DNA of 64,000 nt, taken from NCBI RefSeq assembly GCF_001724815.1, contig NZ_MEDO01000014.1:124001-188000 (forward strand). The letters run 5' to 3'. Positions 1-64,000 of this stretch are shown one piece after another. This stretch comes from Arenimonas sp. SCN 70-307. GTDB lineage: Bacteria > Pseudomonadota > Gammaproteobacteria > Xanthomonadales > Xanthomonadaceae. A program made the position numbers and the translations under genes. The notes beneath the pieces are model-generated. The model was not told the DNA's origin. It searched no databases and saw only the letters and a program-made list of their open reading frames with translations. How positions within the stretch are numbered: the stretch's first letter is position 1; every line of letters starts with the position of its first letter.

Positions 1-420
1 GAAGACCGCGCCAAGTTCGAGGCCGCCGCCACGAAGCTGGCCGACCAGTACAGCGGCTACGAGGCGCTGCCGGGCCTGTTCGTGAACGGCCGCCTGGGCC
101 TGGGCGAGAACATCGCCGACCTCGGCGGCACCACGGTTGCCTACGACGCGCTCAAGCGCGCCCAGGGCGAGGGCTACACCGACCCGATGATCGACGGCTT
201 CAGCCAGGACCAGCGCTTCTACATGAACTGGGCCACGGTCTGGCGCATCGCCTTCACCGAAGCCCAGCTCAAGCAGCAGCTGACGGTCGGCCCGCACTCG
301 CCGGGCATGTTCCGCGCGATCGGCGCGCCCTCGAACCAGCCGGCCTTCGCCGCCGCCTTCGGCTGCAAGGAAGGCGACAAGATGGTGCGCTCGGGCGACG
401 ACCGCGTCGTCATCTGGTGA
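1..420 (+). CDS. M13 family metallopeptidase, C-terminal part (cut by window edge)
   Basis: The frame is open from base 1 and ends at TGA 418-420, giving the last 139 residues of a neprilysin-like zinc endopeptidase. The second zinc motif ENIADLGG is present (E is the zinc ligand, D positions the catalytic histidine), and the C-terminal substrate-binding region HSPGMFRAIGAPSNQPAF closely matches the next gene. The HExxH motif must lie upstream of the window. The next two genes are paralogues, so this is the first visible member of a tandem M13 cluster. An exported location is inferred from the neighbours; the signal peptide is not visible here. Confidence 0.93.
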   Translation, partial: EDRAKFEAAATKLADQYSGYEALPGLFVNGRLGLGENIADLGGTTVAYDALKRAQGEGYTDPMIDGFSQDQRFYMNWATVWRIAFTEAQLKQQLTVGPHSPGMFRAIGAPSNQPAFAAAFGCKEGDKMVRSGDDRVVIW

Positions 421-430
421 CCTGACCCAG

Positions 431-473
431 GGGGTCGGAGGTGGTTTTGCACGGCAAAACCACCTCCGACCCC
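431..473. repeat. Perfect GGGGTC-headed hairpin between M13 genes
   Basis: A 20-bp arm (431-450) pairs perfectly with 454-473 around the 3-nt loop ACG. The outer end begins GGGGTCGG, like the hairpins at 25121 and 30412, but the inner arm is unrelated to theirs. It follows the first peptidase stop by 11 bp and precedes the next start by 21 bp. It could act as a terminator or mRNA-stabilising element, although no T-tract follows. Confidence 0.8.
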
Positions 474-494
474 TACCTTTTTCCGGAGACCCCC

Positions 495-2585
495 ATGCCC
501 TTCCGCACCCTCAAGCCCCTGACGCTGGCGCTCGCCGTCACCGTCGCCCTCGCCGCCTGCCAGAAGACCGAGGCGCCGGACGACGCCGCGGCGGCACCCG
601 CCAAGCCGGCCGTGGACCTGGCCAGCCTCAGCATCCCCGCCATCTCGCTGCAGGCCAGCGACCTCGATCCCGGCATCCCGGCCTGCCAGGACTTCGACGG
701 CTTCGTGAACTCCAAGTGGCTTGCCGCCAACCCGGTGCCGGCCGACCGCACCACCTGGGGCCCGTTCGTCGTGCTTGCCGAGCGCTCGCTGGAAATCCAG
801 CGCAAGCTGGTCGAGAACCTCGCCGCGCAGACCGATGCCAGCGGCACCGCCAAGCTCATCGGCGACGTCTGGGCCACCGGCATGGACGAAGCCGCGGTGA
901 ACGCCGCCGGCATCGCACCCATCCAGCCGCTGCTCGACCAGATCGCCGCGCTCGAGAGCCCGCAGCAGATCGCCGACTTCGTCGCCGCCAGCTATGCCAA
1001 GGGCCAGGGCTACCTGTTCGGCTTCGGCCCGCTGGCCGACTTCCAGGACTCGAGCACCAACATCGCCTACGCCACCCAGGCCGGCCTGGGCCTGCCCGAC
1101 CGCGACTACTACTTCGACGACAAGCACGCCGAAGTGCGCGCGGCCTATGTGAAGCACATCGCCAACGTGCTGCGACTGGCCGGCGCCGACGAGGCCACCG
1201 CCGCGGCCCAGGCCGGTGAAGTGATGGCCTTCGAGACCCGCCTGGCCAAGGTGTCGGCCTCGAGCGAGCAGCTCTCGCGCGACGTGTCGCTCTACTACAA
1301 CCCGGTGAGCGTGGCCGACGCCGACGCGCTGACGCCGAACTTCAAGTGGTCGGCCTTCTTCGCCGCCCAGGGCATCGAGGCGCCGGCGATGTTCTCGCTG
1401 GCCCAGCCCGACTTCCACAAGGAAGTGAGCGCCATGCTGGCCGACGTGCCGGCCGCCACCTGGCAGGCCTACCTGCGCTTCCAGACCATCGACGGCCTCT
1501 CGCCCTACCTGTCGGACGAGTTCGCGCAGGAGAACTTCGACTTCTACGGCAAGACCCTGCGCGGCCAGGCCGAGATGCAGCCGCGCTGGAAGCGCGTGCT
1601 CAACACCATCAACGGCCAGATGGGCGAGGCCCTGGGCAAGGAATACGTGGACGTCGCCTTCCCGCCCGAGGCCAAGGCGCGCATGCAGGAGCTGGTGGGC
1701 AACCTGTCGGAGGCCCTGAAGACGCGCATCGAGAACCTCGAGTGGATGGGCGCCGAGACCAAGGAGCAGGCGCTGGTGAAGTGGGCCGCGTTCACGCCCA
1801 AGATCGGCTACCCGGACAAGTGGCGCGACTGGAGCGGCCTGCAGACCGGGCGCGACAGCTTCGTGGCCAACCTGATGGCCGCCGGCGAGTTCAACCACCG
1901 GTTCAACCTGTCCAAGATCGGCCAGCCGGTGGACAAGACCGAGTGGGCCATGAGCCCGCAGACGGTGAACGCCTACTACAACCCGCTGGCCAACGAGATC
2001 GTGTTCCCGGCCGCCATCCTGCAGCCGCCCTTCTTCGACCTCGGGGCCGACGACGCGGTGAACTACGGCGGCATCGGCGCGGTGATCGGCCACGAGATGA
2101 TCCACGGCTACGACGACCAGGGCAGCCGCTTCGACGCCGCCGGCAACTTCCGCAACTGGTGGACCGAGGCCGACATGAGCGGCTTCCAGGAACGCACCGG
2201 CCGCCTGGTTGAGCAGTTCAACGAATACGGCTACGGCGACGACATGAAGGTCAACGGCAACCTCACCCTGGGCGAGAACATCGCCGACCTCGGTGGGCTG
2301 GCCGTGGCCTACGACGCGCTGCAGAAGTCGCTGGAGAACAAGCGCGTGGCCGAGATCGACGGCCATACGCCCGACCAGCGCTTCTTCATGAACTGGGCCA
2401 CCGTGTGGCGCGTGAACTACAAGCCCGAGGAGCTCAAGGTCCGCCTGCAGACCGACCCGCACGCCCCGGCCCGCTACCGCGCCATGGGCGCCCCCTCGAA
2501 CCTGCCTGCCTTCGCCGCCGCCTTCGGCTGCCAGGCCGGCGACCCGATGGTGCGCCCGGCCGACAAGCAGGTCGCCATCTGGTGA
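495..2585 (+). CDS. M13 family metallopeptidase (lipoprotein)
   Basis: A 696-residue zinc endopeptidase of the neprilysin/PepO family. The start at 495 is chosen because it follows a GGAG ribosome site and gives a clean lipoprotein signal ending in VALAAC; the upstream in-frame ATG at 441 lies inside the hairpin. Visible motifs: NAYYNP substrate-binding segment, HEMIH zinc motif near residues 533-537, ENIADLGG near 594-601, and a C-terminal HAPARYRAMG region. All catalytic residues are intact, so an active periplasmic or outer-membrane-anchored peptidase is expected. It follows a paralogue after 74 bp and is followed by a terminator and then a third, degenerate paralogue. Confidence 0.95.
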   Translation: MPFRTLKPLTLALAVTVALAACQKTEAPDDAAAAPAKPAVDLASLSIPAISLQASDLDPGIPACQDFDGFVNSKWLAANPVPADRTTWGPFVVLAERSLEIQRKLVENLAAQTDASGTAKLIGDVWATGMDEAAVNAAGIAPIQPLLDQIAALESPQQIADFVAASYAKGQGYLFGFGPLADFQDSSTNIAYATQAGLGLPDRDYYFDDKHAEVRAAYVKHIANVLRLAGADEATAAAQAGEVMAFETRLAKVSASSEQLSRDVSLYYNPVSVADADALTPNFKWSAFFAAQGIEAPAMFSLAQPDFHKEVSAMLADVPAATWQAYLRFQTIDGLSPYLSDEFAQENFDFYGKTLRGQAEMQPRWKRVLNTINGQMGEALGKEYVDVAFPPEAKARMQELVGNLSEALKTRIENLEWMGAETKEQALVKWAAFTPKIGYPDKWRDWSGLQTGRDSFVANLMAAGEFNHRFNLSKIGQPVDKTEWAMSPQTVNAYYNPLANEIVFPAAILQPPFFDLGADDAVNYGGIGAVIGHEMIHGYDDQGSRFDAAGNFRNWWTEADMSGFQERTGRLVEQFNEYGYGDDMKVNGNLTLGENIADLGGLAVAYDALQKSLENKRVAEIDGHTPDQRFFMNWATVWRVNYKPEELKVRLQTDPHAPARYRAMGAPSNLPAFAAAFGCQAGDPMVRPADKQVAIW

Positions 2586-2606
2586 CACCGACAGGCTGAA
2601 CCGCGG

Positions 2607-2644
2607 AAACGATGGCCCGGGACCTTCCGGGCCATCGTTTTTTT
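2607..2644 (+). terminator. Rho-independent terminator after second M13 gene
   Basis: A 14-bp GC-rich stem (AAACGATGGCCCGG paired with CCGGGCCATCGTTT) with a short loop is followed directly by a run of seven T (2638-2644). It lies 22 bp after the peptidase stop codon. Confidence 0.9.
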
Positions 2645-2697
2645 GGGGCCCGGCCCGCCCGGGCGGTAGAATCGCGGTCCCCCAAGAGGAGTCCGCG

Positions 2698-4590
2698 ATG
2701 TCCCTGCGCACCGCCCCCCTGTTTGCCGCCCTGCTCGTCAGCCTCGCCGCCGCACCGGCCGCCGCCCAGCGCGCGCCCGCCAAACCGGCCGCCTGCGTGG
2801 ACTTCTACGCCCACGCCAACCACGACTGGCTGGCCAGGAACCCCCTGCCCGCCGGCGCCAAGGCCTACAGCCGCTGGGACGAGCTGACCGCCCTGGGCCT
2901 GGCCCAGCGCAACCAGGTGCTGGCCGCCACCACCGCGCCCGAGGGCGCCACCGTCTCCCTGCACCTGGCCCAGCTGTTCGCCTCGGCCCAGGACGAGGCC
3001 GCCATCGAGGCGGCCGGCATCAAGTCGCTCAAGCCGCTGATGGACGCCATCGACGGCATCCGCCGCCAGAAGGACATCGCTCCCGCCATCGCCCGCCTGC
3101 ACGCCCTGGGCATGCCGGTGCTGGTGGACGTGCAGGTGCTGCGCGACGACAAGGGCCAGCCCTACGCCCAGCTGGGCGCCGGTGGCCTGGGCCTGCCCGA
3201 CGCGGGCTTCTACACCGGCGGCGAGCCCGAGCTGGCCGCGGTGCGCACCCAGTACAAGGCCGCCCTGGCCGAGTGGCTGCGCCACGGCGGCGTGGCCCCG
3301 AAGGACGTGGCCGCGCAGGCCGAAGGCGCCTGGCAGTTCGAGCTGATCCTGGCCAACGCCACCGCGGCCGGCACGCCCTTCCAGGTGATGAAGATCGAGG
3401 ACGCCCGGAAGATGGGCGGTGCCCTGCAGGTCGACGGCCTGCTCGCCGCGCACGGCCTCAAGGCCAGCCAGGTGGCCATGACCGGCCCGGCCTTCTTCCG
3501 CGCCCTGGACCAGATGATCAACCGCAACAAGCCCGAGCAGTGGCGCGCCTACCTGCGCGCCCAGGTGCTGCGCGAAATGGCACCGACGCTGGGCAAGTCG
3601 CTGCACGACCCGTGGGCCCGGCTCTACGACGTGACCCTGGGCGGCCAGGCCGAGCCCACCCCGCGCGCCGTGCGCGCCCGCCAGGCGCTAGAGGCCCGCG
3701 TGCCGGAGTTCCTGGACGCCGCCTATACCGAACGTTTCCTGCCGGTGCCGCGCCAGCGCCGCGCCCAGGAAATCGCCGACCAGGTACGCACCGCCGCTGC
3801 CGCCGCCATCGACCGCGCCCCCTGGCTCAGCGCCGCCGGCAAGGCCAACGCCCGCCAGCGGCTGGACGCGATGCAGGTGCAGGTGGGCCTGGACGTGCCC
3901 TCGAACGTGTTCGACGACCTCGTGTTCAAGCGCGACGACCTGGCCGGCAACGTGCTGGCCCTGCGCCGCTGGCTGATGAAGTACGCACTGGTGCGCGCCC
4001 GCTTCGCCTGGCCGGCCGAGCAGTGGCAGCCGCTCGTCGCCTACCTGCCCAAGGAAAACCGCCTGCTGGTGACTTCGGCCACGCTGCAGCCGCCGGTGAT
4101 CGGCGATGCCGCCGACGCCGGCGACTACGGCAGCTTCGGCGGCCTGCTGGCGCAGCAGATGATGCTGGCCTTCCAGGCCTGGGACGGCGCCGACGCCACC
4201 GCCTGGAACCAGCGCGCCGCGCCCCTGGTGCCGCAGTACAACGCCTACTCGGCCACCGGCGGCGCCACCCGCGTCAACGGCACGCGCACGCTGTCGCAGA
4301 ACCAGGCCGACCTGGCCGGCCTCGAGATCGCCTGGCAGGCCCTGGCCGCCGGCGGCGAGCCGGCCCAGCCGCAGGCCCAGGCCTTCTTCGCCGGCTGGGC
4401 CGGGCTGTGGGCGCGCCAGGACCAGGCGCAGGCCCTGGCCGACGCGCAGGCCACCGCCGACCACGCACCCGCGCGCTGGCGCGTGAACGGTCCGCTGGCC
4501 AACCTGCCGGCCTTCGGAAAGGCCCACGCCTGCCCGGCCCGCGCGGCCATGCAGCGCCCGGCCAAGGACCAGGTTTCGTTCTGGCGCTGA
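2698..4590 (+). CDS. M13-family pseudopeptidase (zinc site lost)
   Basis: A 630-residue exported M13 homologue with a Sec signal (residues 1-24). The fold-defining landmarks align with the upstream active paralogue: the N-terminal CVDFYAHANHDWL segment and the C-terminal HAPARWRVNGPLANLPAF segment. At the HExxH position it reads QQMML (486-490), and ENIADLGG has become QNQADLAG (534-541). Both zinc histidines, the catalytic glutamate and the glutamate ligand are therefore gone, and the NAYYNP motif is not recognisable. The reading frame is intact and codon use matches its neighbours, so this looks like a maintained non-catalytic paralogue, not decay. It overlaps rapA by one base (TGATG). Confidence 0.9.
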   Translation: MSLRTAPLFAALLVSLAAAPAAAQRAPAKPAACVDFYAHANHDWLARNPLPAGAKAYSRWDELTALGLAQRNQVLAATTAPEGATVSLHLAQLFASAQDEAAIEAAGIKSLKPLMDAIDGIRRQKDIAPAIARLHALGMPVLVDVQVLRDDKGQPYAQLGAGGLGLPDAGFYTGGEPELAAVRTQYKAALAEWLRHGGVAPKDVAAQAEGAWQFELILANATAAGTPFQVMKIEDARKMGGALQVDGLLAAHGLKASQVAMTGPAFFRALDQMINRNKPEQWRAYLRAQVLREMAPTLGKSLHDPWARLYDVTLGGQAEPTPRAVRARQALEARVPEFLDAAYTERFLPVPRQRRAQEIADQVRTAAAAAIDRAPWLSAAGKANARQRLDAMQVQVGLDVPSNVFDDLVFKRDDLAGNVLALRRWLMKYALVRARFAWPAEQWQPLVAYLPKENRLLVTSATLQPPVIGDAADAGDYGSFGGLLAQQMMLAFQAWDGADATAWNQRAAPLVPQYNAYSATGGATRVNGTRTLSQNQADLAGLEIAWQALAAGGEPAQPQAQAFFAGWAGLWARQDQAQALADAQATADHAPARWRVNGPLANLPAFGKAHACPARAAMQRPAKDQVSFWR

Positions 4591-7439
4591 TGGAAAACCC
4601 CTTCGCCCCCGGCCAACGCTGGTTCTCCAGCGCCGAACCCGAGCTGGGGCTCGGCACCGTGCTGCGGCTGGCGGGACGCCAGGTGCAGATCGTCTTCACC
4701 GGCTCGGGCGTGGTGCGTATGTACGCGCTGGGCTCGGCGCCGCTGCTGCGCGCGGTGTTCCGGCCGGGCGAGCGCGTGCGCGTGGCCGGCCGCGACCTCG
4801 ACGTCGAGCGCGTCGAGCTGCGCGGCGTGCTCGTGCACTACCAGTGCGCGGGCGAGTGGCTGGCCGAGGGCGAGCTCGATGCCGAACAGCCGGTGTCGCA
4901 GGCCGACTCGCGCCTGCTCTCGGGCCGGGTCGATCGCAACGACCAGTTCGAGTTCCGGGTCGAGTGCCTGCGCCGCCGCGCCGAAGCCCGCGCGCATCCC
5001 GGCTGGGGCGTGCTGGGCGCGCGCATCGACCTGGTGCCGCACCAGCTGCAGGTGGCCGAGGCCGCCGCCGCGCGCCGCCCGCCGCGCCTGCTGCTGGCCG
5101 ACGAAGTGGGCCTGGGCAAGACCATCGAGGCCTGCCTGGTGACCGCGCAGGCGCTGGCCTCGGGCCGCGCGCGGCGCGTGCTGGTGCTGGTGCCCGAGAG
5201 CCTGGTCAACCAGTGGTTCGTCGAGCTGCTGCGCCGCTTCAACCTCGCCTTCGCCATCTACGACGAGGAGCGCTGCGAATCGCTGGAGATGACCGAGCCC
5301 AAGGCCAATCCCTTCGAGGACGAGCAGTGCGTCATCGCCTCGGTCGACTGGCTGGCCAGCCACGAAAAGCGCGCCCGCCAGGCGCTGGAGGCCGGCTGGG
5401 ACCTCTTGCTCGTGGACGAGGCGCACCACCTGGTGTGGACGCCTGAATTCTCGAGCCCGGGTTATGCGCTGGTGGAAGCGCTGTCGGCGCGCACGCCCGG
5501 CCTGCTGCTGCTCACCGCCACGCCGGAGCAACTGGGCCTGGGCGGCCACTTCGCGCGCCTGCGCCTGCTCGACCCGGCGCGTTACACCGACCTCGACGCC
5601 TTCCGCGCCGAAACCCGCGGCTACCTCGCGCTCTCGGGCCTGGCCGGCCGCCTGCTCGACGGCGAGTCGCTGACCACCGACGACCTGCAGTCGCTGGCGA
5701 AACTTTTCCCCGGCGAGGACGACCACCTCGCCCAGCGCCTGGGCCGCATCGCCAACGGCGACGCCGCCGAGCGCGACGCGCTGCTGGCCGACCTCGTCGA
5801 CCGCCACGGCACCGGCCGGGTGATGGTGCGCAACCGCCGCGCTGCCGTGGGCGGGTTCCCGGTGCGCGTGCCGCACGTCGCCACCCTGCCCGCGCCGCAG
5901 GACCCGACCGTGCTCGGCCGCCTGCGCGCCGAATTCGCGCACGACGTGGGCGACACCGACGACGAACCCGAGCACGACTACGCGCGCGATCCGCGCATGG
6001 ACTGGCTGCTCGAAACGCTCGAGGCGGTGGCACCGGCCAAGGTGCTGCTGCTGTGCCGCTCGCGCGCCAAGGTGCAGGCCATCGAGGAGGCGCTGCGCCT
6101 GCGCAGCGGCCTGCAGGTGGCCCGTTTCCACGAAGACATGAACCTGCTGCAGCGCGACCGCAACGCGGCCTTTTTCGCCGACCCGGAAGGCGCGCGCCTG
6201 CTGGTGTCGAGCGAAATCGGCGCCGAAGGCCGCAACTTCCAGTTCGCCCAGCACCTGCTGCTGTGGGACCTGCCGCTGCATCCGGACATGCTCGAGCAGC
6301 GCATCGGCCGCCTGGACCGCATCGGCCAGCGCGGCGACGTGAACATCCACGCCGCGGCGGTGGCCGGCAGCGCCCAGGAAGTGCTGCAGCGCTGGCTGCA
6401 CGAGGGCCTCGATGCCTTCCGCCAGGTGCTGCCCGATGGCCGCGAGCTGCTGCGCAGCTTCGGCGCCGAGCTGCTGGACCTGGCCACCCAGGACGCCGAC
6501 GCGCGCGAGCCGGCCTTCAGCGAGCTGCTCGAACGCAGCCGCGGCAAGCACGCCGAACTCTCGCGCCTGATCGCCGAGGGCCGCGACCGCCTGCTAGAAC
6601 TCGGCAGCCGCGGCCTTGGCGAGGCCGACGCACTGCGCCGTGCGCTCGCCGAAGACGATGCCCACGCCGCGCTCGACGATTTCCCGCTGCGCCTGCTCGA
6701 AAGCTTCGGCGTGCACAACGAGCCGCTGGGCCCGAACACCTGGCTGCTCGATCCGGAGCACCTGACCGTGGACGGCTTCGAGGAACTGCGCCAGGGCCCG
6801 CGCGCCTGCACCACCGACCGCGCCACCGCGCTCTCGCGCGACGACCTGCTCTACCTGCGCCCCGACCACCCGCTGGTGCTTTCGGCGCTGGACCTGCTGG
6901 TCTCGGGCGAATCGGGCAACGCCGCCTTCCTGGTGGACGACGCGCTGCCGCCGCGCACCGTGGTGCTCGAGGCGGTGAACGTGATCGAGTGCGTGGCCGC
7001 GCGCCGGCTCGACATCGAACGCTGGCTGCCGCCGGCGCCGCTGTCGGTGGCGGTGGACACGCGCCTGCAGCCGCGCCCGGACTTCGCGCCGGGCGAGCGT
7101 GCCCGCCATCGCGCCGGCGACCGCGTGTTCGACCTCGGCCCGCAGCGCAAGGTGCTGGCGGCGCTGGTGCCGCCGATGCTCGAGCGCGCCCGCGAAACCG
7201 CGAAGGCCGCGGCCCAGGAGCGCATCGACGCGGCGATTGCGGCCGCGACGGCCTCCTTCGACGCCGAACTGGCGCGCCTGCGCGCGCTGGCGCGGGTCAA
7301 CCCGGCGGTGCGCCCGTCTGAAATCGCCGCGCTGGAAGCCGAACGCGACGCCGTGCTCGCCGCCCTGCCCACCGCGCGCCCGCGCCTGGACAGCCTGCGC
7401 CTGGTCTCCAGCCCCGACTTCCTGCAGCTGCGCCGCTGA
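4590..7439 (+). CDS. rapA: RNA polymerase-associated ATPase RapA (SWI2/SNF2)
   Basis: A 949-residue protein, close to the usual length (E. coli RapA 968). RapA is an RNA-polymerase-bound Swi2/Snf2 translocase that helps recycle polymerase. N-terminal Tudor-like region about residues 1-110; ATPase core with Walker A VGLGKT (K177), DEAH box VDEAHH (D276) and motif VI EQRIGRLDRIGQ. The start ATG at 4590 shares its A with the preceding stop (TGATG), so translation is probably coupled to the M13 pseudopeptidase. That pairing looks incidental in function. Confidence 0.96.
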   Translation: MENPFAPGQRWFSSAEPELGLGTVLRLAGRQVQIVFTGSGVVRMYALGSAPLLRAVFRPGERVRVAGRDLDVERVELRGVLVHYQCAGEWLAEGELDAEQPVSQADSRLLSGRVDRNDQFEFRVECLRRRAEARAHPGWGVLGARIDLVPHQLQVAEAAAARRPPRLLLADEVGLGKTIEACLVTAQALASGRARRVLVLVPESLVNQWFVELLRRFNLAFAIYDEERCESLEMTEPKANPFEDEQCVIASVDWLASHEKRARQALEAGWDLLLVDEAHHLVWTPEFSSPGYALVEALSARTPGLLLLTATPEQLGLGGHFARLRLLDPARYTDLDAFRAETRGYLALSGLAGRLLDGESLTTDDLQSLAKLFPGEDDHLAQRLGRIANGDAAERDALLADLVDRHGTGRVMVRNRRAAVGGFPVRVPHVATLPAPQDPTVLGRLRAEFAHDVGDTDDEPEHDYARDPRMDWLLETLEAVAPAKVLLLCRSRAKVQAIEEALRLRSGLQVARFHEDMNLLQRDRNAAFFADPEGARLLVSSEIGAEGRNFQFAQHLLLWDLPLHPDMLEQRIGRLDRIGQRGDVNIHAAAVAGSAQEVLQRWLHEGLDAFRQVLPDGRELLRSFGAELLDLATQDADAREPAFSELLERSRGKHAELSRLIAEGRDRLLELGSRGLGEADALRRALAEDDAHAALDDFPLRLLESFGVHNEPLGPNTWLLDPEHLTVDGFEELRQGPRACTTDRATALSRDDLLYLRPDHPLVLSALDLLVSGESGNAAFLVDDALPPRTVVLEAVNVIECVAARRLDIERWLPPAPLSVAVDTRLQPRPDFAPGERARHRAGDRVFDLGPQRKVLAALVPPMLERARETAKAAAQERIDAAIAAATASFDAELARLRALARVNPAVRPSEIAALEAERDAVLAALPTARPRLDSLRLVSSPDFLQLRR

Positions 7440-7445
7440 TCGGGC

Positions 7446-8351
7446 TCAGTTCCGGATGCGCACCGAATGGTCGTCGTAGATCATCGGCAGCAGCACCGTG
7501 CGGGTCGGTGCGTCATCGGCCACGGCATTGAAGCGCAGGCGCAACACCGACGCCTTCAGCGCCTCGCCGGCGACCGGCCCGGGCAGGCTCTCGACCACCA
7601 GCGCCTGGCTCACCTCGCCCGAAGGCGCGACGTGCACGCGGAACAGGGCCATGCCCGGCTGGTTAAGACCGTGGCGGCGGACGGTGTTGTGGCCACCCGA
7701 CAACCGCACACGCTTGCTGCTGACCAGTTCGGTCGGGAACGCCTCGCTCAGGGGCCGGCAGCGCGGGCCGGTGGTGTCCGCGTCGTTGCCCTGGCCTGCG
7801 AAACCGGCCTCGATGCGCGGCCCGGAACGCTCGAGCACCGCCATGACGCTGCCGGTGACCTTGTCGTCGGTCCTTTGGTCGGAAGGAAGCGCCGCGAAGG
7901 CGCGCCTGATCAGGTCGGCCTGGTAGGTCCGTTGCCTGCTGGGACTCCTGATCTGCGCATAGTGCGCATAGAGCTGGGCCCAGACCATGCCCGACATCGG
8001 ATCGCCATGGGCCAGCTCGAGTTCGGCCAGGGAGGCCATTGCGGTCAGGTCACCGTCGAGCGCCGCGCCCTCCAGCAGTTCGCGCGCCTTCTTCAGGTCG
8101 GCATCGAGCAGCGCGGCCGGATGCTTCCGGCCCAGGCGGTAAAGCGCGCCCATCCTGAGCTTCTGGGTCGTCGTGGGGCCTTCCTGCTCCCAGCGCGCCA
8201 GCGTCTCGAGGCGGCGGGCCGGGTCTGCGTCCGGATCCTCCGGAAGTCCCGAGGCGTCGGGCTCGGCGCACAGCGGCAGCGCATCGTCGGCGCGGGCGTC
8301 GGCGGCAGGGGCAAGGGCGAACAACAGCACCAGCGGGAGCAGTCGCTTCAT
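7446..8351 (-). CDS. Periplasmic TonB_C-like domain protein
   Basis: 301 residues with a Sec signal (MKRLLPLVLLFALAPAADARA). The middle region (about residues 60-150) is helical and Sel1/TPR-like. The last about 85 residues resemble the TonB C-terminal fold, with FRVHVAPSGEVSQALVVES followed by a basic LRLRF segment. There is no transmembrane anchor or Pro-rich stretch, so it is not a classical energy transducer; such proteins are usually unannotated periplasmic factors. It lies 32 bp downstream of the rhomboid gene on the same strand and converges on rapA with a 6-bp gap. Confidence 0.6.
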   Translation of the reverse strand: MKRLLPLVLLFALAPAADARADDALPLCAEPDASGLPEDPDADPARRLETLARWEQEGPTTTQKLRMGALYRLGRKHPAALLDADLKKARELLEGAALDGDLTAMASLAELELAHGDPMSGMVWAQLYAHYAQIRSPSRQRTYQADLIRRAFAALPSDQRTDDKVTGSVMAVLERSGPRIEAGFAGQGNDADTTGPRCRPLSEAFPTELVSSKRVRLSGGHNTVRRHGLNQPGMALFRVHVAPSGEVSQALVVESLPGPVAGEALKASVLRLRFNAVADDAPTRTVLLPMIYDDHSVRIRN

Positions 8352-8383
8352 CTTGTTTTTCCGGGGGGTGGGGGGATGGGGGG

Positions 8384-9043
8384 TCAGCGAACGAGGCGCG
8401 GGCCGCGCGGCCGGAACGGTGGCTGGCCGCGCCAATAGCGGATCACCAGCCAGCCGAACAGCATGCCGCCCAGGTGCGCGAAGTGCGCCACGCCGGAGGC
8501 GGTGTTGAACACGCCCATCAGCAGCTCGATCGCACCGAAGACGATGACGAAGGTGCGCGCCTTCATCGGGATCGGCGGGATGAGCAGCATGATCTGGCGG
8601 TTGGGGAACAGCATCGCGTAGGCCAGCAGCAGGCCGAAGATGCCGCCCGAGGCGCCCACCGTCGGGTAGATGCCCTGGCCGGTGATGCCGCTGGTGACGA
8701 CGACCAGCTGGATCAGGCCGGCGCCCGCCACACAGACGACGAAATAGGTGAGGAAGCGCCGCGAGCCCCAGGTCTGCTCCAGCGAGCCGCCGAACATGAA
8801 GATCGCCAGCGCGTTGAAGAACAGGTGGCCGAAGCTGCCGTGCAGCAGGCCGTAGCTGAGGATCTGCCAGGGCAGGAAGCCGACCGAGAACGGCAGGCCG
8901 TCGGGGCCGTTGCCGATCACGTGTTCGCCCAGCGGCCACAGCGCGAAATAGAAGATGGCGATGTCGGGCGCGAGCAGCTGTGCGAAGTAGGCCACCGCGA
9001 GGGCGATCAGCAGCGCCTTGGTGACCGGGGGCAATGCGTACAT
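8384..9043 (-). CDS. Rhomboid family intramembrane serine protease
   Basis: A 219-residue polytopic membrane protein with about six helices. It has the rhomboid signature: HGSFGHLFFN (HxxxxHxxxN) in helix 2, the nucleophile motif GASGG and the catalytic histidine in HFAHLGG. All catalytic residues are present, so cleavage of transmembrane substrates within the bilayer is expected. The ATG at 9043 starts a hydrophobic N-terminus. The TonB_C-like gene lies immediately downstream and may be co-transcribed; no substrate can be inferred. Confidence 0.93.
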   Translation of the reverse strand: MYALPPVTKALLIALAVAYFAQLLAPDIAIFYFALWPLGEHVIGNGPDGLPFSVGFLPWQILSYGLLHGSFGHLFFNALAIFMFGGSLEQTWGSRRFLTYFVVCVAGAGLIQLVVVTSGITGQGIYPTVGASGGIFGLLLAYAMLFPNRQIMLLIPPIPMKARTFVIVFGAIELLMGVFNTASGVAHFAHLGGMLFGWLVIRYWRGQPPFRPRGPRLVR

Positions 9044-9103
9044 GCGGGCATCCGTCGGGGTGTCGGCCCCATGATAGCGGCAGCCGCGCCGCCGGCGCGC
9101 GCC

Positions 9104-9460
9104 TCAGCCCTTAGGCGCCCAGAGCATCTCGTCGAGGGTGGCGGCGGCGCGCTGGCCGCGCACGCGGCCGGCCTCGACGCGCACGCCCTCGGCGCGCAGG
9201 CGCTGCACCTGCTCGTCGAAGCCGGGCGAGCCCGGCGGGAAGGCGATGCGACCGTCCGAGCGCAGCACGCGGTGCCAGGGCAGGCCCGGCTCGTCGCCGG
9301 CCGAGAGGATGCGCGCCACCAGCCGCGCGCGGCCCGGCAGGCCGGCGCGGCGCGCGACCTCGCCATAGCCGGCCACCTCGCCCGGCGCCAGCGCGCGCAC
9401 GGCCGCCAGCACGAGGCGGCGGTTGCGTTCGGCCGGGCTTTCCTTGGGCTTTGCGGGCAT
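9104..9460 (-). CDS. Alkyltransferase-like protein (ATL), MGMT fold without acceptor Cys
   Basis: 118 residues matching the DNA-binding domain of O6-alkylguanine-DNA alkyltransferases. The acceptor motif PCHR is replaced by PWHRV (within GLPWHRVLR), the hallmark of ATL proteins. ATLs bind O6-alkylguanine lesions without repairing them and channel them to nucleotide excision repair. The family's GxVxxYGxVAxxAG-type helix-turn-helix segment is visible near the N-terminus (GEVAGYGEVARRAG). Divergently oriented from the unknown gene at 9502. Confidence 0.9.
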   Translation of the reverse strand: MPAKPKESPAERNRRLVLAAVRALAPGEVAGYGEVARRAGLPGRARLVARILSAGDEPGLPWHRVLRSDGRIAFPPGSPGFDEQVQRLRAEGVRVEAGRVRGQRAAATLDEMLWAPKG

Positions 9461-9501
9461 GGGCGCTAGGATACCCCCGTCCCCCCAGCGCCAGACCCGC
9501 C

Positions 9502-9909
9502 ATGCAGAACTTCGAACAGATCCGCGCCCACCTCCAGGGCAAGTACAAGCTCACCGCCAGCGAGCCCTACCTGGTGTGCGTGCAGCTGTCGCTCGAGCAG
9601 GGCCGGCGCCACCAGAGCATCTTCCTGTCGGAAATGATGGGCGAGGACGGGCGCGCCTACCTGCGCGTGAGCACCGTGATCGCGCCGATGACCGGCATCG
9701 ACGCCCGCCGCATGCTGGCCTTCAACTGGCAGAGCCCGGTGGGCTACCTGGCCATCGGCGAGCTCGACGGCGTGCCCTACCTGCAGCTGTGCGAGAACCG
9801 ACCCTACGACAGCCTCGTGGCGGCCGAAGTCGACCGCCTGGTGCTCGAGATCGGCGGCCTGGGCGACCAGATGGAGCGCATGCTCTCCGCCGGCGGCGAC
9901 CTGCTCTGA
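9502..9909 (+). CDS. Conserved hypothetical protein, small soluble
   Basis: 135 residues, no signal peptide or membrane segment. The pattern is an N-terminal helix (MQNFEQIRAHL), several beta strands, and a long C-terminal helix (about residues 103-130, DSLVAAEVDRLVLEIGGLGDQ). This layout recalls the YbjN/class I secretion-chaperone fold, but I see no diagnostic motif and assign no function. The start at 9502 was chosen over the upstream in-frame ATG at 9451, which overlaps the divergent ATL gene. Its stop codon lies within a 15-nt palindrome shared with the convergent pit gene. Confidence 0.75.
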   Translation: MQNFEQIRAHLQGKYKLTASEPYLVCVQLSLEQGRRHQSIFLSEMMGEDGRAYLRVSTVIAPMTGIDARRMLAFNWQSPVGYLAIGELDGVPYLQLCENRPYDSLVAAEVDRLVLEIGGLGDQMERMLSAGGDLL

Positions 9910-9916
9910 GCCAGGC

Positions 9917-9920
<4 letters not shown>
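9906..9920. repeat. Palindrome holding both convergent stop codons
   Basis: CTGAGCC-A-GGCTCAG is a perfect 7-bp inverted repeat. It contains the TGA of the upstream plus-strand gene (9907-9909) and, on the other strand, the TGA of pit (9917-9919). A short stem without a T-tract; any terminator role is weak. Confidence 0.6.
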
Positions 9921-11041
<1,121 letters not shown>

Positions 11042-11044
11042 CGA

Positions 11045-11674
11045 TCAGGCGTTCTTGAGCACGATGTGGTAGACCACGTTGCCCGCGTCGCGGCACCGGT
11101 CGATGGCCTTCTCCAGGATCTCGAAGAGGTCCTTGAGGATGAGGTAGCGCATCGGGTCGGATTCGTTGGTGTAGGTGTCGCGGTAGAGCTCGAGGATGAG
11201 CCGGTCGGCCTCGGACTCGATGGCCTGCAGCTTGTCGTTGAGGGCCTTGGTGCCCTCGAGCGACATGCCCTTGCGCAGGTTGCCCACCATTTCCTCGAGC
11301 ACCGCGCAGGCGCGCTCGAGCATGGCCGCGCGCGGCACGAAGTCGGCGTCGCCCACCCGCTCGGAGGCCAGCTCGTAGCGCTCGGCGAACTTCTCGACAA
11401 CCTTGGGGATCTTGTAGAGCGCGCTCGAGAGCGCCTCGATGTCCTCGCGCTCGAGCGCGGTGACGAAGGTGTTCACCAGCTCCTGGCTGATCTGGGCCGC
11501 CAGGTCCTTCTCGCGCTGGCGGGCGAGCTTGAACTTCTCCAGGCTGCGCTGCGGCGGCGGGGTGGCCAGCAGCTCGGCCAGGGCCCGGGCGCTTTCCCGG
11601 GCGGCCGAGGCGCTGGCCTCGAGCAGGCCATAGAACTTGTCGCCCTTGCCGAAGATGGTCTGGAGGGAAAACAT
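11045..11674 (-). CDS. DUF47 family phosphate transport accessory protein
   Basis: 209 residues, fully helical, PhoU-like DUF47 family (TIGR00153). It begins MFSLQTIFGKGDKFYGLLEASA, typical of the family. These cytoplasmic proteins are encoded next to PiT transporters and are thought to modulate them. First gene of the operon with pit, 3 bp apart. A possible PHO box lies 51 bp upstream of the start. Confidence 0.93.
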   Translation of the reverse strand: MFSLQTIFGKGDKFYGLLEASASAARESARALAELLATPPPQRSLEKFKLARQREKDLAAQISQELVNTFVTALEREDIEALSSALYKIPKVVEKFAERYELASERVGDADFVPRAAMLERACAVLEEMVGNLRKGMSLEGTKALNDKLQAIESEADRLILELYRDTYTNESDPMRYLILKDLFEILEKAIDRCRDAGNVVYHIVLKNA

Positions 11675-11724
11675 GGGCTGATCCTGTGCTTGAACGGGCT
11701 GGACGGCCCTTGGATGGCGCGTAT

Positions 11725-11742
11725 GTTACATCCATGTGACGG
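11725..11742 (-). promoter_or_regulatory. Candidate PHO box upstream of DUF47-pit
   Basis: On the minus strand the site reads CCGTCACATGGATGTAAC. Compared with the enteric PhoB box (two TGTCA-like half-sites 11 nt apart), 11 of 18 positions match, with half-sites CGTCACA and TGTAACA offset by 11 nt. The sequence is also a near-perfect dyad (GTTACAT/ATGTGAC), so another regulator could use it. No convincing -10 was identified. Confidence 0.35.
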
Positions 11743-11839
11743 CGCCCGGGCCGGGCCGGCACCCCGGCTATGGCATAGTTTCGCCATTCCCCCGCCCGCC
11801 CCTTTCCCGGAGTCCCGTGCCGGCCCAGTCCGGTAGCCC

Positions 11840-13195
11840 ATGACCTTCGAACTCGCCCTCGTACTGTTCCTGATCCTTTGCAACGGCTTCTTCGCCATGT
11901 CGGAGATGTCCGTCGTCACCTCGCGCAAGGCCCGCCTGAAGCAAAAGGCCGAAGAGAGCCGCAGCGCCAAGGCCGCCCTGGAGCTCGCCGAGCACCCCGA
12001 GCGCTTCCTGTCCACGGTGCAGGTGGGCATCACCTCGATCGGCATCCTCACCGGCATCTTCGGCGGCGAGAGCATCGGCAACCGCATCGCCGCGGCCATC
12101 GCCCCGCTCGGCCTGGACACGCGCTTCGATGCGCTGCTGGTCGGCTGGGGCATCAACATCAACCTCAACCAGGCCATCGGCACCGCCGCGGCCGTCGCGA
12201 TCATCACCTACTTCTCGATCATCCTCGGCGAACTGGTGCCCAAGCGCATCGCCCTGCTGGCGCCCGAGCGCATCGCCGCCGGCGTGGCCATGCCGATGAG
12301 CTGGGTCTCGAAGATCGCCACGCCCTTCGTCTGGCTGCTCTCGCTCAGCACCCGCACCATCATGCGCGTCCTGCGCCTGGACCGCGGCCAGGCCGACCAG
12401 GTGACGGAAGAGGAGATCCGCATGCTGGTGGCCGAGAGCCACGAGCAGGGCGTGATCGACGCCGGCGAGCGCAACATGATCAACCGCGTGCTGCGCCTGG
12501 GCGACCGCTCCAGCGCCGGCCTGATGACGCCCCGCACCCGCATCGTCTGGCTCGACGCCGCCGCCAGCTACGAAGAGAACCTGGTCACGCTGCGCGAGAC
12601 GCCGTTCGCGCGCTATCCGGTCTACCGCGGCTCGGACGCCGAGGTGCTGGGCATCCTCGAGGCCAAGACCCTCACCCGCATGATCGGCCGCGAAGGCTCG
12701 AACGCCGAGCTGTTCCGCGAACTGCGCCCGGCGCTGTTCGTGTCCGAGTCCACCCAGGCGATGAAGCTGCTGGAGATCTTCCGCGAGGAGCAGCAGACCC
12801 TGGCCCTGGTGGTGGACGAATACGGCGACATCCAGGGCATGGTCTCGGCCAACGACCTGCTGGCCGCCGTGCTCGGCCGCGTGCAGGACATCGAGAGCAC
12901 GCCCGAGGAAGCCCTGGTGGTGACCCGCAGCGACGGCTCCTACCTGGTCGATGGCCGCCTCTCGACCGAGGAACTGCGCGAGCTGCTCGCCCTCACCCGC
13001 CTGCCCGACGAGGAAGACGGCGACTACCACACCGCCGCCGGCATGGTGATCGCGCAGTTCGGCCGCATCCCGCACTCGGGCGAGCACTTCGACTGGGGCG
13101 GCTGGCGCTTCGAGGTGGTCGACCTCGACGGCGCGCGCATCGACAAGCTGCTGGTCGCACGCCTGCCCGAACCCGAACGCGAGGACGGGATTTAG
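11840..13195 (+). CDS. CNNM/CorC-type membrane protein (DUF21-CBS-CorC_HlyC)
   Basis: 451 residues. An N-terminal DUF21 membrane domain (about 1-195, four hydrophobic stretches), a tandem CBS pair (about 210-335; LMTPRTRIVWLD and VVDEYGDIQGMV) and a C-terminal CorC_HlyC domain (about 350-440; LVDGRLSTEEL). Family members (YtfL/PaeA, YfjD, often called hemolysin-like) are linked to magnesium or cation/polyamine efflux; the haemolysin name is historical. The start at 11840 gives a hydrophobic N-terminus. Divergent from the DUF47-pit operon, 165 bp apart. Confidence 0.92.
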   Translation: MTFELALVLFLILCNGFFAMSEMSVVTSRKARLKQKAEESRSAKAALELAEHPERFLSTVQVGITSIGILTGIFGGESIGNRIAAAIAPLGLDTRFDALLVGWGININLNQAIGTAAAVAIITYFSIILGELVPKRIALLAPERIAAGVAMPMSWVSKIATPFVWLLSLSTRTIMRVLRLDRGQADQVTEEEIRMLVAESHEQGVIDAGERNMINRVLRLGDRSSAGLMTPRTRIVWLDAAASYEENLVTLRETPFARYPVYRGSDAEVLGILEAKTLTRMIGREGSNAELFRELRPALFVSESTQAMKLLEIFREEQQTLALVVDEYGDIQGMVSANDLLAAVLGRVQDIESTPEEALVVTRSDGSYLVDGRLSTEELRELLALTRLPDEEDGDYHTAAGMVIAQFGRIPHSGEHFDWGGWRFEVVDLDGARIDKLLVARLPEPEREDGI

Positions 13196-13231
13196 AGCGG
13201 ATAAAGGCGCCAGGCCACATAGTCCGGGCAC

Positions 13232-13867
13232 ATGACCCCCGCCGAAATCAGCACCCGCGCACTGCTCGACGCCCTCGCCGAGGGCAATGGCCAGGCCGAC
13301 GCCGGACCGCTGACGCTGGGCCAGGTGCTCGACCGCTTCCGCGCCCGCGCCTTCGGCATCTTCCTGCTGCTTTCGGTGCTGCCGGCCTTCGTGCCGCTGC
13401 CGCTGGGCGCCGGCGCCGTCAGCGGCCCGCTGGTGAGCCTGGCCGGCCTGCAGATGCTGGCGCTGATGGCGCATCCCTGGGTGCCCGGCTTCCTCTCGCG
13501 CCGGCCGCTTTCGCGCGAGGGCGTGGCGAAGTTCCGCGACCGCACCTCGGGCCTGCTGCGCCGGCTGGAGAAACTCAGCCGCCCGCGCAACGAGCACCTG
13601 ATCGACCACCCCGCGGCGCGCATGTTCACCGGCCTGCTGCTGGTGGTGCTGGGCTTCCTGCTGGCCCTGCCGATCCCGGCCACCAACTACCCCTTCGGCC
13701 TGATCCTGCTGGCCTATGCGGTCGCGCTGATCGAACGCGACGGCCGGCTGATGCTCGTGGCCTGGGCCCTGGGCATCGCCCAGATCGTGGTGATGGTGGT
13801 CTTCTCGGGCCACCTGGCCCGCGCGCTGGCCGACCTGGCCCGCTGGGCGGGCGGCCTACTGGGCTGA
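13232..13867 (+). CDS. ExoD-like exopolysaccharide synthesis family membrane protein
   Basis: 211 residues of the ExoD family (named for Rhizobium exoD). The N-terminus is LGQVLDRFRARAFGIFLLLSVLPAFVPLP-like, with hydrophobic segments at about 45-80, 130-165 and 165-200 and the conserved pattern LxRFLxP near LEKLSRPRNEHLI. Biochemical function is not established. It lies 36 bp after the CorC-like gene and its last 12 bases overlap the convergent GGDEF-EAL gene. Confidence 0.85.
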   Translation: MTPAEISTRALLDALAEGNGQADAGPLTLGQVLDRFRARAFGIFLLLSVLPAFVPLPLGAGAVSGPLVSLAGLQMLALMAHPWVPGFLSRRPLSREGVAKFRDRTSGLLRRLEKLSRPRNEHLIDHPAARMFTGLLLVVLGFLLALPIPATNYPFGLILLAYAVALIERDGRLMLVAWALGIAQIVVMVVFSGHLARALADLARWAGGLLG

Positions 13868-15988
13868 GCCTTCGCGGAAGGCGCGGCGCATGTCGTTGGC
13901 CGGCATCGGCCGGCCCAGCCAGAAGCCCTGGCCCTGGTCGCAGCCGCGCTCGCGCAGCACGGCATACTGGCCCTCGGTCTCGATGCCTTCGGCCACCACG
14001 GTGATGCCCAGCGAATGGGCCATGGCGATGATGGCCGAGGTCAGCGCCAGGTCGTCCGGGTCGCGCAGCACGTCGGCGACGAAGCTGCGGTCGATCTTCA
14101 CGCCGTCCACCGGCACGCGGCGCAGGTGACTCAGGCCCGAAAAGCCGGTACCGAAGTCGTCCAGCCAAACCTTCACGCCGGTGGCGCGCAGGCGCGAGAG
14201 CAGCGCGCTGGCCTGGGCCTCGTCGCCCAGCACCGCGGTCTCGGTGAGCTCGAGGTGCAGCTGGCCGGGTTTGACGCCGGTGGCGGCGAGCGCGCTGGCC
14301 ACCACGTCGGGCAGGTCGCCGGTGCGCAGCTGGCGCGGCGAGATGTTGACCGACACGAAGGGCGTCTCCTGGCCGGGCAGCACCCAGGTGGCCGCGTCGC
14401 GGCAGGCCTGCACCACCACGTGTCGGCCCAGGGCCTCGATCAGGCCGCTTTGTTCGGCCACTTCGATGAACACCGAGGGCGGCACCACGCCCAGGCGCGG
14501 GTGCTCCCAGCGGCACAGCGCCTCGGCGCCCATCGGGCGGCCGTCGGCGAGGCGGTAGATGGGCTGGTAGTGCAGGCTCAGTTCGCCGCGCTCCCAGGCG
14601 CCGCGCAGTTCTTCCTCGAGCTGCACGCGGCGCTCGACGGCCTGGTCCATGGCCTTGGAATAGAAGCGGTAGCAGCCCTTGCCGGCCACCTTGGCCTGGT
14701 ACATCGCGATGTCGGCGTTCTTGAGCAGCTGGCCGGCGCTGGCGGCGTCGAAGGGGAACAGGGTGATGCCCACCGAGGCGCCCAGGAACACCTGCCGGCC
14801 CTGCAGCACCAGCGGACGCTGCACTTCCTCGATCAGGGCCTCGGCCAGGCGGCCGGAACTGGCGCGGATGTCCTCGGCCATGAACAGCACGATGAACTCG
14901 TCGCCGCCGAAGCGGGCGATCTCGGCGCCCTGCCCGCCCAGGCGCTCGACCGTCATGCGGATGCGCACCGACAGCTGGCCCAGCACCTCGTCGCCGGCCT
15001 CGTGGCCCAGGGTGTCGTTGACGCGCTTGAAGTCGTCGAGGTCGACGAACAGCAGCGCCAGTTCGCCGCTGCTGGCCTGAAGGGTGAGCAGGCGGTCGTC
15101 GAGGGCCTCGCGGAAGGCCAGGCGGTTGGACAGGCCGGTGAGCGAGTCGGTGTAGGCCATGCGGCGGATATCGCGGTCGTGGCGCGCCACGGCCTCGCTC
15201 ATGCGCACGAAGCCGCGCACCAGGTCGCCCAGTTCGTCCTGGCGCTCGGAGTGCAGCGCCACCTCGTCGTAGCGGCCATGCTCGATGCGCCCGGCCGCCT
15301 CGGCCAGCGCGCTGATCGGCTGCACGATGCGCCGCTGCAGCAGCCACATGGCGCCGCAGGCGATGCCCAGCAGCGCCACCAGCAGGGTGATGATCCAGGC
15401 CAGCTGGGCCTGGCTGGCCGCGCTCAGGCGCTGCTCCAGCGGCCCCATGACCTCGATTTCGCGGCGGTCGGCGTTTTCGCGCGACAGGCCCACGCGCACG
15501 CCGCCGATTCGCTCGCCGCCGATGCGCACCGGGCTGGCGACGTCGAGCACCTTCTCGCTCCACTGCCCGTGCGGGCCTTCGGCCTGCAGGGCCTCGTAGG
15601 CCATCGGGTCGGCCATGGGCTGGCCGAAGGCCGGGATGTCGCCCGAACCGTCGTGCAGCACCTGGCCTTCGGCGTCGTGGATGATCACGTAGGCCACGTC
15701 CGGCTGGCGCAGCGTGGCGCGGGCCAGTTCGCCGAGCGCGGCCAGGTCCAGGTAGTACAGCGGGTTGGTGGCCGCGTCGGCCAGCTGGCTCGACAGGGTC
15801 TGGCCGCGGCTGAGCAGGCCCTCCCGGGCCAGCTCGCGCACCGCGCCGGCGCTGAGCGAATGGGCGTCCTCGTTGCTGCGCTTGGTGTGCAGCCACAGCG
15901 CCGCGAACAGCGCCGACACCACCAGCATCACCGCGGCCAGCAGCCACACCAGTTCGCCGCGCAGTCCGAGCCGGAAGGGCAGCTTCAT
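13856..15988 (-). CDS. Membrane GGDEF-EAL c-di-GMP cyclase/phosphodiesterase with HAMP
   Basis: 710 residues. TM1 about 13-33, a periplasmic sensor about 34-190, TM2 about 194-217, then HAMP, GGDEF (motif at 361-365, within ARFGGDEF) and EAL (489-491, within GAEALCRW). EAL catalytic landmarks are all present: VSVNISPRQL, LELTETAVL, DDFGTGFS, VKIDRSF and VAEGIETE. The RxxD allosteric I-site upstream of GGDEF is absent (positions filled by GQGA). Both activities are therefore possible, without classical product inhibition. It overlaps the upstream PhnD-like gene by 4 bp (ATGA), suggesting that binding protein feeds its periplasmic domain. Confidence 0.93.
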   Translation of the reverse strand: MKLPFRLGLRGELVWLLAAVMLVVSALFAALWLHTKRSNEDAHSLSAGAVRELAREGLLSRGQTLSSQLADAATNPLYYLDLAALGELARATLRQPDVAYVIIHDAEGQVLHDGSGDIPAFGQPMADPMAYEALQAEGPHGQWSEKVLDVASPVRIGGERIGGVRVGLSRENADRREIEVMGPLEQRLSAASQAQLAWIITLLVALLGIACGAMWLLQRRIVQPISALAEAAGRIEHGRYDEVALHSERQDELGDLVRGFVRMSEAVARHDRDIRRMAYTDSLTGLSNRLAFREALDDRLLTLQASSGELALLFVDLDDFKRVNDTLGHEAGDEVLGQLSVRIRMTVERLGGQGAEIARFGGDEFIVLFMAEDIRASSGRLAEALIEEVQRPLVLQGRQVFLGASVGITLFPFDAASAGQLLKNADIAMYQAKVAGKGCYRFYSKAMDQAVERRVQLEEELRGAWERGELSLHYQPIYRLADGRPMGAEALCRWEHPRLGVVPPSVFIEVAEQSGLIEALGRHVVVQACRDAATWVLPGQETPFVSVNISPRQLRTGDLPDVVASALAATGVKPGQLHLELTETAVLGDEAQASALLSRLRATGVKVWLDDFGTGFSGLSHLRRVPVDGVKIDRSFVADVLRDPDDLALTSAIIAMAHSLGITVVAEGIETEGQYAVLRERGCDQGQGFWLGRPMPANDMRRAFREGSAQ

Positions 15989-16920
15989 TCCAGGGCCTCG
16001 CGCACGTCGCGGGCGCCGCGGCGCAGTTCCTCGAGCGCGGCCCGGGTTTCGGCGTCGGACTCGTAGAAGCCGGTGGTGCGGAAGAACTGCCGCAGCGCCT
16101 CGCGCGCCTGCGGGTCGTCGGCGGCACCGAGCAGCACTTCCTTCAGGCGCGCGGCGACCTCGGGACGCATGTCGGCGTTCACCAGTTCCATGGCGCGCGG
16201 CACCGGCCCGGTGGTGTGGATCACCACCAGGTCGCGGCGGAAGGCATCGGAGACGCGCAGCAGCGACTCGAAGTCCTGGTCGCTGAAGCCGCCGGCGTCC
16301 ACCAGGCGCTTGTGCACCCAGGTGCCGAGGTTGGCGTCGGTGTTGGCGAAGACGTAGCCCACCGAGCCCGGATCGGCGTCGTCGAGCGGCGAAATCATCA
16401 GGTTCATCGGCAGGCCGCGCTCGCGCAGCACCATGGCCGGCACCAGGTAGGCGCTGGTGGACGAGGGCGACTGGAAGGCGATGGTGTGCCCGCGCAGCTG
16501 CGAGAGCTCGGTGATGCCGCTGTCGCGGTGGGTGAAGATGACGCTGCGGTACTCGCGCGAGCCGCTGCGTTCGGTCAGCAGCAGCGGCCGGGCGCCTACC
16601 CTGTCGGCCAGCAGCAGGCCGGTGCCCGGGGTCTCGGTGACCCAGTCGACCTTGCCGCGGCGCAGGTAGCTCATCATCTGCTGCGGGTCGCGCGCCATCA
16701 GCACTCGGCCCTCGGTGATGCCGACGTCGGCCATGCGCGGCACGACGTAGTCGAGCAGCGGCTTGAGCTGTTCGTAGTGGCGACGCGGGTCGTCGCTGAT
16801 GCGGCCCAGCACGAGCACGCCGTCCTCGGTGGCCTGGGCCAGGCCGGAAAGCAGCAGGAGCAGCGGGAAAGCCAGACGCGCCAGGCCACCGGGTATTGCG
16901 CTGGGGGACTTGGGCGTCAC
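15985..16920 (-). CDS. PhnD-like periplasmic substrate-binding protein
   Basis: 311 residues with a signal peptide (hydrophobic stretch ending about residue 31, LAQA). The phosphate/phosphonate PhnD-type binding fold is supported by VLGRISDDPRRHYEQLKPLLDYV, then TPGTGLL, LRGHTIAFQSPSSTSAYL and HTTGPVPRAM. No ABC permease or ATPase is encoded nearby. Instead it overlaps a GGDEF-EAL gene by 4 bp, so a sensory ligand-capture role is inferred. The start is a GTG at 16920 with only a weak ribosome site, so the exact start is uncertain. Confidence 0.85.
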   Translation of the reverse strand: MTPKSPSAIPGGLARLAFPLLLLLSGLAQATEDGVLVLGRISDDPRRHYEQLKPLLDYVVPRMADVGITEGRVLMARDPQQMMSYLRRGKVDWVTETPGTGLLLADRVGARPLLLTERSGSREYRSVIFTHRDSGITELSQLRGHTIAFQSPSSTSAYLVPAMVLRERGLPMNLMISPLDDADPGSVGYVFANTDANLGTWVHKRLVDAGGFSDQDFESLLRVSDAFRRDLVVIHTTGPVPRAMELVNADMRPEVAARLKEVLLGAADDPQAREALRQFFRTTGFYESDAETRAALEELRRGARDVREALE

Positions 16921-16979
16921 TGGGGGCTCGTGGACTCGGGTGGCGGCCCGGCTACTGTATTCGCCCGGCCGCGGCGGCG

Positions 16980-17750
16980 CTAGGCTCCCGCGGCGCGGGC
17001 CAGCCGCGCCATGCGCTGGGCCTCGGACAGGATGCCGCGCAGGATCTTGACCTCGCGGCTGTCCAGCCCGGCCCGCAGGTAGAGCCGGCGCAGCCGCGCC
17101 ATCACCATCTCCGGCGCCCGGCCCTTGTGGAAGTCGATGTCGTCCAAGGCCTCGGCCAGGTGCCCGAACAGGCGTTCGAGCTCGTCGGCGGTGGCCGGCG
17201 GCTCGGCGTCCGGGGCCGGCGCGGGGCGACCCACCGGCAGCTGGCCGCCGGCGGCCTCGAGCACGGCAAGGCGAAGTTCATAGGCCAGCACCTGCACGGC
17301 CGCGGCGATGTTGAGCGAGGCGAAGCCCGGGTCGGTGGGGATGCATACCGAGGCGTGGCAGCGCTGCAGCTCCTCGTTCTCCAGGCCCGTGCGCTCGCGG
17401 CCGAACAGCAGGGCCACGGGGCCTTCGGCGGAGGCCTGCACCAGCTGGCGGGCGGCCTCGCGCGGGCTGAGTTCGGGCAGGGGCACGGTGCGCCGCCGGG
17501 CGCTGGTACCCACCACCAGGCGGCAGCCGGCCAGGGCCTGCAGCAGGTCGCCATGCACCGGCGCGGCGGCGAGCAGGTCGTCGGCGCCGGCGGCCAGGGC
17601 CACGGCCTCCGGGTCGGGGAAGCGCTCGGGCGCGACCAGGTGCAGGGCCGACAGCCCCATGGTCTTCATGGCCCGGGCGGCCGAGCCGATGTTGCCCGGG
17701 TGCTGGGTGCCGACGAGGACGATCCGGAGGTTCTTGGCTTCGATACTCAT
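16980..17750 (-). CDS. trmJ: tRNA (Cm32/Um32) 2'-O-methyltransferase TrmJ
   Basis: 256 residues of the SPOUT class. N-terminal [22 protein letters not shown] and [17 protein letters not shown] motifs form the knotted SAM site, and [16 protein letters not shown] is the third SPOUT motif. A C-terminal helical extension (about 170-256) is typical of TrmJ. Methylates position 32 of several tRNAs. Divergent from suhB with 103 bp between starts, the usual arrangement in related genomes. Stops with TAG. Confidence 0.94.
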
Positions 17751-17853
17751 GAATTTAGAGCCCCGCCCCGGGGCAACCTGTTATCCTTGCGGCGCGCCGG
17801 CGACGACCGGCCCCTTGTTCTTCACACAATCCAGCGGTCATTCGGACGGGAAT

Positions 17854-18660
17854 ATGCAGAAACCTGTCGTCAACGTCATGGTCAAGGCGGCCCGTTCGGC
17901 CGGCAACCTGATCTTGCGCCACATGGGCAAGCTCGACGCCCTCAACGTCTTCGAGAAGTCGAAGCTCGACTACGCCAGCGAGGTCGACGCCGAAGCCGAG
18001 GCCGTGATCATACGCGAGCTGCGCCGGGCCTTCCCCGACTACGCCATCCTCGGCGAGGAGTCGGGCGCCATGGGCAAGGGCCGCCACACCTTCGTCATCG
18101 ACCCGCTGGACGGCACCTCGAACTACCTCCGGGGCTGGCCGCATTTCTGCGTGTCGATCGCGCTGGTCGAAAACGGCGAGCCGGTGCACGGCGTGGTCTT
18201 CGACCCGCTGCGCAACGAGCTGTTCACCGCCTCCAAGGGCGCCGGCGCGCTGCTCAACGACAAGAAGATCCGCATCGGCGAGCGCAAGGACCTCAAGGGC
18301 GCGCTGCTGGTGACGGGCTTCCCGCCGCGCGAGCGCCCGCGACTGGCGCCGCACCTGGACGCCATCCGCGGCATGCTCTCGGAGGCCGAGGACATCCGCC
18401 GCACCGGTTCGGCCGCGCTCGACCTGGCCTACGTGGCCTGCGGCCGCGCCGACGCCTACTTCGAGGCCGGCGTGAAGCCCTGGGACATCGCCGCGGGCCT
18501 GCTGCTGGTGCGCGAAGCCGGTGGCCGCACCTGCGACTTCCTGGGCCGCGGCGACAACCTGCTCAACTCGGGCCAGATCATCGCCGGCAACCTCAAGATC
18601 AGCGAAGTGCTCCAGCGCGCCGTCTACTCCACCAACTACGCCGCCGCCTTCTCCGCCTGA
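17854..18660 (+). CDS. suhB: Inositol-1-monophosphatase / Nus factor SuhB
   Basis: 268 residues, essentially the E. coli SuhB length. Metal-binding motifs of the FIG superfamily: [18 protein letters not shown] and [15 protein letters not shown]. Besides phosphatase activity, SuhB acts in rRNA antitermination complexes. The start at 17854 gives [20 protein letters not shown], the conserved N-terminus; longer in-frame starts overlap trmJ. Followed by a REP-like hairpin and the palindromic island. Confidence 0.95.
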
Positions 18661-18663
18661 CCT

Positions 18664-18685
18664 GTGGGAGGGCCTTCAGGCCCGA
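18664..18685. repeat. Single REP-like palindrome
   Basis: A GTGGGAG head followed by GGGCC-TTCA-GGCCC and CGA, 3 bp after the suhB stop. Same family as 42218-42241, 54862-54937 and 59333-59384. Confidence 0.75.
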
Positions 18686-18778
18686 GCTGCCAGGAGATCC
18701 CAGCGCCCGCCTTTCTTCGCTCTGGCACAGCGCAAGAAGAAGGATCTTCTCCCACCTGAGGCTATGGCGCCGTCGTCA

Positions 18779-18849
18779 CCGGGAAAGCGAGGATCGATTC
18801 CTCCTCCGTGAAGCCTTTATGTCGGAGGAATCGACCCTCGCTTTCCCGG
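18779..18849. repeat. Left 26-bp hairpin with conserved 19-nt loop
   Basis: Arm 18779-18804 pairs with 18824-18849 (25 of 26 positions) around the loop TCCGTGAAGCCTTTATGTC at 18805-18823. The loop is identical, in inverse orientation, to that of the right hairpin, while the stem sequence differs. Confidence 0.9.
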
Positions 18850-19444
18850 CGCCGCCGGTGCGTGCCGGCTTGGGCGCCCAACGGAAGGCCCGTGGCTGCG
18901 GGCTCCGATGCTTGCGCGTGGGGATCAGGACCAAGGCGGTCCATCTTTCTCGCTGACCTCGTTTAGCTAAGCAGTTCAAGGCCAGTGGCCGCCGACGGCC
19001 CATCGTTACGCGTCCCTCCGGACGCGAGATGCCGAGTCCTGGCCAGCGTGGAAGGTGGCCAGAGTGGGAGTCCTATCCGCCCGGCGGCGGGTGTGAGGGC
19101 GAGGCCTGGAGCCTGAGTCCATTCTTTTCCGACGACGCCTCGGCGATCGCTACGGAGCGGTCGGAAAAGCATGGGCCGCCCATCACCGCCAAGGCACCGC
19201 ACCCGCCGCCGGGCGGATAGGTCCATCAATCTAGCCATCTTCCGGGCTCGCGGTGGCGCCACTCCCAGCGTCCGGAGGGACGCGTCGCGATGGGCCACAG
19301 CGGCATTCAGGCCGTGAACCGGGTTAGCCAAACCTGATCAGCAGGAAAGATGGACCGCCTTGGTCCTGATCGGTACGCGCAAGCATCGGAGCCCGCAGCC
19401 ACGAGCCTTCCGTTGGGCACCCAAGACGAAACGCACCGGCGACG

Positions 19445-19515
19445 CCGCGGAAGTGGAGGTCACTTCCTTCGACATAAAGGCTTCACGGAGAAGGAAGTGA
19501 CCTCCACTTCCGCGG
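19445..19515. repeat. Right 26-bp hairpin with the same 19-nt loop
   Basis: Arm 19445-19470 pairs perfectly with 19490-19515. The loop at 19471-19489 is the exact reverse complement of the left hairpin's loop. Read in the same orientation, the two stems match at 17 of 26 positions; eight of the nine differences are compensated on the opposite arm. Confidence 0.9.
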
Positions 19516-19560
19516 TGGCGACGGCGCCAGAGCCGACCCCGGACTTGGGAGAAGAACCAA

Positions 19561-19591
19561 GAAAAAGGCCCGCCGATGGCGGGCCTTTTCG
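19561..19591 (-). terminator. Bidirectional terminator downstream of secF
   Basis: GGCCCGCC-GATG-GGCGGGCC-type stem flanked by an A-run (19562-19566) and a T-run (19586-19589). On the minus strand the A-run becomes the T-tract following secF. It lies about 20 bp after the secF stop. Confidence 0.85.
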
Positions 19592-19609
19592 TTGCTGCGA
19601 ACGCAGGAG

Positions 19610-20578
19610 TTACGGCCGGCGCGCCAGCTCGGCTTCGACGTCCTCGCGGGCCTTGGGCATCAGGTCCTGCTTGGTGACGCCGAGCAGCAGCAGGATCGGG
19701 CAGGCCACCAGGATCGAGCTGAGCGTGCCGATGACGATGCCGATCATCTGCGACTCGGCCATGCCCTTGAGCGAATTGCCGCCGTAGAGGTACAGCGCCA
19801 GCACGGTCAGGAAGGCCACGAACGAGGTGATGATCGTGCGCGAGAGCGTCTGGTTGATCGAGCGGTTGAGCACTTCGCTGGGCTCGATCTTGCTGAGCAG
19901 GCGGAAGTTCTCGCGCACGCGGTCGAACACCACGATCTTGTCGTTGATCGAGAAGCCCATCACCGACAGGATGCCGGCCAGCACCGTCAGGTCGAACTCG
20001 TGCTGGTTGAGCGCGAACCAGCCGCACACCAGCAGGATGTCGCCCAGGGTCGCGACCACCGAGGCCACCGCGAACTTGAACTCGAAGCGGACCGCGATGT
20101 AGGCCAGGAAGCCCAGGGCCACGAAGATGGCCGCGTACATGCCGTTGAGCGCCAGCTCGTTGCCGATCTGCGGGCCGACGAAGTCGCTGCGGATCACCGT
20201 GCCGGGGTTGTCCGGGCTCTGGGCGACCAGCAGGATCGAGGTGCCCGCCTGCTCGGCCGGCGGTGCGGCCTCGGGGCCGGCGCCTTCCTTCATCTCCGGC
20301 GGCTGCAGGCGGATGACGATGTCGTTGCCCGAGCCGAAGGTCTGCACGATCGGGCTCGAATAACCGGCCGCCTCGAGGCGGGTGCGGATGCCCTCGACGT
20401 CGGCGGGCTTCTCGAACTCGATCTCCACCACCGTGCCGCCGGTGAAGTCGAGCGCGTAGTTGAAGCCCTTCGTCGCGAGGAAGAACACCGACGCCAGCAT
20501 CAGCGCGATGAACACGCCAACCGTGGCGTGCCGCGCATTCATGAACTTGATGTTGCTGTTGGACGGGAAGAGTTCCAC
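19610..20578 (-). CDS. secF: Protein translocase subunit SecF
   Basis: 322 residues, six transmembrane helices. TM1 is followed by the conserved ALDFTGGT segment, then the periplasmic P1 domain and the SecD/SecF motif FEFKFAVASVVATLGDILL. With SecD and YajC it uses the proton gradient to pull preproteins through SecYEG. The start is GTG at 20578, preceded by AGGAGAG. It lies 18 bp downstream of secD. The periplasmic insert is Ala/Pro-rich (EGAGPEAAPPAEQAG). Confidence 0.96.
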   Translation of the reverse strand: MELFPSNSNIKFMNARHATVGVFIALMLASVFFLATKGFNYALDFTGGTVVEIEFEKPADVEGIRTRLEAAGYSSPIVQTFGSGNDIVIRLQPPEMKEGAGPEAAPPAEQAGTSILLVAQSPDNPGTVIRSDFVGPQIGNELALNGMYAAIFVALGFLAYIAVRFEFKFAVASVVATLGDILLVCGWFALNQHEFDLTVLAGILSVMGFSINDKIVVFDRVRENFRLLSKIEPSEVLNRSINQTLSRTIITSFVAFLTVLALYLYGGNSLKGMAESQMIGIVIGTLSSILVACPILLLLGVTKQDLMPKAREDVEAELARRP

Positions 20579-20596
20579 GCCGTCTCTCCTGTTCGT

Positions 20597-22474
20597 TCAG
20601 ATCGCGATCTTGGCGAGCTTCTTGCGCTTGCCGTAGATCAGGGTGGCGATGCCGCGCGACACCGAAACCGCGGTGTACATCGAGGTGATGATGCCGAGGA
20701 TCAGGGTGATGCCGAAGCCGCGGATCGGGCCGGAGCCGAACACCGCCATGGCAACGCCCGCCAGCAGCGCGGTGGTGTTGGCATCGGTGATGGTGCCCGA
20801 GGCCTTGTCGTAGCCGTTGGCGATCGATGCCAGCGGCGTGTTGCCGTTGCGCAACTCCTCGCGGATTCGTTCGTTGATCAGCACGTTCGCGTCCACCGAC
20901 ATGCCCACCGTCAGCGCGATGCCGGCCAGGCCGGGCAGCGTGAGCGTGGCGCCGATGACCGACATCAGGGCCACCACCATCAGCAGGTTGAGCAGCAGCG
21001 CCAGGTTGGTGACGATGCCGAACATCTTGTAGTAGACGAGGAAGAACACCAGCACCAGCATGAACGACCAGAACACCGCCTGCGTACCGGCGGCGATGTT
21101 GGCCGCGCCCAGGCTCGGGCCGATGATGCGCTCCTCGATGATCACCATCGGCGCGGCCAGCGAGCCGGCGCGCAGCAGGCGGGCCAGGTCGGTGGCCTCC
21201 TGCTGGCTGTCGAGGCCGGTGGTCTGGAAGTTCTTGCCGAACACGCCCTGCAGGCGCGCGGCGTTGATCACTTCCTCGCTGACGCGGGAGGTGACCACTT
21301 CCTTGCCATCGACGATCTTCACCTCGGGGATGGTCTCGATGTAGACCGCCGCCATCAGCTGGCCGACGTTCTCGCGGGTGTGCGCCAGCATGCGGTTGCC
21401 GCCGGCGTTGTTGAGCTCGATCTGCACCGCCGGCGTGCCCGACTGCGGGTCGGGGCTGGAGGTGGCGTTGACCAGCTGGTCGCCAGAGACGATGACCCGG
21501 CGCGAGAGCAGGATCGGCCGGCGCTTGCCGTCCGGGCCCAGTTCGCGGCTGTAGTACAGGCGCGCGTTGGGCGGCACCACGCCGGTGGTGGCGGCGCGGA
21601 TGGCGTCGTTGCCGTAGTCGATGACGTGGCGGTACTCGAGCGTGGCGGTGGCGCCGATGAGCTTGCGGGCTTCGGCGGTGTCCTGCACGCCCGGCAGCTG
21701 CACCACGATGCGGCTGTCGCCCTGGCGCTGGATCACCTGCTCGCCGACGCCCAGGCTGTTGATGCGGTTCTCGAGCGTGGTGCGGTTCTGCTCGATGGCG
21801 CCGTCCATGATGCTCTGGATGAGCGCCGGCGTGAGGCGCGCCACGAAGCGGCCCGGCTGGGCCGGGTCGGCCTGCAGCTGCAGCTCCGGCGCCTCGCGGG
21901 CGATGGCCGCGAACACGGCCTGCATGTCGGTGCTTTCGGCCAGCAGCACCTGGATGCCGTCGGCGGTGCGCGAGACGCTGGTGTAGGCGAACTTGCCGTT
22001 GCGCAGCACGCCCGAGATCTCGTCGGCGAAGGCGTTGGCGCGCTTGTCGATGGCGGCCTGCTGGTCGACCTCGAGCAGGAAGTGCACGCCGCCCTGCAGG
22101 TCCAGGCCCATGGCCATCTGCCGGGCGCCGAAGCTGGCGAGCCAGTCGGGCACGGTCGAGGCGAGGTTCAGCGCCACCGTGTACTGGCCGCCCAGGTCCT
22201 GGCGCAGGAAGTCGGCGACGCGGGTCTGCTCGTCGGGGTTGGTGGTGCGGACGACGAGGCGCTCGCCCTCGATGGCGACCGACTTGGCCGGCAGCGACTG
22301 CTGCTCGAGCGCGCCGCGCACCCGCAGCAGCAGGCCTTCGTCGATGGTGGCGCCGCGGTTGGCCGCGATCTGCACGGCCGGGTCCTGCGGATACAGGTTG
22401 GGCAGCGAGTAGAAGGCGGAGAGCGCGATCAGGATCGCGGCCAGGGCGTACTTCCAGGTGGCGTACTGAAGCAT
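20597..22474 (-). CDS. secD: Protein translocase subunit SecD
   Basis: 625 residues. N-terminal TM, then periplasmic P1 domain with the D1 motif LGLDLQGGVHFLLEVD, D4 motif and C-terminal five-TM block with TLPGLAGIALTVGMSVDANVLI. The ATG at 22474 (MLQYATWKYAL) is preferred; a TTG three codons upstream is possible. Middle gene of yajC-secD-secF. Confidence 0.96.
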   Translation of the reverse strand: MLQYATWKYALAAILIALSAFYSLPNLYPQDPAVQIAANRGATIDEGLLLRVRGALEQQSLPAKSVAIEGERLVVRTTNPDEQTRVADFLRQDLGGQYTVALNLASTVPDWLASFGARQMAMGLDLQGGVHFLLEVDQQAAIDKRANAFADEISGVLRNGKFAYTSVSRTADGIQVLLAESTDMQAVFAAIAREAPELQLQADPAQPGRFVARLTPALIQSIMDGAIEQNRTTLENRINSLGVGEQVIQRQGDSRIVVQLPGVQDTAEARKLIGATATLEYRHVIDYGNDAIRAATTGVVPPNARLYYSRELGPDGKRRPILLSRRVIVSGDQLVNATSSPDPQSGTPAVQIELNNAGGNRMLAHTRENVGQLMAAVYIETIPEVKIVDGKEVVTSRVSEEVINAARLQGVFGKNFQTTGLDSQQEATDLARLLRAGSLAAPMVIIEERIIGPSLGAANIAAGTQAVFWSFMLVLVFFLVYYKMFGIVTNLALLLNLLMVVALMSVIGATLTLPGLAGIALTVGMSVDANVLINERIREELRNGNTPLASIANGYDKASGTITDANTTALLAGVAMAVFGSGPIRGFGITLILGIITSMYTAVSVSRGIATLIYGKRKKLAKIAI

Positions 22475-22490
22475 GGGCGACAACCGTTGG

Positions 22491-22507
22491 CGGCCCTTTC
22501 AGGGCCG
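22491..22507. repeat. Small palindrome between yajC and secD
   Basis: CGGCCCT-TTC-AGGGCCG, a perfect 7-bp stem in the 56-bp gap. It resembles the core of the REP repeats and could stabilise or punctuate the operon mRNA. Confidence 0.6.
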
Positions 22508-22530
22508 TGGGTGGATCGGATGGGGACGAA

Positions 22531-22872
22531 TCAGGCCGACTTCAACGTGCCCTTGGGCAGGACGGCGGTGATGGCGCCGCGCTGGACCTTGATGGCGACC
22601 TTGTCGGCCACCTCGACGGTGACGAAGCTCTCGCCCAGGTCCTCGATGCGGCCGGCGATGCCGCCGTTGGTGAGCACTTCGTCGCCCTTCTGCAGCTTGG
22701 CGACCAGCTCGCGGTGCTCCTTGGCCTTCTTCATCTGCGGGCGCAGCAGCAGGAACCAGAACACGATGAACAGGACGATCAGCGGCAGCAGGCTCATCAG
22801 CGGGCTGGCCGGGGCCGGGCCGCCGGCGGCCTGGGCGGCGGCGGGGGAAACGAGGAAATCGAGCAGGTTCAT
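22531..22872 (-). CDS. yajC: Preprotein translocase subunit YajC
   Basis: 113 residues from MNLLDFLVSPAAAQA. A single transmembrane helix (about 22-40) is followed by the family motif RPQMKKAKEHRELVAKLQKGDEVLTNGG. Auxiliary subunit of SecDF. The start at 22872 is chosen to match family length; upstream in-frame codons lack support. First of three sec genes, 67 bp downstream of tgt. Confidence 0.95.
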   Translation of the reverse strand: MNLLDFLVSPAAAQAAGGPAPASPLMSLLPLIVLFIVFWFLLLRPQMKKAKEHRELVAKLQKGDEVLTNGGIAGRIEDLGESFVTVEVADKVAIKVQRGAITAVLPKGTLKSA

Positions 22873-22939
22873 GGACTTGCGTATCCGTATGGAAAGACCA
22901 GCGGGCAAGTATGCCACAGGCGCCGGGGGGTCCCCTGCC

Positions 22940-25086
<2,147 letters not shown>

Positions 25087-25120
25087 GGCAACCCTACCCC
25101 TCTGCGGCCCGCCATTATGA

Positions 25121-25192
25121 AAGAAACGGGGTCAGGTTCACTTCCGGGGCGGCCTGAAGGCCGCCCCGGAAGTGAACCTGACCCCGTTTCTT
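25121..25192. repeat. 34-bp perfect GGGGTCAGG hairpin
   Basis: Arm 25121-25154 is the exact reverse complement of 25159-25192, with loop TGAA. The outer part (AGAAACGGGGTCAGGTTCAC) matches the hairpin at 30412 except for one compensated base pair. The inner part is a REP-like GGGGCGGCC core. It sits between queA and the response regulator, and its last base is the first base of the regulator's stop codon complement. Confidence 0.9.
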
Positions 25193-25794
25193 CAGAGCCA
25201 GCCTTTGGCGCGGGCGGTGCGGTAGGCCTCGATGCGGTTCTCGGCGCCGAGCTTGCCGATGGCATCGGAGAGGTAATTACGCACGGTGCCGGGGCCCAGG
25301 TTGAGGCGCGCGGCGATATCGGCGGTCTTCACGCCCTCGCCGGCCAGGCGCAGCACCTGGCGCTCGCGCTCGGTCAGCGGGTCGTCCTCGCCCCAGGCCG
25401 CCACGGCCAGCTGCGGGTCGATGGCGCGGCCGCCGGCATGCACCTGGCGCAGGGCCTGCGCCAGCCGGGCGGCCGGTGCGTCCTTGAGCAGGTAGCCGCG
25501 TACCCCGGCCTCCAGCGCACGGCGCAGATAACCGGCGCGCGCGAACGTGGTCAGCACCACCACCCGCGTTGGCAGGCCGGCCGCCTGCACCTTCAGCGCC
25601 AGGTCCAGGCCGGTCTGGCCCGGCATTTCGATGTCGGTGACGAGCAGGTCCGGGCGCAGGCGTTCGACCGCCTCCCAGGCGGCATCGCCGTCGCCGGCCT
25701 GCGCCAGCACCTGCAGGTCGGGCTCCAGGCCCAGCAGGGCCGCCAGCGCGCCGCGCACCATCGCCTGGTCCTCGGCCAGCACCAGCCGGATCAT
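25192..25794 (-). CDS. NarL/LuxR-family response regulator (DesR-like)
   Basis: 200 residues. Receiver domain 1-120 with acidic pair in LAEDQ, phospho-acceptor in LLVTDIEMPG (about D54) and LTTF plus the K of GYLLKD. C-terminal LuxR helix-turn-helix with LTERERQVLRLAGEGVKTADIA. Overlaps its cognate kinase gene by 4 bp. Likely regulates the ABC exporter genes of the same run. Confidence 0.93.
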   Translation of the reverse strand: MIRLVLAEDQAMVRGALAALLGLEPDLQVLAQAGDGDAAWEAVERLRPDLLVTDIEMPGQTGLDLALKVQAAGLPTRVVVLTTFARAGYLRRALEAGVRGYLLKDAPAARLAQALRQVHAGGRAIDPQLAVAAWGEDDPLTERERQVLRLAGEGVKTADIAARLNLGPGTVRNYLSDAIGKLGAENRIEAYRTARAKGWL

Positions 25795-26924
25795 GCGGAC
25801 GGCCCCTGCAGCGCCGCGCGCGGCAAATGCAGGCCCAGGCGCGTGCCCGCGCCGGGCGCCGAGTCGATCTCCAGCCGCCCGCCCAGCGCGGCCAGGCGCT
25901 CGCGCATGCCGGCCAGTCCGGTGTTGGCTTCGAGCACGCCGCCGCGGCCATCGTCGCTGATGCGCAGGCGCACGCCGCCCGGCTCGCCCAGCAGTTCGAC
26001 CTCGACGCGGCTGGCGCCGGCGTGGCGGATGATGTTGGTGACCGCCTCGCGCAGGCCCAGTGCCAGCACCGATTCGGCCTCGGGCGGCAGCTCCACCGGA
26101 TCGATCCGCTGGTCGAGCCGGACGTCGGCCGACAGCAGCGCCAGCCGGGCCGCCGCCAGCTCGGCCTGCAGGCCGGTGGCGCGGATGCCCACCACGGCCT
26201 CGCGCACCTGGGCCAGGGCCTGCCTCGCCACGGACTCGACTTCGGCCATCTGCGCCTTCGCCGCCCGTGGGTCGGTGTCGACCAGGCGGCCGGCCAGTTC
26301 GCCCTTGAGCGCCACCACCGACAGCGTGTGCCCGAGCAGGTCGTGCAGGTCGCGGCCGATGCGCTCGCGTTCGGCCATCGCCGCCAGCCGGGCCACCTCC
26401 TGCTGGGTCAGGCGCAGTTCGGCGTTGCGGCGTGCGCGCTCTCGCGAGTACAGGCTGCCGGCAAGCACCAGGCCGCCGATCATCGCCGTCATGCCGCCCC
26501 AGGCCAGGGCCAGGCGCAGCTGTGGCATCACCCAGGCGAACTGCAGCACCAGCAGCGCCAGCAGCGACACGCCCACCAGCACCGCCATCCGCGGCCGGAA
26601 CGACCAGGCCGCCATGCCGCAGGCGTAGATCAGGAAGGTGTTGCCGCCCGGGTTGAAGGGCACCAGCACGTAACCGACCGAGGCCACGCCGAGCACCAGG
26701 GCCGGACGCCAGGCCGCGGGTGCGTGGTAGAAGCCGAAGTGCATCGGCAGGAACAGCGCGATCGCCACCAGGCTGGACAACAGGGCGCGGCCCGGGCCCA
26801 GCGGCGAGAAGGCCATGGGCAGGAACACGAACAGCAGGTAGGCCAGGGTCACCCACGGGCTGTCGTGGATGTCGTCGCCGTCCCGCTCGGGCGCGGACGG
26901 TACCTTGGACAGGGCGCGTTCCAT
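25791..26924 (-). CDS. DesK-like sensor histidine kinase
   Basis: 377 residues. The N-terminal half (about 25-165) holds four to five transmembrane helices with very short loops, so it senses within or at the membrane like DesK. HisKA_3 motif RDLHDLLGHTLS (phospho-acceptor H194), then an HATPase domain with VTNIIRHAGAS, DDGRGG and GLAGMRERL. Lies 46 bp downstream of the ABC permease and overlaps the response regulator gene by 4 bp. Confidence 0.93.
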   Translation of the reverse strand: MERALSKVPSAPERDGDDIHDSPWVTLAYLLFVFLPMAFSPLGPGRALLSSLVAIALFLPMHFGFYHAPAAWRPALVLGVASVGYVLVPFNPGGNTFLIYACGMAAWSFRPRMAVLVGVSLLALLVLQFAWVMPQLRLALAWGGMTAMIGGLVLAGSLYSRERARRNAELRLTQQEVARLAAMAERERIGRDLHDLLGHTLSVVALKGELAGRLVDTDPRAAKAQMAEVESVARQALAQVREAVVGIRATGLQAELAAARLALLSADVRLDQRIDPVELPPEAESVLALGLREAVTNIIRHAGASRVEVELLGEPGGVRLRISDDGRGGVLEANTGLAGMRERLAALGGRLEIDSAPGAGTRLGLHLPRAALQGPSA

Positions 26925-26970
26925 GGGCTGGCACCTTAGCCGATCGCGGCGGACCGCGCCGGGCCCGCGC

Positions 26971-27732
26971 TCACAGCCGCCGCAGCCGCAGCGCGGCCAG
27001 GGCCAGGAACAGCGCGGTCATGCCCATGAGCACGGCCACGTGCAGCGGATAATTCACGTCCCGCACCTGTCCCACGACGCCCAGCGCCATCTGCCCCAGG
27101 TGCCAGGCCGGCCAGGCCGCGGCCAGTTTCTGGATCAGCGGCGGGAAGACGAAGATCGGCATCCACAAGCCAGAGAGCACCGACATCGGCAGGTAGACCA
27201 GGTTGACGATGGCCACCGCCGCCTGGCCCTTCACCAGCGTGCCGATCAGCAGGCCCAGCGCGCAGAACGGCGCCGTGCCCAGCAGCAGCACCGCCACCAG
27301 CAGCAGCCATTCGCCGGGCGCGATGCGCACGCCACCGAAGCCCACCGCCGCGATCGACAGCAGGCACAACACCGCGAAGCCGAACACCAGGCTCATGGCG
27401 ATCTTGGCGAGGAAGTAGGCCATCGCCGGCATCGGCGAAACGCGCTTGAGCTCGAGCCAGCCGCGCTCGCGCTCGATCGCCAGGCCCACGCCGAAGCCGA
27501 ACAGCGCCGGGCCGATCACGCCGAAGGCGCCGTAGGTGGCCAGCAGGTAGGCCGACTTGTCGTAGTCGCCCCACTTGCCCGGCAGCAGCACCGCGAACAG
27601 CACGTAGAACACCACCGGGAAGGCCAGCGAGGGAATGGCGAAGGCCGGCGTGCGCAGCACGCGCAGCAGTTCGTACCAGGCCTCGAGGCCGTGGATGCGC
27701 CAGGGCGAAGGCGCGGCGAAGGAGGTGTTCAT
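26971..27732 (-). CDS. ABC-2 type transporter permease
   Basis: 253 residues with six predicted transmembrane helices in the ABC-2 arrangement (about 30-50, 60-80, 105-130, 140-165, 170-195, 225-245). An amphipathic N-terminal LRVLRTPAFAIPSLAFPVVFYVLF segment is typical. Overlaps the ATPase gene by 4 bp. Substrate unknown; the DesKR-like pair downstream suggests a membrane-lipid or drug/peptide stress function. Confidence 0.9.
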   Translation of the reverse strand: MNTSFAAPSPWRIHGLEAWYELLRVLRTPAFAIPSLAFPVVFYVLFAVLLPGKWGDYDKSAYLLATYGAFGVIGPALFGFGVGLAIERERGWLELKRVSPMPAMAYFLAKIAMSLVFGFAVLCLLSIAAVGFGGVRIAPGEWLLLVAVLLLGTAPFCALGLLIGTLVKGQAAVAIVNLVYLPMSVLSGLWMPIFVFPPLIQKLAAAWPAWHLGQMALGVVGQVRDVNYPLHVAVLMGMTALFLALAALRLRRL

Positions 27733-28667
27733 GCGGCGTTCTCCAGGGTCTTGCGGGCGGTGAGCGCCAGCACCGCGTCTTCCAGCGGCAGCGGGCGCAC
27801 TTCGAGGTCCTGCAGGTGCTCGTCGGCGGCCAGCCAGCGCCGCAGCAGCGCCTCGGGCCGGGCGGTGGACACTTCGAAACGGCCTTCGTGCAGACGCACG
27901 GCGTCGGCTTCCGGCCAGGCCGAGACGGCGGTGGCGGGCAGGCGGCTGCGCGCATGCACGCGCTTGCCGTCGGCCAGGCCCTTGATGCGCGCCGGCGTGT
28001 CGTCGGCGAGCACGCGGCCGGCGGCCATCAGCACGATGCGGTCGGCCAGCGCGTCGGCTTCCTCCAGGTAGTGGGTGGTCAGCACGATCGCGGTGCCTTC
28101 GGCGCGCAGGCGACGGATGACCTCCCAGAACGCGCGCCGCGCCTCCACGTCCAGGCCCACCGTCGGCTCGTCGATGAACAGCAGCGGCGGCCGGCCGCAG
28201 ATCGCCAGCGCGAACTGGACGCGGCGCTTCTGGCCGCCCGAAAGCGCGCCGTAGCTGCGCCCGGCGAGCTCGGTCAGACCGGCCAGGGCGAGCGTGTCGT
28301 CCACGTGGCGCGGCGCCGGGTAGTAGCTCGAGAACAGGCGCAGGTGTTCGTGCACCCGCAAGGTATCGGGCAGGTCCCCGTCCTGCAGCATCACGCCGAT
28401 GCCGCGGCGGGCGGCGGGTTCGCGCGGGTCGCGGCCGAACAGGTCGGCGCGGCCCTCGTCGGGTCCGATCCGGCCGGTGAGCAGGCCCAGGGCGGTGGTC
28501 TTGCCGGCGCCGTTCGCGCCCAGCAGGGCCAGCACTTCGCCGGCGTGGATGGCCAGGTCGAGCCGGTCGAGGGCAGTCACCGCGCCGTAGCGCTTGCGGG
28601 CGCCTTCGAGGCGGGCCAGCACCGGCCGCGGGGCGGCGGGGGCCTTGGGTTTGTTTTGCAGGTCCAT
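27729..28667 (-). CDS. ABC transporter ATP-binding protein
   Basis: 312 residues. Walker A LLGANGAGKTTA, Q-loop MLQDGDLP, signature LSGGQKRR, Walker B LLFIDEPTVGLD and H-loop TTHYLEEAD. The C-terminal about 90 residues follow the drug-exporter (CcmA/DrrA) pattern. Partner of the ABC-2 permease with a 4-bp overlap. Its start is 236 bp from the divergent aminotransferase start. Confidence 0.94.
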   Translation of the reverse strand: MDLQNKPKAPAAPRPVLARLEGARKRYGAVTALDRLDLAIHAGEVLALLGANGAGKTTALGLLTGRIGPDEGRADLFGRDPREPAARRGIGVMLQDGDLPDTLRVHEHLRLFSSYYPAPRHVDDTLALAGLTELAGRSYGALSGGQKRRVQFALAICGRPPLLFIDEPTVGLDVEARRAFWEVIRRLRAEGTAIVLTTHYLEEADALADRIVLMAAGRVLADDTPARIKGLADGKRVHARSRLPATAVSAWPEADAVRLHEGRFEVSTARPEALLRRWLAADEHLQDLEVRPLPLEDAVLALTARKTLENAA

Positions 28668-28849
28668 CGGCAGTCTCCCTGTGGGGTGGCTGCAGTGTTC
28701 CGGCCGGGGGGCCGCGGCGGCAGTGGACGGCGTCAGCGCCGGGGCCTGACAGCTGTCACCCGGCCAGCGCCCGATTCAAACGCCCGGGGGTTACGCCCGG
28801 CCCGGGCGGGGTGATAAGATCGGCCACAAGTCATTGATTTTCAACGCAA

Positions 28850-28891
28850 GACCCAACGCGCGAGGGCCTTCCTCGCGCTTTGTTTTGGGTC
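28850..28891 (+). promoter_or_regulatory. Two-tier stem-loop in the aminotransferase leader
   Basis: An outer stem GACCCAA (28850-28856) / TTGGGTC (28885-28891) encloses an inner stem GCGCGAGG/CCTCGCGC (28858-28865/28871-28878) with loop GCCTT. It ends exactly where the GGGGAG ribosome site (28892-28897) begins, so folding could affect translation initiation. An AT-richer stretch with GATAAGAT lies about 30 bp upstream and may be part of a promoter. Confidence 0.55.
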
Positions 28892-28903
28892 GGGGAGCAC
28901 GCC

Positions 28904-30406
28904 ATGAACCTGATCGAGATCCTCAAGCCGCTGCGCAGCCATGCCGGCGCCGTCCGCACCCGTGGCCTGGACGACGCCACCATCGAGCGCCTGGCCGGCC
29001 GCTTCCCCGACCTGGGCGAGGCCGTGAAGGCCGCCGCGGCCCAGTACGCCGCCATCGCCACCGAATTCGCCGACCTGCTCGAGCTCGACGAGCAGGCGCA
29101 GATCGACGCCGTGCAGGCCGGCTTCGTGAACTTCTATCCCGACGACGCGGTGAACCCGTACGTCGCCCTCGCCGCGCGCGGCCCCTGGGTGGTCACGCTC
29201 AAGGGCGCGGTGGTCCACGACTCGGGCGGCTACGGCATGCTCGGCCTGGGCCATACCCCCGCCGCGCTGATCGAGGCCATGGCCCGCCCGCAGGTGATGG
29301 CCAACGTGATGACCCCCTCGCTCTCGCAGCTGCGCATCGTGCGCGCGCTGCGCAAGGAAATCGGCCACACCCGCGGCGGCTGCCCGTTCGCGCGCTTCCT
29401 GTGCCTCAACTCCGGCTCCGAGTCGGTGTCGCTGGCCGGCCGCATCGCCGACGTCAACGCCAAGCTGCACACCGACGCCGGCGGCCGCCACGCCGGCAAG
29501 CGCGTCAAGCGCATCGCCATCAAGGGCGCCTTCCACGGCCGCACCGAGCTGCCGGCGCTGTACTCGGATTCGTCGCGCAAGAACTACCTCGCCCACCTGG
29601 CCAGTTACCAGCACCACAACGACCAGCTGCTGACCGTCGAGCCCTACTCGATCGAGGGCCTGCGCCAGGTGTTCGCCGACGCCGACAAGAACGGCTGGTA
29701 CATCGAAGCCATGTTCCTCGAGCCGGTGATGGGCGAAGGCGACCCGGGCCGCGCGGTGCCGCCGGAGTTCTACGCCGTGGCCCGCGAGCTGACCAAGGCG
29801 CACGGCACCCTGCTGCTGGTGGACTCGATCCAGGCCGGCCTGCGCGCCCACGGCGTGCTGTCGATCGTCGACTACCCGGGCTTCGAGGGCCTGGAGGCGC
29901 CGGACATGGAGACCTATTCGAAGGCGCTCAACGGCGGCCAGTACCCGCTGTCGGTGCTGGCGGTGAACGAGCGCGCGGCGGGCCTGTACCGCAAGGGCGT
30001 GTACGGCAACACCATGACCGCCAACCCGCGCGCGCTCGACATCGCCGCGGCGATGCTGGGACAGCTGACGCCGGCGCTGCGCGCGAACGTGCGCGAGCGC
30101 GGCCGGGAGTTCCTGGATAAGATCAACGCGCTCAAGGACGAGCTGGGCAACGGCCTGATCACCAAGGTGCAGGGCACGGGCCTGCTGTTCTCCTGCGAGC
30201 TCGACCCGATGTTCAAGTGCTACGGCACCGGCTCGACCGAGGAATACATGCGCGAGCGCGGCATCGGCGTGATCCACGGCGGCACCAACTCGCTGCGCTT
30301 CACCCCGCACTTCGGCGTCACCAGCGAAGAAATCGACCTGGTGGTCGAACACATCCGCCACGCCCTCCTGCACGGCCCCCGCAGCACCCAGGCCGCCGCG
30401 GCCTGA
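28904..30406 (+). CDS. Class III PLP-dependent aminotransferase family protein
   Basis: 500 residues, longer than most class III aminotransferases because of an about 100-residue helical N-terminal extension. PLP landmarks: LNSGSESVSLAGR phosphate-binding loop, KGAFHGRTELPALY, D307 in VDSIQAG (usual consensus DEVQ), and the Schiff-base lysine K340 in YSKALNGG. The DE pair being DS is a departure worth noting. The substrate cannot be named. The ATG at 28904 has a strong GGGGAG site 6 nt upstream. Monocistronic; its 3' end faces ubiI across a hairpin. Confidence 0.85.
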   Translation: MNLIEILKPLRSHAGAVRTRGLDDATIERLAGRFPDLGEAVKAAAAQYAAIATEFADLLELDEQAQIDAVQAGFVNFYPDDAVNPYVALAARGPWVVTLKGAVVHDSGGYGMLGLGHTPAALIEAMARPQVMANVMTPSLSQLRIVRALRKEIGHTRGGCPFARFLCLNSGSESVSLAGRIADVNAKLHTDAGGRHAGKRVKRIAIKGAFHGRTELPALYSDSSRKNYLAHLASYQHHNDQLLTVEPYSIEGLRQVFADADKNGWYIEAMFLEPVMGEGDPGRAVPPEFYAVARELTKAHGTLLLVDSIQAGLRAHGVLSIVDYPGFEGLEAPDMETYSKALNGGQYPLSVLAVNERAAGLYRKGVYGNTMTANPRALDIAAAMLGQLTPALRANVRERGREFLDKINALKDELGNGLITKVQGTGLLFSCELDPMFKCYGTGSTEEYMRERGIGVIHGGTNSLRFTPHFGVTSEEIDLVVEHIRHALLHGPRSTQAAAA

Positions 30407-30411
30407 AACAA

Positions 30412-30461
30412 AGAAAGGGGGTCAGGTTCACTTCCGAGGAAGTGAACCTGACCCCCTTTCT
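30412..30461. repeat. 24-bp perfect GGGGTCAGG hairpin between convergent genes
   Basis: Arm 30412-30435 is the exact complement of 30438-30461 with a 2-nt loop GA. It lies between the stops of the aminotransferase and ubiI genes. Its outer arm (AGAAAGGGGGTCAGGTTCAC) matches the 25121 hairpin apart from one G:C/C:G swap changed on both arms. A bidirectional terminator role is plausible. Confidence 0.88.
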
Positions 30462-30464
30462 CGT

Positions 30465-31646
30465 TCACACGCCGGCGGCGCGTTCCCAGAGCAGGCGGGT
30501 GAGGGGCGGGAGGCGGTTGGCGAGGCCGAGGGCGTGGCCGCGCAGGAGGGTGGGCAGCATCGCGTCGTTGCTGAAGGCGCGGTTGATGGCTTCGAAGGAA
30601 TAGGCCGCCAGCGTGTTCTCGCTGCGGCGCGTGCGCTCCCAGCGCGCGAGGCGGTGCTGCGCGCCCAGGTCGGCGTGCGCCGCCTGGGCCTTGCGCCAGG
30701 TCTCGCGCAGGCCCGCCACGTCGCGCAGGCCCAGGTTCACGCCCTGCCCCGCCAGCGGATGCACCACGTGCGCGGCGTCGCCGGCCAGCGCCACGCGGCC
30801 GGCCACGTAGGCGCTGGCGAGCTGGCGGCGCAGCGGGAAGGCCGCGCGCGCCGACACCGACACCACCTCGCCCAGGCGCGCATCGAAGGCGCGCGTCAGC
30901 TCGCGCCGGAAACTTTCCTCGTCGGCCTCGAGCAGGCGCTGCGCCTCGTCTTCCGGCAGCGTCCAAACGATCGAGCAGCGGCCGTCGGTGAAGGGCAGGA
31001 AGGCCAGCGGCCCGGTCGGCAGGAAGCGCTGCCAGGCGGTGTCCTCGTGCGGAAGCTCGGTGCCCACGTAGGCCACCAGGCCGCGCTGGCCGTAGTCGTG
31101 CAGCGGCGCCTCCAGGCCCGCCAGCGCGCGCAGGCCGGAGGACGCGCCGTCGGCGCCCAGCACCAGGCGGCCGTGCAGCACGCTGCCGTCGGACAGCGTG
31201 ACCGCCGCGCTGTGTTCGTCCTGCGCCAGCGCCTCGACCTTCGCCGGGCAGTGCCGGTGGATGCCCGGCTCGCGCCCGCAGGCCGCCCACAGGCGATCGG
31301 CCAGCAGCGTGTTCTCGATGATGTGGCCCAGGGCCGGGCGGCCCAGCGCGTCGGCGTCGAAGCACAGCTCGCCGCCGCCGGCCGCGTCCCAGACGCGCAT
31401 GCGCCGGTACGGCTGGGCGCGCGCCTCGCGCACGCCCGTCCACACGCCGAGGTCATCGAGCAGCGCGGCGTTGTCGGGCGCGAAGGCCACCACGCGCAGG
31501 TCCGGTTCGTCCTGCTGCCAACGCGCCGGCTCGCGGGCTTCGACCAGGGCCACCTTCAGGCCATCGCGCGCGGCCGCCAGCGCGGCGGCGCTGCCGACGA
31601 TGCCGGCGCCCACCACCACCAGGTCATAAGGAGCGCGCCGGTTCAT
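30465..31646 (-). CDS. ubiI: Ubiquinone biosynthesis FAD hydroxylase, UbiI/VisC type
   Basis: 393 residues. Rossmann motif VVVGAGIVGSAAAL at the N-terminus, DG motif LVLGADGASSGLR, and GD motif ALAGDAAHVVHPLAGQGVNLGL. This is the UbiH/UbiF/Coq6 monooxygenase family; adjacency to ubiH and its sequence suggest the UbiI (C5 hydroxylase) role. Overlaps the ubiH stop by 4 bp. Confidence 0.85.
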   Translation of the reverse strand: MNRRAPYDLVVVGAGIVGSAAALAAARDGLKVALVEAREPARWQQDEPDLRVVAFAPDNAALLDDLGVWTGVREARAQPYRRMRVWDAAGGGELCFDADALGRPALGHIIENTLLADRLWAACGREPGIHRHCPAKVEALAQDEHSAAVTLSDGSVLHGRLVLGADGASSGLRALAGLEAPLHDYGQRGLVAYVGTELPHEDTAWQRFLPTGPLAFLPFTDGRCSIVWTLPEDEAQRLLEADEESFRRELTRAFDARLGEVVSVSARAAFPLRRQLASAYVAGRVALAGDAAHVVHPLAGQGVNLGLRDVAGLRETWRKAQAAHADLGAQHRLARWERTRRSENTLAAYSFEAINRAFSNDAMLPTLLRGHALGLANRLPPLTRLLWERAAGV

Positions 31647-32854
31647 GCGCGCCCCCGCGACAGCAGCGGCACCTCGCCGCGATAGCCCATCGCGCCGCTG
31701 GCCAGCGGCGCGGCCAGTCCCGGCAGGTGGCCCAGGGCCAGCAGGCCCAGCGAACGGGCCACGTGCATGGGGAAGGAATCGTTGGCGGTGGCGCGCGCCA
31801 GGCCATCGCTGAAGGCCAGGGTGCGCTCGCGGTCTTCGCGCCTCGACGCGGCATAGTCGGCCAGGCGCGCAGCCTCGCCCGGGTCGCCGCCTTCGAGCCG
31901 CTGCGCCAGGGCCAGCGCATCGCGCAGCCCGAGGTTGAAACCCTGCGCGCCGATCGGATGGATCGACTGCGCCGCGTTGCCCACCACCACCGCACGCGGC
32001 GCCACCAGGTGCCGGGCCACCACGCGCACGATCGGATAGCCGCTGCGCTGGCCCACCCGGCGCACGCGCCCGGCGCGCCAGCCGAAGCGCTGCTGGAAAT
32101 AGTCGGCATAGGCCGCGTCGTCCATCGCCAGCACCGCCCCGGCGCGTTCGCGCGCCACGCCGCAGATGGCGCCGTAGTGGCCGCCGGCCATCGGCAGCAG
32201 GGCCACCGGGCCCTCGTCGGTGAAGCGCTCGAAGGCGGTGCCGTCCGGCGCGCGCTCGGTGGCGAGGCTGCAGACAACGAGGGTCTGGCCGTAATCGTGC
32301 TCGTCGGCGCCGATGCCCAGGGCCGAGCGCGCCAGCGAGCGGCTGCCGTCGGCCGCCACCAGCAGGCGGGTGCGCAGCTCGCGCTCGCCATCCTCGCCGC
32401 GAAGGCGCACGCGCGGGCCGTCCGGGTCGGGCGTCACCGCCAGCACCGTGGCCGGGCGATGCCGCACCAGGCCCCCCACCTGCGCCACCCGCGATTCCAG
32501 GGCCTGGCCCAGCTCGCGCGCCAGCACCACGCCGCCGAAAGCCTCGTGGCCCAGCTCGGCGGCCTCGAGCCGCACGCTGCCGAAGTCGCCGGCGCGGCTG
32601 ACGTGGATGCGCCGGATCGGCGCCGGCGCCGTGGCCAGGCGCGGCAGCACGTCCAGCGCCGCCAGTGCGTTGAGGCTGGCCGCGGCCAGGGCCAGTTTGC
32701 GCTCGTCGAAGCCGGGCGCGCCGGCCGCGGGCGCGCTGGCCTCGACCTGGCCGACGCGCCAGCCGCGGCCGTCGAGCGCGCAGGCCAGCGCCGTGCCCAC
32801 CAGGCCGCCGCCGAGGATGAGGATGTCGTGGTCGAAGCCGTTCTCGCCGTGCAT
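31643..32854 (-). CDS. ubiH: 2-octaprenyl-6-methoxyphenol hydroxylase UbiH
   Basis: 403 residues from MHGENGFDHD. FAD-binding ILILGGGLVGTALACAL, LVAADGSRS DG motif, and GNAAQSIHPIGAQGFNLGLRDA, which is the UbiH-type GD motif. Acts in aerobic ubiquinone synthesis. The start at 32854 is chosen for family length; upstream in-frame ATGs (for example 32884) would add about ten residues of unlikely sequence. No pepP or ygfB lies nearby, unlike in E. coli. Divergent from the BtuM-like gene by 97 bp. Confidence 0.88.
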   Translation of the reverse strand: MHGENGFDHDILILGGGLVGTALACALDGRGWRVGQVEASAPAAGAPGFDERKLALAAASLNALAALDVLPRLATAPAPIRRIHVSRAGDFGSVRLEAAELGHEAFGGVVLARELGQALESRVAQVGGLVRHRPATVLAVTPDPDGPRVRLRGEDGERELRTRLLVAADGSRSLARSALGIGADEHDYGQTLVVCSLATERAPDGTAFERFTDEGPVALLPMAGGHYGAICGVARERAGAVLAMDDAAYADYFQQRFGWRAGRVRRVGQRSGYPIVRVVARHLVAPRAVVVGNAAQSIHPIGAQGFNLGLRDALALAQRLEGGDPGEAARLADYAASRREDRERTLAFSDGLARATANDSFPMHVARSLGLLALGHLPGLAAPLASGAMGYRGEVPLLSRGRA

Positions 32855-32951
32855 GGCGTGATGATACGCCCCCGCCCCGTGCATGGCCCGCAACGACCCG
32901 CCGCTTCCGCTAAACTCCCTGCCTGCCCGACCGCTTCCCGGACCCGATCCC

Positions 32952-33536
32952 ATGACTTCAACGCAGTACCCGCGCCTGGCCCTCTTCGCCGCCCTCGCCC
33001 TGCTGATGGCCGCCACGCGCCTGAACCACTTCGGCGCGGTGCCGGACGCGTCCTGGGCGGTGTTCCTGCTGGCCGGCTTCTACCTCGCCGGCTCGGTGCG
33101 CTGGGCCTTCCCGGCCCTGATGGGGCTGGCCGTCGCGGTCGACTACGTGGTGATCACCGGCACCGGCGCCAGCTTCTGGAGCCACTACTGCATGTCGCCG
33201 GGCTACTGGGCCCTGCTGCCGGCGCACTTCGCGCTGTGGATGGCCGGCGCCGGCCTGCACCGCTTCGGCGCAGGCAAGCCGCTGCGCCAGCTCGCGGGCC
33301 TGGCCCCGGCCGTGCTGCTGGGCGTGGTGGCCTGCCACTTCTTCGCCCAGGGCGGCTTCTACTGGCTGAGTGATGCGGTGGCCAACCCCACCGTCGCCGG
33401 CTGGGCCAAGAATTACGCCGACTGGCTCCCGGCCTACCTGGGCACCACCGCGCTGTACGTGGGCCTCGCGGCCGCGCTGCACGCCGCCGTGCTCGCGATC
33501 GCCCCGCTCAACGCCGCCCGCCGCGCCACCCGCTGA
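32952..33536 (+). CDS. btuM: BtuM-like vitamin B12 transporter (candidate)
   Basis: 194 residues, six hydrophobic helices, almost no soluble loops. A conserved histidine (H26 in RLNHFG) and a cysteine exactly at position 80 (SHYCMSPGYW) fit the BtuM family, in which Thiobacillus denitrificans BtuM uses Cys80 to ligate and decyanate cobalamin. The next gene, 7 bp downstream, encodes a cobalamin adenosyltransferase, which supports the call. No BtuC/D/F genes are present in the window. The family assignment is from memory of its features, not a search. Confidence 0.65.
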   Translation: MTSTQYPRLALFAALALLMAATRLNHFGAVPDASWAVFLLAGFYLAGSVRWAFPALMGLAVAVDYVVITGTGASFWSHYCMSPGYWALLPAHFALWMAGAGLHRFGAGKPLRQLAGLAPAVLLGVVACHFFAQGGFYWLSDAVANPTVAGWAKNYADWLPAYLGTTALYVGLAAALHAAVLAIAPLNAARRATR

Positions 33537-33543
33537 GGCCGCG

Positions 33544-34098
33544 ATGGGCAACCGGCTGTCGAAGATCTATACCCGCACCGGCGACGACGGCAGCACGGGC
33601 CTGGGCGACGGCAGCCGCGTGGCCAAGGACTCGGCCCGCGTCACCGCCTACGGCACCGTGGACGAGGCGAACTCCGCCATCGGCCTGGTGCTGGCCTGCG
33701 AGATCCCCGATCAGGTGCGCACCGTGCTGGTGTCGGTGCAGCACCAGCTGTTCGACCTCGGCGGCGAGCTGTGCATCCCCGGCCACGCCGCCATCCAGGA
33801 CGCCGACGTGCAGCGCCTGGAAGACCAGCTCGACGCCTTCAACGCCGACCTGCCGCCGCTCAAGGACTTCATCCTGCCCGGTGGCGGCCTGCCCGCGGCG
33901 CACTGCCACCTGGCCCGCACCATTTGCCGCCGCGCCGAGCGCGAGACGGTGACGCTTTCGCACCACGACGCGGTGCGCCCGCAGGCCATCCGCTACCTCA
34001 ACCGCCTCTCCGACCTGCTGTTCGTGCTCGCGCGCGTGCTCGCCCGCGCCAGCGGCCACGGCGAGGTGCTCTGGAACCACGAGCGCCGCAAGGGCTGA
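33544..34098 (+). CDS. PduO-type cob(I)alamin adenosyltransferase
   Basis: 184 residues. ATP-binding N-terminus KIYTRTGDDGSTGLGDGSRV followed by VTAYGTVDEANSAIG, and the C-terminal RTICRRAERE...NRLSDLLFVLAR motif define the PduO/MMAB family. Converts cob(I)alamin to adenosylcobalamin using ATP. Starts 7 bp after the BtuM-like gene and is followed by a GTG-initiated gene after 2 bp. Together with the upstream gene it forms a B12 uptake-activation pair. Confidence 0.93.
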   Translation: MGNRLSKIYTRTGDDGSTGLGDGSRVAKDSARVTAYGTVDEANSAIGLVLACEIPDQVRTVLVSVQHQLFDLGGELCIPGHAAIQDADVQRLEDQLDAFNADLPPLKDFILPGGGLPAAHCHLARTICRRAERETVTLSHHDAVRPQAIRYLNRLSDLLFVLARVLARASGHGEVLWNHERRKG

Positions 34099-34100
34099 GC

Positions 34101-35018
34101 GTGCTGCTCTACACGCACACGGCCTGCCTGGAACACGACCCCGGCCCGGGCCACCCCGAGTGCCCGGCGCGCCTGGAAGCCGTGCTGCACGCAGTGCGTG
34201 CCGCCTTTCCCGCCTTCGACTGGCGCCAGGCCCCCGAGGCCCCGCGCGACGCCCTGCTGCGCGTGCACACCCGCGCGCTGGTGGAATCCGTGCTCGACAC
34301 GAAGGTCGAAGGCCAGCACCGCCTCGACGAAGACACCCTGCTCTCGCCCGGCTCGGCCGCCGCCGCGCTGCGCGCCGCCGGCGCCGGCATCGCGGCCGTG
34401 GACGCGGTGATGGCCGGCGAAGCGCGCCAGGCCTTCTGCGCCGTGCGTCCGCCCGGCCACCACGCCACCGCCGGCACGGCCATGGGTTTTTGCCTGTTCA
34501 ATTCGGCCGCGGTGGCCGCCGCGCATGCGGTGCATGCGCACGGCCTGCACCGCGTCGCCATCGCCGACTTCGACGTGCACCACGGCAACGGCAGCCAGGC
34601 CATCTTCGCCGGCGACCCGCGGGTGATGTACCTCAGTTCGCACCAGGCGCCGCTGTATCCGTACACCGGCGACCCGGCCGAACGCGGCGTGGGCAACCTG
34701 GCCAACGCCACCCTGGCGCCCGGCGCCGGCGGCGCGGCCTTCCGGGCCGCCTGGGGCGAGCGCCTGCTGCCCGAGCTCGAGGCCTTCCGGCCGCAGCTGC
34801 TGCTGGTGTCGGCCGGCTTCGACGGCCACCGCCTCGACCCGCTGGCCGACCTGGCGCTCGAGGCCGAGGACTACCGCTGGCTGGGCCGCGAGCTGGCCGC
34901 GCTGGCCGGGCGCCACGCCGAAGGCCGGCTGGTGTCGATGCTCGAGGGCGGCTACAGCCTGGCGGCGCTGCGCGCCTGCTCGGTGGCCCACCTGCAGGGC
35001 CTGCTCGACGCCGCCTGA
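34101..35018 (+). CDS. Histone deacetylase family protein
   Basis: 305 residues. Zinc amidohydrolase signatures: AVRPPGHHATAGTAMGFC with the HH charge relay, ADFDVHHGNG (Asp/His zinc ligands), SAGFDGHRLDPL (Asp ligand) and MLEGGYS with the transition-state tyrosine. Bacterial members act on acetylated polyamines, acetoin-related proteins or unknown amides. GTG start at 34101, 2 bp after the adenosyltransferase stop, so likely co-transcribed; a functional connection to B12 is not evident. Confidence 0.92.
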   Translation: MLLYTHTACLEHDPGPGHPECPARLEAVLHAVRAAFPAFDWRQAPEAPRDALLRVHTRALVESVLDTKVEGQHRLDEDTLLSPGSAAAALRAAGAGIAAVDAVMAGEARQAFCAVRPPGHHATAGTAMGFCLFNSAAVAAAHAVHAHGLHRVAIADFDVHHGNGSQAIFAGDPRVMYLSSHQAPLYPYTGDPAERGVGNLANATLAPGAGGAAFRAAWGERLLPELEAFRPQLLLVSAGFDGHRLDPLADLALEAEDYRWLGRELAALAGRHAEGRLVSMLEGGYSLAALRACSVAHLQGLLDAA

Positions 35019-35089
35019 GCCGGCCCGGGGCGTGTTGCCCCGCCCCAGCGCATGGGCGAAGCTATCGCGTCCTTTCCCTGGAATTCCCC

Positions 35090-37312
35090 GTGCGCCGCCC
35101 AGCCCTTCGCCTGCTTCCGCTCTGCCTGGCCATGGCCTGCGCCGCCCGCGCCGAGGACACGCCGCGCTCCGACTGGGCCCTGTGCCCCGACAGCGCCACG
35201 CTGCCGGTGTACCGCCCGCCGGCGGAAGGCGGCACCCCGCCCGCCGACCGCACCGCGCTGCCCACCGACGTGAGCGCGCTGGCGCTGGACCTCAGCGGCG
35301 AGCAGGTGACGGTGCTCACCGGCGAGGTCGAACTCGAGCAGGGCGACCGCTGGCTGGGCACCGACAAGCTCACCTACGAGCACGACAAGCAGCAGTTCCG
35401 CACCGAAGGCCCGGTGCGCTACCAGGACAGCGGGCTGCGCCTTCAGGCCGCGCGCGCCGAAGGCGACCTCGCTGCCGACCTGGTGCGGCTCGACGACGTG
35501 CAGTACCAGTTCAACGACGAGGCCGGAAACGGCCGCGCCGACGTGGTCGAACTGCGCGGCAAGCAGGGCACGCTCATGGGCGGCAGTTATTCCACCTGCC
35601 CGCCGGCGCAGCGGCAGTGGGAGTTCAAGGCCGCCAACATCGAGGTCGACCAGGAGCGCGGCACCGCCACGGCGACCAACGCCACCCTGCGCCTGGGCGG
35701 CGTGCCCGTGCTGTGGCTGCCGTGGGTGAGCTTCCCCACCGACGACCGCCGCCGCAGCGGCCTGCTCAGCCCGACCGTCGGGCATGACGACCGCAACGGC
35801 TTCGAGTACGAGCAGCCGATCTACCTCAACCTCGCGCCCCACTACGACGCCACGCTCAAGCCGCGCTGGCTGTCCGACCGCGGCCTGATGCTGGGCGCGG
35901 AATTCCGCTACCTCGGCGCCACCGACGCCAGCGGCACGGTCGAGGGCACCTGGCTGCCCAACGACGACGTCACCGGATCGGACCGCGGCCTGGTGCGCTG
36001 GCGCCACGCCGACCGGCTGACGCCGCACTGGTCCTTCCGCGCCGACCTCAGCCACGTCAGCGACCCGGATTACTTCGTCGACTTCGGCGACTCCCTGCCC
36101 AACACCACCATCACCCAGCTCCAGAGCACGATGGGCCTGTACGGCCGCGGCCAGTACTGGGAAGCCGAACTGCTGGCCGAGAGCTGGCAGGTGGCCAGCC
36201 CCATCCTGCTGCCCTCGCAGCTGCCGTTCCGGCGCCTGCCGGCCGCCGGCCTGCGCTGGGAACGCCCCTACGGCGAGTGGCTCGAGCTGGGCCTCCAGGC
36301 CGAGGCCACGCGCTTCGAGGGCGAGGACCGCGGCGGCGGCAACCGCGTCGACCTCCAGCCTTATGTGCAGTTGCCGCTGGGCGGCGCGGCCTGGTTCGCC
36401 ACGCCGCGGCTGGCCTGGCGCTATACCGCCTACTCGCTCGACCCGTCCCTGGTGCCGCCCGGTGCCGACGACGGCCCGAGCCGCAGCCTGCCGGTGCTGA
36501 GCCTGGACATGGGCGCGCACTTCGAACGCGGCTTCGACTGGGGCGGCCGCGGCTTCCTGCAGACGCTCGAGCCGCGCCTGTACTACCTGTACGTGCCCTA
36601 CCGCGACCAGGACGACCTGCCGCTGCTCGACACCCAGCCGCTGACCTTCGCCTGGCCGGGCCTGTTCCGCAGCAACCGCTTCGCCGGCGCGGACCGCCAG
36701 GGCGACGCCAACCAGCTCGCCGCCGCGCTCACCACGCGCGTGCTCACGGCCGACGGCGGCCGCGAGGTGCTGAGCCTGGGCCTGGGCCGGATCCACTACT
36801 TCGAGGCGCCGCGGGTCACCGTGCCGGGCGCCGGCGCGCTGTCGGACGAGGGCTCGGCCTGGGTGGCCGAGGCCCGCTGGTCGGCCAGCGAGCGCTTCAG
36901 CCTGGGCCTGGCGCACCAGTGGGACCCGGACCAGTCCGGCACCCAGCTCTCGGCCGTGCGCGGCCAGTGGCGCTACGGCGAGCGCGGCGTGGTCAACGCC
37001 GCCTACCGCTACCGCGCCGACCTGCTCGAGCAGGCCGATCTCTCCTTCCTGCTGCCGGTGCACCGCAACTGGAGCCTGCTGGGCCGCTGGAACTATTCGC
37101 TGCTCGAGCGCCAGACCCTCGAGGCCATGGCCGGCGTCGAGTGGAAGAGCTGCTGCGTCGCGGTGCGCCTGGTGGGCCGTCGCTACCTGCGTGAATTCAG
37201 CGACGAGCGCAATACCGGCGTGTACCTTGAGATCGAGCTGAACGGCGTGGGCAGCTTCGGCCGCGACACGGCCCGCCTGCTTGATGATGCTATTCTTGAC
37301 TATTCCCGCTGA
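35090..37312 (+). CDS. lptD: LPS-assembly protein LptD
   Basis: 740 residues. Signal peptide (RRPALRLLPLCLAMACAARA), N-terminal beta-jellyroll (OstA) domain about 60-210, and a C-terminal 26-strand-type barrel. Conserved cysteines for the essential disulfides: one in the N-terminal ALCPDS, one in YSTCPP, and the adjacent pair in KSCCVAVR near the C-terminus. Inserts LPS in the outer membrane with LptE. The start is GTG at 35090, selected because it gives a clean signal peptide. Followed by surA after 27 bp, the classical order. Confidence 0.95.
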   Translation: MRRPALRLLPLCLAMACAARAEDTPRSDWALCPDSATLPVYRPPAEGGTPPADRTALPTDVSALALDLSGEQVTVLTGEVELEQGDRWLGTDKLTYEHDKQQFRTEGPVRYQDSGLRLQAARAEGDLAADLVRLDDVQYQFNDEAGNGRADVVELRGKQGTLMGGSYSTCPPAQRQWEFKAANIEVDQERGTATATNATLRLGGVPVLWLPWVSFPTDDRRRSGLLSPTVGHDDRNGFEYEQPIYLNLAPHYDATLKPRWLSDRGLMLGAEFRYLGATDASGTVEGTWLPNDDVTGSDRGLVRWRHADRLTPHWSFRADLSHVSDPDYFVDFGDSLPNTTITQLQSTMGLYGRGQYWEAELLAESWQVASPILLPSQLPFRRLPAAGLRWERPYGEWLELGLQAEATRFEGEDRGGGNRVDLQPYVQLPLGGAAWFATPRLAWRYTAYSLDPSLVPPGADDGPSRSLPVLSLDMGAHFERGFDWGGRGFLQTLEPRLYYLYVPYRDQDDLPLLDTQPLTFAWPGLFRSNRFAGADRQGDANQLAAALTTRVLTADGGREVLSLGLGRIHYFEAPRVTVPGAGALSDEGSAWVAEARWSASERFSLGLAHQWDPDQSGTQLSAVRGQWRYGERGVVNAAYRYRADLLEQADLSFLLPVHRNWSLLGRWNYSLLERQTLEAMAGVEWKSCCVAVRLVGRRYLREFSDERNTGVYLEIELNGVGSFGRDTARLLDDAILDYSR

Positions 37313-37339
37313 GACTTGGCGGCCGGAGCCGCAGACCGC

Positions 37340-38641
37340 ATGAACAACGCCTTCACCCCCGTCCTGGCCGCCCTGCTGGCCGTGTCCGCCGCCCTGCTGC
37401 CCGCCCCCGCGGCGGCGCAGGCAACCACGTCGGTCGACAGCATCGTCGCGGTGGTGGACGAGGACGTGATCCTGCGCAGCGAGCTCGACCGCGCCGTGTC
37501 GAACGTCGAGGCGCAGTACGCCAGCAACCCCGGCCAGCTGCCGCCGCGCCCGGTGCTCGAGCGCCAGGTGCTCGACCGTCTCGTGCTCTCGCGCCTGCAG
37601 CTGGGCCGCGCCCGCGACTCCGGCGTGCGCGTGAGCGACGGCGAACTGGCCCAGGCCATCGAGTCGGTGGCCTCGCGCAACCGCATGACCGGCGACCAGC
37701 TGCGCCAGCGCCTCGCCGCCGACGGCATGAGCTACGAGGAATTCCGCACCAGCCTGCGCGAGGAAATGCTGATCGAGCGCCTGCGCCAGCGCTTCGTGCA
37801 GGGCCGCGTGCAGGTCAGCGAGTCCGAGATCGACCAGCTGCTGGCCGTGCGCGAGATCGGCGGCCCCGAAGTGCGCCTGGCCAACATCGTCGTCGGCCTG
37901 CCCGACGGCGCCACGCCCGACCAGGTGGCGACCGCGGCCAACAAGGCGCGCGACATCAAGTCCGTGATCGAAAAGGGCGAGCTCGACTTCTCCGCCGCGG
38001 CCATCCGCTTCTCCGACGCGCCCAACGCGCTCGAGGGCGGCGAGATCGGCTGGCGCGCGCTCGACGCGATCCCGCCGGCGCTGGTGGGCCTGATCCAGCA
38101 GCTGCAGCCGGGCCAGATCACCGAGCCGGTGCGCACCCCGGGCGGCTACCAGCTGATCCAGCTGATCGAGACCCGCGCGCAGGGCGTGCAGACGATCACC
38201 GAGTACAACTCGCTGGGCATCCTGGTGCGCGTCACCCCGACCGTGAACGTCGAGGCCGCCCGCCAGAAGATCGAGCAGATGCGTGCGCGCATCGTCGCCG
38301 GCGAAGACTTCGGCGTCGTCGCCCGCGAGGGTTCCGACGACAACCTCAGCCGCAACGACGGCGGCAACATGGGCTGGTTCCAGATCAACGAGTGGGGCAC
38401 CGCCGTGGGCAACCAGCTGATGCAGCTGCAGGACGGCGAGCTGTCGCAGCCCTTCCAGAGCGAGGTGGGCTGGCACCTGGTGCGCCGCCTCGGCACCCGC
38501 GTGCAGGACGTGACCGAGCTCAACCGCCGCAACCAGGCGCGCGAGATCATCGCCCAGCGCAAGGCCGAGGAAGAGTACGAGCGCTACCTGCGCCAGCTGC
38601 GCACGGAAGCGTATTTCGAGAGCCGCCTGCCGGCACCCTGA
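37340..38641 (+). CDS. surA: Periplasmic chaperone / peptidyl-prolyl isomerase SurA
   Basis: 433 residues. Signal peptide ending AAAQA, N-terminal chaperone domain with VDSIVAVVDEDVILRSELD, then two parvulin domains (about 175-280 with ALEGGEIGWR, and about 285-395 with NDGGNMGWF). The C-terminal helix completes the chaperone lobe. Folds outer-membrane proteins, LptD among them. Confidence 0.96.
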   Translation: MNNAFTPVLAALLAVSAALLPAPAAAQATTSVDSIVAVVDEDVILRSELDRAVSNVEAQYASNPGQLPPRPVLERQVLDRLVLSRLQLGRARDSGVRVSDGELAQAIESVASRNRMTGDQLRQRLAADGMSYEEFRTSLREEMLIERLRQRFVQGRVQVSESEIDQLLAVREIGGPEVRLANIVVGLPDGATPDQVATAANKARDIKSVIEKGELDFSAAAIRFSDAPNALEGGEIGWRALDAIPPALVGLIQQLQPGQITEPVRTPGGYQLIQLIETRAQGVQTITEYNSLGILVRVTPTVNVEAARQKIEQMRARIVAGEDFGVVAREGSDDNLSRNDGGNMGWFQINEWGTAVGNQLMQLQDGELSQPFQSEVGWHLVRRLGTRVQDVTELNRRNQAREIIAQRKAEEEYERYLRQLRTEAYFESRLPAP

Positions 38642-38645
38642 ACCC

Positions 38646-39629
38646 ATGGCGACCCCGGCCCGCCCGCGACTGGCCCTGGTCCCGGGTGAGCCGGCCGGCG
38701 TCGGACCCGAACTCTGCGTAAGGCTGGCACAGCAGCCGCAGGCCGCCGACCTGGTGGCCTACGCCGACCCGGACACCCTGCAGGCCGCCGCGCGTGCGCT
38801 CGGCCTGCCGCTCACCCTCCGCGAACCCGGCCAACCCTGTGGCCCCGGCGAACTGGCCGTGCGGCCGGTCCGGCAGGCGCGCCCGGCGGTTTTCGGCCAG
38901 CCCGACCCGGCCAACGCCGCCGCGGTGATCGAATCGCTCGAGCGCGCCGGCGCGGCCTGCCTGGCGGGTGACTGCCAGGGCCTGGTCACCGGCCCGGTGC
39001 ACAAGGCCAGCATCAACGAAGGCGGCATCGCCTACACCGGCACCACCGAATTGCTGGCCGCCCAGGCCGGCGCCGACGTGGTGATGATGCTGGCCAACCC
39101 GGGCCTGCGCGTGGCCCTGGCCACCACCCACCTGCCGCTGCGCGAGGTGCCCGACGCGATCACCGGCGACGGCCTGGCGCGGGTGCTGCGGGTCACCGAC
39201 GCCGCCCTGCGCCGCGACTTCGGCCTCGCCCGCCCGCGCATCGCCGTGCTGGGCCTGAACCCGCACGCCGGGGAAGACGGCCACCTGGGCCGCGAGGAGC
39301 TCGACGTCATCATCCCCTGCCTCGAACGCCTGCGCGGCGAAGGGCTGGAGCTGATCGGCCCGCTGCCCGCCGACACCGCCTTCCTGCCGGTGAAACTGGC
39401 CGGCTTCGACGCGGTACTGGCCATGTACCACGACCAGGGCCTGCCCGTGCTCAAGCATTCGGGCTTCGAGCAGGCGGTGAACATCACCCTGGGCCTGCCC
39501 TACCCGCGCGTGGCGGTCGACCACGGCACGGCGCTCGACCTCGCCGGCAGCGGCCGCGCCGATCCCTCGAGCCTGGTGGCGGCCGTCGCGCTGTGCACCC
39601 GGCTGGCGGCGCGTAGACTGCCGGCATGA
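38646..39629 (+). CDS. pdxA: 4-hydroxythreonine-4-phosphate dehydrogenase PdxA
   Basis: 327 residues. N-terminal LALVPGEPAGVGPEL, TGPVHKASINEGG, TTHLPLREVPDAIT, GLNPHAGEDGHLGREE, YHDQGLPVLK and the C-terminal DHGTALDLAGSG motif define PdxA. A pyridoxal phosphate pathway enzyme requiring divalent metal and NAD. 4 bp after surA; overlaps ksgA by 4 bp. Confidence 0.96.
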   Translation: MATPARPRLALVPGEPAGVGPELCVRLAQQPQAADLVAYADPDTLQAAARALGLPLTLREPGQPCGPGELAVRPVRQARPAVFGQPDPANAAAVIESLERAGAACLAGDCQGLVTGPVHKASINEGGIAYTGTTELLAAQAGADVVMMLANPGLRVALATTHLPLREVPDAITGDGLARVLRVTDAALRRDFGLARPRIAVLGLNPHAGEDGHLGREELDVIIPCLERLRGEGLELIGPLPADTAFLPVKLAGFDAVLAMYHDQGLPVLKHSGFEQAVNITLGLPYPRVAVDHGTALDLAGSGRADPSSLVAAVALCTRLAARRLPA

Positions 39630-40453
39630 GCACGTTCAAGGCGCCGCCGAAGAAGAGCCTCGGCCAGCACTTCCTGGCCGACCGCCGCTACATCGACATG
39701 ATCGTGCTGGCGGTGGACCCGCAGCCGGGCGAGCGCCTGGTCGAGATCGGCCCCGGCCAGGGCGCGATCACGCTGCCGCTGCTGCGCCGCCACGGCGAGC
39801 TGACGGTGATCGAGTTCGACCGCGACCTGATCACGCCGCTGATGGAAGCCAGCGAGGGCGTGGGCCGCCTGACCGTCATCCACAAGGACGTGCTGCAGGT
39901 CGATTTCAGCAAGCTGGCCGCCGACGACGGCCACCACGCCGGGCGCCAGATCCGGCTGGTGGGCAACCTGCCCTACAACATCTCCTCGCCCATCCTCTTC
40001 CACGCGCTCGAACACGCCGCCGCCGTCAGCGACATGACCTTCATGCTGCAGAAGGAAGTGGTGGACCGCATGGCCGCCGGCCCGGGCAGCAAGGTCTACG
40101 GCCGCCTGGGCGTGATGCTGCAGGCCTACTGCCGCGTCGAGGCCCTGTTCGACGTGCCGCCCGGCGCCTTCCGCCCGCCGCCGAAGGTGGACTCGGCGGT
40201 GGTGCGCGTGGTGCCGCTGCCCGCCGCCGAAGTGGGCATCGACGACCACGCGCTCTACGCACGCGTCGTGCGCGACGCCTTCGGCCAGCGCCGCAAGACC
40301 CTGCGCAACGCCCTGCAGCAGGTCTGCAGCGGCGAGGACATCGCCGCCGCCGGCCTGCGCCCCGACGCGCGCGCCGAGCAGGTGGAAGTGGCCGATTTCA
40401 AGCGCCTGGCCAATTACCTGGCCGCGCTGCCCCCGGGCCAGCGTCCTGCGTAG
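39626..40453 (+). CDS. rsmA: 16S rRNA dimethyladenosine transferase RsmA/KsgA
   Basis: 275 residues. KSLGQHFLAD N-terminus, SAM motif EIGPGQGAITLPLL, FDRDL acidic loop, and catalytic NLPYNISSPILFH. Dimethylates A1518/A1519 in helix 45 of 16S rRNA. ATGA overlap with pdxA, followed 9 bp later by apaG. Confidence 0.97.
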   Translation: MSTFKAPPKKSLGQHFLADRRYIDMIVLAVDPQPGERLVEIGPGQGAITLPLLRRHGELTVIEFDRDLITPLMEASEGVGRLTVIHKDVLQVDFSKLAADDGHHAGRQIRLVGNLPYNISSPILFHALEHAAAVSDMTFMLQKEVVDRMAAGPGSKVYGRLGVMLQAYCRVEALFDVPPGAFRPPPKVDSAVVRVVPLPAAEVGIDDHALYARVVRDAFGQRRKTLRNALQQVCSGEDIAAAGLRPDARAEQVEVADFKRLANYLAALPPGQRPA

Positions 40454-40462
40454 AATGGCGGC

Positions 40463-40843
40463 ATGGACACGCCCCAGCACGCCATCCAGGTCGTGGTCGC
40501 CACCCGCTTCCTCGAAGACCAGTCGATTCCCGAGGACGACCGCTACGTCTTCGCCTACACCATCCGCATCGAGAATGCGGGCGAGGTGCCCGCGCGCCTG
40601 ATCAGCCGCCACTGGCTGATCACCGACGCCAACGGCAAGGTGCAGGAAGTGCGCGGCGAAGGCGTGGTCGGCGAGCAGCCCTGGCTGCGCCCGGGCGAGA
40701 GCTTCGAATACACCTCCGGCGCCGTGCTCGAGACCCCGCTGGGCACGATGCAGGGCAGCTACCAGATGCTGGCCGACGACGGCACCCGCTTCGACGCGCA
40801 GATCGCGCCCTTCACCCTGTCCATCCCTCGGACCCTGCACTGA
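40463..40843 (+). CDS. apaG: ApaG (Co2+/Mg2+ efflux-associated) protein
   Basis: 126 residues, single fibronectin-like beta fold. Typical [46 protein letters not shown] and MQGSYQM segments. Function remains undefined; always linked to apaH. Its TGA shares the A of the apaH start. Confidence 0.95.
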
Positions 40844-41688
40844 TGGCCACCTACGCCATCGGCGACGTCCAGGGTTGTTACGACGCGCTGCAGCGGCTGC
40901 TGGAGAAAATCCGCTTCGACCCTGCCAGCGACCGCCTGTGGTTCTGCGGCGACCTGGTCAACCGCGGCGGCCAGTCGCTCGAAACCCTGCGCCTGGTGCA
41001 CTCGCTGGCCATCCACAGCACCATCGTGCTGGGCAACCACGACCTGTCGCTGCTGGCCATCTCCACGCGCCGCGAGGTCGACAAGCGCAAGGTCAACCCG
41101 GACCTGCAGCGCGTGCTGTTCGCCGACGACGCCCAGGTGCTTGTCGATTGGCTGCGCCAGCAGAAGCTCTTCCATGTCGACCGCACCCTGGGCTTTGCGA
41201 TGGTGCACGCCGGCCTGGCGCCGAAGTGGACCATTTCGCTCGCCGAGGCGCGCGCCCGCGAGGTCGAGGAGAAGCTGCGCGGCGAGGGCTTCTTCAAGAT
41301 GGTCAAGAACATGTACGGCGACAAGCCGGCCTGGAGCCCGAAGCTGGCCGGGCCGGACCGCATGCGCGCGATCATCAACGTCTTCACCCGCATGCGCTAT
41401 TGCACGCCCTCGGGCCGCATCGGTTTCGAGGACAAGGGCCGGCCGGGCACGCAGCGCGTGGGCATGTACCCTTGGTTCGAAGTGCCGGGCCATGCACCGC
41501 GCGAGCTGCCGGTGGTGTTCGGCCACTGGTCCACGCTGGGTCTGTTCATGGGCCTGGGCGTGTACGGCATCGACACCGGCGCGGTCTGGGGAGGCAAGCT
41601 CACGGCGATGGAGCTTGGCCCGGAACTGCGCCTGCACCAGGTACCGGGGCGCGATCCGCCCGACAACACGCCCCGGGGCGACGACTGA
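40843..41688 (+). CDS. apaH: Symmetrical bis(5'-nucleosyl)-tetraphosphatase ApaH
   Basis: 281 residues (E. coli 280). Metallophosphatase motifs GDVQGCYDAL, GDLVNRGG and GNHDLSLL, and the C-terminal FGHWSTLG motif. Hydrolyses Ap4A and removes Np4-caps from RNA. One-base overlap with apaG. Confidence 0.96.
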   Translation: MATYAIGDVQGCYDALQRLLEKIRFDPASDRLWFCGDLVNRGGQSLETLRLVHSLAIHSTIVLGNHDLSLLAISTRREVDKRKVNPDLQRVLFADDAQVLVDWLRQQKLFHVDRTLGFAMVHAGLAPKWTISLAEARAREVEEKLRGEGFFKMVKNMYGDKPAWSPKLAGPDRMRAIINVFTRMRYCTPSGRIGFEDKGRPGTQRVGMYPWFEVPGHAPRELPVVFGHWSTLGLFMGLGVYGIDTGAVWGGKLTAMELGPELRLHQVPGRDPPDNTPRGDD

Positions 41689-41705
41689 CCTTGAGGAGAA
41701 CCGCG

Positions 41706-42209
41706 ATGAACCGTTTCCCGACCTTCCTGCTCGCCACGGCCCTGCTGCTGCCGTGCCTGGCACAGGCCCAGGACGCCGGCCGCGCGACGCTGGACGCGCG
41801 CGCCAATGCCCGCATCCAGTCGCTCCAGCAGGCGCTGGCGCCGGGCAAGCAGATCTTCATCGCCCGCCAGCTCAAGCTCACGCCCGAGGAAGCCGCGGCG
41901 TTCTGGCCGGCCTACGACGCGCTGCAGGCGGGCCTGGCCAACCTCGAATCGCGCCGGGAAACGCTGTTCGCCCGCCGCGCGGAGCGGCTGGCGGCCAACA
42001 ACTACCGCGACAACGACCGCGAGGATTTCGCCGAGGAATTGCTGGCCCTGGAAGCCAGCGAGGCCGACCTGTTCGAGTCCACCCTCGCCCGCCTGGCCCG
42101 CGCCCGCCTGACGATGGAAAAGGCCGTGCGCTACATCGACCTCGAAAAGGACCTGCGCGCCCTGCGCCACTTCGAGCGCGACGAAGGCCTGCCCTACGCC
42201 CTCAACTGA
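41706..42209 (+). CDS. Small periplasmic helical protein, CpxP/Spy (LTxxQ)-like
   Basis: 167 residues with a signal peptide cut after AQA. The mature part is all-helical and includes LKLTPEEAAAFWPAYDALQ, an LTxxx-A-FWPxYDxY pattern seen in Spy/CpxP-related periplasmic proteins, then a long charged helix pair. ATG at 41706 follows GAGGAG. 17 bp after apaH on the same strand. Periplasmic chaperone or stress-sensor function is inference only. Confidence 0.7.
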   Translation: MNRFPTFLLATALLLPCLAQAQDAGRATLDARANARIQSLQQALAPGKQIFIARQLKLTPEEAAAFWPAYDALQAGLANLESRRETLFARRAERLAANNYRDNDREDFAEELLALEASEADLFESTLARLARARLTMEKAVRYIDLEKDLRALRHFERDEGLPYALN

Positions 42210-42217
42210 GGCGCCCC

Positions 42218-42241
42218 GTGCAGGAGGGCCTTCAGGCCCGA
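42218..42241. repeat. REP-like palindrome supplying the folA stop codon
   Basis: GTGCAGGAGGGCC-TTCA-GGCCCGAA, with stem GGGCC/GGCCC (42226-42230/42235-42239). The TCA at 42232-42234 is the complement of the folA TGA, so the repeat encodes the last codons and stop of folA. Confidence 0.75.
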
Positions 42242-42747
42242 ACGCCCGCCGGGACGTAGTCGATGAACTCGAAGGCAAACGCATGCCGCGCGTCGGCGGC
42301 GTGGGGTTCGCGCGCGGTGACCTGCCACGCGCTTTGATCGAACACCGGGAAAAAAGCATCCGCGTCGGCCACCACGGTATCCACGTGGGTCAGGTGCAGC
42401 CCGGTGGCGAAGGGCAGCGCCAGCGCATAAACCTCGCCACCGCCGATGACCATCAGCGGCTCGCCGGCGGCGAGCGAAACGGCTTGTTCGAGCGAGGCCA
42501 CGGCCTGCATGCCGTCGAAGGGCACGCGACCCGAGCGGGTCAGCACCAGGTTGCGGCGGCCCGGCAGCGCGCGGCCCAGCGATTCGGCGGTCTTGCGGCC
42601 CATCAGCAGCGGCTTGCCCAGCGTGAGCGCCTTGAAGCGGCGCAGGTCGTCGGGCAGCTGCCAGGGCAGCGTATTGCCGCGGCCGATGCCGCGGGCGCGG
42701 TCGAGCGCCGCCACCAGGGCGATGCGTGGCGCGGCGCCCGCGCTCAC
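42232..42747 (-). CDS. folA: Dihydrofolate reductase
   Basis: 171 residues. [35 protein letters not shown] (the acidic residue in LPDDL is catalytic), [18 protein letters not shown] and [12 protein letters not shown] are standard. Reduces dihydrofolate produced by ThyA. The start is a GTG at 42747 embedded in the thyA stop (GTGTGA), so the genes are coupled. The C-terminus runs into a REP repeat. Confidence 0.95.
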
Positions 42748-43538
42748 ACCGCCACCGGCGCCTTGATGGCCGGGTGCGGGTCGTAGCCTTCGATGGCGAT
42801 GTCTTCGTAGCGCATCGCGAACAGGTCGGTGGCCTCCGGCGCCAGCACCAGTTTCGGCAGCGGCCGCGGCGTGCGCGAAAGCTGCTCGCGCGCCTGGTCG
42901 ACGTGGTTCGAGTACAGGTGCGCGTCGCCGAGCGTGTGCACGAAGTCGCCCACCTCCAGCCCGCAGTGGCGCGCCACCATGTGGGTGAGCAGCGCGTAGC
43001 TGGCGATGTTGAAGGGCACGCCCAGGAAGATGTCGCCCGAGCGCTGGTAGAGCTGGCAGCTCAGCCGGCCCTGCGCCACGTAGAACTGGAAGAGCGTGTG
43101 GCAGGGCATCAGCGCCATCTTCGGCAGCTCGGCCACGTTCCAGGCGCTGACGATGAGCCGGCGCGAATCCGGGTTGCGCTGGATTTCGTCCACCACCCAG
43201 CGCAGCTGGTCGATCTCGCGGCCGTCGCTGCCGGTCCAGCGGCGCCACTGCTTGCCATACACCGGCCCGAGTTCGCCGTTTTCATCGGCCCACTCGTCCC
43301 AGATCGAGACCTGGTGGTCCTTGAGGTAGCCGATGTTGGTTTCGCCGCGGACGAACCACAGCAGTTCGTGGATGATCGAACGCAGGTGCAGTTTCTTGGT
43401 GGTGACCAGCGGGAAGCCTTCGCGCAGGTCGAAGCGCATCTGCCAGCCGAACACCGAGCGGGTGCCGGTGCCGGTGCGGTCGGCCTTGGGCGCGCCGTGT
43501 TCGAGCGCGTGCCGCAGCAGGTCGAGGTAGGCCTGCAT
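42744..43538 (-). CDS. thyA: Thymidylate synthase
   Basis: 264 residues, identical in length to E. coli ThyA. Catalytic cysteine in [34 protein letters not shown], and [13 protein letters not shown]. Starts at the ATG 43538, whose A overlaps the lgt stop (TGATG). Converts dUMP to dTMP using methylenetetrahydrofolate; folA downstream regenerates the cofactor. Confidence 0.97.
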
Positions 43539-44431
43539 CAGGCCTTCTCCGGGGCCGGCGGCGGCACCGGCGCCAGGGTCGGCGAGCGTCGCGAGAGCCA
43601 GAGCAGGAACAGGCCCAGCGCCACCAGCGGCAGCGAGAGCAGCTGGCCCATGGTCAGCCAGCCGAAGGCCAGGTAGCCCAGGTGGGCATCGGGCTCGCGC
43701 ACGAACTCGACGGCGAAGCGGAAGGCGCCGTAGAGCAGCGCGAACAGGCCCGACACCGCATAGCGCGGCCGGGGCTTGCGCGAGTACAGCCACAGCACGA
43801 CACCCATCACCAGGCCCTCGAGGGCCGCCTGGTAGAGCTGCGAGGGGTGGCGCGCGAAGGCATCGAGCGCGCCGCTGGCGTGCAGCTGGCGCAGCTGCTC
43901 GGCCGGCAGCGCGGCGTACTCGGCCGGCAGGCTGGCCGGGAACACCACGCCCCAGTCGCCGCCGGTGGGCTTGCCCCAGAGTTCGCCGCCGATGTAGTTG
44001 CCGATGCGGCCGAAGCCCAGGCCCCAGGGCACGATGGGCGCGACGAAATCGACGGTGTCGAAGAAGTGCAGCTTCTGCCGGCGCGTCCACCAGGCCGCGG
44101 CCACCAGCACGCCCACCAGGCCGCCGTGGAAGCTCATGCCGCCCTCGTGGATGCGCAGGAGCATCAGCGGGTCGGCCAGGAAGGCGTCGAAGGAATAAAA
44201 CAGCACGTAGCCGACGCGGCCGCCGAGCACGACGCCGAGCATGCCGTAGAACAGCAGGTCGCCGAAGCCCTCGTCGTTGGTGCCGGGCAGGCGGCCGGCG
44301 CGCACCCGCAGCCGGCCCAGCCACCAGGCGGTGAGGAAGGCCAGGCCGTACATCAGGCCGTACCAGTGGATGCCGTGCGGCCAGAACGGCAGCCGCAGGG
44401 CCAGCGGGTCGATGGCGTGCAGGATCGTCAC
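43538..44431 (-). CDS. lgt: Prolipoprotein diacylglyceryl transferase Lgt
   Basis: 297 residues, seven transmembrane helices. Motifs: [22 protein letters not shown] and [16 protein letters not shown] (the Lgt signature). Adds diacylglycerol to lipobox cysteines, such as that of the M13 peptidase in this window. The start is GTG at 44431. Confidence 0.96.
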
Positions 44432-44435
44432 CGGC

Positions 44436-45161
44436 TCAGGTTCCCCTTCGTGGTTTCTTGCGCTTGGACAGGATGTTCAGTGCCTCGACGCCGGCCGAGA
44501 AGGCCATGGCGAAATAGAGGAACTTGCGGTCGATGTGGAAATCGAAGCCGTCGGCCACCAGGGCCACGCCGACCAGGATGATGAAGCTCAGCGCGAGCAT
44601 CTTCACCGTCGGGTGGCGGTCGATGAAGTCGCCAATCGGGTTGGCCGCCAGCAGCATCACGCCCACCGCGATCAGGATCGCCGCCACCATCACGCCGCGG
44701 TGGTCGACCATGCCCACGGCAGTGATGACCGAATCGAGCGAGAAAACGATGTCGATGACGGCGATCTGGGCGATGACGTAGCCGAACACCGCCGAGGGCC
44801 TGGCGCCGACGTCTTCCTCGTCGCTGCTGCCCTCGACCGAGTCGTGGATCTCCATGGTGCCCTTGACCAGCAGGAACAGGCCGCCGGCGATCAGCACCAG
44901 GTCGCGCACGGAGAAATCCATGCCGAACAGCGCGAACAGGTTGGCCTGCATGCGCGCCAGCGCCACCAGCGAAAGCAGCAGGAGGATGCGGGTGATGCAG
45001 ACCAGGGCGAGGCCGAAGCGCCGGGCGCGCGGGCGCTGCTCGGGCGGCAGCCGGCTGACGGCGATGGAGATGAAGACCAGGTTGTCGATGCCCAGCACGA
45101 TCTCGAGCGTGGCCAGGGTCAGCAGCGCGACCCAGATTTCAGTGCTGAAGATCCATTCCAT
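44436..45161 (-). CDS. TerC family integral membrane protein
   Basis: 241 residues, seven hydrophobic segments. TerC signatures [12 protein letters not shown] and [14 protein letters not shown] with conserved acidic residues in membrane helices. Family members are implicated in metal (manganese) export or tellurite resistance. 4 bp upstream of lgt on the same strand and 12 bp after dgkA. Confidence 0.92.
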
Positions 45162-45173
45162 GGCGGGGCCCGG

Positions 45174-45557
45174 TCAGAGGTAACGCGGCAGCAGGATCAG
45201 GCCCCAGCAGGCCAGGACGTTGAGGTCGGCGAGGAACACGGCGGCCGAGCCCATGTCCTTGGCGCGGCCCGCCAGTTCGTGGTGTTCGGCGCCCCAGCGG
45301 TCGACCACCGCCTCGACGGCCGAATTGAGCACCTCGACCACCAGCACGAGGATCATCGAGCCGACCAGGATGGCGCGCTCGACGCCATCGGCGCCCAGCC
45401 ACAGGGCCAGCGGCGCCAGCACGATGAACAGGTAGACCTCGAGACGGAACGAGGACTCCAGCGCCCAGGTCGCCTTCAGGCCCTGGCAGGACCACAGGAA
45501 GGCCTGCCAGGCGCGGAACGGACTGCGGGGTGCGTGGGTGCCGTAGCTGTCGGCCAT
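45174..45557 (-). CDS. dgkA: Diacylglycerol kinase, DgkA type
   Basis: 127 residues, three transmembrane helices with an N-terminal amphipathic helix. The signature EVLNSAVEAVVDR and the D of KDMGSAAV are present. Phosphorylates diacylglycerol made during osmoregulated glucan or lipid turnover. First gene of the dgkA-terC-lgt-thyA-folA run on the minus strand. Confidence 0.95.
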   Translation of the reverse strand: MADSYGTHAPRSPFRAWQAFLWSCQGLKATWALESSFRLEVYLFIVLAPLALWLGADGVERAILVGSMILVLVVEVLNSAVEAVVDRWGAEHHELAGRAKDMGSAAVFLADLNVLACWGLILLPRYL

Positions 45558-45697
45558 GCGGTGGCACTTCGGGTCTCGGGATGGCGTGATTCTGCCACAT
45601 CGCGCCGCCCCGGCCGGCCGCGCGGCCCCTGACCTTGTGCACTGGGGGGACCGCCCGCACCATCTGCAAAGTAGCCATTGCCACCAAAGGAAGCCCG

Positions 45698-46363
45698 ATG
45701 TTCAACGCCGAACGACTGCTGGGACAAGTGATGGGACAGGCCCTGGGCGGCCAGTGGGGTGGCGGCAAGCGCCACAAGCGCAAGAAGCAGGCCTTCGGGC
45801 TGCCGGGCATCGGCGGGATCACCCCCGGCAAGGCCGCCGTGGGACTGGGCCTGCTGGGCGTGGCCATGGCCGCCTACGAGCACTACCAGCAAAAGTCCGC
45901 CCCGGGCACGCCCCAGCCCCTGGCCGGCCAGGGCGCCGCGGTGCCCCCGCCGCCGCCGCCGGGCATGGCGGCCGCGCCGCCGCCCCCGCCGCCGGCGGCC
46001 GACCCGGCCCTGCGCACCGAGCAGGCCATGCACCTGCTGCGCGCCATGATCACCGCCGCCTACGCCGATGGCCTGATGGATCCCGACGAGCGCGAGGCCC
46101 TGGTCGAACGCGCGCGCGCGGCCGGGCTCGACGCCGAGGAGATCGAGGCCCTGGAAGCGGAGATCCGCGCCCCGTTCACGCTCGAGCAGCTGGTGGTGCG
46201 CACGCCGCGGGCGCTGCGCGCCGAAACCTATGCCGCGGCGCTGGTGGCGATCACCGCCGACACGCCCGAGGAGCGCGCCTTCCTCGACCGCCTGGCGGGC
46301 GAACTCGGCCTCGACGAGGCCAGCCGGCGCGAGGTCCATGCGCGCCTCGGCCTGGATTCCTGA
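45698..46363 (+). CDS. DUF533/TerB-like protein with two polyproline tracts
   Basis: 221 residues of the YebE/DUF533 family. N-terminal basic KRHKRKKQ, a hydrophobic Gly-rich segment (about 37-57), a linker with two runs of at least six prolines (about 87-105), then a TerB-like helical domain (about 115-215; acidic AYADGLMDPDERE). The proline runs should need EF-P for efficient translation. ATG at 45698 follows AAAGGAAG. 140 bp from divergent dgkA; function unknown. Confidence 0.85.
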   Translation: MFNAERLLGQVMGQALGGQWGGGKRHKRKKQAFGLPGIGGITPGKAAVGLGLLGVAMAAYEHYQQKSAPGTPQPLAGQGAAVPPPPPPGMAAAPPPPPPAADPALRTEQAMHLLRAMITAAYADGLMDPDEREALVERARAAGLDAEEIEALEAEIRAPFTLEQLVVRTPRALRAETYAAALVAITADTPEERAFLDRLAGELGLDEASRREVHARLGLDS

Positions 46364-46382
46364 TCCCCCAAGGAGACACTCC

Positions 46383-47399
46383 ATGCACCAGTGGTACCTG
46401 AGCTACAACGGACAGCAGATGGGCCCGCTCGACCAGGCCGCGGCGGTGGCGCAGGCCACCCGCGACCCCAGCGGCCACTGCTGGCGCCAGGGTTTCGCCG
46501 AGTGGATCCCGATCAGCGCCTGCACCGAGCTGCGCGCCGAGTCGGCGCCGGGCAACCTGCCCGCGCCGATGCCGCCGCCGGCCGGCCGCGGTGGCCAGCG
46601 CGCCGACGTCATCGACTACCGCATCTACGGCGAGGACATGCAGTTCGTCGAGATCGAGCTCGACCCGGGCGAGAGCGCGGTCGCCGAGGCCGGTTCGATG
46701 ATGTACAAGGACGCCGCCGTGAACATGGAAACCGTGTTCGGCGACGGCTCCTCGGGTTCCGCCAGCGGTGGCTTCATGGACAAGCTCGTCGGCGCGGGCA
46801 AGCGCCTGATCACCGGCGAGAGCCTGTTCACCACGGTCTTCACCCACACCGGCGGCGGCAAGGCCCGCGTGGCTTTCGCCGCGCCCTACCCCGGCACCAT
46901 CGTGCCGATGACGCTGTCGAACTACGGCGGCACGATCATCGCCCAGAAGGACAGCTTCCTGTGCGCCGCGCGCGGCGTGGAAATCGGCCTGTACTTCCAG
47001 AAGAAGGTGATGACGGCGCTGTTCGGCGGCGAAGGCTTCATCATGCAAAAGCTCACCGGCGACGGCCTGGTGTTCGTGCATGCCGGCGGCACCATCATGG
47101 AGCGCGAGCTGCGCGCGGGCGAGCGCCTGGACGTGGACACCGGCTGCGTGGTGGCGATGACCGCGGGCGTGAACTTCGACATCAAGCCGGTCGGCGGCGT
47201 GAAGTCGATGATCTTCGGCGGCGAGGGCGTGTTCCTGGCCACCCTCACCGGCCCGGGCAAGGTATGGCTGCAGTCGCTGCCGTTCTCGCGACTGGCCGGC
47301 CGCATGTACGCCGCGGCCTACCAGCGCGGCGGCAGCAAGGGCGAAGGCTCGGTGCTGGGCGGCCTGGGCGGCATCATCTCCGGCGACCGCGGTTTCTGA
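46383..47399 (+). CDS. GYF_2 + AIM24 (TIGR00266) domain protein
   Basis: 338 residues. N-terminal GYF_2-like domain (1-50: WYLSYNGQQMGPLDQ, then CWRQGFAEWIPI), a Pro/Gly linker, then an AIM24 beta-sandwich (about 75-300) with FVEIELDPGESAVAEAGSMMY, ESLFTTVFTH and GGEGVFLATLTGPG. No signal peptide. AIM24-family function in bacteria is not known. Lies 19 bp after the DUF533 gene. Confidence 0.88.
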   Translation: MHQWYLSYNGQQMGPLDQAAAVAQATRDPSGHCWRQGFAEWIPISACTELRAESAPGNLPAPMPPPAGRGGQRADVIDYRIYGEDMQFVEIELDPGESAVAEAGSMMYKDAAVNMETVFGDGSSGSASGGFMDKLVGAGKRLITGESLFTTVFTHTGGGKARVAFAAPYPGTIVPMTLSNYGGTIIAQKDSFLCAARGVEIGLYFQKKVMTALFGGEGFIMQKLTGDGLVFVHAGGTIMERELRAGERLDVDTGCVVAMTAGVNFDIKPVGGVKSMIFGGEGVFLATLTGPGKVWLQSLPFSRLAGRMYAAAYQRGGSKGEGSVLGGLGGIISGDRGF

Positions 47400-47406
47400 A
47401 CCAAAT

Positions 47407-47448
47407 GAACCAGGTTGATTTTATTGAACCTGGTTCGATTTATTTTTC
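47407..47448. terminator. Terminator between AIM24 and isoaspartyl peptidase genes
   Basis: GAACCAGGTT (47407-47416) pairs with AACCTGGTTC (47427-47436) around an AT-rich loop and is followed by a T-rich tract to 47448. It sits in the 40-bp gap between convergent genes and is strikingly AT-rich for this genome. Confidence 0.75.
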
Positions 47449-48426
47449 GTTGCGGAAGATGGCGGTGCCGCGGCTGCCGTCGGGCTTGACCCAGCCGCGG
47501 TACATGCCGGGCGTATTGAAGGGCATGGCGATTTTGCCGTTGGCGTCGAGGGCGATGGCGCCGCCGTCGCCGCCCAGCGCCACGACCTCGCCATTGATGA
47601 CGGCTTCGGCGGCCGTGGCCAGCGGCTCGCCGGCCAGGGCCACGCGAGCGCAGACCGCGTGCGCGGCGGCCGTGCGCAGGTAGAACTCGCCCCAGCCGGT
47701 GCCGGAAACGCCGCAGCCGGCATCGGCCCAGGTGCCCGAGCCGATCACCGGCGCGTCGCCGATGCGGCCGTAGCGCTTGTTGGTCATGCCGCCGGTGGAG
47801 GTGGCGGCGGCGATGTGGCCGTGGCGATCCAGCGCCACCGCGCCGACGGTGCCGAAATAGGTGCCCGGCAGGGCGGCCATCTGCTTTTGCTCGCGCTCGC
47901 GGGCGCGCTCGAGCTGCTGGCGGCGCTGCGGCGTGTCGAACCAGTCGGGCGCGACGCGCTCGATGTCGGGGTGCTGGTCGGCGAACTTCTCGGCGCCGGC
48001 GCCGGCCATCATCACGTGCGGCGAGCGCTCCATCACCGCGCGCGCCAGCAGCAGCGGGCTGCGCACGGTGCTTACGCCGGCCACCGAGCCGGCGCGCCGG
48101 GTGTGGCCTTCCATGATCGCCGCGTCGAGCTCGTGGCCGCCCTCGGCGTTGAAAACCGCACCCTTGCCGGCGTTGAACCAGGGCGACTCCTCGAGCACGC
48201 GCACCGCCGCGGTGACCGCGTCGAGCGCGCTGCCCCCGTCGCGCAGCACCGCCTGGCCGGCATCGAGCGCGCGGTCGAGGTCGGCGCGCACGGCCTTCTC
48301 GTCGGCGGCCGACAATGCGCTGCGCTCGATGACGCCGGCGCCGCCGTGGATGACCAGGGCGGTGGGCGGCGGCGTGGCGAGCGCCGGGGATGCGGCCAGG
48401 ACCAGGGCGAGCAGGAGTCGGGACAT
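47440..48426 (-). CDS. iaaA: Isoaspartyl peptidase / L-asparaginase (Ntn hydrolase), exported
   Basis: 328 residues with a signal peptide ([15 protein letters not shown]). Plant-type asparaginase family: [30 protein letters not shown], the autoprocessing site before the nucleophile threonine in [10 protein letters not shown], and [13 protein letters not shown]. Removes N-terminal isoaspartyl residues or degrades asparagine. TAA stop lies in the shared terminator. Confidence 0.93.
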
Positions 48427-48456
48427 GCAGGTCTTCCTCGTCGGCGATGGCGCAGT

Positions 48457-49736
48457 CTAACCCTGGTGGCGGAGGGCCTCGATGGGGTCCAGGCGCGCGG
48501 CCTTTCGGGCCGGGTAGTAGCCGAAGAACAGGCCCGTGGCGACCGAGAAGCCGGTGGCCATCGCCACCACCTGCGCGTCGAGCTGCACCGGCAGCGAACC
48601 GAACTTGCTCACCAGCAGCGCGCCGGCCACGCCCAGCCCGATGCCGATGAGGCCGCCGCCGAGCGAGATGAGCATGGCCTCGGCCAGGAACTGGTGCTGG
48701 ATTTCGCGCGGGCCGGCGCCCACCGCCATGCGCAGGCCGATTTCGCGGATGCGCTCGGTGACCGACACCAGCATGATGTTCATGATGCCGATGCCGCCGA
48801 CGATGAGCGAAATGCTGGCCACCGCGCCCAGCAGCCAGGACATGAGCAGGGTGGTCTGGTTGCGGGTGTTGACGATCTCGGCGATGTTGCGCACCGCGAA
48901 GTCGTCCTCGGCGCCGGGCGCGATGCGGTGGCGCTGGCGCAGCAGCGCATTGAGGTCTTCCTCGACGTGCGGCAGGTCGCTGGCGCTGGCCACGCCGACC
49001 GAGATGCGCTGGATCACGTCGGCGCGGCGCGGCGTGATCGCCCCGCCGGCACCGGCGGCGCCCGCGGGCGCGGCGGCGGCCGCCGCCGCGGCCGAGAGCC
49101 GGCGTCGCCCGGTTTCAAGCGGCACGATCATGATGTCGTCGGAATCCTGGCCCCAGCTGCCCTGGCCCTTCGGCGCCAGCACGCCCACCACGCGCATCGG
49201 CGTGCGGCCGAAGCGCACGGTGGCGCCCACCGGGTCGGCGTCGCCGAACAGCTCGCGGCGCACCGTCTCGCCCAGGATCACCACCTTGTTGGCCGAGCTG
49301 TAGTCGCGCGGACTGAACTCCGCGCCCAGCACCAGCTGCCAGTCGTTGACCGGGAAGTAGTCCGCGTTCACGCCTTCCCAGCGCGTGGACCAGTTCTTCT
49401 CGGCGAACACCACCTGGCCGCCGCCGGAGACCGAAGTGGCGACGTACTGCACGCCCTGCACCTCGTTGCGGATGGCCTCGGCGTCGCCGTCGGTCAGCGA
49501 GGCCTGGCTGCCGGCGCCGCCGCGGGCCGGGCCGCGCATCGAGCCGCCGAAAACCTCGAGCCGGTTCGAGCCGAGCTTGGAGATCATCTCGTCGAGCGCC
49601 GCCTGGGTGCCCTGGCCGACCGACACCATGACGATGACCGCGGCGATGCCGATGATCACGCCGAGCGCGGTGAGGATGGAGCGCAGCCAGTTGCCGCGCA
49701 GCGAAAAGACTGCCGAACGCAGCACGTCGGAAAGCG

Positions 49737-49740
<4 letters not shown>
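48457..49740 (-). CDS. MacB-like ABC transporter permease
   Basis: 427 residues. TM1 at about 20-45, a large periplasmic MacB_PCD domain, and three C-terminal TM helices carrying the FtsX motif ([25 protein letters not shown]). The periplasmic part contains an Ala-rich stretch (about residues 215-240). Unlike E. coli MacB, the ATPase is a separate gene, overlapping by 4 bp. Exports antibiotics, toxins or lipids to an outer-membrane channel via the adaptor encoded upstream. Confidence 0.93.
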
Positions 49741-50446
<706 letters not shown>

Positions 50447-50450
<4 letters not shown>

Positions 50451-51925
50451 TGCGCGCGGCGCTCCTGGCCGGTGATGACCTCGGCGCCCTCGTCGACGCC
50501 GCTGACTTCCGTCAGCGTGCCGTCCGAGACGCCCAGGCGCACCGGCACGGCCACCGGCTGGCCCTTGTCGAGCGTCCACAGCGTGCCGCGGCGGGCCGTG
50601 GCCATGGCGCGCAGGCCGGCGTCCCACTGGCTGCGCTGCGCTTCGTCGAGCGTGGCGCGGAAGTCGGCGAAATTGCGCTCGAAGGCTTCCATCATGCGCG
50701 CGCGCATCGCCTCGGGCGAAGGCATGCCGCCGCCTGGCGCACCGCCCTGCCCGCCCGGGGCGCCGCCCTGGCCGGCACCGGCGTTGCGCATCGCCGCGGC
50801 GCGCGCCTCGGCACGCTCGCGCATCACCTGCATCGCGGCGTCGAACGCGGCCTGCTGGTTCGGGGCCAGCCTGAGGTCGGCGGCCAGCGCCGGCAGGTCC
50901 GCGCCCATGCCGCCGCGCGCGCCGCCGGCGCCCGCGGCCGCCGGGGCCGCGGCACCCGCCGGCTGGAAGCGCAGCGCGGCGTTGGGCACGCGCAGCACGC
51001 CCTCGCGCTGGCTGACCACGATCTCGGCGCTGGCGGTCATGCCCGGCAGCAGGCTCTGGTCTTCGTTCTGCACCTGCACCACCACCGGATAGGTGATGAC
51101 GTTGGCGGTGGCGGTGGCGGCCAGGCGCACCTGGCGCACGGCGCCCTCGAACTCGCGGTCGGGGAAGGCGTCGACGGTGAACTTCACCGCCAGGCCTTCG
51201 CGGATCTGGCCCACGTCGGCCTCGTCCACGCTCAGGTCGATCTGCATCTGCGAGAGGTCTTCGGCGATCTGGAACAGCACCGGCGTCTGGAAGCTCGCGG
51301 CCACGGTCTGGCCGGGCTCGATGTCGCGCAGCAGCACCACGCCGTCCACGGGCGAGCGGATGATGGCGTAGTCCACGTCCAGGCGCGCGTTGTTCACCGC
51401 GGCCTGGCGCTGCAGCACGGCGGCTTCGGCGGAAGCGACGCGGGCGCGGGCCTGGTCGCGCGCCGCCAGGGCCTGGTCGGCCTCGCTGCGGGCGATCAGC
51501 TGGCGCGCCACGAGGTCGGACTTGCGGGCGTAATCGGCCTCGGCGTTCTTGAGCGTGGCGCGGGCCTCGGTCACCGAGGCGCGGGCGCTGGCCAGGTCGG
51601 CCTCGGTCTGCTGCAGGCGCGTCTGGAACGGCGCCGGATCGAGCCGCGCGATGGCCTGGCCGCGGCTGACCTGGTCGTTGTAGTCCACCAGCACGTCCTG
51701 CACCAGGCCCGAGACCTGCGAACCCACGTCCACCGTGGTGGTGGCGCGCAGCGTGCCCGTGGCCGAGATCACCACCGCCACGTCGCCGCGGTCGACCTTG
51801 GCGGTGCGGTAGCCCGCGTCGGGCTCGCGCTGGCCGGCCAGGAACCACCAGGCGGCGAGCAGGGCCACGCCGGCCACGATGGCGACGGTCAGGATTCGGG
51901 GCAGGCGGGAACGTGCGGCGGGCAT
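50447..51925 (-). CDS. MacA-like periplasmic adaptor with large insert
   Basis: 492 residues against about 370 for MacA. N-terminal TM anchor, lipoyl domain VDVGSQVSGLVQ, coiled-coil hairpin about 100-190 and beta-barrel. Between LRVPNAALRF (about 322) and LWTLDKGQPVAVPVRLG (about 445) sits a 120-residue insert: Ala/Gly-rich ends around helices with LRLAPNQQAAF and TLDEAQRSQW, recalling LTxxQ (Spy/CpxP) repeats, separated by a Gly/Pro linker. The ATG at 51925 is preferred to an upstream TTG. Confidence 0.9.
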
Positions 51926-51964
51926 CGGGACTCCGTGGGCGTGGGGCAATCGGGAAGCTTAACG

Positions 51965-51996
51965 CGCGGGCGCGGCGAAGGTTGACCGCGCCCGCG
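51965..51996 (-). promoter_or_regulatory. GC-rich hairpin between the kinase and adaptor genes
   Basis: An 11-bp perfect stem (CGCGGGCGCGG at 51965-51975 with CCGCGCCCGCG at 51986-51996), loop of 10 nt, fills most of the 73-bp gap. No T-tract follows on either strand. It may attenuate read-through from the regulators into the exporter genes or separate two transcripts. Confidence 0.5.
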
Positions 51997-51998
51997 TG

Positions 51999-53303
51999 TC
52001 AGTCGGCGGGTCGGTGGTCGGGAAAGCTGATCGTGGCCGTGGTGCCCACGCCCGGCTGGCTCTCGAGCCGCACCGGCCAGCCATAGCGGGCCGACAGGCG
52101 CTGGACGATGGACAGGCCGATGCCCTGGCCTTCCTTGTTGTGGTTGGCGCCGCGGTAGAAGGGCTCGAACACGCGCGCCAGCTGCGCCTCGTCCATGCCG
52201 ATGCCGGTGTCGGCCACCGAAATCTGGCCGTTGTCGACGGTGACGACGATGCGCCCGGACTCGGTGTAGTTGCAGGCGTTGCGCAGCAGGTTGCCCACCA
52301 TCACCGACAGCACCCGCGCCGGCGCATGCAGTTCGAAGCCCTGCTTGCGCTCGCAGGAGACCTCGACGGGCTTGCCGGCCAGCAGCAGGCGCGCCTTGTC
52401 GACCTCCTCGGCCACCACCTCGCACACGTCGAAGTCGTCGTCGGGCAGGCCGGTGTCGCCCTCGCGGGCGAGGATGAGGAAGGCCTCGATCAGCGCCTCC
52501 ATGTCGCGGCCCGCGCCCTGGATGCGGCCCAGGGCCTTGCGCGCCATCGGCGAGAGGCTGTCGTCGCCGGCCATCATGTCGCCGGCCACGCGGATGACGG
52601 TGAGCGGCGTGCGCAGCTCGTGGGAGGCGTCGCGGGTGAAGTCGCGCTCGCGCTCCACGAAACTCTCGATGCGGCTGGCGAAGTCGTGCAGCGACTGCGC
52701 CAGCACCAGCGTTTCGCCTTCGACGTCGGTGGGCAGGTTCTCGGGCTTGAGCATGGCCGACTCGGGCCGCTTCGGGTCCCAGCGCTGCACCTGCGAGGCC
52801 AGCCAGATCACCGGCGACACGGCCCGTTTCGAGGCGCGGTAGGTCGTCCAGGCGATCACGTAGATCACCACCAGCACGATCGCCAATGGCGCCATGCCGA
52901 ACCAGAACGCGAGGTTGTCCACCTGTTCCTGCTTGAACAGCAGGTAGAGCCGGTGGCCGTTGCGGTCTTCGTCCACCAGCACCAGCGAACCGCCGAGCGC
53001 GCGCGGCAGGGCGTGGAAACCAACGGGCAGCGTGCGGATGTCGGCCGGCAGGCGCGCGTTGGAACCGCCGGCGGGCACCAGGTAGCCGGTCATGTTGTAG
53101 GTGTCGGGCACCTCGGCGCCGGGGTCGGCCTGCATGCGCTGCCAGTAGTGCCTGGCCTCTTCCTGCAGCGCGGTCTGGATCAGCACGTGCTTGAGCACGG
53201 CCGAGGCGCCGTACACACCCAGCACCGCGGCGAAGCTGATCGCCGCGGCCTGCAGGATGAAGACGGTCCAGATCTTGCGGCGAAGACCCGTGCGGCTGGG
53301 CAT
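51999..53303 (-). CDS. EnvZ-class sensor histidine kinase
   Basis: 434 residues. TM1 about 12-38, periplasmic domain about 39-135, TM2 about 136-158, then HAMP-like linker, HisKA with ASHELRTPL (H228), and HATPase N-box MVGNLLRNACNYT, DTGIGM, GQGIGLSIV. 3 bp after its response regulator. The adjacent MacAB-like genes are the probable target. Confidence 0.94.
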   Translation of the reverse strand: MPSRTGLRRKIWTVFILQAAAISFAAVLGVYGASAVLKHVLIQTALQEEARHYWQRMQADPGAEVPDTYNMTGYLVPAGGSNARLPADIRTLPVGFHALPRALGGSLVLVDEDRNGHRLYLLFKQEQVDNLAFWFGMAPLAIVLVVIYVIAWTTYRASKRAVSPVIWLASQVQRWDPKRPESAMLKPENLPTDVEGETLVLAQSLHDFASRIESFVERERDFTRDASHELRTPLTVIRVAGDMMAGDDSLSPMARKALGRIQGAGRDMEALIEAFLILAREGDTGLPDDDFDVCEVVAEEVDKARLLLAGKPVEVSCERKQGFELHAPARVLSVMVGNLLRNACNYTESGRIVVTVDNGQISVADTGIGMDEAQLARVFEPFYRGANHNKEGQGIGLSIVQRLSARYGWPVRLESQPGVGTTATISFPDHRPAD

Positions 53304-53306
53304 GGA

Positions 53307-54020
53307 TCAGGCCGCCGGCGGCGCGTCGAGGTCGGCGATGCGATAGCCGGCGGTCTGCACGGTGTGCAGCAGCGGGCGGTCGAAGGGCCGGTCGATGGCC
53401 TTGCGCAGGTTGTAGAGGTGGCTGCGCAGGGTGTCGGAATCGGGCAGGCCATCGCCCCAGATCTCGCGCTCGATGTCGCGGCGGGTGACCACGCGCGGCG
53501 ATTCGCGCATCAGGATGGTCAGCAGGCGCAGGCCGATGGGCGAGAGCTGGATTTCCTGGCCGGCGCGGGTGACGCGCAGGCTGGCGGTGTCGAGCACCAG
53601 GTCGGCCACCTTCAGCACTTCGGCGCTCACCTGGCGGCGGTCGCGGCGGATGAGCGCGCGCACGCGGGCCTCGAGTTCCTGGATGGCGAAGGGCTTGACC
53701 AGGTAGTCGTCGGCGCCGGCCTCCAGGCCCACGACCTTGTCGTTGAGGGTGTCGCGGGCGGTGAGCATCAGCACGGGCGTGGACTTCTTGGCCTCGTTGC
53801 GCAGGCGACGGCAGACCTCCAGCCCGTCCATGCGCGGCAGCATCAGGTCGAGCACGACCACGTCGTAGCTGTTGTCGGCCGCCAGGCGGTAACCGTCCAT
53901 GCCGTCGGTGGCGTAGTCCACCCCGAAGCCCTTGGACTCGAGGTATTCGCCGACCATCTCGGACAGGTTGCGGTTGTCCTCCACCACCAGGATCAGGCCA
54001 GCCGGGTCATCGCGTCGCAT
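53307..54020 (-). CDS. OmpR-family response regulator
   Basis: 237 residues. Receiver with VVEDN, phospho-acceptor VLDLMLPRMDG (about D59), MLTA and KPF; C-terminal winged helix with SDTLRSHLYNLRKAID and TVQTAGYRI. The ATG at 54020 lies downstream of three TGTGAAG repeats that may be its own operator. First gene of the RR-HK-macA-like-ATPase-permease run. Confidence 0.94.
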   Translation of the reverse strand: MRRDDPAGLILVVEDNRNLSEMVGEYLESKGFGVDYATDGMDGYRLAADNSYDVVVLDLMLPRMDGLEVCRRLRNEAKKSTPVLMLTARDTLNDKVVGLEAGADDYLVKPFAIQELEARVRALIRRDRRQVSAEVLKVADLVLDTASLRVTRAGQEIQLSPIGLRLLTILMRESPRVVTRRDIEREIWGDGLPDSDTLRSHLYNLRKAIDRPFDRPLLHTVQTAGYRIADLDAPPAA

Positions 54021-54036
54021 CGGGGTCTCCTCGGGA

Positions 54037-54100
54037 TGTGAAGATAGCGTCTTCAGGTTTGTGAAGAGTAGACGCCCGAGGGGGTGAGTCGCGTGTGAAG
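54037..54100. promoter_or_regulatory. Three TGTGAAG direct repeats in divergent intergenic region
   Basis: Exact TGTGAAG copies at 54037-54043, 54060-54066 and 54094-54100 (spacings 23 and 34 nt), between the response regulator gene and the divergent DUF486 gene. The first overlaps an inverted repeat GAAGA/TCTTC (54040-54054). Candidate binding sites for the response regulator (autoregulation). Confidence 0.45.
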
Positions 54101-54149
54101 CCGGCGCCAAGGTACCGTGAGGGCTGCCCCCTCCCCTCGCCCCGTCACC

Positions 54150-54500
54150 ATGCCCGCCACCCTCAGCGCCTACCTCACCCCGATCGTCCTGCTGGTGCTG
54201 TCGAACGTCTTCATGACCTTCGCCTGGTACGGGCACCTGAAGTACAAGTCCAGCCCGATCTGGATCGTCATCTTCGCCAGCTGGGGCATCGCCTTCTTCG
54301 AGTACTGCCTGCAGGTGCCGGCCAACCGGCTGGGCCACGCGGTCTACAGCGCGCCCCAGCTCAAGGGCATGCAGGAGATCATCACCCTGCTCGTATTCGC
54401 CGGCTTTTCGGTCTGGTACCTGGGCGAGCAGATCAAGTGGAACCACGTCGCCGGCTTCGCCCTGATCGTGGTCGCGGCTTTCCTCATCTTCTGGGAATAA
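54150..54500 (+). CDS. DUF486 family small membrane protein
   Basis: 116 residues, four transmembrane helices, matching the DUF486 (DMT-like) family: LVLSNVFMTFAWYGHL, WIVIFASWGIAFFEYCLQVPANR and QIKWNHVAGFALIV. Transport activity is not established. Converges on the Mpo1-like gene with a 4-bp gap. Confidence 0.92.
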   Translation: MPATLSAYLTPIVLLVLSNVFMTFAWYGHLKYKSSPIWIVIFASWGIAFFEYCLQVPANRLGHAVYSAPQLKGMQEIITLLVFAGFSVWYLGEQIKWNHVAGFALIVVAAFLIFWE

Positions 54501-54504
54501 GCCC

Positions 54505-54813
54505 TCAGAACGGGATCTTGCCGGTGAGCATGTCCTTGAACATCACCCAGTCGCCGGCGAAGGAATAGAAGGGGTGCTTGAAGGTGGCCGGACGGTTGTG
54601 CTCGAAGAAGAAGTGGCCGACCCAGGCGAAGGCGTAGCCGCTGACCAGGGCCGCCAGCAGCCACCAGGCGTTGAGCGTGGCGACGGCGGCGGCCAGGAAG
54701 CCCAGCGCCACGCAGCTGCCGACGAAATGCAGGCGCCGGCAGGTGCGGTTGGCGTGCTCGCCCAGGTAGAAGGGATAGAACTCGCGGAAGCTGGCGAAGC
54801 CGGTCTGGGCCAT
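54505..54813 (-). CDS. Mpo1-like (DUF962) family membrane protein
   Basis: 102 residues. FREFYPFYLGEHANRTCRRLHFVG and HFFFEHNRPATFKHP contain the conserved His/Asn pattern of the DUF962/Mpo1 family; yeast Mpo1 is an Fe(II)-dependent dioxygenase for 2-hydroxy fatty acids. The start at 54813 has an ideal AGGAGG site 7 nt upstream; the longer frame lacks one. Confidence 0.88.
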   Translation of the reverse strand: MAQTGFASFREFYPFYLGEHANRTCRRLHFVGSCVALGFLAAAVATLNAWWLLAALVSGYAFAWVGHFFFEHNRPATFKHPFYSFAGDWVMFKDMLTGKIPF

Positions 54814-54861
54814 GGCGGAATCCTCCTGTACCTCGCGATTGTGCCGCAATCCAGGTCCGTT

Positions 54862-54937
54862 GTAGGAGCGCCTTCAGGCGCGAATTCCCTCTTTGCCGGA
54901 GCAAAGCCAAAAGATTCGCGCCTGAAGGCGCTCCTAC
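54862..54937. repeat. REPIN: paired GTAG-headed REPs
   Basis: Two inverted REPs share GTAGGAGCGCCTTCAGGCGC plus CGAAT (54862-54885 and its complement 54914-54937). Each has a GCGCC-TTCA/TGAA-GGCGC stem. The spacer folds as CTTTGC-CGGA-GCAAAG (54891-54906). Located between the Mpo1-like and mazG genes. The GTAG head matches REPs mobilised by RAYT transposases in Xanthomonadales. Confidence 0.88.
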
Positions 54938-54944
54938 GGGGGCA

Positions 54945-55790
54945 TCAAAGGCCTTCGGACTTGGCGCGGCTCCAGAGGGCGTCCTGGGCGTCCAGCGGCA
55001 GGTCGGCCAGGGCGCGGCCCTCGGCGGCGGCCAGCTGCTCCATGCGCCGGAAACGGCGCTCGAACTTGGCGTTGGCGCGGCGCAGGGCCGCACCGAAATC
55101 CACCTTGGCGTGCCGGGTGAGGTTGGCGACCACGAACAGCACGTCGCCCAGCTCGTCTTCGAGCCGGTCGCGGGCCGCGGCGTCGGCCGGGTTGGCGGCG
55201 ACGGCGTCGAACTCCACGCGCACTTCCTCGATTTCCTCGTGCAGCTTGGCGATGACCGGCGCCGGACCGGGCCAGTCGAAACCGACCGTGGCCGCGCGCT
55301 TTTGCAGCTTCACCGAGCGCTGCCACTCGGGCAGGCCGCGCGAAATGCCGGCCAGCACGCTGGCGTCGGCGTCGCCACGGGCGGCGCGCTCGCGGCGCTT
55401 GTGCTCTTCCCAGGCCACGGTCTGCGCCTCGGCGCTGGCCACGTCGGCATCCTCCCCCGCGTCACCGGCGACCGCGCGCTCCCGCGCCGAGAACACGTGC
55501 GGGTGGCGTCGCAGCATCTTGTCGCGGATCGCCGCCACTACGTCGCCGAAGGCGAAATGCCCGCCCTCCTCGGCCATGCGCGCGTGGAAGACCACCTGCA
55601 GCAGCAGGTCGCCCAGTTCGTCGCGCAGGTCGTCCAGGTCGCCGCGATCGATGGCGTCGGCCACCTCGTAGGCTTCCTCGATGGTATAGGGCGCGATCGA
55701 GGCGAAGTCCTGCTTCACGTCCCAGGGGCAGCCGCGCTCCGGATCGCGCAGGCGCGCCATGATCGCCAGCAGTTCGCCGATCTCAGCCAT
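54945..55790 (-). CDS. mazG: Nucleoside triphosphate pyrophosphohydrolase MazG
   Basis: 281 residues with two MazG domains: EEAYEVADAI with DELGDLLLQVVFHARM (N-terminal), and EEIEEVRVEF with DELGDVLFVVANLTRH (C-terminal). RRHPHVF and WEEHKRRER link them. Hydrolyses NTPs, dNTPs and possibly ppGpp pools. Start overlaps cysQ by 8 bp. Confidence 0.96.
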   Translation of the reverse strand: MAEIGELLAIMARLRDPERGCPWDVKQDFASIAPYTIEEAYEVADAIDRGDLDDLRDELGDLLLQVVFHARMAEEGGHFAFGDVVAAIRDKMLRRHPHVFSARERAVAGDAGEDADVASAEAQTVAWEEHKRRERAARGDADASVLAGISRGLPEWQRSVKLQKRAATVGFDWPGPAPVIAKLHEEIEEVRVEFDAVAANPADAAARDRLEDELGDVLFVVANLTRHAKVDFGAALRRANAKFERRFRRMEQLAAAEGRALADLPLDAQDALWSRAKSEGL

Positions 55791-56583
55791 TGACGTCGGT
55801 CCCGAGCCAGTCGCGCCAGGGCAGGCCGGCGTCGCCAAGCGCGATGAAATGCGGGTTGAGGATGTCGTCCTTGCGGTTGTAGTCCAGCGGCGCGCCGTCC
55901 AGGCGCAGCACCGCGCCGCCCGCGGCCTCGAGCACGCACTGCGCGGCGGCGGTGTCCCACTCGCTGGTGGGGCCGAAGCGCGGGTAGACGTCGATGACGC
56001 CCTCGGCGATGCGGCAGAACTTCAGCGACGAGCCCAGGCCATGGCGCTCGGTGTCGCCCATGCGCGCCAGCGCGGCGGCGGTGCGCTCGTCCAGGTGCGA
56101 GCGGCTGGCGGCCACGCGCAGCGGCGCGGCCGCCGGGCGGCGCGTGGCCAGGCGGCGGTCCTCGCCGCGCTCGCGCAGGTAGGCGCCGTCGCCGGCCAGG
56201 CCGTGCAGCAGGTAGTCGAACACCGGCGCGTACACCACGCCCAGCACCGGCCGGCCGTCCTCGATGAGCGCGATGTTGACGGTGAATTCGCCGTTGCGCT
56301 TGACGAACTCGCGGGTGCCGTCGAGCGGGTCCACCAGCCAGTGCCGCCGCCAGGTGCGGCGCACCGACCACGCGATGCCGGCGTCCTCCTCGCTCAGCAC
56401 CGGGATGTCGGGCGTGAGCGCGCGCAGGCCGGCGACGATCAGCCGGTGCGAGGCCAGGTCGGCCTGGGTCAGCGGGGAGTCGTCGTCCTTGGCCTGCACG
56501 GCGAAATCGCTGGCGTAGACGTCCAGGATCGCGGCGCCGGCCCCGCGGGCCAGGCCGATGCAGGCCTCGCGCAGGTCCTTCAC
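55783..56583 (-). CDS. cysQ: 3'(2'),5'-bisphosphate nucleotidase CysQ
   Basis: 266 residues. Li-sensitive phosphatase motifs: VLSEEDAGI, DPLDGTREFVKRNGEFTVNIAL and WDTAAAQCVLEAAGG. Removes PAP produced from sulfate assimilation. GTG start at 56583 overlaps the nudE stop (GTGA). Confidence 0.94.
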   Translation of the reverse strand: MKDLREACIGLARGAGAAILDVYASDFAVQAKDDDSPLTQADLASHRLIVAGLRALTPDIPVLSEEDAGIAWSVRRTWRRHWLVDPLDGTREFVKRNGEFTVNIALIEDGRPVLGVVYAPVFDYLLHGLAGDGAYLRERGEDRRLATRRPAAAPLRVAASRSHLDERTAAALARMGDTERHGLGSSLKFCRIAEGVIDVYPRFGPTSEWDTAAAQCVLEAAGGAVLRLDGAPLDYNRKDDILNPHFIALGDAGLPWRDWLGTDVNG

Positions 56584-57125
56584 CCTCGTTCCTTCAGCAG
56601 TTCGCGCACGATGAACAGGGCGGCCAGCGAGCGGCCTTCCGAGCAGTCCTCGCGCAGCATCAGTTCGTGCAGGCGGTCGAGCCGCCAGGGGATGACCTCG
56701 AGTTCCTCGGGCTCGTCGCCGGGCAGGCGCTCGGGGTAGAGGTCCTCGGCCAGCACCAGCTGGATCTGGTGGCTCATGTAGGTGGGCGCCAGGGTGATCG
56801 AACGCACCTGGGTGAGCTTGCGCGCGCCCATGCCCACCTCTTCCTTGAGCTCGCGGTTGGCGGCCTGCTCGACCGTCTCGCCGGCGTCCATGCGGCCCTT
56901 GGGCAGGCCCAGCTCGTAGCGGTGGGTGCCGGCGGCGTATTCGCGGATCAGCAGCACCGTGCCCGGCTCCGGGACGGCGGCGATGATGACCGAGCCGTGG
57001 CCGCCGCTGACCAGGCGCTGGTAGCGCCGGCGCTCGCCGTTGCTGAACTCCAGGTCCAGGGTTTCCCGGCGACCGCCCTCGAGGGCCTGTTCTTCGCGGG
57101 CGTGGATGGTCGGCAGGGGGCGCAT
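56580..57125 (-). CDS. nudE: ADP compounds hydrolase NudE
   Basis: 181 residues. Nudix box GRMDAGETVEQAANRELKEEVG with all five catalytic positions; upstream GTVLLIREYAAGTHRYELGLPKG. Hydrolyses ADP-ribose, NADH and Ap3A. First gene of nudE-cysQ-mazG. Confidence 0.94.
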   Translation of the reverse strand: MRPLPTIHAREEQALEGGRRETLDLEFSNGERRRYQRLVSGGHGSVIIAAVPEPGTVLLIREYAAGTHRYELGLPKGRMDAGETVEQAANRELKEEVGMGARKLTQVRSITLAPTYMSHQIQLVLAEDLYPERLPGDEPEELEVIPWRLDRLHELMLREDCSEGRSLAALFIVRELLKERG

Positions 57126-57199
57126 GGCCTGATTCTAGCCGCTGCCGGCGCCCCGTGCCGGCGTTGGACAGGCGCGCCCGCGGCGCGGATCATCCGCGC

Positions 57200-58594
57200 A
57201 TGGACAGCCCCACCGACTTCAGCCGCCTGGACGCGGCGGCCTGGCGCGAACGCGACCTGGCCAGCGTCTGGCATCCCTGCACCCAGATGAAGGAGCACCC
57301 GGGCACCCTGCCCCTGGTGCCGATCCGGCGCGCCCGCGGCGCCTGGCTCGAGGGCGTGGACGGCAAGCGCTACCTCGACGCGGTCAGCAGCTGGTGGACC
57401 AACCTGTTCGGCCACGCCGAGCCGCGCATCGCCGCGGCCATCGCCCGCCAGGCCGGCGAACTCGAGCACGTGATCTACGCCGGCTTCTCGCACGAGCCGG
57501 GCCTGCGCCTGGCCGAGGCCCTGCTGGCCGTGGCGCCGCGCCAGGCCGGGCGCGCGCCGCTGGCCAAGGTCTTTTACGCCGACAACGGCTCGGCGGCGAT
57601 CGAAGTGGCGCTCAAGATGAGCTTCCACAGCCACTACAACCGCGGCGACACCCGGCGCACGCGCTTCGTGGCGCTGGGCAACAGCTACCACGGCGAAACC
57701 CTGGGCGCGCTGTCGATGGGCGACATCCCGCTCTACCGCCGCGTGTACGCGCCGCTGCTGCTGCAGCCGCTGTTCGCGCCCTCGCCCGACGCCTTCGAGG
57801 CCGCGCCCGGCGAATCGGCCGAGGCCTGCGCGCTGCGCCGCGCCGGCGAGCTGCAGGCGATCTTCGAGGCGCACCCCGGCGAGATCAGCGCGCTCATCCT
57901 CGAGCCGCTGGTGCAGTGCGCCGGCGGCATGCGCATGCACCACCCGGCCTACCTGCGCCGCGCGCGCGAGATCTGCGACGCGCACGGCGCGCACCTGATC
58001 GCCGACGAGATCGCCGTGGGCTTTGGCCGCACGGGCACGCTGTTCGCCTGCGAGCAGGCCGGCATCGCGCCGGATTTCCTGTGCCTGTCCAAGGGCCTGA
58101 CCGGCGGCTTCATGCCACTGTCGGCCGTGCTCACCACCGACCACGTGTACGAGGCCTTCCTCGACGACTCGCGCGAGCGCGCCTTCCTGCATTCGCACAG
58201 CTACAGCGGCAACCCGCTGGCCTGCGCGGCGGCCCTGGCCTCGCTGGAAATCTTCGGCAAGGACGACGTGCTGGCGCGCAACCGCCGCACCGCCGAGCGC
58301 ATGGCCGAACTGGCCGCGCCGCTGGCCGCGCACCCGCGGGTGGCGCAGGTGCGCCAGACCGGCATGATCCTGGCCATCGAAACCCGTGCCGCCAGCGGCG
58401 AGGATGGCACCGCGGTGGAGATCGCCGGCCGCGCCGGCCTGCGCGCCTACCGCCACGCCATCGAACGCGGCGTGGTGCTGCGACCGCTGGGCGACGTGCT
58501 GTACTGGATGCCGCCCTACTGCGTGGGCGAGGAAGAATTGCTGCACCTGGCCGCGGTCACCGCCAGCGCCATCGAGGAGGCCATCGGGCCATGA
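57200..58594 (+). CDS. bioA: Adenosylmethionine-8-amino-7-oxononanoate aminotransferase BioA
   Basis: 464 residues. SVWHPCTQMKEH, SSWWTNLFGHAEPRI, NSYHGETLGALSM, IADEIAVGFGRTGTLFAC and the Schiff-base lysine in CLSKGLTGGFMPL identify BioA. Makes DAPA in biotin synthesis, using SAM as amino donor. The ATG at 57200 lies 74 bp from divergent nudE; overlaps rsmE by 4 bp. No other bio genes are in the window. Confidence 0.96.
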   Translation: MDSPTDFSRLDAAAWRERDLASVWHPCTQMKEHPGTLPLVPIRRARGAWLEGVDGKRYLDAVSSWWTNLFGHAEPRIAAAIARQAGELEHVIYAGFSHEPGLRLAEALLAVAPRQAGRAPLAKVFYADNGSAAIEVALKMSFHSHYNRGDTRRTRFVALGNSYHGETLGALSMGDIPLYRRVYAPLLLQPLFAPSPDAFEAAPGESAEACALRRAGELQAIFEAHPGEISALILEPLVQCAGGMRMHHPAYLRRAREICDAHGAHLIADEIAVGFGRTGTLFACEQAGIAPDFLCLSKGLTGGFMPLSAVLTTDHVYEAFLDDSRERAFLHSHSYSGNPLACAAALASLEIFGKDDVLARNRRTAERMAELAAPLAAHPRVAQVRQTGMILAIETRAASGEDGTAVEIAGRAGLRAYRHAIERGVVLRPLGDVLYWMPPYCVGEEELLHLAAVTASAIEEAIGP

Positions 58595-59325
58595 GGACCA
58601 TCCGCTGCTACGTGGACGCGCCGCTGGCCGAAGGCGCCGTGGTCACTTTGCCCGAGGCCGCCACCGCGCACCTGGTGCGCGTGCTGCGGCTGGGCCTGGG
58701 CGACGCCGTGGTGCTGTTCAACGGCGATGGCCGCGACCATGCCGCCCGGCTGGTGTCGCTGGGCAAACGCGGCGCCGAAGCGGAAGTGGGCGCGGCCGCG
58801 ACGGTGGCGAACGAATCACCGCTGGCCCTGACCCTGGCCCAGGGCATCGCCCGCGGCGAGAAGATGGACCTGGTGCTGCAGAAGGCCACCGAGCTGGGCG
58901 TGATGGCCTTCGCGCCGGTGAACACCGAGCGCACCGAAGTGAAGCTCGATGCCGAACGCGCGGCGAAGCGGCTGGCGCACTGGCGCGGCATTCTGGCCGC
59001 GGCCTGCGAGCAGAGCGGGCGCGCGCGCCTGCCGCGGCTGGCCGAGCCGGTCGCGCTGGCGGCTTATGCGGCGGCGGAAACGGCCACGGTGAAACTGATG
59101 CTCGACCCCGCGGGCGAGCTGTGCCTGCCGGACCTGGCGCTGGCGCCGGGCGACAGCGTCGCGCTGGCGGTGGGGCCGGAGGGTGGGCTGTCGGACCGCG
59201 ACCGCGCCACGCTGCACGCGGCGGGCTTCCGCGGCCTGCGCCTGGGGCCGCGCATACTGCGCACCGAAACGGCGGGACTGGCGGCGATTGCCGCGCTGCA
59301 GGCGCTGTACGGCGACCTCGGCTGA
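58591..59325 (+). CDS. rsmE: 16S rRNA m3U1498 methyltransferase RsmE
   Basis: 244 residues. N-terminal PUA-like domain (HLVRVLRLGLGDAVVLFNGDG) and SPOUT C-terminal half (EKMDLVLQKATELGV, AVGPEGGLSDRD, LRLGPRILRTETAGLAAI). ATGA overlap with bioA, followed by a REP pair. Confidence 0.95.
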   Translation: MRTIRCYVDAPLAEGAVVTLPEAATAHLVRVLRLGLGDAVVLFNGDGRDHAARLVSLGKRGAEAEVGAAATVANESPLALTLAQGIARGEKMDLVLQKATELGVMAFAPVNTERTEVKLDAERAAKRLAHWRGILAAACEQSGRARLPRLAEPVALAAYAAAETATVKLMLDPAGELCLPDLALAPGDSVALAVGPEGGLSDRDRATLHAAGFRGLRLGPRILRTETAGLAAIAALQALYGDLG

Positions 59326-59332
59326 AGTTCTT

Positions 59333-59384
59333 GTGGGAGGCCCTTCAGGGCCGACTGGCAGGTCGGGCCTGAAGGCCCTCCTAC
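59333..59384. repeat. REPIN: paired REPs downstream of rsmE
   Basis: GTGGGAGGCCCTTCAGGGCC (59333-59352, continuing CGAC) and an inverted GTAGGAGGGCCTTCAGGCCC copy (59362-59384) separated by TGGCAG. The pair also forms one long imperfect hairpin. It separates convergent rsmE and the CheW-like gene. Confidence 0.85.
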
Positions 59385-59390
59385 AGGAGT

Positions 59391-59864
59391 TCAGGCGGCC
59401 TGGGCCTCGCCGAGGGCCTTCTGGATCAGCAGCTCGACGCTCATCAGGTCGGGCACCACGGCCGGGTCGTCGTTGAGGGTGACGCGGGCATGCACGCCCA
59501 GCGGCAGGTCCTTGATGTCGTGCGATTCCTTGAGGGCAGCCGCCGACACCGTCACCAGGCGCGGGAAGCCTTGCGACAGCACGGCGAAGAACGGCAGCTT
59601 GGCATTGCCGCCCAGCGCCTTGAGCACGGCCACCTTGGCGCCCATCTGGCCGCCCTCCTCCGACCAGCCGGCCAGGCGCGAGAACGACAGCAGCGGCAAG
59701 CGCCAGCCGCGCCAGCGCACGCGGCCGAGCAGCCACTCGGGCGCATTGGCCAGCACTTCGGGCTCGGAGAAAGTGATGACCTCGGCCACGCTGGCGTTGG
59801 GCAGCAGCAAACGGCCGCCGGTCACCGAGATCAACACGCCGCGGATGTCACGCTGGGCGTTCAT
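59391..59864 (-). CDS. CheW-like scaffold protein (ChpC position)
   Basis: 157 residues, single CheW domain: GVLISVTGGRLLLPNASVAEVITF, EWLLGRVRWRGWRLPLLSF and KVAVLKALGG. Last gene of the Chp cluster, 21 bp after the CheB-like gene. By position and domain it corresponds to ChpC, one of the two CheW-like adaptors linking receptor to ChpA in twitching motility. Confidence 0.88.
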   Translation of the reverse strand: MNAQRDIRGVLISVTGGRLLLPNASVAEVITFSEPEVLANAPEWLLGRVRWRGWRLPLLSFSRLAGWSEEGGQMGAKVAVLKALGGNAKLPFFAVLSQGFPRLVTVSAAALKESHDIKDLPLGVHARVTLNDDPAVVPDLMSVELLIQKALGEAQAA

Positions 59865-59885
59865 GCCTTGCCTCCGGAAATCAGA

Positions 59886-61565
59886 TCAGTGCCACCGCTC
59901 GACCACGCGCGCGGCCAGGGCGGCGGGCGCGTCGGCGCCGGCTCCTTCCTGGACCACGGCCTGGGCGGCGGCGGAATCAAAACAGGCGGACGGGTCCTGG
60001 GCCATCACCAGGCCGCCGGCGGCATGGATGGCCAGCACCGCCGGCACCAGCGCCACGTCGGCGCCGCTGAGCACCAGCACGCCGCTTTCGGCCGCGGGCA
60101 GCGCAGCAATCACGCCCTGCAGGTCGCCGCCTTCGATGAACTGCAGGTTGCCCTCCACGCTGCTGGCGCCCACGCCGGGCGCAAGCACGGCCACGCGGCC
60201 CGGGTAGGCCAGCTTGCCGGGCGCGGCCAGGTCGATGGGCATCTGGCTGGCCTTGGCGAGCTGGTCCACCAGGCGGTCGTGCCGGCCGGTGTCGAGGTGC
60301 TGGTAGAGCAGCACCGGCAGCGGCAGGCTCGGCGGCAGCGCGGCCAGCAGCTGGCGCACCGCGTCGGGCCCGCCAAGGCCCGCCAGCACCAGCAGCGCGC
60401 CGGCGTTGATCTTCTGCGTCGGGGCCGCGTTGGCATCGGCCAGGCTCAGGCCACGCGAGAGCTGTTCGACGCGCGAGGGCGGCACGAAGGCCACTTCCAC
60501 GGGCTGGTCGGGCGGCATACCGTCGATGGGCGCCAGCTCGAGGTTGCCGAAGCTGCTGCCGAAGGACGGCGCCGCCGCGGGCGCCGCGGCGGCCGGGGTG
60601 GCGGCGGGAGCCGCGGCCGGCTCGTCGAAGGCGATGGCGAAGTCCGGGTCGCGCGGGGCCTCGCGCTGGTCTTCCGCTTCGAAGGCCTCGAGCTGGGCGG
60701 CCAGCGCGGCCACGTCGTCGTCGAGCGACTCGACGGCGGCGGCTTCGTCGTCGCTGAAGCTGGAGAAGTTCACCGGCTCGTCGGTGAGCTGGAGGTCGGC
60801 CAGCAGGGGTTCTTCGCTGAACGTGGACTCGGGCTCGTCGGCCACGACCATGCGCGCCCCTTCCTCGGGCAGCGCGGAGAGGTCGATGTCGAGCTCCAGC
60901 TCGTCCGCCGGTTCCGCGGCGGCGGGCGGAGCCTCCTCCGGGGCGGCCTGGCCGGCGCCGAGCGCCTGCTCGAGGCTTTCGAAGTCGATGTCGAGTTCGA
61001 TCACCGGCTCGTCGGTGGCCGGTGCGTCGGCGACGGCGGGCGCGGCATCGGGTTCATCGGACAGGCGCGGCTCGGTCGGCACCCACTCGGAGAGGTCGAT
61101 GGACTCGGCGGCGTAGTCTTCCAGGCGCGCATCGGCCATTTCCTGGGCCGGCGTGGGCGGCGCGCCCGGTTCCATGGTCGAGAGGTCGAGCTCGGGCAGC
61201 AGGTCGGCGTCGCCGGGTGGCGGCGGCAGCAGGTCGGAGCCGACCAGCTTGGCGGCCAGGTGGCGCGCCCAGCGGGCCAGGTCCCAACCGTCGAGCTGGC
61301 GGGTGACCTCGGCGTCGTCGTACATCACTTCCACGCCGGGGCGGGCGAGCAGCTCGTCGAAACGATCGAGCGCGTCCTCGACGGCAGGCTCCAGGCTCAC
61401 CAGCACCACGTTGGGCGACTGGCCGGCGACGTCGCCCGGGTCGAGCTCGGACGGATCGCCCTCGGCGACCAGCTGCGCGCCGAGTTCGGCCAGCGCGCGG
61501 CGAAGCTGCTCGCGGGCCTCGCCCGGGCGGGCCAGCAGGGCGACGCGGACCGCGGCCTCAGCCAT
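59886..61565 (-). CDS. ChpB-like protein with degenerate receiver and CheB domains
   Basis: 559 residues. N-terminal receiver-like region (VRVALLARPGEAREQL; the phospho-acceptor region reads VVLVSLEPAVED without a placed Asp), a long Asp/Glu/Ala/Pro linker (about 120-370), and a CheB esterase-like domain from about 385. In the latter the serine motif GASTGG reads LAGLGG (G396 at the Ser position), His is kept in YQHL (H423), and the SGMGxDG aspartate motif reads SGADVA. Catalytic Ser and Asp appear lost. Between chpA and the cheW-like gene, overlapping chpA by 8 bp. Confidence 0.78.
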   Translation of the reverse strand: MAEAAVRVALLARPGEAREQLRRALAELGAQLVAEGDPSELDPGDVAGQSPNVVLVSLEPAVEDALDRFDELLARPGVEVMYDDAEVTRQLDGWDLARWARHLAAKLVGSDLLPPPPGDADLLPELDLSTMEPGAPPTPAQEMADARLEDYAAESIDLSEWVPTEPRLSDEPDAAPAVADAPATDEPVIELDIDFESLEQALGAGQAAPEEAPPAAAEPADELELDIDLSALPEEGARMVVADEPESTFSEEPLLADLQLTDEPVNFSSFSDDEAAAVESLDDDVAALAAQLEAFEAEDQREAPRDPDFAIAFDEPAAAPAATPAAAAPAAAPSFGSSFGNLELAPIDGMPPDQPVEVAFVPPSRVEQLSRGLSLADANAAPTQKINAGALLVLAGLGGPDAVRQLLAALPPSLPLPVLLYQHLDTGRHDRLVDQLAKASQMPIDLAAPGKLAYPGRVAVLAPGVGASSVEGNLQFIEGGDLQGVIAALPAAESGVLVLSGADVALVPAVLAIHAAGGLVMAQDPSACFDSAAAQAVVQEGAGADAPAALAARVVERWH

Positions 61566-64000
61566 TGACCGGCTCCACGCCCAGCATCTCGAACACGTTT
61601 CGCATGAGCTCGACCTCCTGGTAAGGCTTGCCGAGGTAGCGGTTCACGCCGATGTCGAAGGCGCGCTGGCGGTGCTTCTCGCCGGTGCGCGAGGTGATCA
61701 TGATGATCGGCACGTCCTTCATGCGGGCGTCCGAGCGCATGTTCTGCGCCAGCTCGTAGCCGTCCATGCGCGGCATCTCGATGTCGAGCAGCATCAGGTC
61801 GGGGATGCGCTCGGCCATCTTCTCGATGGCGTCCACGCCGTCCTTCGCGGTCATGACCTCGAAGTTGTGGCGCTCGAGCACGCGGCCGGTGACCTTGCGC
61901 ATCGTGATCGAGTCGTCCACCACCATCACCACCGGCACGCGGTGGGCGGCCGGCGCCGGCGCGGCGTTGGCCACGGCGGCGGCGTGGTCGACCGAAGCCT
62001 GGCGGCGCACCAGCGGCGCGACGTCGAGGATCACCACCACGCGGCCGTCGCCCATGATGGTGGCGCCGAAGATGCCCGGGATCGAGTTGACCTGCGGGCC
62101 CACCGGCTTGACCACGATTTCCTTGCTGCCCAGCACCTGGTCGATGCAGATGGCGGCGCGCAGGTCGCCCGAGCGGGCGAGCAGCAGCGGCATCTGCAGG
62201 CTGTCCTGGGCCTTGGCCGGCGCGTGGCCGATCAGGTTGCCCAGGTCGTGGATGGCGTAGGGCTCGCCGGCGTACATGAAGCTCGGGTTCTCGCCGGCCA
62301 GCTGCTTGTCGAGCTCGGCGCGGTCGATGCGGCCCACGCCCTGCACCGAGGCGATCGGCACGGCGAAGCTGGTCTCGCCGATCTTGACGAACACCGCCTG
62401 GGTGACCGCCAGGGTGAACGGCAGGCGGATGGTGAAGATGCTGCCCTTGCCCTGTTCGGACTCGATGCTCAGCGTGCCGCCGAGCTGGCGGATCTCGCTG
62501 TAGACCACGTCCATGCCGACGCCGCGGCCGGCCAGGCGGCTGACCGAGGCGGCCGTGGAGAAGCCGGTCTCGAGGATGAAGCCGTACAGCGCGGCGTCGG
62601 AGACCTCGGCCTCGGGCTTGAGCAGGCCGCGCTCGATGGCCTTCTTGCGGATGGCCTCCTTGTCCAGGCCGCGGCCGTCGTCGCTGACCTTGAGCACGAC
62701 TTCCGAACCTTCGCGCAGCACCTGGATGCGGACGGTGCCCTCTTCCGGCTTCTTGGCCTTCTTGCGGTCGGCCGGGGTCTCGAGGCCGTGCGCGACGGCG
62801 TTGCGCAGCATGTGCTCGAGCGGCGCGGTCATGCGGTCGAGCACGTTGCGGTCCATTTCGCCGCTGGCGCCATCGACCTTGAGGTTGACCTGCTTGCCGG
62901 TTTCGCTGCCCGACTGGCGCAGCACGCGGCGCAGGCGCGGCACCAGCGCGTCGAAGGGCACCATGCGCGTGCGCATGAGGCCTTCCTGCAGGTCGGAGCT
63001 GACGCGCGACTGCTGCAGCAGCAGGGTTTCGTACTGGCGCACGAGGTCGTCGAGCGAACCCTGCAGCGAGGTCAGGTCGGCCGCGGATTCGGCGAGCGAA
63101 CGCGAGAGCTGCTGCTGGGTGGTGAAGCGGTCGAGCTCCAGCGGATCGAAGGTCTCCTCGCTGGTGTCGCCCTCGCGCTGGTAGCGCGCGATGATCTGCG
63201 CCTCGGTCTCGATGTCGAGCTTGCGCAGCTGCTCGCGCAGGCGGGTGGTGGTGGCGCCGAGTTCGCCGAGGTTGCTGCGGAAGGCACCGAGCTGCTGCTC
63301 GAGGCGGGCGCGGTAGATGGCGACCTCGCCGGCGTAGTTCACCAGGCGGTCGAGCAGGTCGGCGCGGATGCGCACCTGCTCCTGCGGGGCGCGCACGCCG
63401 CCGCCTTCCTCCTCCTCGCCCAGGCCCTCGATCGGGGCCGAGAGCGGGGCCAGCCCGCCGGCACCGGCGCCACTGGCGGCCTGCAGGGCACGCACGAGCG
63501 CGGCCTCCTCGGCTTCGGCGGCCTTGCGGTCGAGCGCGGTCTGGCGCGGGGCCTCGGCCGCGGCGGCGGGCTTCGCTTCGGGCGCGGCGTCGGCCGGGGC
63601 GGCCTCGGCGGCCTCGAGCGGCTTGCCCTTGGCCAGCGCGTCGATCTGCGCGATGAGATTGGCCGGCAGCGCGATCGCCTTGCGCTCGCCGACGCGGGTG
63701 ACCATCACGTGCAGGCGGTCGAAGGCGCGTTCGAGCACCGTGACGCCGGTCGGGTCGAGCTCGCGGCGGCCTTCGGCGACCACTTCGAGCAGCGACTCCA
63801 TCGCATGGCCCAGCTCGCCGATGGCGAAGATGCCGGCCATGCGCGCGCCACCCTTGAGGGTGTGCAGGTCGCGCTGCAGCCCGACCACGAGCTCGCGGTC
63901 CTGGGTGTTGTCGCGCAGGCTGGCCAGCAGGCCGTCGGAGTGGTCGAGCAGGTCGCCGGATTCCTCGAGGAAGATGTCGAGCAGGTCTTCGTCGAGTTCG
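61558..64000 (-). CDS. chpA: ChpA-type hybrid chemotaxis histidine kinase (5' end outside window)
   Basis: Open to the window edge; at least 813 residues are visible. Order from the N-terminal side: an Hpt domain with phospho-acceptor in LHTLKGGARMAG, an Ala-rich linker, CheA dimerisation/ATPase region (LEHMLRNAVAHGLE, DDGRGLDKEAI, GRGVGMDVV), CheW domain, and a C-terminal receiver (VMVVDDSITMRKV, LLDIEMPRMDG, KPYQEVE). No CheY-binding P2 domain is seen. The architecture matches ChpA of Pseudomonas and Xanthomonas, which controls type IV pili; further Hpt domains likely lie upstream. Confidence 0.93.
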   Translation of the reverse strand, partial: ELDEDLLDIFLEESGDLLDHSDGLLASLRDNTQDRELVVGLQRDLHTLKGGARMAGIFAIGELGHAMESLLEVVAEGRRELDPTGVTVLERAFDRLHVMVTRVGERKAIALPANLIAQIDALAKGKPLEAAEAAPADAAPEAKPAAAAEAPRQTALDRKAAEAEEAALVRALQAASGAGAGGLAPLSAPIEGLGEEEEGGGVRAPQEQVRIRADLLDRLVNYAGEVAIYRARLEQQLGAFRSNLGELGATTTRLREQLRKLDIETEAQIIARYQREGDTSEETFDPLELDRFTTQQQLSRSLAESAADLTSLQGSLDDLVRQYETLLLQQSRVSSDLQEGLMRTRMVPFDALVPRLRRVLRQSGSETGKQVNLKVDGASGEMDRNVLDRMTAPLEHMLRNAVAHGLETPADRKKAKKPEEGTVRIQVLREGSEVVLKVSDDGRGLDKEAIRKKAIERGLLKPEAEVSDAALYGFILETGFSTAASVSRLAGRGVGMDVVYSEIRQLGGTLSIESEQGKGSIFTIRLPFTLAVTQAVFVKIGETSFAVPIASVQGVGRIDRAELDKQLAGENPSFMYAGEPYAIHDLGNLIGHAPAKAQDSLQMPLLLARSGDLRAAICIDQVLGSKEIVVKPVGPQVNSIPGIFGATIMGDGRVVVILDVAPLVRRQASVDHAAAVANAAPAPAAHRVPVVMVVDDSITMRKVTGRVLERHNFEVMTAKDGVDAIEKMAERIPDLMLLDIEMPRMDGYELAQNMRSDARMKDVPIIMITSRTGEKHRQRAFDIGVNRYLGKPYQEVELMRNVFEMLGVEPVNG

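Follow-up and report, generated by a model that had tools for sequence, protein, structure and literature searches.

A giant palindromic, transposon-like element with two compensated hairpins between suhB and secF of Arenimonas sp. SCN 70-307

The window, a 64,000-nucleotide stretch of Arenimonas sp. SCN 70-307 DNA, contains an 817-bp imperfect palindrome between suhB (inositol monophosphatase family) and secF. The features of this interval are as follows:

18734..18741, unstranded: putative left copy of the target-site duplication, AAGAAGAA, matching 19559-19566 at 7 of 8 positions
18742..19558, unstranded: whole non-autonomous element, an 817-bp imperfect palindrome, with ends set by the ISL3-type terminal repeats and flanking repeat
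18742..18761, plus strand: left terminal repeat, GGATCTTCTCCCACCTGAGG, matching the L163 ISL3-family insertion sequence at its right terminal repeat over 18/20 bases
18779..18849, plus strand: hairpin H1, stem 18779-18804 / 18824-18849, loop 18805-18823
18850..19093, unstranded: left long arm of the giant palindrome (approximate), comprising the left parts of inverted repeats I1 and I2
19119..19174, unstranded: central hairpin-like region (I8), 75% complementary
19200..19444, unstranded: right long arm of the giant palindrome (approximate), from inverted repeats and arm comparison
19445..19515, minus strand: hairpin H2, stem 19445-19470 / 19490-19515, loop 19471-19489 on the minus strand
19537..19558, minus strand: right terminal repeat, GGTTCTTCTCCCAAGTCCGGGG on the minus strand, 21/22 identical to the left terminal repeat of the L163 insertion sequence
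19559..19566, unstranded: putative right copy of the target-site duplication, AAGAAAAA, within the T-tract of the terminator-like hairpin that follows secF

H1 and H2 are the outermost hairpins, located just inside the ends of the palindrome. Comparison of H1 with the reverse complement of H2 shows that both are 71 nt in length (26+19+26) and share an identical 19-nt loop, TCCGTGAAGCCTTTATGTC. Seventeen of the 26 stem pairs are unchanged and nine are changed, eight of which are Watson-Crick in both copies; the ninth, pair 12 counted from the loop, is A-C in the left hairpin and G-C in the right. These values reproduce exactly those given in the first-pass annotation of this DNA, to which we add that both hairpins are carried by a repeated, transposon-like element of 817 bp. 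The pattern is not due to chance, and both hairpins lie within one large inverted repeat, the arms of which (18760-18970 / 19324-19534) are 84% complementary; an 821-nt region folds 40 standard deviations lower than the average of 20 dinucleotide shuffles. The two window hairpins score 97 and 92 bits with a covariance model of their family, built from 26 relatives including the right hairpin of the window and excluding the left. Four of the five open reading frames of at least 80 amino acids that overlap the element have no Pfam domain, which disfavours a coding function. The terminator-like hairpin after secF corresponds to inverted repeat I18 (19558-19574 / 19578-19594).

The left end of the element, GGTTCTTCTCCCAAGT, was placed by two closely related copies in one relative (L161 and L162) that are identical at 349 of their first 350 nt and then diverge. 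Copy L162 has a matching right end with the 8-bp repeat TTTTTGTT on both sides, and copy L161 is flanked by A7 on both sides. Insertion sequences of 1311-1312 bp in three relatives are bounded by the same terminal repeats and match Pfam DDE_Tnp_ISL3 at about 1e-68; the transposase of the one scanned with NCBIfam, that of L163, is assigned to the ISL3 family (NF033550, E 2.8e-101). The left end of the window element resembles the right end of the insertion sequence (18/20), and its right end resembles the left (21/22). ISL3 target duplications are 8 bp in length, and 8-bp A/T-rich repeats (AAAGAAGA, TTTTTCTT, and AAAAAAAT) lie beside three of the insertion sequence copies. The corresponding repeats beside the element match at 7/8 positions in the window copy (A-rich), 8/8 in the solo copy L082, and 6/8 in L011. 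These ends suggest that the element is most likely a non-autonomous transposon of a giant fold-back MITE type, for which mobilisation in trans by an ISL3-family transposase is plausible on sequence grounds.

The ISL3 assignment rests on the best-preserved copies, because most ends have decayed and the element and the insertion sequence do not occur together consistently across genomes. Of the 15 pair elements checked for ends, the window copy is alone in having a clear repeat at each end (2 and 0 mismatches of 14); those of L011 are decayed (5 and 6 mismatches), and the other 13 have neither terminal repeats on both sides nor a recognisable 8-bp target duplication. The solo copies (n = 3) include one that is clean, L082 (147 bp), and two with a terminal repeat on one side only and no recognisable 8-bp target duplication, L064, which is cut by a contig end, and L070. 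Clear terminal repeats are also lost from most other copies. With at most one mismatch, the terminal-repeat pattern matches in 9/27 genomes, with 15 of the matches in the genome of the window; the three of these 15 that were inspected are the window element and two matches within about 100 bases of a contig end, one of which (L196) reads as an insertion sequence end. At this threshold the pattern is absent from at least four genomes in which the element is present (G003, G004, G020, and G023), and the insertion sequence is present in G013 and G021, which have no element match.

With ISL3-family insertion sequences and the MITEs that they move, the element shares terminal repeats starting with GG and 8-bp A/T-rich flanking repeats, and with these MITEs the finding of no transposase domain inside it (four of five overlapping reading frames). 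Unlike the insertion sequences, its interior has no significant insertion sequence match beyond the ends, and unlike either group it forms a giant palindrome with two conserved-loop hairpins. At 817 bp it also falls outside the 70-300 bp given for MITEs in the available text of PMC3733652, a range into which the solo copy L082 would fit. Four solo forms (L003, L009, L123, and L082) have one hairpin with outer-type ends on both sides; in L009 the arm variants are mixed, as if it had been deleted from a large element via the repeated arms.

The first-pass annotation proposed searching for other copies of the loop and scoring the complementarity of their flanks, and copies were found elsewhere in this genome and in the genus. 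The exact loop occurs six times in the genome of the window and in 3/61 genomes, this one included. Among 31 rows picked by loop pattern without a stem filter, 30 have complementary flanks on reading and the last runs into Ns. The whole element is found at four places in this genome, each matching on both strands, and in 11/27 genus genomes at E ≤0.001, with at most 19 candidates scored per genome. The covariance model matches 15 of 297 family genomes. Nine of these matches are strong and confined to the same genus; the other six are weak, being single matches in other genera (E 4.4e-6 to 2.8e-4) that were dropped as having other loops on reading. In an order sample it matches 6/398 genomes at 1e-5, five in the genus and one weakly. 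Of 28 similar stretches, 17 are labelled Arenimonas, four belong to one Lysobacteraceae MAG, and seven are labelled otherwise; among these seven, only L077 and L098 contain the hairpin on reading. L077 and L098 are MAG contigs labelled Rhizobium and Ramlibacter with Arenimonas-type hairpins, and are perhaps misbinned. No match was found in phage and plasmid collections, nor in viral contigs searched with one loop pattern, and a phage or plasmid origin was rejected on the absence of matches in these collections.

The interval after secF was examined in 26 of the 27 genomes, in some of which suhB is not the neighbour and two of which (G010 and G022) are cut by contig ends. G000, G003, and G004 each have a large element there, G023 has a solo hairpin, and G011 has a piece at the end of a contig; the remaining 21 genomes, the nearest relative G021 among them, have no family hairpin at this site. 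Palindromes of other families occur after secF in G012, G022, G026, and G011, as though palindromes tended to land in this interval. Loop-pattern matches inside suhB of G001 and G024, obtained without a stem check, were discounted. Some insertions are old, as flanks shared at two further sites (L007/L037 and L023/L100) show. In two species compared at the suhB-secF site, eight of nine changed stem pairs are compensated and the ninth is G-T; a second shared site has one compensated pair, one mismatch, and five unaligned pairs.

Intergenic palindromes that often lie downstream of genes and form inverted dimers are also described for the GTAG and CGTC REPs and RAYT/TIRYT elements in the available text of PMC3733652, raising the alternative that the hairpin is recognised by a Y1 (IS200/IS605-like) transposase that moves the element. 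Y1 transposase genes are present in 21/27 genus genomes, and Stenotrophomonas long-TIR families lie beside such genes according to the same text, which describes both REP and long-TIR families. However, REP stems are given there as 5-13 bp (GTAG) or 8-9 bp (CGTC), compared with 26 bp here, and loops as 2-20 nt or 4-5 nt, compared with 18-20 nt here. Moreover, the 28 Y1 loci tested, four of which are repeats, cover 24 of the 53 places listed, and unlike in RAYT elements no family hairpin lies beside the gene at any of the 24. The best match near Y1 genes (22 bits) is a different palindrome, and the best-preserved copies of the element carry ISL3-type ends and 8-bp repeats instead. Mobilisation by a Y1/RAYT system is unsupported at these 24 of 53 places and is considered very improbable. 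Beside suhB, window positions 18662-18690 (GTGGGAGGGCCTTCAGGCCCGAG) resemble palindromes of about 70 nt (TGTAGGAGGGACTTCAGTCCCGA...) around a Y1 transposase gene in L153.

The hairpin stems can be compared with the long arms that accompany them in each element. The cleaner test comes from the four copies in this genome, which were found by DNA similarity, whereas most hairpins outside this genome were collected by loop pattern and form biased sets. Among the four, 45 of 48 changed stem-pair comparisons are changed on both sides and three on one side, compared with 14 on both sides and 290 on one side in the long arms (14/304, a ratio that omits 119 further comparisons in which neither pair is Watson-Crick) and with zero compensated and 19 one-sided in the outer end pairs. 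In A. daejeonensis (probably genome G003; 10 elements), the stems have 413 compensated and 89 one-sided comparisons, versus 350 and 2845 in the arms. The first hairpin of this species contributes 208 compensated and 18 one-sided; the second is less clean, with 205 and 71 and 2.3% G-T. The stems are nonetheless about as divergent as the arms, with mean per-site differences (stem/arm) of 0.149/0.147 in this genome, 0.186/0.178 in G004, and 0.212/0.269 in A. daejeonensis, a neutral comparison in which the long arms are assumed to be unconstrained. Alignment A1 comprises 26 of 30 rows chosen by loop pattern; the window's left hairpin, with its single mismatch, is among the four omitted. Of the 676 cells of A1, 97.6% are paired; both sides are changed in 122 and one side in a single cell, while 16 lack pairing. 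Four of five covariation measures of A1 exceed all 500 shuffles and the fifth, further pair types, exceeds all but four; all five exceed slid versions of the alignment. Across 69 hairpins, a set that also required a minimum of pairing and is biased accordingly, 45 extra Watson-Crick pair types occur. The L022 hairpin is one base shorter in both arms. Compensated changes with few one-sided intermediates, as looked for under template switching, are thus present, although more weakly in the second hairpin of A. daejeonensis.

These rates bear on the possibility that selection acts alone, with the hairpin being a functional DNA site, cruciform or single-stranded, in which second-site mutations mend mismatches and no copying occurs. 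By our own reasoning, purifying selection with harmful intermediates predicts slower stems, whereas unbiased arm conversion predicts compensated change at the neutral rate. Two-step compensation should slow the stems, yet they change about as fast as the arms, and the intermediates are few (the 17 one-sided or unpaired cells of A1 against 122 compensated). A host function at each locus for every transposon copy also seems unlikely. Several features nevertheless speak for selection on the hairpin itself. The loop is conserved, differing per site by 0.026 in this genome, 0.056 in G004, and 0.015 in A. daejeonensis, 3 to 14 times less than the stems, and its length in the family is 18-20 nt. The plus orientation of the loop points inward from the nearer end in 21/21 pairs; all pairs at the loci examined are (+)(-), with no inversion. 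Stem length is almost constant: in 69 hairpins, the spacing to the flanking motif is 24 on the 3′ side in 63 and on the 5′ side in 55, and 12 of the 14 other 5′ rows also have such a motif at 24 on reading. Just outside the stem, an A-C mismatch is kept at pair 27 in 38/44 hairpins. The four local copies have no gap in their hairpins against 61 in the inner body, and gaps are likewise rarer in the hairpins of A. daejeonensis (185, or 2.85 per 100 nt, versus 1540, or 6.4 per 100 nt, in the inner body). Taken together, we regard some selection on the hairpin as likely, and selection as the sole cause as rather doubtful. Conservation along stem positions 1-26 has a weak three-position periodicity, scoring 0.028 for all 26 positions and 0.008 for the inner 17; among the eight periods tried with the full stem, those of 6 and 9 give similar values (0.02 and 0.01). 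A coding reading of the hairpin was not adopted, as the frame shifts between loops of 18, 19, and 20 nt and many copies then run into stop codons.

The selected structure could alternatively be an RNA hairpin, such that putative read-through transcripts enter the element from either flank and fold the loop(+) hairpin first. The inward orientation of loop(+) from the nearer end in all pairs seen would suit this, as would the genomic setting: of 41 distinct copies, both neighbours were called in 32 by a crude ORF caller, and convergent genes flank 21 of these 32. However, RNA stems tolerate G-U, yet G-T accounts for only 7/1794 stem cells, in a set filtered for Watson-Crick pairing, and 1/676 in A1. 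The window has zero Rfam matches at gathering score, by which a known structured RNA was rejected, and the RNA explanation is held to be improbable.

The hairpins are therefore best described, with modest confidence that this is the probable case, as internal parts of an ISL3-moved fold-back MITE in which the stems are rewritten by arm copying while the loop and the geometry are selected. Under this proposal, the element would be moved in trans by an ISL3-family transposase and, in this case, would have inserted within the T-tract of the terminator after secF. When the hairpin is replicated, the nascent strand would fold back in it and extend on the opposite arm, as in quasipalindrome template switching, so that a mutation in one arm may be lost or passed to the other arm in a single step. 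Selection would keep the loop and its polarity as well as the stem length of 26 bp, with a putative element- or host-encoded factor reading the hairpin. Compensated stem change fits replication template switching, and arm copying is proposed because the stems differ about as much as the arms yet change in compensated pairs; selection is also proposed because copying alone leaves the loop, polarity, stem length, and A-C mismatch unexplained. The earlier suggestion that a fixed loop with covarying arms implies either selection on structure or arm copying is thus supported, and both halves of it seem to apply.

Several observations stand against arm copying. The A-C at pair 27 and a G-T mismatch at pair 36, present in 37/44 hairpins, persist unerased, such that copying must stop at pair 26 or selection must keep these mismatches. 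Some stem positions are nearly invariant. The least complementary bin is the centre of the palindrome in 15/22 elements, although not in the four of this genome, whereas blind fold-back should favour pairing there. Template switching can invert loops, whereas no inverted loop was seen, an absence that is explainable if the loop is selected. Two points slightly lower confidence in the overall proposal: the less clean second A. daejeonensis hairpin, and the decay of the ends in 14 of the 15 pair elements. A further and more tentative possibility is that the hairpin is a new DNA-structure recognition site, the stem of which would be renewed approximately neutrally by arm copying, with a dedicated loop partner in Arenimonas. 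Such a site would be characterised by the conserved loop, a nearly fixed 26-bp stem largely free in sequence, the basal mismatch, and the fixed polarity, and the hairpin would persist in copies with decayed terminal repeats. If so, template switching would have left a natural record in this family.

The known kinds to which the element relates are the ISL3-type MITE and quasipalindrome correction, and it is a new variation on both. As in the quasipalindrome template switching described in the available parts of PMC8794818 and PMC7202029, one arm of an imperfect hairpin would be rewritten from the other with one-step compensation. Unlike in that process, loop inversions are not seen here, copying seems to be limited to about 26 bp, and what is proposed is a long-term condition of a hairpin family found naturally in bacteria. 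In the portion of PMC8794818 available, template switching is proposed as a maker of compensated stems, and that work's own strongest evidence for maintenance by this route is called circumstantial. ERIC, YPAL, NEMIS, and other MITEs are likewise small, gene-less intergenic repeats as described in the available text of PMC3733652; the element is longer than ERIC, YPAL, and NEMIS, with two hairpins and ISL3-type ends, and is set apart from them by description only. Its strong matches are found only in Arenimonas, the one Lysobacteraceae MAG, and the two otherwise labelled MAG contigs. The term ISL3 does not appear in the main text of a MITE review, as far as that text was available (PMC10969869). 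Our literature searches found no paper on such an element, although one may exist in print.

This family provides an internal control for the open question of how perfect stems survive a changing sequence: each element has both short hairpins and long arms, equal in age and housed in one genome. Stems and arms diverge at similar rates, but changes in the stems come as compensated pairs, whereas pairing in the long arms decays; replicative arm copying thereby becomes testable in bacteria. The family also serves as a warning that covariation alone is no proof of selection for RNA structure.

A single hairpin in L159 (positions 1991-2070; G012) has a similar loop (TCCGTGGAGCATCTTATGTC) and an otherwise different long stem. 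Elsewhere in the window, positions 2597-2650 match the hairpin model weakly (24.8 bits, E 0.0013), and positions 431-473 hold a further exact inverted pair of 19-mers, close together.
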